Translations under genes and position numbers: made by a program
In this document: positions 1-14,144 of the stretch, piece by piece
How the letters are laid out: every line of letters begins with the position of its first letter
How positions within the stretch are numbered: the stretch's first letter is position 1
Assembly: GCA_031276105.1 (NCBI GenBank)
Contig: JAISNS010000107.1
Coordinates: 1 to 14,144 of the forward strand
Origin: Dysgonamonadaceae bacterium
GTDB lineage: Bacteria > Bacteroidota > Bacteroidia > Bacteroidales > Azobacteroidaceae
Reading direction: 5' to 3'
Length of the DNA: 14,144 nt
The notes under the pieces: model-generated
The model's input: only the letters and a program-made list of their open reading frames with translations
Told to the model about the DNA's origin: nothing
Database searches by the model: none

Positions 1-441
1 GAATCGCTGAACTTTTCGGGAAATCAGTTTAGAAGTATTTCCATTAATGGAAACGACTTGATGGAGATCAGCTCCATTGATTTGTCGAACAATCCGACCC
101 TGACCTTTTTGGAACTCAAAAATCTGCCTTACCTGGCTACAGTGGACGTAACCGGTTGTCCTTCGGTAGTTCTAAACGTTGAGAATTGTCCGGATGCAGT
201 GGTAATCGGCGCCCCCACGGGAACAGCTACCGTTCCGGCCAACAACATTGTCGTTTCGGCATCTCAGGGACGGTTGCTTATCAAAGGCGCTCCCAATGAA
301 ACCGCAAGCGTCTATACCGCGGACGGGCGTTTGGTTTGCCGGCAAAAATTGGCGGCGGGAACTTCGAGCATTGCATTAGCTAATAATTTGTATATTGTTC
401 GGCTCTCAAACGGTACGGTACGGAAGGCGATCGTCAAATAA
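1..441 (+). CDS. LRR-like T9SS cargo protein, 5' truncated by window edge
   Basis: The frame is open from base 1, so this is the last 146 residues of a longer gene; the first internal ATG (58) is not taken as a start because coding similarity begins before it. Residues 1-55 resemble short leucine-rich repeats (LNFSGNQF, IDLSNNPTL, VDVTGCPS). Residues about 75-146 form a T9SS type A sorting domain: beta-strand-rich, with VYTADGRLV, then LYIVRLSNG and a final basic IVK. Such tails direct export across the outer membrane by the type IX system and are then removed or exchanged for a surface anchor. The LRR part is closely related to residues 147-206 of the next gene, so the two are tandem paralogues. 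The function of the N-terminal part is out of view. Confidence 0.8.
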   Translation, partial: ESLNFSGNQFRSISINGNDLMEISSIDLSNNPTLTFLELKNLPYLATVDVTGCPSVVLNVENCPDAVVIGAPTGTATVPANNIVVSASQGRLLIKGAPNETASVYTADGRLVCRQKLAAGTSSIALANNLYIVRLSNGTVRKAIVK

Positions 442-458
442 AACAGATTGTTTATCAC

Positions 459-518
459 GAATATCGTATATGTTCACGGGATGCAGGGTAACGCAATCAG
501 GTATCATATACGATATTC
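459..518. repeat. 14-bp perfect inverted repeat in the intergenic gap
   Basis: The arm at 459-472 (gaatatcgtatatg) is the exact reverse complement of 505-518, with a 32-nt spacer. It fills most of the 94-nt gap between two paralogous cargo genes and ends 17 nt before the downstream ATG. No T-run follows, so it is not a classical terminator. It could be an operator, an mRNA leader hairpin or a trace of a small insertion. Confidence 0.6.
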
Positions 519-535
519 ATATTATTTTAGATACA

Positions 536-2914
536 ATGAAAAAAACAGTTATTTTATTCTTCTTGCTCTGCGGAGCGCTTGCTGCACAAGCCGCCGGCCC
601 TTATTACGTTGGTCTAAACCAGTTGGATGCTTTATTAAAAACGATAGAGGAGCCGGTTTTGGATAAAAACGATCCTCCTCAAGTATTGGAACTTCCTGAT
701 TATACAAAAAATGATAATGCTGATAATGATGGCAAAAAATGGGGACAAATCGGTGGCGTTAGCTGGTCGGGAGAAGTGACGGGCGCCGAGTTAAATTATT
801 GGAACGCTTCAGGTAGCAAATATTATGCCCTGACATCCATTGATTGGAGTTCGGCTACTTACTCCTACACCCAAAAAAGCGATGCTGAGATTGTGTTGGA
901 ACAGCCAAGTCAAGCGCTGTTTGATAATGCAGCCAATGAAGCGGATCGTAATTTTTTGGAACGAAATGAATTGCGTTACCTGGAAACCTTGAATCTTTCG
1001 GGAAATCAATTCAGAAGCATCTCCATTAACGGAAGCGACTTGATGATTCTCTCGTCCGTTAATCTGTCCGACAATCCGACTTTGGAACATTTATCCATTA
1101 CCGGATGCCCGAATTTGACCTCGGTCGATATTAGCAACAGTCGTCTGTCGTTCGCTGTTGTAGCCGGCATCCTGGCCAATACGCCGGCCGGCACGCTCGT
1201 TTATCAACATCAGGGCGCTGTAGCAGAGCCGTTTCCGGTGGATGCGGTGGATGTTACCGCTTTGTTGACGGAAGCGGGAACAACGGTGGCATCGTGGTCG
1301 GAAACGCCGGTCTCTTCCGCAGGAAATGTATATGTTTTTGACCCTTCACTTGTGGGGCAATCCGTTACGTGTAATCTGGAAAATTCAAATTATCCGGATG
1401 TAACGCTTTCCTATACCATTGACCTGATCGCTTCCAATGCGGTGATTCTGACAATCGTTGCGGAACACGGTTCCATTATCGTTGAACCGGCTAAACCCGT
1501 GATTGGCGACGAAGTAACCATTACCGTTACAGCCGATCCCTTGTACGATTTGGTTTCTTTTTCCATCGACGGTGAAGATAAAACAGCCGATTTGGTGGAT
1601 AATCAATATACGTTGCCGTTAGAAAAATTGACCTATACTTTAACCGCTCAATTTTCCGGCTTCGACGGAGTGGGAACCGGCGTTTCCTCCGATCCGTATA
1701 TCATTACCACAGAAAAGCAATTGAATCAGATACGAAACGATCTTTCCGCTTATTATCAATTAGGAAACGACCTTGTATTAACGGACGAATGGGAGCCTGT
1801 CCGGACTTTTACCGGCACGTTGGACGGAAACGGTAAGGTTATTTCCGGTTTATGGATAAACCTTCCCGAAACCGGCGGTGCGGGATTATTCGGCTCGGTA
1901 ACAGGAAATGCAACTATCACCGGTTTGGGCGTGATTATTGACCCGGAAAAATCGGTAACCGGGCAGTCCTGCGTGGGTGCAATTGTCGGCGATATTGCTT
2001 CCGGCGCCGGTGCGGTAACCATCAGCAATTCGTTCGTCTGCGGCGCTGTTATCAGCGTCAAAAACACCGGAGGCGGAGAATCCGGCAAAAACACCGGAGG
2101 CGTCGTCGGTCGAATAAACGGCGGAACGCCCGTGATAACCAATTGTTATGCCGTTGGCTCAGTGCAGGGAGACGACAGAACCGGCGGAATCGTAGGTCAA
2201 GTAGCGCCCGGCGTAATAACAACAATTTCCAAGTGCTATGCGATTAACTCCATCGACGGAGGTACTTATTCGGCAGGCGGCATTGTCGGCTCCGGAGAAG
2301 TGGGCAATCAATTAACGATTGTCGATTGTGCCGCAATTAATCCGAGTCTCGACAACGAGGACGGCAACAGCGATTACAACGGTCGAATCTGCGGCTATGC
2401 CGGATCCGGTCTGACATTGACGAATAACTTTGCATACGCCGGAATGTTGGTCAAGGGAACTACCGTTACCGGCGACCCCCTCGCGGACAAGCATGGTTTG
2501 AGCAAAACAGCCGCCGAACTGATCAACCGGCAGACTTACGAAACCGGTTTATCCTGGGATTTCGACGATGTTTGGTCAATGGGGAACGGCGAGTATCCGC
2601 TGCCGGTTTTGAAAAATATTGCAGCTTCCGCGCAGCCGGCAACAAATCTCAACTATTTAGACATCGGTACTGCAATCAAGCAGACGCCTGCTTCTTCAAT
2701 TTCGGTTTACAGTCGCAATGGCGTTTTGTATGCGAACAGTTCTTCGGAACTCATTCGTCAAATCCATGTCTATAACGCGCAAGGACAATTAATCTATGCC
2801 GACAGCCATATTCAAGCATCTTCTTATGAAGTAAAAGCAATCGCGCGGTCGGCAATCTATCTGGTTAAATTAGTAACCGATCGTGTGGAAACGGTGAAAG
2901 TATTCAATAAATAA
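536..2914 (+). CDS. Secreted LRR / B-repeat / GLUG-repeat protein with T9SS sorting domain
   Basis: The start at 536 is preferred over an ATG at 395 because 536 opens directly into a clear signal peptide (MKKTVILFFLLCGALAAQAA) and 395 lies inside the preceding gene. The protein has 792 residues. In order: signal peptide 1-20; a unique region 21-146; LRR-like segment 147-206 (LNLSGNQFRSISING, VNLSDNPTL); an InlB B-repeat-like domain about 305-373 (HGSIIVEPAKPVIGDEVTIT ... LTAQF); GLUG-motif repeats about 420-640, with cores GAIVGD (481), GGVVGR (521), GGIVGQ (550) and GGIVGS (581), each followed by a cysteine-containing strand such as NCYAVGSV; a WSMGNGEYPLPVLK segment often seen after GLUG repeats; and a T9SS type A tail about 720-792. 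A surface adhesin or scaffold role is inferred from this domain set. No catalytic motif is seen. Confidence 0.88.
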   Translation: MKKTVILFFLLCGALAAQAAGPYYVGLNQLDALLKTIEEPVLDKNDPPQVLELPDYTKNDNADNDGKKWGQIGGVSWSGEVTGAELNYWNASGSKYYALTSIDWSSATYSYTQKSDAEIVLEQPSQALFDNAANEADRNFLERNELRYLETLNLSGNQFRSISINGSDLMILSSVNLSDNPTLEHLSITGCPNLTSVDISNSRLSFAVVAGILANTPAGTLVYQHQGAVAEPFPVDAVDVTALLTEAGTTVASWSETPVSSAGNVYVFDPSLVGQSVTCNLENSNYPDVTLSYTIDLIASNAVILTIVAEHGSIIVEPAKPVIGDEVTITVTADPLYDLVSFSIDGEDKTADLVDNQYTLPLEKLTYTLTAQFSGFDGVGTGVSSDPYIITTEKQLNQIRNDLSAYYQLGNDLVLTDEWEPVRTFTGTLDGNGKVISGLWINLPETGGAGLFGSVTGNATITGLGVIIDPEKSVTGQSCVGAIVGDIASGAGAVTISNSFVCGAVISVKNTGGGESGKNTGGVVGRINGGTPVITNCYAVGSVQGDDRTGGIVGQVAPGVITTISKCYAINSIDGGTYSAGGIVGSGEVGNQLTIVDCAAINPSLDNEDGNSDYNGRICGYAGSGLTLTNNFAYAGMLVKGTTVTGDPLADKHGLSKTAAELINRQTYETGLSWDFDDVWSMGNGEYPLPVLKNIAASAQPATNLNYLDIGTAIKQTPASSISVYSRNGVLYANSSSELIRQIHVYNAQGQLIYADSHIQASSYEVKAIARSAIYLVKLVTDRVETVKVFNK

Positions 2915-2925
2915 CCCCACCCGCG

Positions 2926-2974
2926 GCGATGAGCAGCAAAAACGAACGCTGCTCATCGCTTTTTTATTTTTTTT
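2926..2974 (+). terminator. Strong Rho-independent terminator
   Basis: A perfect 12-bp stem (2926-2937 gcgatgagcagc pairing with 2948-2959) and a 10-nt A-rich loop are followed by T6-A-T8 at 2960-2974. It starts 11 nt after the stop codon of the GLUG protein and ends 12 nt before the next ATG, so it separates the two transcripts, or at least attenuates read-through into the glycoside hydrolase gene. Confidence 0.92.
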
Positions 2975-2986
2975 AAGAAGCAATTC

Positions 2987-5854
2987 ATGAAACACTACAG
3001 CATCCTCTTTTTCTTCGGCCTGTTCCTGTCGCTCCCCCTTTCAAAGGCGGGCGATTTTATTTATTCTTTGGATTCGAAAGCGGCCGGCGAGTGGAAAGTA
3101 TATCCCGTAAAAACTGCGGGAAGCAATACCGCTGCCCTGTCGGCGGTGGATTATAATTCTTCCGAATGGATTCCGGCAACCGTTCCCGGAACCTTTTTTG
3201 TCGATTACGTCAATGCCGGTTTGGAAGCCGACCCCAATTACGGCGATAATATCTATCGGGTGGACGAATCGAAATACAACCAACCGTTTTGGTACCGGAC
3301 GGTATTTGACGTTCCGCAACATTTTACCCGCGAGAAAATTTGGTTAAATCTGGAAGGAACCAATAAAAAGGCAACCGTTTATTTGAACGGACAGACCTTG
3401 GGCGTTATCAAAGGACACGTTCAACGAGCCAAATACGACGTCAGCGAAATCGTTTCCAAAACGCAGAAAAACGTTCTTCTGGTGCGGATTGATATTCCCA
3501 AACAACGCAACCGGCGGGAACAGGAGGGTTGGGATAATTTTACCAATTATGCCATGCCAACCTATATGGCAAGCGCAAGCTGGGACTGGATGCCTTATGT
3601 GCCGGGATTGAACTGCGGAATTACAAATAATGTTTATCTCTCCAATTCGGGAAGCGTTACCCTGGAAGACCCGTGGATACGAACGGAATTGCCCGACAAA
3701 AATCAAGCTTTCCTGAGTTTTCAAACGCAACTGAATAATACGTCCGCTCAATCTGTTGACGGGAAACTGGAAGGAACTATTCTACCCGGAAATATCCGGT
3801 TTTCAAAAGATATTACGATTCCCGCAAACAGCGCTCAAACCGTTCGATTGACTAAGGATGAATTCGCTCAACTAACGGTTGATAATCCCAAACTCTGGTG
3901 GCCCAACGGCTACGGCAACCCGGATTTGTATCTCTGTCAGGTAGAATTTAGCATGAACGGAACCGTTTCGGATGAACGGGAAATCACTTTCGGAATAAAA
4001 AAATATGAATACAAAACGGAAAATACCGCGTTGACTTTTTATATCAACGGCGAAAAAATATTGCTGAAAGGCGGGAATTGGGGAATGTCGGAATATTTGC
4101 TCCGTTGCCGTGACGATGAATACGAAACAAAAATCAAACTTCATGCCGATATGAATTACAACACCATCCGTTGCTGGACGGGTTGCGTAACGGATGAAGA
4201 GTTTTATCAATACTGCGACCGCTACGGCATCTTGGTTTGGGACGATTTTTGGCTGGCCAATGCTTTCATCGGCGGCGTGGACGATGAAACCGAATTTTGC
4301 TCCAATGCCGTTGATAAAGTGAAACGGCTGCGAAATCATCCTTGCATCGCCTTGTGGTGCGGAGCCAATGAAAGCGTTCCTCCCGGAAATCTGGACGACA
4401 ACCTGAAAGCTATTATTGCCGAATATGACGGAAACGACCGGCGCTATCAGCCCAATTCCCGGCAGGGCGGCGGACTGACCGGCAGCGGTTTTTGGAATAA
4501 TTTCCCCGCACGGGATTACCTGGGCGACGGAATTCCAAGCTGGGGCGGCGACTTCGGCGACTGGAACAAAAAACGGGGCATGAGAACCGAACTGGGAATG
4601 GCCGCTTTCACTACCTTTGAAAGTTTGAGGGAATTTATACCCGAATCTCACTGGTGGTCTTCGGATTGGTCGAAAAATGAAATGTGGAATAACCATTTTT
4701 TCGGCGAATCGGCAAGCGCTGCCAATCCCGAATCCTATTTCAATACCGTTAAAAAAAATTACGGCGCATCAAGCGGTATCGAAGAATTTTGTGAGAAATC
4801 GCAATACCTCAACCTGGAAATCATGAAAGCCATTTATGAAGGCTGGAACGAATATCTGTGGAACGACGCTACCGGAATTTTGATTTGGATGAGTCAATCG
4901 GCTTATCCTTCGTTCGTTTGGCAAACCTACGATTATTATTACGATGCTACCGGCGCTTACTGGGGCGCAAAAAAAGGCTGCGAACCGCTGCATATCCAAT
5001 GGAACTGCGTGAATAATTCCGTGAAAATCATTAATACCACTTTACAGGATTACGCCGGCTTGCAGGCACAAGCGACGGTTTATAATTCGGATGGCAGTAT
5101 TTACGAACCTTTGTCCATGCAAAAAACGGTCGGTGTGTTATCGAAAGAAGCCAAAGAATGTTTTATCCTCTCTTCGTCCGGCGACAACAGCGCCTTGTCC
5201 GATTTTAATTTCATTCGTTTGGAACTGAGAGATCAGCAGAATAATCTCCTGTCCGACAATTTTTACTGGCGGAATATGAAAAATCAGGATGATTATACGG
5301 CGCTGAACCATTTACCGAAAGCCGACCTTTCGACAAACCATTCGGAAAGAAGGGAAGACGGTCAATGTATAATTGATTATCAAGTGACGAATAATTCGGC
5401 CTCAGTCGCTTTCGGTATCCGTTTACGAGTGGTTAACGAACAGACCGGCGAACGGATATTGCCGGTTTTTATGAAAGAAAACTATTTTACATTGATGCCG
5501 GGCGAAACAAAAACCATGCAAATCCAATTCGCCGAATCGCTGATTGGCGATGCTCATGCCGCCGTTTTAACCAAACAGTACGGTTGGAAAGAATCTGCTA
5601 CGGCCATAAACAATCGAGCAACCGGTGAAGAAATGTTTCCGTTAACAATCTATCCGAATCCGCTTTCCGGCCATCTGTATCTGAAAGTTGAAAAAAAATT
5701 GGAGCAAATAAAAATCAGAGACATTAGCGGAACAATCGTTTATTCCGGCCCGATGGAAACAGCTATCAACGTTTCCTGCCTGCCCCAAGGCTTCTACTTA
5801 CTGCAGGGCATTTCCGGAAGAAATGTATATGCAGCCAAATTTATCAAGGAATAA
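2987..5854 (+). CDS. Glycoside hydrolase family 2, exo-beta-D-glucosaminidase-like, T9SS-exported
   Basis: The protein has 955 residues with a signal peptide of about 1-21 (ends SKA). Residues 60-220 form a GH2 sugar-binding jelly roll (WYRTVFDVP, WLNLEGTNKKATVYLNG), followed by an Ig-like domain to about 340 and a TIM barrel of about 340-660. The predicted acid/base is E462 in WCGANES and the predicted nucleophile is E535 in RTELG. Their 73-residue spacing is close to that of exo-beta-D-glucosaminidase CsxA (E469/E541, from memory). Residues 670-870 resemble the C-terminal Ig-like domains of that subfamily (FIRLELRDQQNNLLSDNFYW). Residues 884-955 are a T9SS type A tail with the typical YPNPLSG start. 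The enzyme is therefore predicted to act outside the cell or on its surface, removing terminal glucosamine or a related residue from chitosan-type or glycoprotein glycans. Beta-mannosidase or mannosylglycoprotein endo-mannosidase activity is an alternative. No sugar transporter genes adjoin it. Confidence 0.88.
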   Translation: MKHYSILFFFGLFLSLPLSKAGDFIYSLDSKAAGEWKVYPVKTAGSNTAALSAVDYNSSEWIPATVPGTFFVDYVNAGLEADPNYGDNIYRVDESKYNQPFWYRTVFDVPQHFTREKIWLNLEGTNKKATVYLNGQTLGVIKGHVQRAKYDVSEIVSKTQKNVLLVRIDIPKQRNRREQEGWDNFTNYAMPTYMASASWDWMPYVPGLNCGITNNVYLSNSGSVTLEDPWIRTELPDKNQAFLSFQTQLNNTSAQSVDGKLEGTILPGNIRFSKDITIPANSAQTVRLTKDEFAQLTVDNPKLWWPNGYGNPDLYLCQVEFSMNGTVSDEREITFGIKKYEYKTENTALTFYINGEKILLKGGNWGMSEYLLRCRDDEYETKIKLHADMNYNTIRCWTGCVTDEEFYQYCDRYGILVWDDFWLANAFIGGVDDETEFCSNAVDKVKRLRNHPCIALWCGANESVPPGNLDDNLKAIIAEYDGNDRRYQPNSRQGGGLTGSGFWNNFPARDYLGDGIPSWGGDFGDWNKKRGMRTELGMAAFTTFESLREFIPESHWWSSDWSKNEMWNNHFFGESASAANPESYFNTVKKNYGASSGIEEFCEKSQYLNLEIMKAIYEGWNEYLWNDATGILIWMSQSAYPSFVWQTYDYYYDATGAYWGAKKGCEPLHIQWNCVNNSVKIINTTLQDYAGLQAQATVYNSDGSIYEPLSMQKTVGVLSKEAKECFILSSSGDNSALSDFNFIRLELRDQQNNLLSDNFYWRNMKNQDDYTALNHLPKADLSTNHSERREDGQCIIDYQVTNNSASVAFGIRLRVVNEQTGERILPVFMKENYFTLMPGETKTMQIQFAESLIGDAHAAVLTKQYGWKESATAINNRATGEEMFPLTIYPNPLSGHLYLKVEKKLEQIKIRDISGTIVYSGPMETAINVSCLPQGFYLLQGISGRNVYAAKFIKE

Positions 5855-5886
5855 AACAGTAGGGGAGGGTACCGTCAAAAAGTTAT

Positions 5887-5933
5887 GAGTTAAGAACTAA
5901 GAGTTAAGAGTGGCGCGAAGCGTCGCTTCTCAT
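5887..5933. repeat. Heptad-arm repeat, copy A (one-armed)
   Basis: Three 7-nt units, gagttaa, gaactaa and gagttaa (5887-5907), lead into gagtg and the core gcgcgaagcg (5913-5922). The core's gaagcg pairs with cgcttc just after it. The architecture matches the element at 8272-8377 (periodic arm then the same 10-nt core), but the second arm is absent or eroded. It lies 33 nt after the glycoside hydrolase stop codon, in a gene-free stretch. Confidence 0.6.
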
Positions 5934-5975
5934 CCCGCGTAAAGGATAATTTCGTAACTTGGAGTTGCTCTCCCC

Positions 5976-6003
5976 AAAAAATACCATGTTTATGGTATTT
6001 TTT
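5976..6003. terminator. Symmetrical A/T-flanked hairpin, possible bidirectional terminator
   Basis: A perfect 12-bp stem, aaaaaataccat (5976-5987) with atggtatttttt (5992-6003), has a 4-nt loop gttt. The A-run upstream and T-run downstream would let it act in either direction, though only about 5 bp of the stem contain G or C, so it is weak. It sits between the glycoside hydrolase gene and the metal-handling cluster, directly before a candidate promoter. Confidence 0.5.
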
Positions 6004-6028
6004 GTATAGGCAAATCGCTATACCTTTG
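6001..6028 (+). promoter_or_regulatory. Candidate Bacteroidota promoter with overlapping inverted repeat
   Basis: TACCTTTG at 6021-6028 fits the Bacteroidota -7 consensus TAnnTTTG exactly. TTTG at 6001-6004 could be the -33 element, but its 16-nt spacing is a few bases shorter than usual. A 6-bp inverted repeat, gtatag (6004-6009) and ctatac (6018-6023), lies across the spacer and the -7 box and could be an operator. Transcription would start near 6032, about 107 nt before the receptor ATG, and would drive the whole cluster. Between 6032 and 6138 the leader can form hairpins (for example aaaagc 6069-6074 with gctttt 6113-6118), but I recognise no known riboswitch. Promoter activity is inferred from sequence only. 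Confidence 0.45.
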
Positions 6029-6138
6029 TCCCGTCGTTGCTACGAATAAATTTGTAGTCAACCGTTATAAAAGCAGGCGTCCCCATTTCCGACTGCAATG
6101 GCTTCTGGGAACGCTTTTAACGCTAAAGTTTTAGAGTC

Positions 6139-8262
6139 ATGGTAAAAGTAGTTGAATTATTTTATACCGGCGGATGTTTCCGGTTTATTTTCAGGCAAAA
6201 GGCAATCCCTTTCATGATGGTTGTTGCGAGTTTGTGCCTGGGGATACAGCCGCTAACCGCTCAATCCGAGACGGAACAGTTGACCGATTCCGTCCGGGAA
6301 CGGCAATTACAGGAAACCGTTATCGTGCACCACCGTCCGGGAACGTTCTTCTCGACGCTCAATCCACTGAAAACAGAAACAATTACGCAAACCGGATTGA
6401 AAAAGATGGCTTGCTGCAACTTGTCGGAAAGTTTCGAGAACAGCGCCTCGGCTACCGTCGGATTTACCGATGCCGTTACCGGCGCTAAACAGATACAATT
6501 GCTCGGATTGTCGGGAATATACACGCAAATCCTGACGGAAAATATCCCGGCCCTGCGCGGCCTGGCTGCTACTTACGGCTTGAGCTACATACCTGCGTCG
6601 TGGCTCGAAGCGATACAACTCTCCAAGGGCGCATCTTCCGTCATCAATGGATACGAATCCATTGCCGGACAGATGAATCTCGAATGGAAGAAACCCAACA
6701 ATTCCGAACCGCTGTTTATCAACCTCTACGCGGACAACGACCGGCATTACGAGGCAAACTTGACGTCGGCCCTGCAATTGACTCCCCAATTGTGGACGGG
6801 TTTGCTGTTGAGCGGTATGACCGGAACGGAAATACACGACGAAAACCGGGATAATTTCCTCGATATGCCACAGGTAGAATACGTGAACGCTTATAATCGC
6901 TGGTTTTATCTGGACGATGAAAAGGGCGTGCAGTCGCGCACCGGTATCCGTTTCTTATACGAAGACCGGAAGGCCGGACAGGATTCGCTCTGCCACATCA
7001 AACACGGGATTCCGCTGGAGGATGTAATCCTCTGGGAATCGTTTATTACCAATAAAAATGTGACGATAGACAACAAAACGGGCATCGCCGTCGGCGATAA
7101 GGAGGGACAGAGTATCGGCGTCATCAACAGTTACACGCACCATGAGCAGCGGTCTTCCTTCGGTTTGAAAACGTTCAACGGGATACAGGATTCCTATTAT
7201 TTGAATCTCCTCTTTACTTCGTTTGTCAACAATACCAACCACCGCTACACCGTCGGAGCGAGTTTGGTGTATGATAGTTACGATACGGAATTTTCCGACC
7301 CAACGCAAACGCCGCTCACGCCCGTCAACCGCCGGGAAATTGTGCCGGGCATCTATGGCGAATATACCTGGACGAGTCCGTTCAACCTGATGGTCGTTGC
7401 CGGATTGCGAACCGATTACAACAGCCGTTACGGGTGGCTGATTACTCCACGCGTCAATGTCAAGTACGGGGTGAAGGAATGGATCACCGTCCGGGCGTCG
7501 GCTGGGCGCGGCTTCCGTTCGTCGAACGTGCTTGCGGAGAATACCGGCTTAATGGCGTCGTCGCGCCGGTTTGACCTTTCGGGAATCAATGACTTGGCGA
7601 TGGAAGAGGCCTGGAATTTCGGCGGAAACATCCTGTTTACTGTTCCTGTTTGGGAGAGCCATCAAGCCAGCGTAAGCCTGGAATATTTCCATACCCATTT
7701 TCGGAATCAAACCGTTGTCGATACGGAACGCGACCGCTACAGCGTCTATTTCTACAACCGGAACGGCGGAAACGCCAATGTCTGGCAAGCCGACCTGTCC
7801 GTCGCACTCTTCCGGGGGCTGGATCTCTTTGCCGCCTTCCGCTACAACAACAACCGGGTGATCTATTCCGACGGTCGGCGGACGATAGCGACCGATAAGC
7901 CTCTGTTTTCGACTTACCGGGGATTGATCAACCTTTCGTATGCTACCCGTCTGCGCCGCTGGGTGTTTGATGCAACGGCTCAATTCAACGGGCCGGCACG
8001 CTTGCCGGGACTGAACGGCTACGATTCGGAAAAAATCTATTCGCCGGCCTTTCCGGTGTATTTTGCCCAGATCACCCGCAACAGTAAACGTTTCGACATT
8101 TACCTCGGCGCTGAAAATATAGCCGGTTATACGCAACAGGAACCGATTCGCGGATGGGCATTGCCTTTCAATCGCGAATTCGATGCTTCCATGGTTTGGG
8201 GGCCCCTCTCCGGCATCCGGATTTACGCCGGCCTTCGCTTGAGAATCGGAAAATTGTATTAA
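6139..8262 (+). CDS. TonB-dependent outer-membrane receptor with CC motif in the plug
   Basis: The protein has 707 residues. A signal sequence of about 20-42 ends in PLTAQ. The start at 6139 gives a long n-region; an ATG at 6214 (residue 26) would leave a short leader lacking positive charge, so 6139 is kept with some doubt. A TonB-box-like segment (RQLQETVIV, about 55-63) precedes the plug (about 70-187), which contains KKMACCNLSESFEN with adjacent C92 and C93, then GAKQIQLLGLSG, TENIPALRGLA and LSKGASSVINGYESIAGQMN, typical plug motifs. The rest is beta-barrel, with GRGFRSSNVLAENTG and the C-terminal LRLRIGKLY ending in an aromatic residue. It lacks the N-terminal carboxypeptidase-regulatory-like domain common in Bacteroidota receptors. 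The substrate is not readable from sequence; the neighbours suggest a metal or metal complex. The stop is 4 nt before the next ATG, so the genes are probably cotranscribed. Confidence 0.9.
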   Translation: MVKVVELFYTGGCFRFIFRQKAIPFMMVVASLCLGIQPLTAQSETEQLTDSVRERQLQETVIVHHRPGTFFSTLNPLKTETITQTGLKKMACCNLSESFENSASATVGFTDAVTGAKQIQLLGLSGIYTQILTENIPALRGLAATYGLSYIPASWLEAIQLSKGASSVINGYESIAGQMNLEWKKPNNSEPLFINLYADNDRHYEANLTSALQLTPQLWTGLLLSGMTGTEIHDENRDNFLDMPQVEYVNAYNRWFYLDDEKGVQSRTGIRFLYEDRKAGQDSLCHIKHGIPLEDVILWESFITNKNVTIDNKTGIAVGDKEGQSIGVINSYTHHEQRSSFGLKTFNGIQDSYYLNLLFTSFVNNTNHRYTVGASLVYDSYDTEFSDPTQTPLTPVNRREIVPGIYGEYTWTSPFNLMVVAGLRTDYNSRYGWLITPRVNVKYGVKEWITVRASAGRGFRSSNVLAENTGLMASSRRFDLSGINDLAMEEAWNFGGNILFTVPVWESHQASVSLEYFHTHFRNQTVVDTERDRYSVYFYNRNGGNANVWQADLSVALFRGLDLFAAFRYNNNRVIYSDGRRTIATDKPLFSTYRGLINLSYATRLRRWVFDATAQFNGPARLPGLNGYDSEKIYSPAFPVYFAQITRNSKRFDIYLGAENIAGYTQQEPIRGWALPFNREFDASMVWGPLSGIRIYAGLRLRIGKLY

Positions 8263-8266
8263 TAAC

Positions 8267-8974
8267 ATGAAGAGTAAACGAGTAAACAAGTTAACGAGTA
8301 AACGAGGGCGCGAAGCGACTCTGCTTTGCCGCGCTTTGCGAACTTGGTCACTCGTCACTTGTTACTTGTCACTCCTCATTGCTTGCATGGAGGATGCGAA
8401 AGTAACGCAGAGCATTGCATTTGGGGAGATTGCGCCGCAGCAATTAAGAGACGGTTTTCTGCCGTTGGAAGCTACCGCTTCGTCGGGCTTGCCGGTATTT
8501 TTTGTGAGTGGCGATACAAGCATTGCCGTCGTCGAAGGCGACGCCGTCAGGTTTTTGAAAGCCGGTGCGACAACGATTACCGCCTGTCAACCGGGGAATG
8601 AGCGATACTATGAAGCGCCTCAAGTGACGCGGCAATTGCTTATCCGTGACTGGAATCCCAACAAGAAAACGCAAACCGTCCAATTTGAACTGCCCAATGA
8701 ATGGCGTCTCAGCAAGGATGGTACGATAGTGAGTCTGAGCGCAACCGCCTCGTCCGGCTTGCCGGTCACTTACACCCTGTCCGCTACAAGCTATGGATTT
8801 CTGTCGGCCAATGGCCGTTATCTCTATCTGTATCATGCCGGCGAAGGCGGAGTGGCTGCCGAGGCATACAATGCTCACATATCCGTCACAGCCTCGCAGC
8901 CGGGAGATGAAGAATACAATCCGGCAGACAATGTAACGGAGGTAATTCATGTGATTGGCGACGTATTTCATTAA
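8267..8974 (+). CDS. Lipoprotein with two Ig-like repeats; signal peptide encoded by a repeat
   Basis: The protein has 235 residues, with lipobox LIAC at 37-40 and C40 as the predicted lipidated cysteine. The mature part has two related units of about 90 residues, each with an ATASSGLPV motif and a later TA(C/S)QPG(N/D) motif ending in a Y-x-(P/A)-A segment, like bacterial Ig-like modules. The residues before C40 come from an intergenic-type repeat: the basic stretch (MKSKRVNKLTSKRGRE) from its left arm and the hydrophobic core (WSLVTCYLSLLIA) mainly from its right arm. A TTG at codon 24 is an alternative start that would give a more compact leader. It starts 4 nt after the receptor stop, which suggests a surface or periplasmic partner of that receptor. 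The function is unknown. Confidence 0.78.
   Translation: MKSKRVNKLTSKRGREATLLCRALRTWSLVTCYLSLLIACMEDAKVTQSIAFGEIAPQQLRDGFLPLEATASSGLPVFFVSGDTSIAVVEGDAVRFLKAGATTITACQPGNERYYEAPQVTRQLLIRDWNPNKKTQTVQFELPNEWRLSKDGTIVSLSATASSGLPVTYTLSATSYGFLSANGRYLYLYHAGEGGVAAEAYNAHISVTASQPGDEEYNPADNVTEVIHVIGDVFH
8272..8377. repeat. Heptad-arm repeat, copy B, inside the lipoprotein leader
   Basis: The left arm holds 8-nt units gagtaaac, gagtaaac, aagttaac and gagtaaac (8272-8303), then gagg and the core gcgcgaagcg (8308-8317). After a short loop the right core cgcgctttgcg (8330-8340) is followed by 7-nt GTCACTT-type units (8347-8373). The arms are imperfectly complementary. The right arm matches 13274-13300 at 26 of 27 positions and 11125-11151 at 25 of 27. 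Confidence 0.75.
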
Positions 8975-8989
8975 AAGCAATAAAAGGCA

Positions 8990-9460
8990 ATGCGATTTTA
9001 TACGGCAATAGTATTAACGGTGATGGTATTGAATATCAGTAAATACAATCTTCCTTATATAGAATATAATTTATTCAAAGAGTATATTGCCGGAAACCTG
9101 TGTGTCAAAAGAAGCAGCGCGAACAATACCTGTCAGGGCAAATGTTTCCTCGAAAAACAAATCAACCACGTAAACGAAACGGATCACCCTTCGGGGAATA
9201 CCTCCGAAAAGATACAAATCAATGAAAAGGGCGCGGACGACTATATTACGAAGGAAATCCTTCAGTTAACGCCCGTTTCGTTGACTGAAACAACATTCTC
9301 CCCCTTCCGGGAAATTCGTATGGTCGATATTTTTATAGACATTCCTCTTCCTCCCCCAAAGCCTGACATGGAAGACCGTACAGTATGCGGATCGCATACT
9401 GTACAGTCTATTGATCGCATACTGTACAGTCTATCGATCGCATACTGTACAGTCTGTTGA
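8990..9460 (+). CDS. Small one-pass membrane protein with C-x9-C-x3-C motif
   Basis: The protein has 156 residues. Residues 4-17 (YTAIVLTVMVLNIS) form one hydrophobic segment, a membrane anchor or uncleaved signal. After LPYIEYNLFKEYIAGNLC comes a cysteine motif with C38, C48 and C52 (NLCVKR ... CQGKCFLEKQ). I recall short unnamed Bacteroidota proteins with a similar NLC ... C-x-GKC-x-L-x-KQ signature near metal-handling genes, but cannot verify that here. Thiol-based metal binding or transfer at the periplasmic face is inferred. Residues from about 130 to the end are encoded by a 23-bp tandem array and the stop codon lies in it, so the tail is probably not ancestral. The gene starts 15 nt after the lipoprotein stop. 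Confidence 0.72.
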   Translation: MRFYTAIVLTVMVLNISKYNLPYIEYNLFKEYIAGNLCVKRSSANNTCQGKCFLEKQINHVNETDHPSGNTSEKIQINEKGADDYITKEILQLTPVSLTETTFSPFREIRMVDIFIDIPLPPPKPDMEDRTVCGSHTVQSIDRILYSLSIAYCTVC

Positions 9461-9491
9461 TCGCATACAGTACAGTATGTGATTTGCATAC
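9378..9491. repeat. 23-bp palindromic tandem array E
   Basis: Three full 23-bp units begin at 9390, 9413 and 9436 and differ only at the last few bases. A diverged fourth begins at 9459, and a partial gatttgcatac follows to 9491. Each of the first three units contains gcat then the 10-bp palindrome actgtacagt. The left edge forms a perfect 12-bp hairpin (9378-9389 with 9393-9404, loop gat). Units abut with no spacers, so this is not a CRISPR array. The array overlaps the 3' end of the cysteine-motif gene and lies 47 nt before the next ATG. Confidence 0.9.
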
Positions 9492-9494
9492 TAC

Positions 9495-9521
9495 TTTATT
9501 CAATTTATTCAATTTATTTAA
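9495..9521 (+). repeat. Three 9-bp AT-rich tandem units before the start codon
   Basis: The units tttattcaa, tttattcaa and tttatttaa lie head to tail, ending 16 nt before the ATG at 9538. The stretch from 9492 to 9537 is strongly A/T-rich with no Shine-Dalgarno, as is usual for translation start regions in this phylum. Copy-number slippage would change the leader length. Confidence 0.65.
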
Positions 9522-9537
9522 TCAATTTAAAAATCAA

Positions 9538-10614
9538 ATGAAACGCATATATAACATCCTATTATTTGCGCTGTTTTTCAGCGCCATCCACGCACAGTCT
9601 CCGGTAGAGGGATTGGCGGAAGCCGCCGTAACCGGATTGACGGCGAACGATCATTATACATTCCATATCTATTCTGCCGACGGCAAACTGAACCGCGGCT
9701 ATTCCGAACTGTTCATCGCCTTGAAGGATGAGCAGGGCGAGTTTGTCGATGACTTCACCGTTTCCAATTTCCATCCGCTGATGGATATGGGCGAACACAA
9801 ACATTCGACGCCGGTGGGCGCAGTAGAAAAAGTAGCCGGTAAACCGCTTTACAAAACGTGGTTTGCTTTCCTGATGTACTCCGGTCAAATGGGCGGTACA
9901 TGGGCATTGGATTTCGAGTACACTATCGGAGAAACGACAGGGAAAATCGAAGGCGCAGTTCCGCAAGTAGAAGACTATCCTGCCGGACAAAAGTGGATAC
10001 AGGCCTTCAACAGTAACTATTACGCTTCGATTGCCCATCCGCGCTCGTATGCCGAAGGCCTCCAAACCCTGCAAGCCTACATCAACGAACGAGTTACATC
10101 GACCGACCCGTATCCAATCGTGGACGGCGGATACAAGATCGTAGTAACGCCTCAGCAGGAGACAACCGTTTTGCCCGCCGCTACACTCGTTTGGAACGAC
10201 GAAAAAGACGTTTACGAAGGAACGGTCAATTTCACTTCCGAAGGATTGTGGACGCTCTATCTCAAAGTGCTGGACGCCGGCAACGATGCGCTTGTGGCAG
10301 GCGCCGACGGTGTGGAAAGCGCTCTATCGTGGAAAATCAATGTCAGCAAAGGCGGAACCGGCCTCCAATCAATCGCCGGCCACTCGCCGGTGAAGGTTTA
10401 TCCAACGATCTCGAACGGAGTCTTCACGGTCGAAACCGCAACCAATGCTGACATCGACGTTTTCAATCTCCATGGACAACGCCTGCAACGCCATGTCGCA
10501 TCCGCCGGTACGCCGCTCCCCATCGACCTGTCGAACTATGGCAAAGGCCGGTACCTGATAAGCGTCAAAACCGGTTCGGGCGAAGTCGTGAACCGAAAAG
10601 TGATCGTGAAATGA
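9538..10614 (+). CDS. T9SS-exported H/M-rich YtkA-like protein
   Basis: The protein has 358 residues. The start at 9538 is chosen because it opens into a signal peptide (MKRIYNILLFALFFSAIHAQ); an in-frame ATG at 9457 lies inside the repeat array. Two related beta-sandwich-like units follow. The first (about 40-130) carries the motif HPLMDMGEHKHS (H79, M82, M84, H87, H89) with M113 and M118 later, a pattern like the metal-ligand loop of YtkA/FixH-type domains. The second (about 190-270) has WNDEKDVYEGTVNF and GLWTLYLKVLD, closely matching the next gene product. Residues 281-358 are a T9SS type A tail (VKVYPTISNGVF ... VIVK). Surface binding of copper or a similar soft metal is inferred. The stop overlaps the next start (ATGA), implying translational coupling. 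Confidence 0.85.
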   Translation: MKRIYNILLFALFFSAIHAQSPVEGLAEAAVTGLTANDHYTFHIYSADGKLNRGYSELFIALKDEQGEFVDDFTVSNFHPLMDMGEHKHSTPVGAVEKVAGKPLYKTWFAFLMYSGQMGGTWALDFEYTIGETTGKIEGAVPQVEDYPAGQKWIQAFNSNYYASIAHPRSYAEGLQTLQAYINERVTSTDPYPIVDGGYKIVVTPQQETTVLPAATLVWNDEKDVYEGTVNFTSEGLWTLYLKVLDAGNDALVAGADGVESALSWKINVSKGGTGLQSIAGHSPVKVYPTISNGVFTVETATNADIDVFNLHGQRLQRHVASAGTPLPIDLSNYGKGRYLISVKTGSGEVVNRKVIVK

Positions 10615-11090
10615 AAGCTGTATTATTATACACTTTAATAAGCCTTTCCGTCTTCATAGTCTCTTGCGAAAGAGACTATGAGCCGGAAAGGCTCGTTAAT
10701 GACGAAGGAACCGGCACGGGCAATACAACCTGGATAAAATCCTTTACGACAGGAAAAACAAGCTATTACCTCTTCTTCACCTCGCCCCGCCTGGAAGAAG
10801 GAATCAATACCCTGCGGGCGGTTCTTTATTTGGAAAACATGAAGCCGGTTGCCGGTTATACAATAGCCATCGACCCGCGTATGCCCGATATGGAAAACCA
10901 TTCGTCGCCCAACAACCAACCGCTGGAATGGAACGCCGAAAAGCGTATCTACGAAGGAACGCTCAACCTGACCATGACCGGCTGGTGGCGACTAAACCTC
11001 CAAGTATATGACGATAAGGGCAACCTTACCGGCGGCAACGCCGTTGAAGGACAAGGGTCGAGTTCGCTTTATTGGGACATAGAAATTTAA
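10611..11090 (+). CDS. YtkA-like lipoprotein with MPDMENH motif
   Basis: The protein has 159 residues. The signal peptide ends in FIVSC, with C19 as the predicted lipidated cysteine, and an acidic CERDYE start that could favour surface display. The single beta-rich domain contains IDPRMPDMENHSSP (M91, M94, H97), which resembles the metal-binding loop of YtkA-like proteins, followed by LEWNAEKRIYEGTLNL and GWWRLNLQVYDDKGN. The latter segments align with residues 218-246 of the preceding T9SS protein, so the two arose from a common domain. It overlaps that gene by 4 nt. A metal relay next to the downstream receptor is inferred. Confidence 0.82.
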   Translation: MKAVLLYTLISLSVFIVSCERDYEPERLVNDEGTGTGNTTWIKSFTTGKTSYYLFFTSPRLEEGINTLRAVLYLENMKPVAGYTIAIDPRMPDMENHSSPNNQPLEWNAEKRIYEGTLNLTMTGWWRLNLQVYDDKGNLTGGNAVEGQGSSSLYWDIEI

Positions 11091-11093
11091 TCC

Positions 11094-11100
11094 GGAGGGA
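11094..11100 (+). promoter_or_regulatory. Shine-Dalgarno-like site before the OprC-like receptor
   Basis: ggaggga lies 6 nt before the ATG at 11107. It is unusually strong for this phylum, where most starts in the window, including the other cluster genes, lack one. It supports 11107 (or the adjacent ATG at 11110) as the start. Confidence 0.6.
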
Positions 11101-11106
11101 GCAGAT

Positions 11107-13209
11107 ATGATGAAATTCAGATATGTCACTCGTCATTCGTTACTTGTCACTGCTATAAGCTGTTTCGTCGTCACGGCGGCCTTTTCCCAAAGCAACGACT
11201 CCATTGCAACCCCCATCGAAATAGAAGAAATCGTTATCACCGTAAAAACAGGATTCAACCCCAACCGGCAGGTAAAATCTTCCGCTTCGCTCGACGAATA
11301 CCTCCAACAGTCCGAGAAAGTACAATTGGTGAAGCGCGGCAGCTACGCCTGGGAACCCGCCATCAACAGCATGACCACCGAACGTATCTCCGTTACCATC
11401 GACGGAATGAAAATCTTTTGCGCCTGCACCGACCGCATGGATCCCATTACGTCGTATGTCGAAACCTCCAACCTCAGCAAAGTAAACGTCGGCAGCGGCT
11501 TTGGCGACAATCCGCAGGCAACCAACAGCATCGGCGGAAGCATGAACCTCCTGCTCAACAAAGCCGGATTCGGCGACAACGAATGGGAATTGCGAGCCAA
11601 CACCGGCTACGAAACAAACGGCAATACGCAGGCTTACAGCGCCGACGGCTCTTTCTCCGGCCAATGGTTCTATGCTAATGCCGGCTTTTCGCATCGCCGC
11701 AGCGGCAACTACCAGGCGGGCGGCGGCGAAGAAGTGCGTTACTCGCAATACGCCAAAAACAACGCCTTCACCAACTTCGGCTTCCTGCCCCGCCGGGGAC
11801 ACACGATCGAAGGAACCGTTATTTACGACCTCGCCCGCGATGTCGGCTACCCGGCGCTTCTGATGGATGTTGCCACCGCAGAAGGCTTCATCACATCCCT
11901 CAGTTACCGGCGCGAGTCATTCTCCCCGATTTTTAATAAGTGGGAAACCAAAGCCTATTACAACCGCATCCGGCACATCATGGACGACACCCGGCGCGAA
12001 GAAGTCATCAACGGCGCTCAGATGCACATGGACATGCCCGGTACGAGCATCACCGGCGGTATCTATTCCACGCTGACCGGCAGTCGCGGACGGCACAACT
12101 TCACCGCCAACTTCGACGCCTACCACAACCGCTCCGCTGCCGAAATGACGATGTATCCGCTCGACCCCGCCCATCCGCCGATGTTTATGCTCACCTGGGG
12201 CGATGTGCGGACGTTCAACAGCGGGCTTGCCCTCTCGAACGAAACAAGCATCGACCGGCACAACACCGTCCGTATTTCGGCAAAAGCCTCCCTGCAACGG
12301 AGCGGTATGCACGATAAAGCCGGATTCAAGATGCTGCAAACCTATTATCCCGGCCTCAACCCGTATGCCGGCCGCTTTTTGTGGAAGCAGCCCAATACGG
12401 TTTTGTGGGATTTGTCGGGACGCTACTTTGCCGTCGACCGCTTTTTGTGGAATGTATCGGGAAAATACCTTTACAAAAAAGAATCGTGGGAACTCTCCGG
12501 CGGAGGCGGCTACGGCTCCCGTGCGCCTTCTGTTTCGGAAGCTTACGGCTACTTCCTTTACAACACCTTCGACGGCTACGATTACTTGGGCAACCCCGGC
12601 TTAACGAACGAAGAATCGCTGGAAGGCAACGCCTCTCTTACTTGGCGCAACCATTCGCTGCATGTGAAGCTGGACGGCTCGCTGTTTTATTTCACCGCTT
12701 ACATCATCGGCAAACCCGACGACCGCTTGCATCACATGACCGCCGGCGCCACCGGCGTTAAAGTGTATCAAAACCTGCCGCACGCCACGATCTTCAACAC
12801 GAGTTTGACCCTGAAATACCGTTTCCTGCAATACTTTCAGTGGCGCAACCGTCTTTCGTATGCGATTGGTCGCGACGACAAAAACGCGCCCCTGCCGCTT
12901 ATATCGCCTTTCGGTGGAGAAACAGCCCTCCACTTCAGCGCTTACCATTTCACGGCGGAAACAAGTCTTCACGGCGCAACTCCGCAAACGGACTTCAGCC
13001 CCGAATACGGCGAAGACCGTACACCCGGATATGTGATTGCCAACCTCAGCGCAGGCTACGAATGGCGGGTAAAAGACGTAATCCTGCACTTGAAAAGCGG
13101 CATAGAAAACCTGTTTGATAAGAACTATTCGACCGCTTCCGACTGGAATAATATTCCCCGAAAGGGACGAAACGTCTTTGTGAGTTTAGGAATGGAGATT
13201 TTTAAGTGA
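11107..13209 (+). CDS. TonB-dependent copper receptor, OprC/NosA-like
   Basis: The protein has 700 residues. The signal peptide (about 1-28) ends VVTAAFSQ, and part of it is encoded by a heptad repeat. A TonB-box-like segment EIEEIVITVKTG (38-49) leads into the plug (about 55-152): VQLVKRGSYAWEPAIN, TERISVTIDGMKIFCACTDRM, then VNVGSGFGDNPQATNSIGGSM. C107 and M111 form a CxxxM motif, with C105 nearby. In the barrel, RHIMDDTRREEV is followed by MHMDM (M306, H307, M308, M310). From memory, OprC of Pseudomonas binds copper through a CxxxM plug motif and a barrel-loop HxM motif, so the ligand set here is similar though not identical. The barrel ends with VFVSLGMEIFK. Copper uptake across the outer membrane with TonB energy is the best prediction. 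The stop codon lies in the left arm of a large palindrome. Confidence 0.88.
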   Translation: MMKFRYVTRHSLLVTAISCFVVTAAFSQSNDSIATPIEIEEIVITVKTGFNPNRQVKSSASLDEYLQQSEKVQLVKRGSYAWEPAINSMTTERISVTIDGMKIFCACTDRMDPITSYVETSNLSKVNVGSGFGDNPQATNSIGGSMNLLLNKAGFGDNEWELRANTGYETNGNTQAYSADGSFSGQWFYANAGFSHRRSGNYQAGGGEEVRYSQYAKNNAFTNFGFLPRRGHTIEGTVIYDLARDVGYPALLMDVATAEGFITSLSYRRESFSPIFNKWETKAYYNRIRHIMDDTRREEVINGAQMHMDMPGTSITGGIYSTLTGSRGRHNFTANFDAYHNRSAAEMTMYPLDPAHPPMFMLTWGDVRTFNSGLALSNETSIDRHNTVRISAKASLQRSGMHDKAGFKMLQTYYPGLNPYAGRFLWKQPNTVLWDLSGRYFAVDRFLWNVSGKYLYKKESWELSGGGGYGSRAPSVSEAYGYFLYNTFDGYDYLGNPGLTNEESLEGNASLTWRNHSLHVKLDGSLFYFTAYIIGKPDDRLHHMTAGATGVKVYQNLPHATIFNTSLTLKYRFLQYFQWRNRLSYAIGRDDKNAPLPLISPFGGETALHFSAYHFTAETSLHGATPQTDFSPEYGEDRTPGYVIANLSAGYEWRVKDVILHLKSGIENLFDKNYSTASDWNNIPRKGRNVFVSLGMEIFK
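11125..11151. repeat. Heptad-arm repeat, half copy C inside a signal peptide
   Basis: 27 nt of GTCACTY-type units match 8347-8373 at 25 of 27 positions. They encode VTRHSLLVT, residues 7-15 of the OprC-like receptor, in a reading frame different from that used at 8347. No core or left arm is present, so this is either half an element or what remains of one. Confidence 0.7.
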
Positions 13210-13300
13210 CAAGTGACGAGTGACAAGTGACAAGAGCGCAAAGCGGCGTTTGTTTGGAGCGCTTTGCGCCCTTGTCACTCGTCACTTGTCACTTGTCACT
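13205..13300. repeat. Heptad-arm repeat, copy D: large imperfect palindrome
   Basis: The left arm 13205-13245 (agtgac units then agcgcaaagcg) pairs with 13260-13300 at 38 of 41 positions, around a 14-nt loop. The arms are built from 7-nt units AAGTGAC or GAGTGAC and the core GCGCAAAGCG. The TGA stop of the receptor gene (13207-13209) is the second to fourth base of the first agtgac unit. The element fills nearly the whole gap to the HMA gene. Transcribed, it would form a very stable hairpin without a T-run and could attenuate read-through or protect the upstream mRNA 3' end. Confidence 0.88.
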
Positions 13301-13320
13301 CCAAATAAAAATAATGAAAG

Positions 13321-13659
13321 ATGAAAAATAAGATCAAGTGTGTAGCGATAGTGCTCCTCCTCATGGGGAACCTGTTCGATTTGCCGGCTCAGGAAGCCGG
13401 GAAGAAAGAGAAGAAAGAGAAGAAGACCGAAGAAGTTGTTTTTCTGGTAAGCATGTATTGCCAAAACTGCAAGAAGAAAATCGAGAAGAACATTTCGTGG
13501 GAAAAAGGCGTGAAAGACCTCCTGATTGATTTGGAAACAAAAACGGTTACCATCATCTATAATCCGCAGAAAACGACGGAAGAGGCATTGAAAAAGGCAA
13601 TCGAGGAGTTGGGATATGCGGTGGAAAAGGTCTGCCGAGACAAAAAACGAACGGAATAG
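13321..13659 (+). CDS. Secreted HMA-domain metallochaperone-like protein
   Basis: The protein has 112 residues. A signal peptide of about 1-24 (ends DLPAQ) is followed by a lysine/glutamate-rich linker (25-37, GKKEKKEKK), then one heavy-metal-associated domain of about 38-105. The metal site is MYCQNC, with C47 and C50. IEKNISWEKGVKDLLIDLET, VTIIYNPQKT and AIEELGYAVEK follow the beta-alpha-beta-beta-alpha-beta pattern of this fold. The final CRDKK adds a third cysteine. The domain normally binds Cu(I) or Zn(II) and passes it to a partner. With an export signal it would act in the periplasm, where it could receive metal from the receptor encoded just upstream. It is the last + strand gene of the cluster. 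Confidence 0.88.
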   Translation: MKNKIKCVAIVLLLMGNLFDLPAQEAGKKEKKEKKTEEVVFLVSMYCQNCKKKIEKNISWEKGVKDLLIDLETKTVTIIYNPQKTTEEALKKAIEELGYAVEKVCRDKKRTE

Positions 13660-13667
13660 ATTACCTC

Positions 13668-13740
13668 ATAAAGCGACTTTATACGTACTTATAAAGCGAC
13701 TTTATAGGTACGTATAAAGCGGCTTTATAGGTACGTATAA
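13668..13740. repeat. 23-bp palindromic tandem array F between convergent genes
   Basis: Three 23-bp units start at 13668, 13691 and 13714, and a fourth begins (ataa) at 13737. Each unit is ataaagcgactttat, or the same with one base changed, plus an 8-nt linker (acgtactt or aggtacgt). The 15-mer is itself an imperfect palindrome. Units abut. The array fills the gap between the stop codons of the HMA gene and the convergent stress-protein gene, where it could act as a two-way terminator or mRNA end structure. Its sequence is unrelated to array E but the period is the same. Confidence 0.9.
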
Positions 13741-13754
13741 TGAGATGTTATAAA

Positions 13755-14144
13755 TCAGTACCGCAGCGTCAATAGCGGCGTGTCGGTATGGAACAACATT
13801 TTCCTTGCTACGCTCGGATTGAACATCCGGGCAAAGAGGTTGCGTTTATGAGTAGGAATGGCAATAATGTCGATTTTATTGTCTCGGATAAATTTTTCAA
13901 GACTCAGAATGAAGTCGTAACCGTCTAAGATATCGTATTGAATCCGGATTCCCGGATATTGTTTCGCGAAATACTCCTTTATTCCGGCCAATTTAATTTC
14001 ATTCCACGCATTTTCCTGTTTGTGCGTAATATGGAAAAGATAATATTCGATATCATAAGATTGGAACATTTTGAACAGGGTATCAAAGGCGATGAAATCG
14101 TTCTGCTCAAAACTCGTGCCGAATGCAATGCTTTTAATTTCGGA
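13755..14144 (-). CDS. Universal stress protein (UspA family), C-terminal part; truncated by window edge
   Basis: The frame runs open on the minus strand to the right edge, so the gene begins outside the window. The visible 129 residues (first full codon at the edge) start SEIKSIAFGTSFEQND, continue through YDIEYYLFHI and end with IDIIAIPTHKRNLFARMFNPSVARKML and TPLLTLRY. This is the usual last half of a Usp domain, with a variant of the nucleotide-binding loop region. In Bacteroidota such proteins often have two Usp domains in tandem, and the visible part would be the second. The internal ATG at 14069 is not a start because the Usp similarity continues upstream of it. It is convergent to the metal cluster and probably independent of it. 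Confidence 0.85.
   Translation of the reverse strand, partial: SEIKSIAFGTSFEQNDFIAFDTLFKMFQSYDIEYYLFHITHKQENAWNEIKLAGIKEYFAKQYPGIRIQYDILDGYDFILSLEKFIRDNKIDIIAIPTHKRNLFARMFNPSVARKMLFHTDTPLLTLRY

Follow-up and report, generated by a model that had tools for sequence, protein, structure and literature searches.

Rickettsia palindromic elements (RPE) are palindromic repeats that lie in frame within protein-coding genes, inside mature proteins, and autotransporters have an extended signal peptide region, the ESPR (Pfam PF13018). The repeats described here resemble the former in that palindromic repeats are kept in coding frame, but the copies inside genes of the source genome occur nowhere except in leaders and at 3' ends. 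They resemble the latter in placing a common N-terminal extension before the signal peptide of many large exported proteins, but the leaders lack a sequence match, are variable in their interior and are built of repeats. Specifically, none of 18 leaders matches the ESPR or any other Pfam family at E 1, and the best NCBIfam match (E 0.048) is to an unrelated family.

Closer in form are the TAACTGA heptamers of Beggiatoaceae, cyanobacteria and some Bacteroidetes, which give stops in all frames when read one way and the open cycle LSVISYQ when read the other; sets of them stand at the ends and beginnings of ORFs, with 13 overlapping stop codons, and the direct arrays are mostly intergenic, ahead of starts (MacGregor, 2015, PMC4679880). 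The repeats met here share the 7-nt tandem unit and the switch between stops everywhere and an open frame with orientation, but their units are GTYACTY and GTYNACTY, and the available portions of that paper do not describe signal-peptide coding, an octad arm or a leader cassette. Both the stop-or-open behaviour of heptamers and a single repeat-derived signal peptide have been described before; among open-licence PMC papers we found no prior description of heptad-coded signal peptides. The enterobacterial RU-1, RU-2 and RU-3 are small mobile repeat units that are likewise fused to ORFs, RU-1 extending a C-terminus (Delihas, 2007, PMC2759123). The available portions of that paper give one such case, compared with 11 genes here and 47 fused cassettes in a sister genome, and no heptad or octad arms.

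The repeats in the window

The window, a stretch of 14,144 nt from a Dysgonamonadaceae bacterium (assembly GCA_031276105.1, contig JAISNS010000107.1), carries several members of a dispersed palindromic repeat family (Table 1), in which a GCGCRAAGCG core is flanked by arms of degenerate heptads (GTYACTY) or octads (GTYNACTY). The 20-mer GTYACTYGTYACTYGTYACT occurs 82 times in the source genome (G000) compared with 0 for the same pattern read backwards, and a looser form with 2 mismatches allowed gives 141 matches compared with 8 for the backwards control, so the abundance is not due to chance. Rfam gives no match in the window or in seven loci.

Read outward, the heptad arms are free of stops whatever the frame, and among the octads only GTTAACTC is an exception; read inward, pure arms hit a stop within three units (21–24 nt) in all frames. 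A preliminary description of this DNA had stated that pure GTCACTT gives HLSLVTC whichever of the three frames is read, and that its reverse has TGA in each of them, and translation bears this out (mean Kyte-Doolittle +1.37 for the former). Calling the array a ready-made leader fits units GTCACTT and GTTACTT but is overstated, since GTCACTC units give VTRHSSL, which is not hydrophobic (mean −0.29). The three related copies that it reported at 8347, 11125 and 13274 are recovered as one family with the same array coordinates, together with a reverse array at 13205–13231, and the first two are indeed translated in different frames. Its figure of 25–26 identities out of 27 holds for 8347 against 13274 (26/27) and against 11125 (25/27), but 11125 and 13274 share only 24/27. 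The heptads it concentrated on are real, but octad arms are equally important, and the octad left arm of the leader at 8267 had been missed. This leader is an entire palindrome (8272–8374) with two arms, the left one in the same reading frame. Stop-making units are replaced in it: the third unit of the left arm is AAGTTAAC, exactly at the site where GAGTAAAC would yield TAA. On folding, the start codon falls inside a hairpin of −49.5 kcal/mol, so initiation should be hindered, and translation might instead begin at an in-frame TTG of the core (MRTWSLVTCYLSLLIAC). The gene has no Pfam match.

Table 1. Genes and repeat elements in the window
Feature	Position	Strand	Remarks
Degenerate relative: AGTTAAG heptads, then GGCGCGAAGCGTCGCTTC	5881–5935	+	Downstream of gene 2987–5854; weak fold, z −2.0
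Lipoprotein-like gene, 235 aa	8267–8974	+	Leader MKSKRVNKLTSKRGREATLLCRALRTWSLVTCYLSLLIAC encoded by palindromic element; lipobox LIAC right behind leader
Left arm, octad array GAGTAAAC	8272–8306	+	Reads SKRVNKLTSKR, basic part of 8267 leader
Element core, GCGCGAAGCG ... CGCTTTGCG	8307–8346	+	
Right arm, heptad array GTCACTY	8347–8373	+	Reads SLVTCYLSL, hydrophobic part of 8267 leader
Receptor-like gene, 700 aa	11107–13209	+	Leader MMKFRYVTRHSLLVTAISCFVVTAAFS; TGA stop inside next element
Single heptad array	11125–11151	+	Reads VTRHSLLVT within leader of 11107 gene
Left arm, intergenic palindrome, AAGTGAC units	13204–13234	−	TGA at 13207–13209 terminates gene 11107–13209
Core GCGCAAAGCG ... 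CGCTTTGCGC of palindrome 13204–13301	13235–13270	.	
Right arm of palindrome 13204–13301, GTCACTY units	13271–13301	+	Ends 19 nt upstream of next start codon (13321)

The gene at 11107 had been described as an OprC-like receptor that ends on the TGA of an array. The ending stands, as AAG-TGA lies inside the reverse array, but there is no receptor domain match (no Pfam match at 0.01), and the label 'receptor' is carried over from that first reading. In keeping with the repeat origin proposed for both leaders, the homologues inspected, two for the gene at 8267 and others for that at 11107, carry different leaders, which are ordinary and unrelated.

Placement of the repeats in the source genome

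The census of arrays covers about a tenth of the genome, namely the stretches around the matches listed (all 82 exact heptad matches, 100 of 123 octad matches and 100 of 141 loose heptad matches), with genes called by codon score. Within this tenth we count 83 heptad or octad arrays, which is a lower bound: 47 are intergenic, 19 lie at gene 3' ends, 17 near starts and none mid-gene. The orientation bias that the preliminary description had anticipated is present, and orientation determines the role of the repeat. All 19 arrays at 3' ends are AGTGAC-oriented, with the stop codon overlapping the array in 18; the start-proximal arrays comprise 5 octad left arms and the 12 GTCACT-oriented arrays found inside genes, every one of them near the gene start (L206 and L213 are doubtful). 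When a 3'-end array overlaps a gene, the gene obtains its stop from the array in 15 of 17 cases, 6 immediately, 4 after an SD- tail and 5 after a VTSD- tail, so that all three frames are used for stops. Confinement of in-gene sense arrays to leaders does not hold everywhere, since in other phyla they are mid-gene in 26 of 204 placements (119 loci, with crude gene calls by length only).

The examined stretches hold 61 elements, and in all 26 that are two-armed the order of the arms is AGTGAC..GTCACT. The family is a many-copy palindrome, as REP elements are, with one strongly folding member; a terminal GTAG or CGTC tag is a feature of REP elements mobilised by a RAYT (PMC3733652). We also considered a RAYT as the mobiliser and provisionally rejected it: Y1_Tnp does not track octad abundance across 38 genomes, and among these incomplete genomes the octad-rich G018 and G016 have none, while G004, without octads, has 12. 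The source genome itself has one Y1_Tnp, on a 3,070-base contig (C149) without a heptad array.

One explanation of this placement is that the intergenic copies are RNA hairpins which protect or end transcripts, REP-like or terminator-like, and for this reason sit at stop codons, the leaders being side effects. We consider this rather unlikely. The palindrome at 13204–13301 does fold strongly (−70 kcal/mol for 13200–13305, z −11.4), and of the 51 gene stops neighbouring the 61 elements 20 are within the element and 15 at 3–16 nt from it. However, the elements are equally close to starts (20 of 39 neighbouring starts at 3–28 nt), single-armed copies are common (35/61), and the palindrome at 13204–13301 is followed by A-rich sequence and not by a T-run; it is absent from nine intrinsic terminator candidates, though a loop limit of 8 could exclude the hairpin.

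Leaders encoded by the repeat

Judged by hydropathy, lipobox and protein family, and conditional on an open frame, 11 genes in the examined tenth have leader residues coded by the repeat. They encode a SusC-type protein, two SusD, a TonB plug, an A2M-like and a thioredoxin-like protein, and a GH30 and a GH2 with T9SS tails; the remaining three are the window genes at 8267 and 11107 and a lipoprotein-like gene of 170 aa. The ten that have a Pfam match or a lipobox are all of exported types. Leaders usually take hydrophobic residues from the flank as well. Octad left arms, selected in the same way by their open frame, contribute to eight leaders, five in G000 and three in the sister genome G015. 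At the stop-making phase all 11 units of these arms are TA/TG, compared with 42 of 140 in the octad pool of G000, which includes two of the coding arms, and a 13-unit octad arm remains open in about 0.1% of permutations. A protein search with the first 45 residues of one G000 leader, by a method that needs shared 5-mers and similar length, returned nothing at E 10.

A leader cassette in a sister genome

G015 contains 56 copies of a cassette that is anchored at an ATG and reads MK[QH]SCLTNTQEHEN, followed by octads. Left out of this count are L240 and L286, where the cassette ATG is lost (ACG and ATA) and the native start must therefore serve (L286 keeps its native ATG and is open for 699 codons), the degenerate second copy L260, and L361, which a 3-nt deletion puts outside the ungapped profile yet which is open for 720 codons. 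In 47 of the 56 the cassette continues in frame as an ORF no shorter than 100 aa or runs past the end of the locus. Nine are unfused, and the two of these that were tested, ahead of genes for an NAD kinase and an AAA ATPase, are out of frame or closed. For 25 copies, which we call canonical, the next ATG follows at exactly 90 nt; in 24 of them the native N-terminus persists together with its ATG; one has a second cassette behind it. Native signal peptides are intact behind many cassettes. In L267, L275 and L283, and in L348 of G061, the native ATGAAA has decayed to ATAAAA or ACGAAA with the frame and the native signal peptide retained. The cassette itself starts with ATGAAA, in 37 of 48 copies the following ATG also belongs to an ATGAAA, and ATGAAA starts 13 of 28 cassette-free, N-terminally hydrophobic genes of G015. 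A MITE would have a target-site duplication and terminal inverted repeats in common with a transposase element; the presence of ATGAAA at both positions may be a duplication or simply the usual start.

Outer-membrane or secreted types make up 12 of the 15 leader proteins run against Pfam. Exported types account for 23 of 25 canonical cassette genes and for 28 of 45 cassette-free genes in the same loci, so the bias toward exported genes is weaker against this clean background. Upstream of the cassettes the promoter motif TAnnTTTG occurs in 10 of 56 cases compared with a shuffled mean of 3.8 and maximum of 8, which is no more than suggestive. The concentration of cassettes at gene starts is not predicted by random insertion plus tolerance.

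The same cassette type is present in G013 (8 copies), G061 (3), G012 (1) and G017 (1); four of the nine copies in G013 and G012 are closed 32-codon frames that end upstream of the native start. A profile search gives many low-scoring matches to the octad-coded part only and a better match in G020 (C105, positions 1–29, open for 515 codons). By the protein search used for the G000 leader, the first 48 residues of one G015 leader protein find three proteins, all from Dysgonamonadaceae bacterium and probably the same G015/G013 records.

These cassettes could be functional leaders: a dispersed, start-anchored cassette, acting as an extended signal peptide or as a translated or untranslated regulator at the mRNA 5' end, that coordinates how outer-membrane proteins are exported or expressed and has spread because it is useful. 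Such a role would suit the sense orientation of 51 of 56 G015 copies and their position on a start or immediately upstream of one (these have a fused ORF or are followed by an ATGAAA start; 5 are unclear), the recurrence in four further genomes, the outer-membrane and secreted types among the proteins, and the first 14 codons, which are alike between genomes. We nevertheless regard it as improbable. Codon-position variability in 50 G015 copies is 0.131/0.083/0.135, with no third-position excess across the 14 codons as conservation of the peptide would give, the interior is variable in both sequence and length, individual copies lack the ATG, are shifted out of frame or have a closed frame, and the database searches point to no known family. 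A role at the RNA level would likewise agree with nucleotides that are conserved while the peptide varies, which leaves this reading some probability.

Least credible of all is that the starts are mis-chosen, the repeats being 5' untranslated and the proteins beginning at a downstream native ATG, with frames open by chance because stops are impossible in outward GTYACTY arms: the native starts kept behind canonical cassettes and in L286, and the probably spurious upstream ATG of L206, would agree with this, but fusion is seen in 22 of the 31 cassettes with other spacing or no later ATGAAA, 14 cassettes are not followed by any ATGAAA start, the four copies named above show in-frame decay of the native start, no later ATG precedes the mature part in the two window genes, the two SusD, GH2 and GH30, and in the octad left arms the phase that matters is kept free of stops.

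Discussion

We think it reasonably probable that cleaved signal peptides tolerate these repeats, with selection acting on frame and hydrophobicity and not on the peptide. As inward arms stop within three units, a gene that reaches an element has a clean end, carrying no more than a few extra residues (VTSDE or VTSDK, for example). An element that lands in a gene for an exported protein, behind the start codon but ahead of the mature part, would be tolerated: all that a signal peptide requires is a basic and a hydrophobic stretch plus a cleavage site, and the peptide is afterwards removed. In surviving copies the outward arm would give fairly hydrophobic residues, and the inward arm, if present, would be of the octad kind, with its stop-making units changed, and be read as the basic stretch. 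The G015 cassette is made partly of the same octads and mostly stands directly ahead of a native ATGAAA start, in frame with it. Insertion is the presumed origin of the leader repeats, selection on frame and hydrophobicity is likewise presumed, and initiation at the upstream ATG and cleavage of the leader are predicted. The preliminary description had proposed that the repeat was recruited as a signal peptide; the variation within the cassette is fitted better by tolerance than by selection for its peptide.

More tentatively, a mobile, start-anchored cassette may be copying into the ATGAAA starts of genes for exported proteins and supplying or prefixing their signal peptides in frame, so that in one genome dozens of unrelated outer-membrane and secreted proteins would share a repeat-built leader sequence, some having lost their own start.

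If the leaders are translated, signal peptides would be a low-cost place for translated repeat DNA, since their sequence is loosely constrained and cut off, and the repeats would offer a simple route from non-coding repeat to coding sequence. The stages can be seen side by side: an arm by itself, a complete palindrome, a cassette prefixed to a gene, a cassette behind which the native start is gone, and a closed reading frame. The account also explains, in a testable way, why short repeats are found precisely at stop codons and close to starts, and it calls for caution when start codons are annotated and signal peptides predicted in repeat-rich Bacteroidales. In these uncultured Bacteroidales one orientation of the repeat would form part of an export signal, while the other serves as a stop codon at gene edges.

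Repeat arrays in the window and its genome

A repeat search of the window recovered the 27-nt arrays that the preliminary description had placed at 8347, 11125 and 13274, and two of the three (8347 and 13274) are parts of larger palindromes, with arms of heptads (GTYACTY units) or octads (GTYNACTY units). The predicted fold of the 13204-13301 hairpin has an energy of -70 kcal/mol (z -11.4), and that of 8267-8380 an energy of -49.5 kcal/mol (z -6.7). The window also holds two tandem palindromic arrays of 23-nt period, unlike each other in sequence, at 9378-9492 (GATCGCATACTGTACAGTCTATT, upstream of gene 9538) and at 13668-13740 (ATAAAGCGACTTTATAGGTACGT, between convergent genes).

The window is contig C50 of the MAG G000 (2.58 Mb, 370 contigs, 86% complete), where the exact 20-mer GTYACTYGTYACTYGTYACT occurs 82 times versus 0 for the backward control and the octad pattern RAGTNNACRAGTNNACRAGT 123 times versus 0 in the control. 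We examined the stretches around the 82 heptad places and 100 of the 123 octad places, about one tenth of the genome, calling genes by codon score and counting arrays of at least three units. The resulting 83 arrays divide into 47 between genes, 19 at gene 3' ends and 17 near starts (12 GTCACT-oriented arrays and five octad left arms), with none in mid-gene. The proposed dependence of orientation on gene ends is borne out in this tenth: all 19 arrays at 3' ends are AGTGAC-oriented, the stop codon overlapping the array in 18, and the heptads within leaders are GTCACT-oriented. Gene-ending arrays supply stops in all three frames, either immediately after K, E or Q (six genes) or behind an SD- tail (four) or a VTSD- tail (five).

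Merging the arrays gives 61 elements; 26 are two-armed, invariably in the order AGTGAC..GTCACT. Among 51 adjoining gene stops, 20 fall inside the element and 15 at 3-16 nt from it; among 39 adjoining starts, 20 lie at 3-28 nt, and in nine cases the element is within the gene.

Repeat elements of the window, genes with repeat-coded leaders in G000, and enzyme genes of other phyla with in-frame arrays
Feature	Location	Description	Basis
Reverse array	window 13205-13231	reverse	repeat search
Palindrome	window 8272-8374	octads GAGTAAAC, GAGTAAAC, AAGTTAAC, GAGTAAAC; core GCGCGAAGCG...CGCTTTGCG; heptad array	
Palindrome	window 13204-13301	AAGTGAC array, GCGCAAAGCG core and GTCACTY array; one hairpin	
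Array	window 11125	single arm	
Leader gene	window 8267	no match	Pfam
Leader gene	window 11107	no match	Pfam
Leader gene	L208 122-3490	SusC-type plug	Pfam
Leader gene	L221 3-3443	A2M	Pfam
Leader gene	L226 1022	SusD	Pfam
Leader gene	L226 2808	no match	Pfam
Leader gene	L226 3374	GH30 with T9SS tail	Pfam
Leader gene	L229 343	GH2 with T9SS tail	Pfam
Leader gene	L321 1432-3102	SusD	Pfam
Leader gene	L333 2381	AhpC-TSA/thioredoxin-like	Pfam
Leader gene	L334, called from 2498; leader ATG ~2645	TonB plug	Pfam
Class-III aminotransferase	L122 3418-3444; L141 5987-6013; L186 2880-2906	GTCACTY array in frame; seemingly same site	
GMP synthase	L136 6885-6911	GTCACTY array in frame	
PrmC	L171 2380-2406	GTCACTY array in frame	
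NAD(P)H-hydrate dehydratase	L145 3838-3864	GTCACTY array in frame	

Repeat-coded leaders

Eleven genes in the examined stretches have repeat-coded leader residues (two doubtful leaders, in L206 and L213, were left out, and the L221 contig breaks off a short way upstream). In five of these leaders the palindrome is complete: its left arm reads SKRVNKLTSK (or SKRVNELTSK), and its right arm, of heptads or octads, runs into the hydrophobic stretch. In L333 the native signal peptide lies downstream of the array. By comparison, 48 out of 121 other genes from these stretches encode an N-terminal segment with a hydropathy of 2.0. A second palindrome, ATTGCGGGTCAAGCCCGCAATGAC, reads IAGQARND in frame inside two leaders of two genomes (L229 343-450 and L233 6261-6340).

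The suggestion that the repeat is a ready-made hydrophobic leader holds for the peptide HLSLVTC (hydropathy +1.37), with VYSFTRLL at +0.91, but not for VTRHSSL (-0.29), and the leaders usually draw on residues outside the repeat: the best 11-residue hydropathy in ten G000 leaders is 1.95-2.88, mostly with non-repeat residues included, and in four homologue leaders 1.91-2.89. As a leader the repeat is tolerable rather than ideal. Leaders of homologues, proposed as a check on recruitment, are ordinary in all five inspected, for example MKKVNPIIFLLTVCLPVYAQ and MKKIKLFLFSAVIAISFAAGC (three of the window's "receptor", from G022, G020 and G035, and two of the lipoprotein, from G022 and G019); the G022 lipoprotein homologue has a heptad-like GTTACTCGTAACCCGTAACTC upstream, outside the leader.

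The octad RAGTNNAC gives a stop in one phase when NN is AA and in another when it is TA or TG. In eight leader arms (five from G000, three from its sister genome G015) all 11 first-phase units carry TA or TG and the other-phase units AA; in the G000 octad pool AA occupies 98 of 140 units. Because these arms were picked for being open, the short ones, at 0.16 to 0.32 each, carry little weight. The 13-unit arm of L233 4794, which repeats AA-TG-AA throughout and stays open in about 0.1% of permutations, is the stronger evidence for left-arm coding.

A start-anchored cassette in G015

In G015, of the same genus, 8 of 12 arrays in the first loci examined are in leaders. The sequence ATGAAACAWTCATGTTTAACAAACAC has 43 copies within three mismatches there versus 0 for the control, and none in G000 or G030. 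With a wider pick, ATG-bearing copies in the examined loci number 56 in G015, eight in G013, three in G061, and one each in G012 and G017, excluding four (L240, L286, a degenerate second copy in L260, and L361). In the typical predicted product, MKQSCLTNTQEHENEYSFTRQLVNSLTHFR precedes MK and an ordinary signal peptide; the cassette interior of G061 is a different palindrome.

Of the 56 G015 cassettes, 47 lead into an ORF of 100 aa or more or stay open to the end of the locus. The next ATG is exactly 90 nt away in 25; the remaining 31 include 22 fused copies, versus one third expected under random frame. Twelve of those 31 have a later ATGAAA start (eight fused, three out of frame, one with a stop between), and 14 fused copies have none. 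In three of these 14 (L267, L275 and L283), and in L348 of G061, the native start has decayed: ATAAAA or ACGAAA stands at its site, in frame, ahead of an intact signal peptide. L286 is the converse case, with the cassette ATG lost and the native ATG kept. Four of the nine non-fused G015 copies precede a later ATGAAA start, and for the other five no convincing start was found close behind. Two of the nine lie before cytoplasmic-type genes: in L260 out of frame with an NAD kinase gene, and in L261 with a closed frame, 262 nt upstream of an AAA ATPase gene.

The N-termini behind 25 canonical cassettes reach a hydropathy of about 2.0 in 23 (one is 1.93 and one is a second cassette); cassette-free genes of the same loci do so in 28 of 45. 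Pfam gave clear matches for 12 of 15 G015 leader proteins (SusD, SusE/F, TonB barrels, OEP, GH43, GH2, N-glycanase, trypsin-like) and weak ones for three (L233 4794, L238, L239). The L253 protein is an acyltransferase with a transmembrane-like stretch at its N-terminus, so not all fused proteins are secreted.

Closed 32-codon frames (MKQSCLTNTQENENVWISIQTLNNQYFSVFSF and kin) occur in four of the nine G013 and G012 copies (L342, L343 and L344 of G013, L350 of G012); these may be upstream ORFs that have their own role. All four have AGTTTTT-like repeats after the frame, and in L342, L343 and L350 an ATGAAA further on is followed by an open frame.

Wider distribution

Octads are present in 11 of 38 genomes of the genus. 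In the G018 and G020 loci examined all 11 arrays are intergenic, and those of G030 are intergenic or sit at 3' ends; one overlaps a start. The backward heptad control (TCAYTGY units) gave 7, 6 and 1 matches in the relatives G010, G023 and G036, so these genomes may own a different heptad.

The 27-mer GTCACTYGTCACTYGTCACTYGTCACT occurs in at least 119 stretches from named genomes that span many phyla. Among the matches listed, with genes called crudely, 202 arrays gave 204 placements: 99 intergenic, 37 AGTGAC and two GTCACT at 3' ends, 28 GTCACT and nine AGTGAC near starts, and three AGTGAC and 26 GTCACT in mid-gene, some of the latter within conserved enzymes. The enzyme-internal arrays, which belong to MAGs from other phyla (Nitrospirae by name for L122, L136 and L141, Thermodesulfovibrionia for L145), translate as SSLVTRHSSL and kin and resemble Rickettsia palindromic elements. 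These mid-gene sense arrays restrict to the present lineage the reading that the repeats are tolerated in cleaved signal peptides.

Discussion

The account we favour would begin with putative mobility, by insertion or by copying through recombination between repeats; copies would then survive only where the code permits: outside genes, at the 3' end of a gene if they point in the stop orientation, or in a leader if they point in the open one. A serious rival is that the cassette is a functional leader. G015 cassettes are anchored at starts in 51 of 56 cases, for which tolerance alone is a poor account; across 50 G015 copies the mean minor-base frequency is 0.131, 0.083 and 0.135 at codon positions 1, 2 and 3, so the cassette peptide is without visible conservation.

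MacGregor (2015; PMC4679880) states for TAACTGA heptamers the same stop/open asymmetry and ORF-end bias as in the present repeats, and Delihas (2007; PMC2759123) reports one repeat-derived signal peptide. Relative to these, what appears to be new, as read from the sequences, is the scale, the two-armed reading with a basic and a hydrophobic arm, and the start-anchored cassette.
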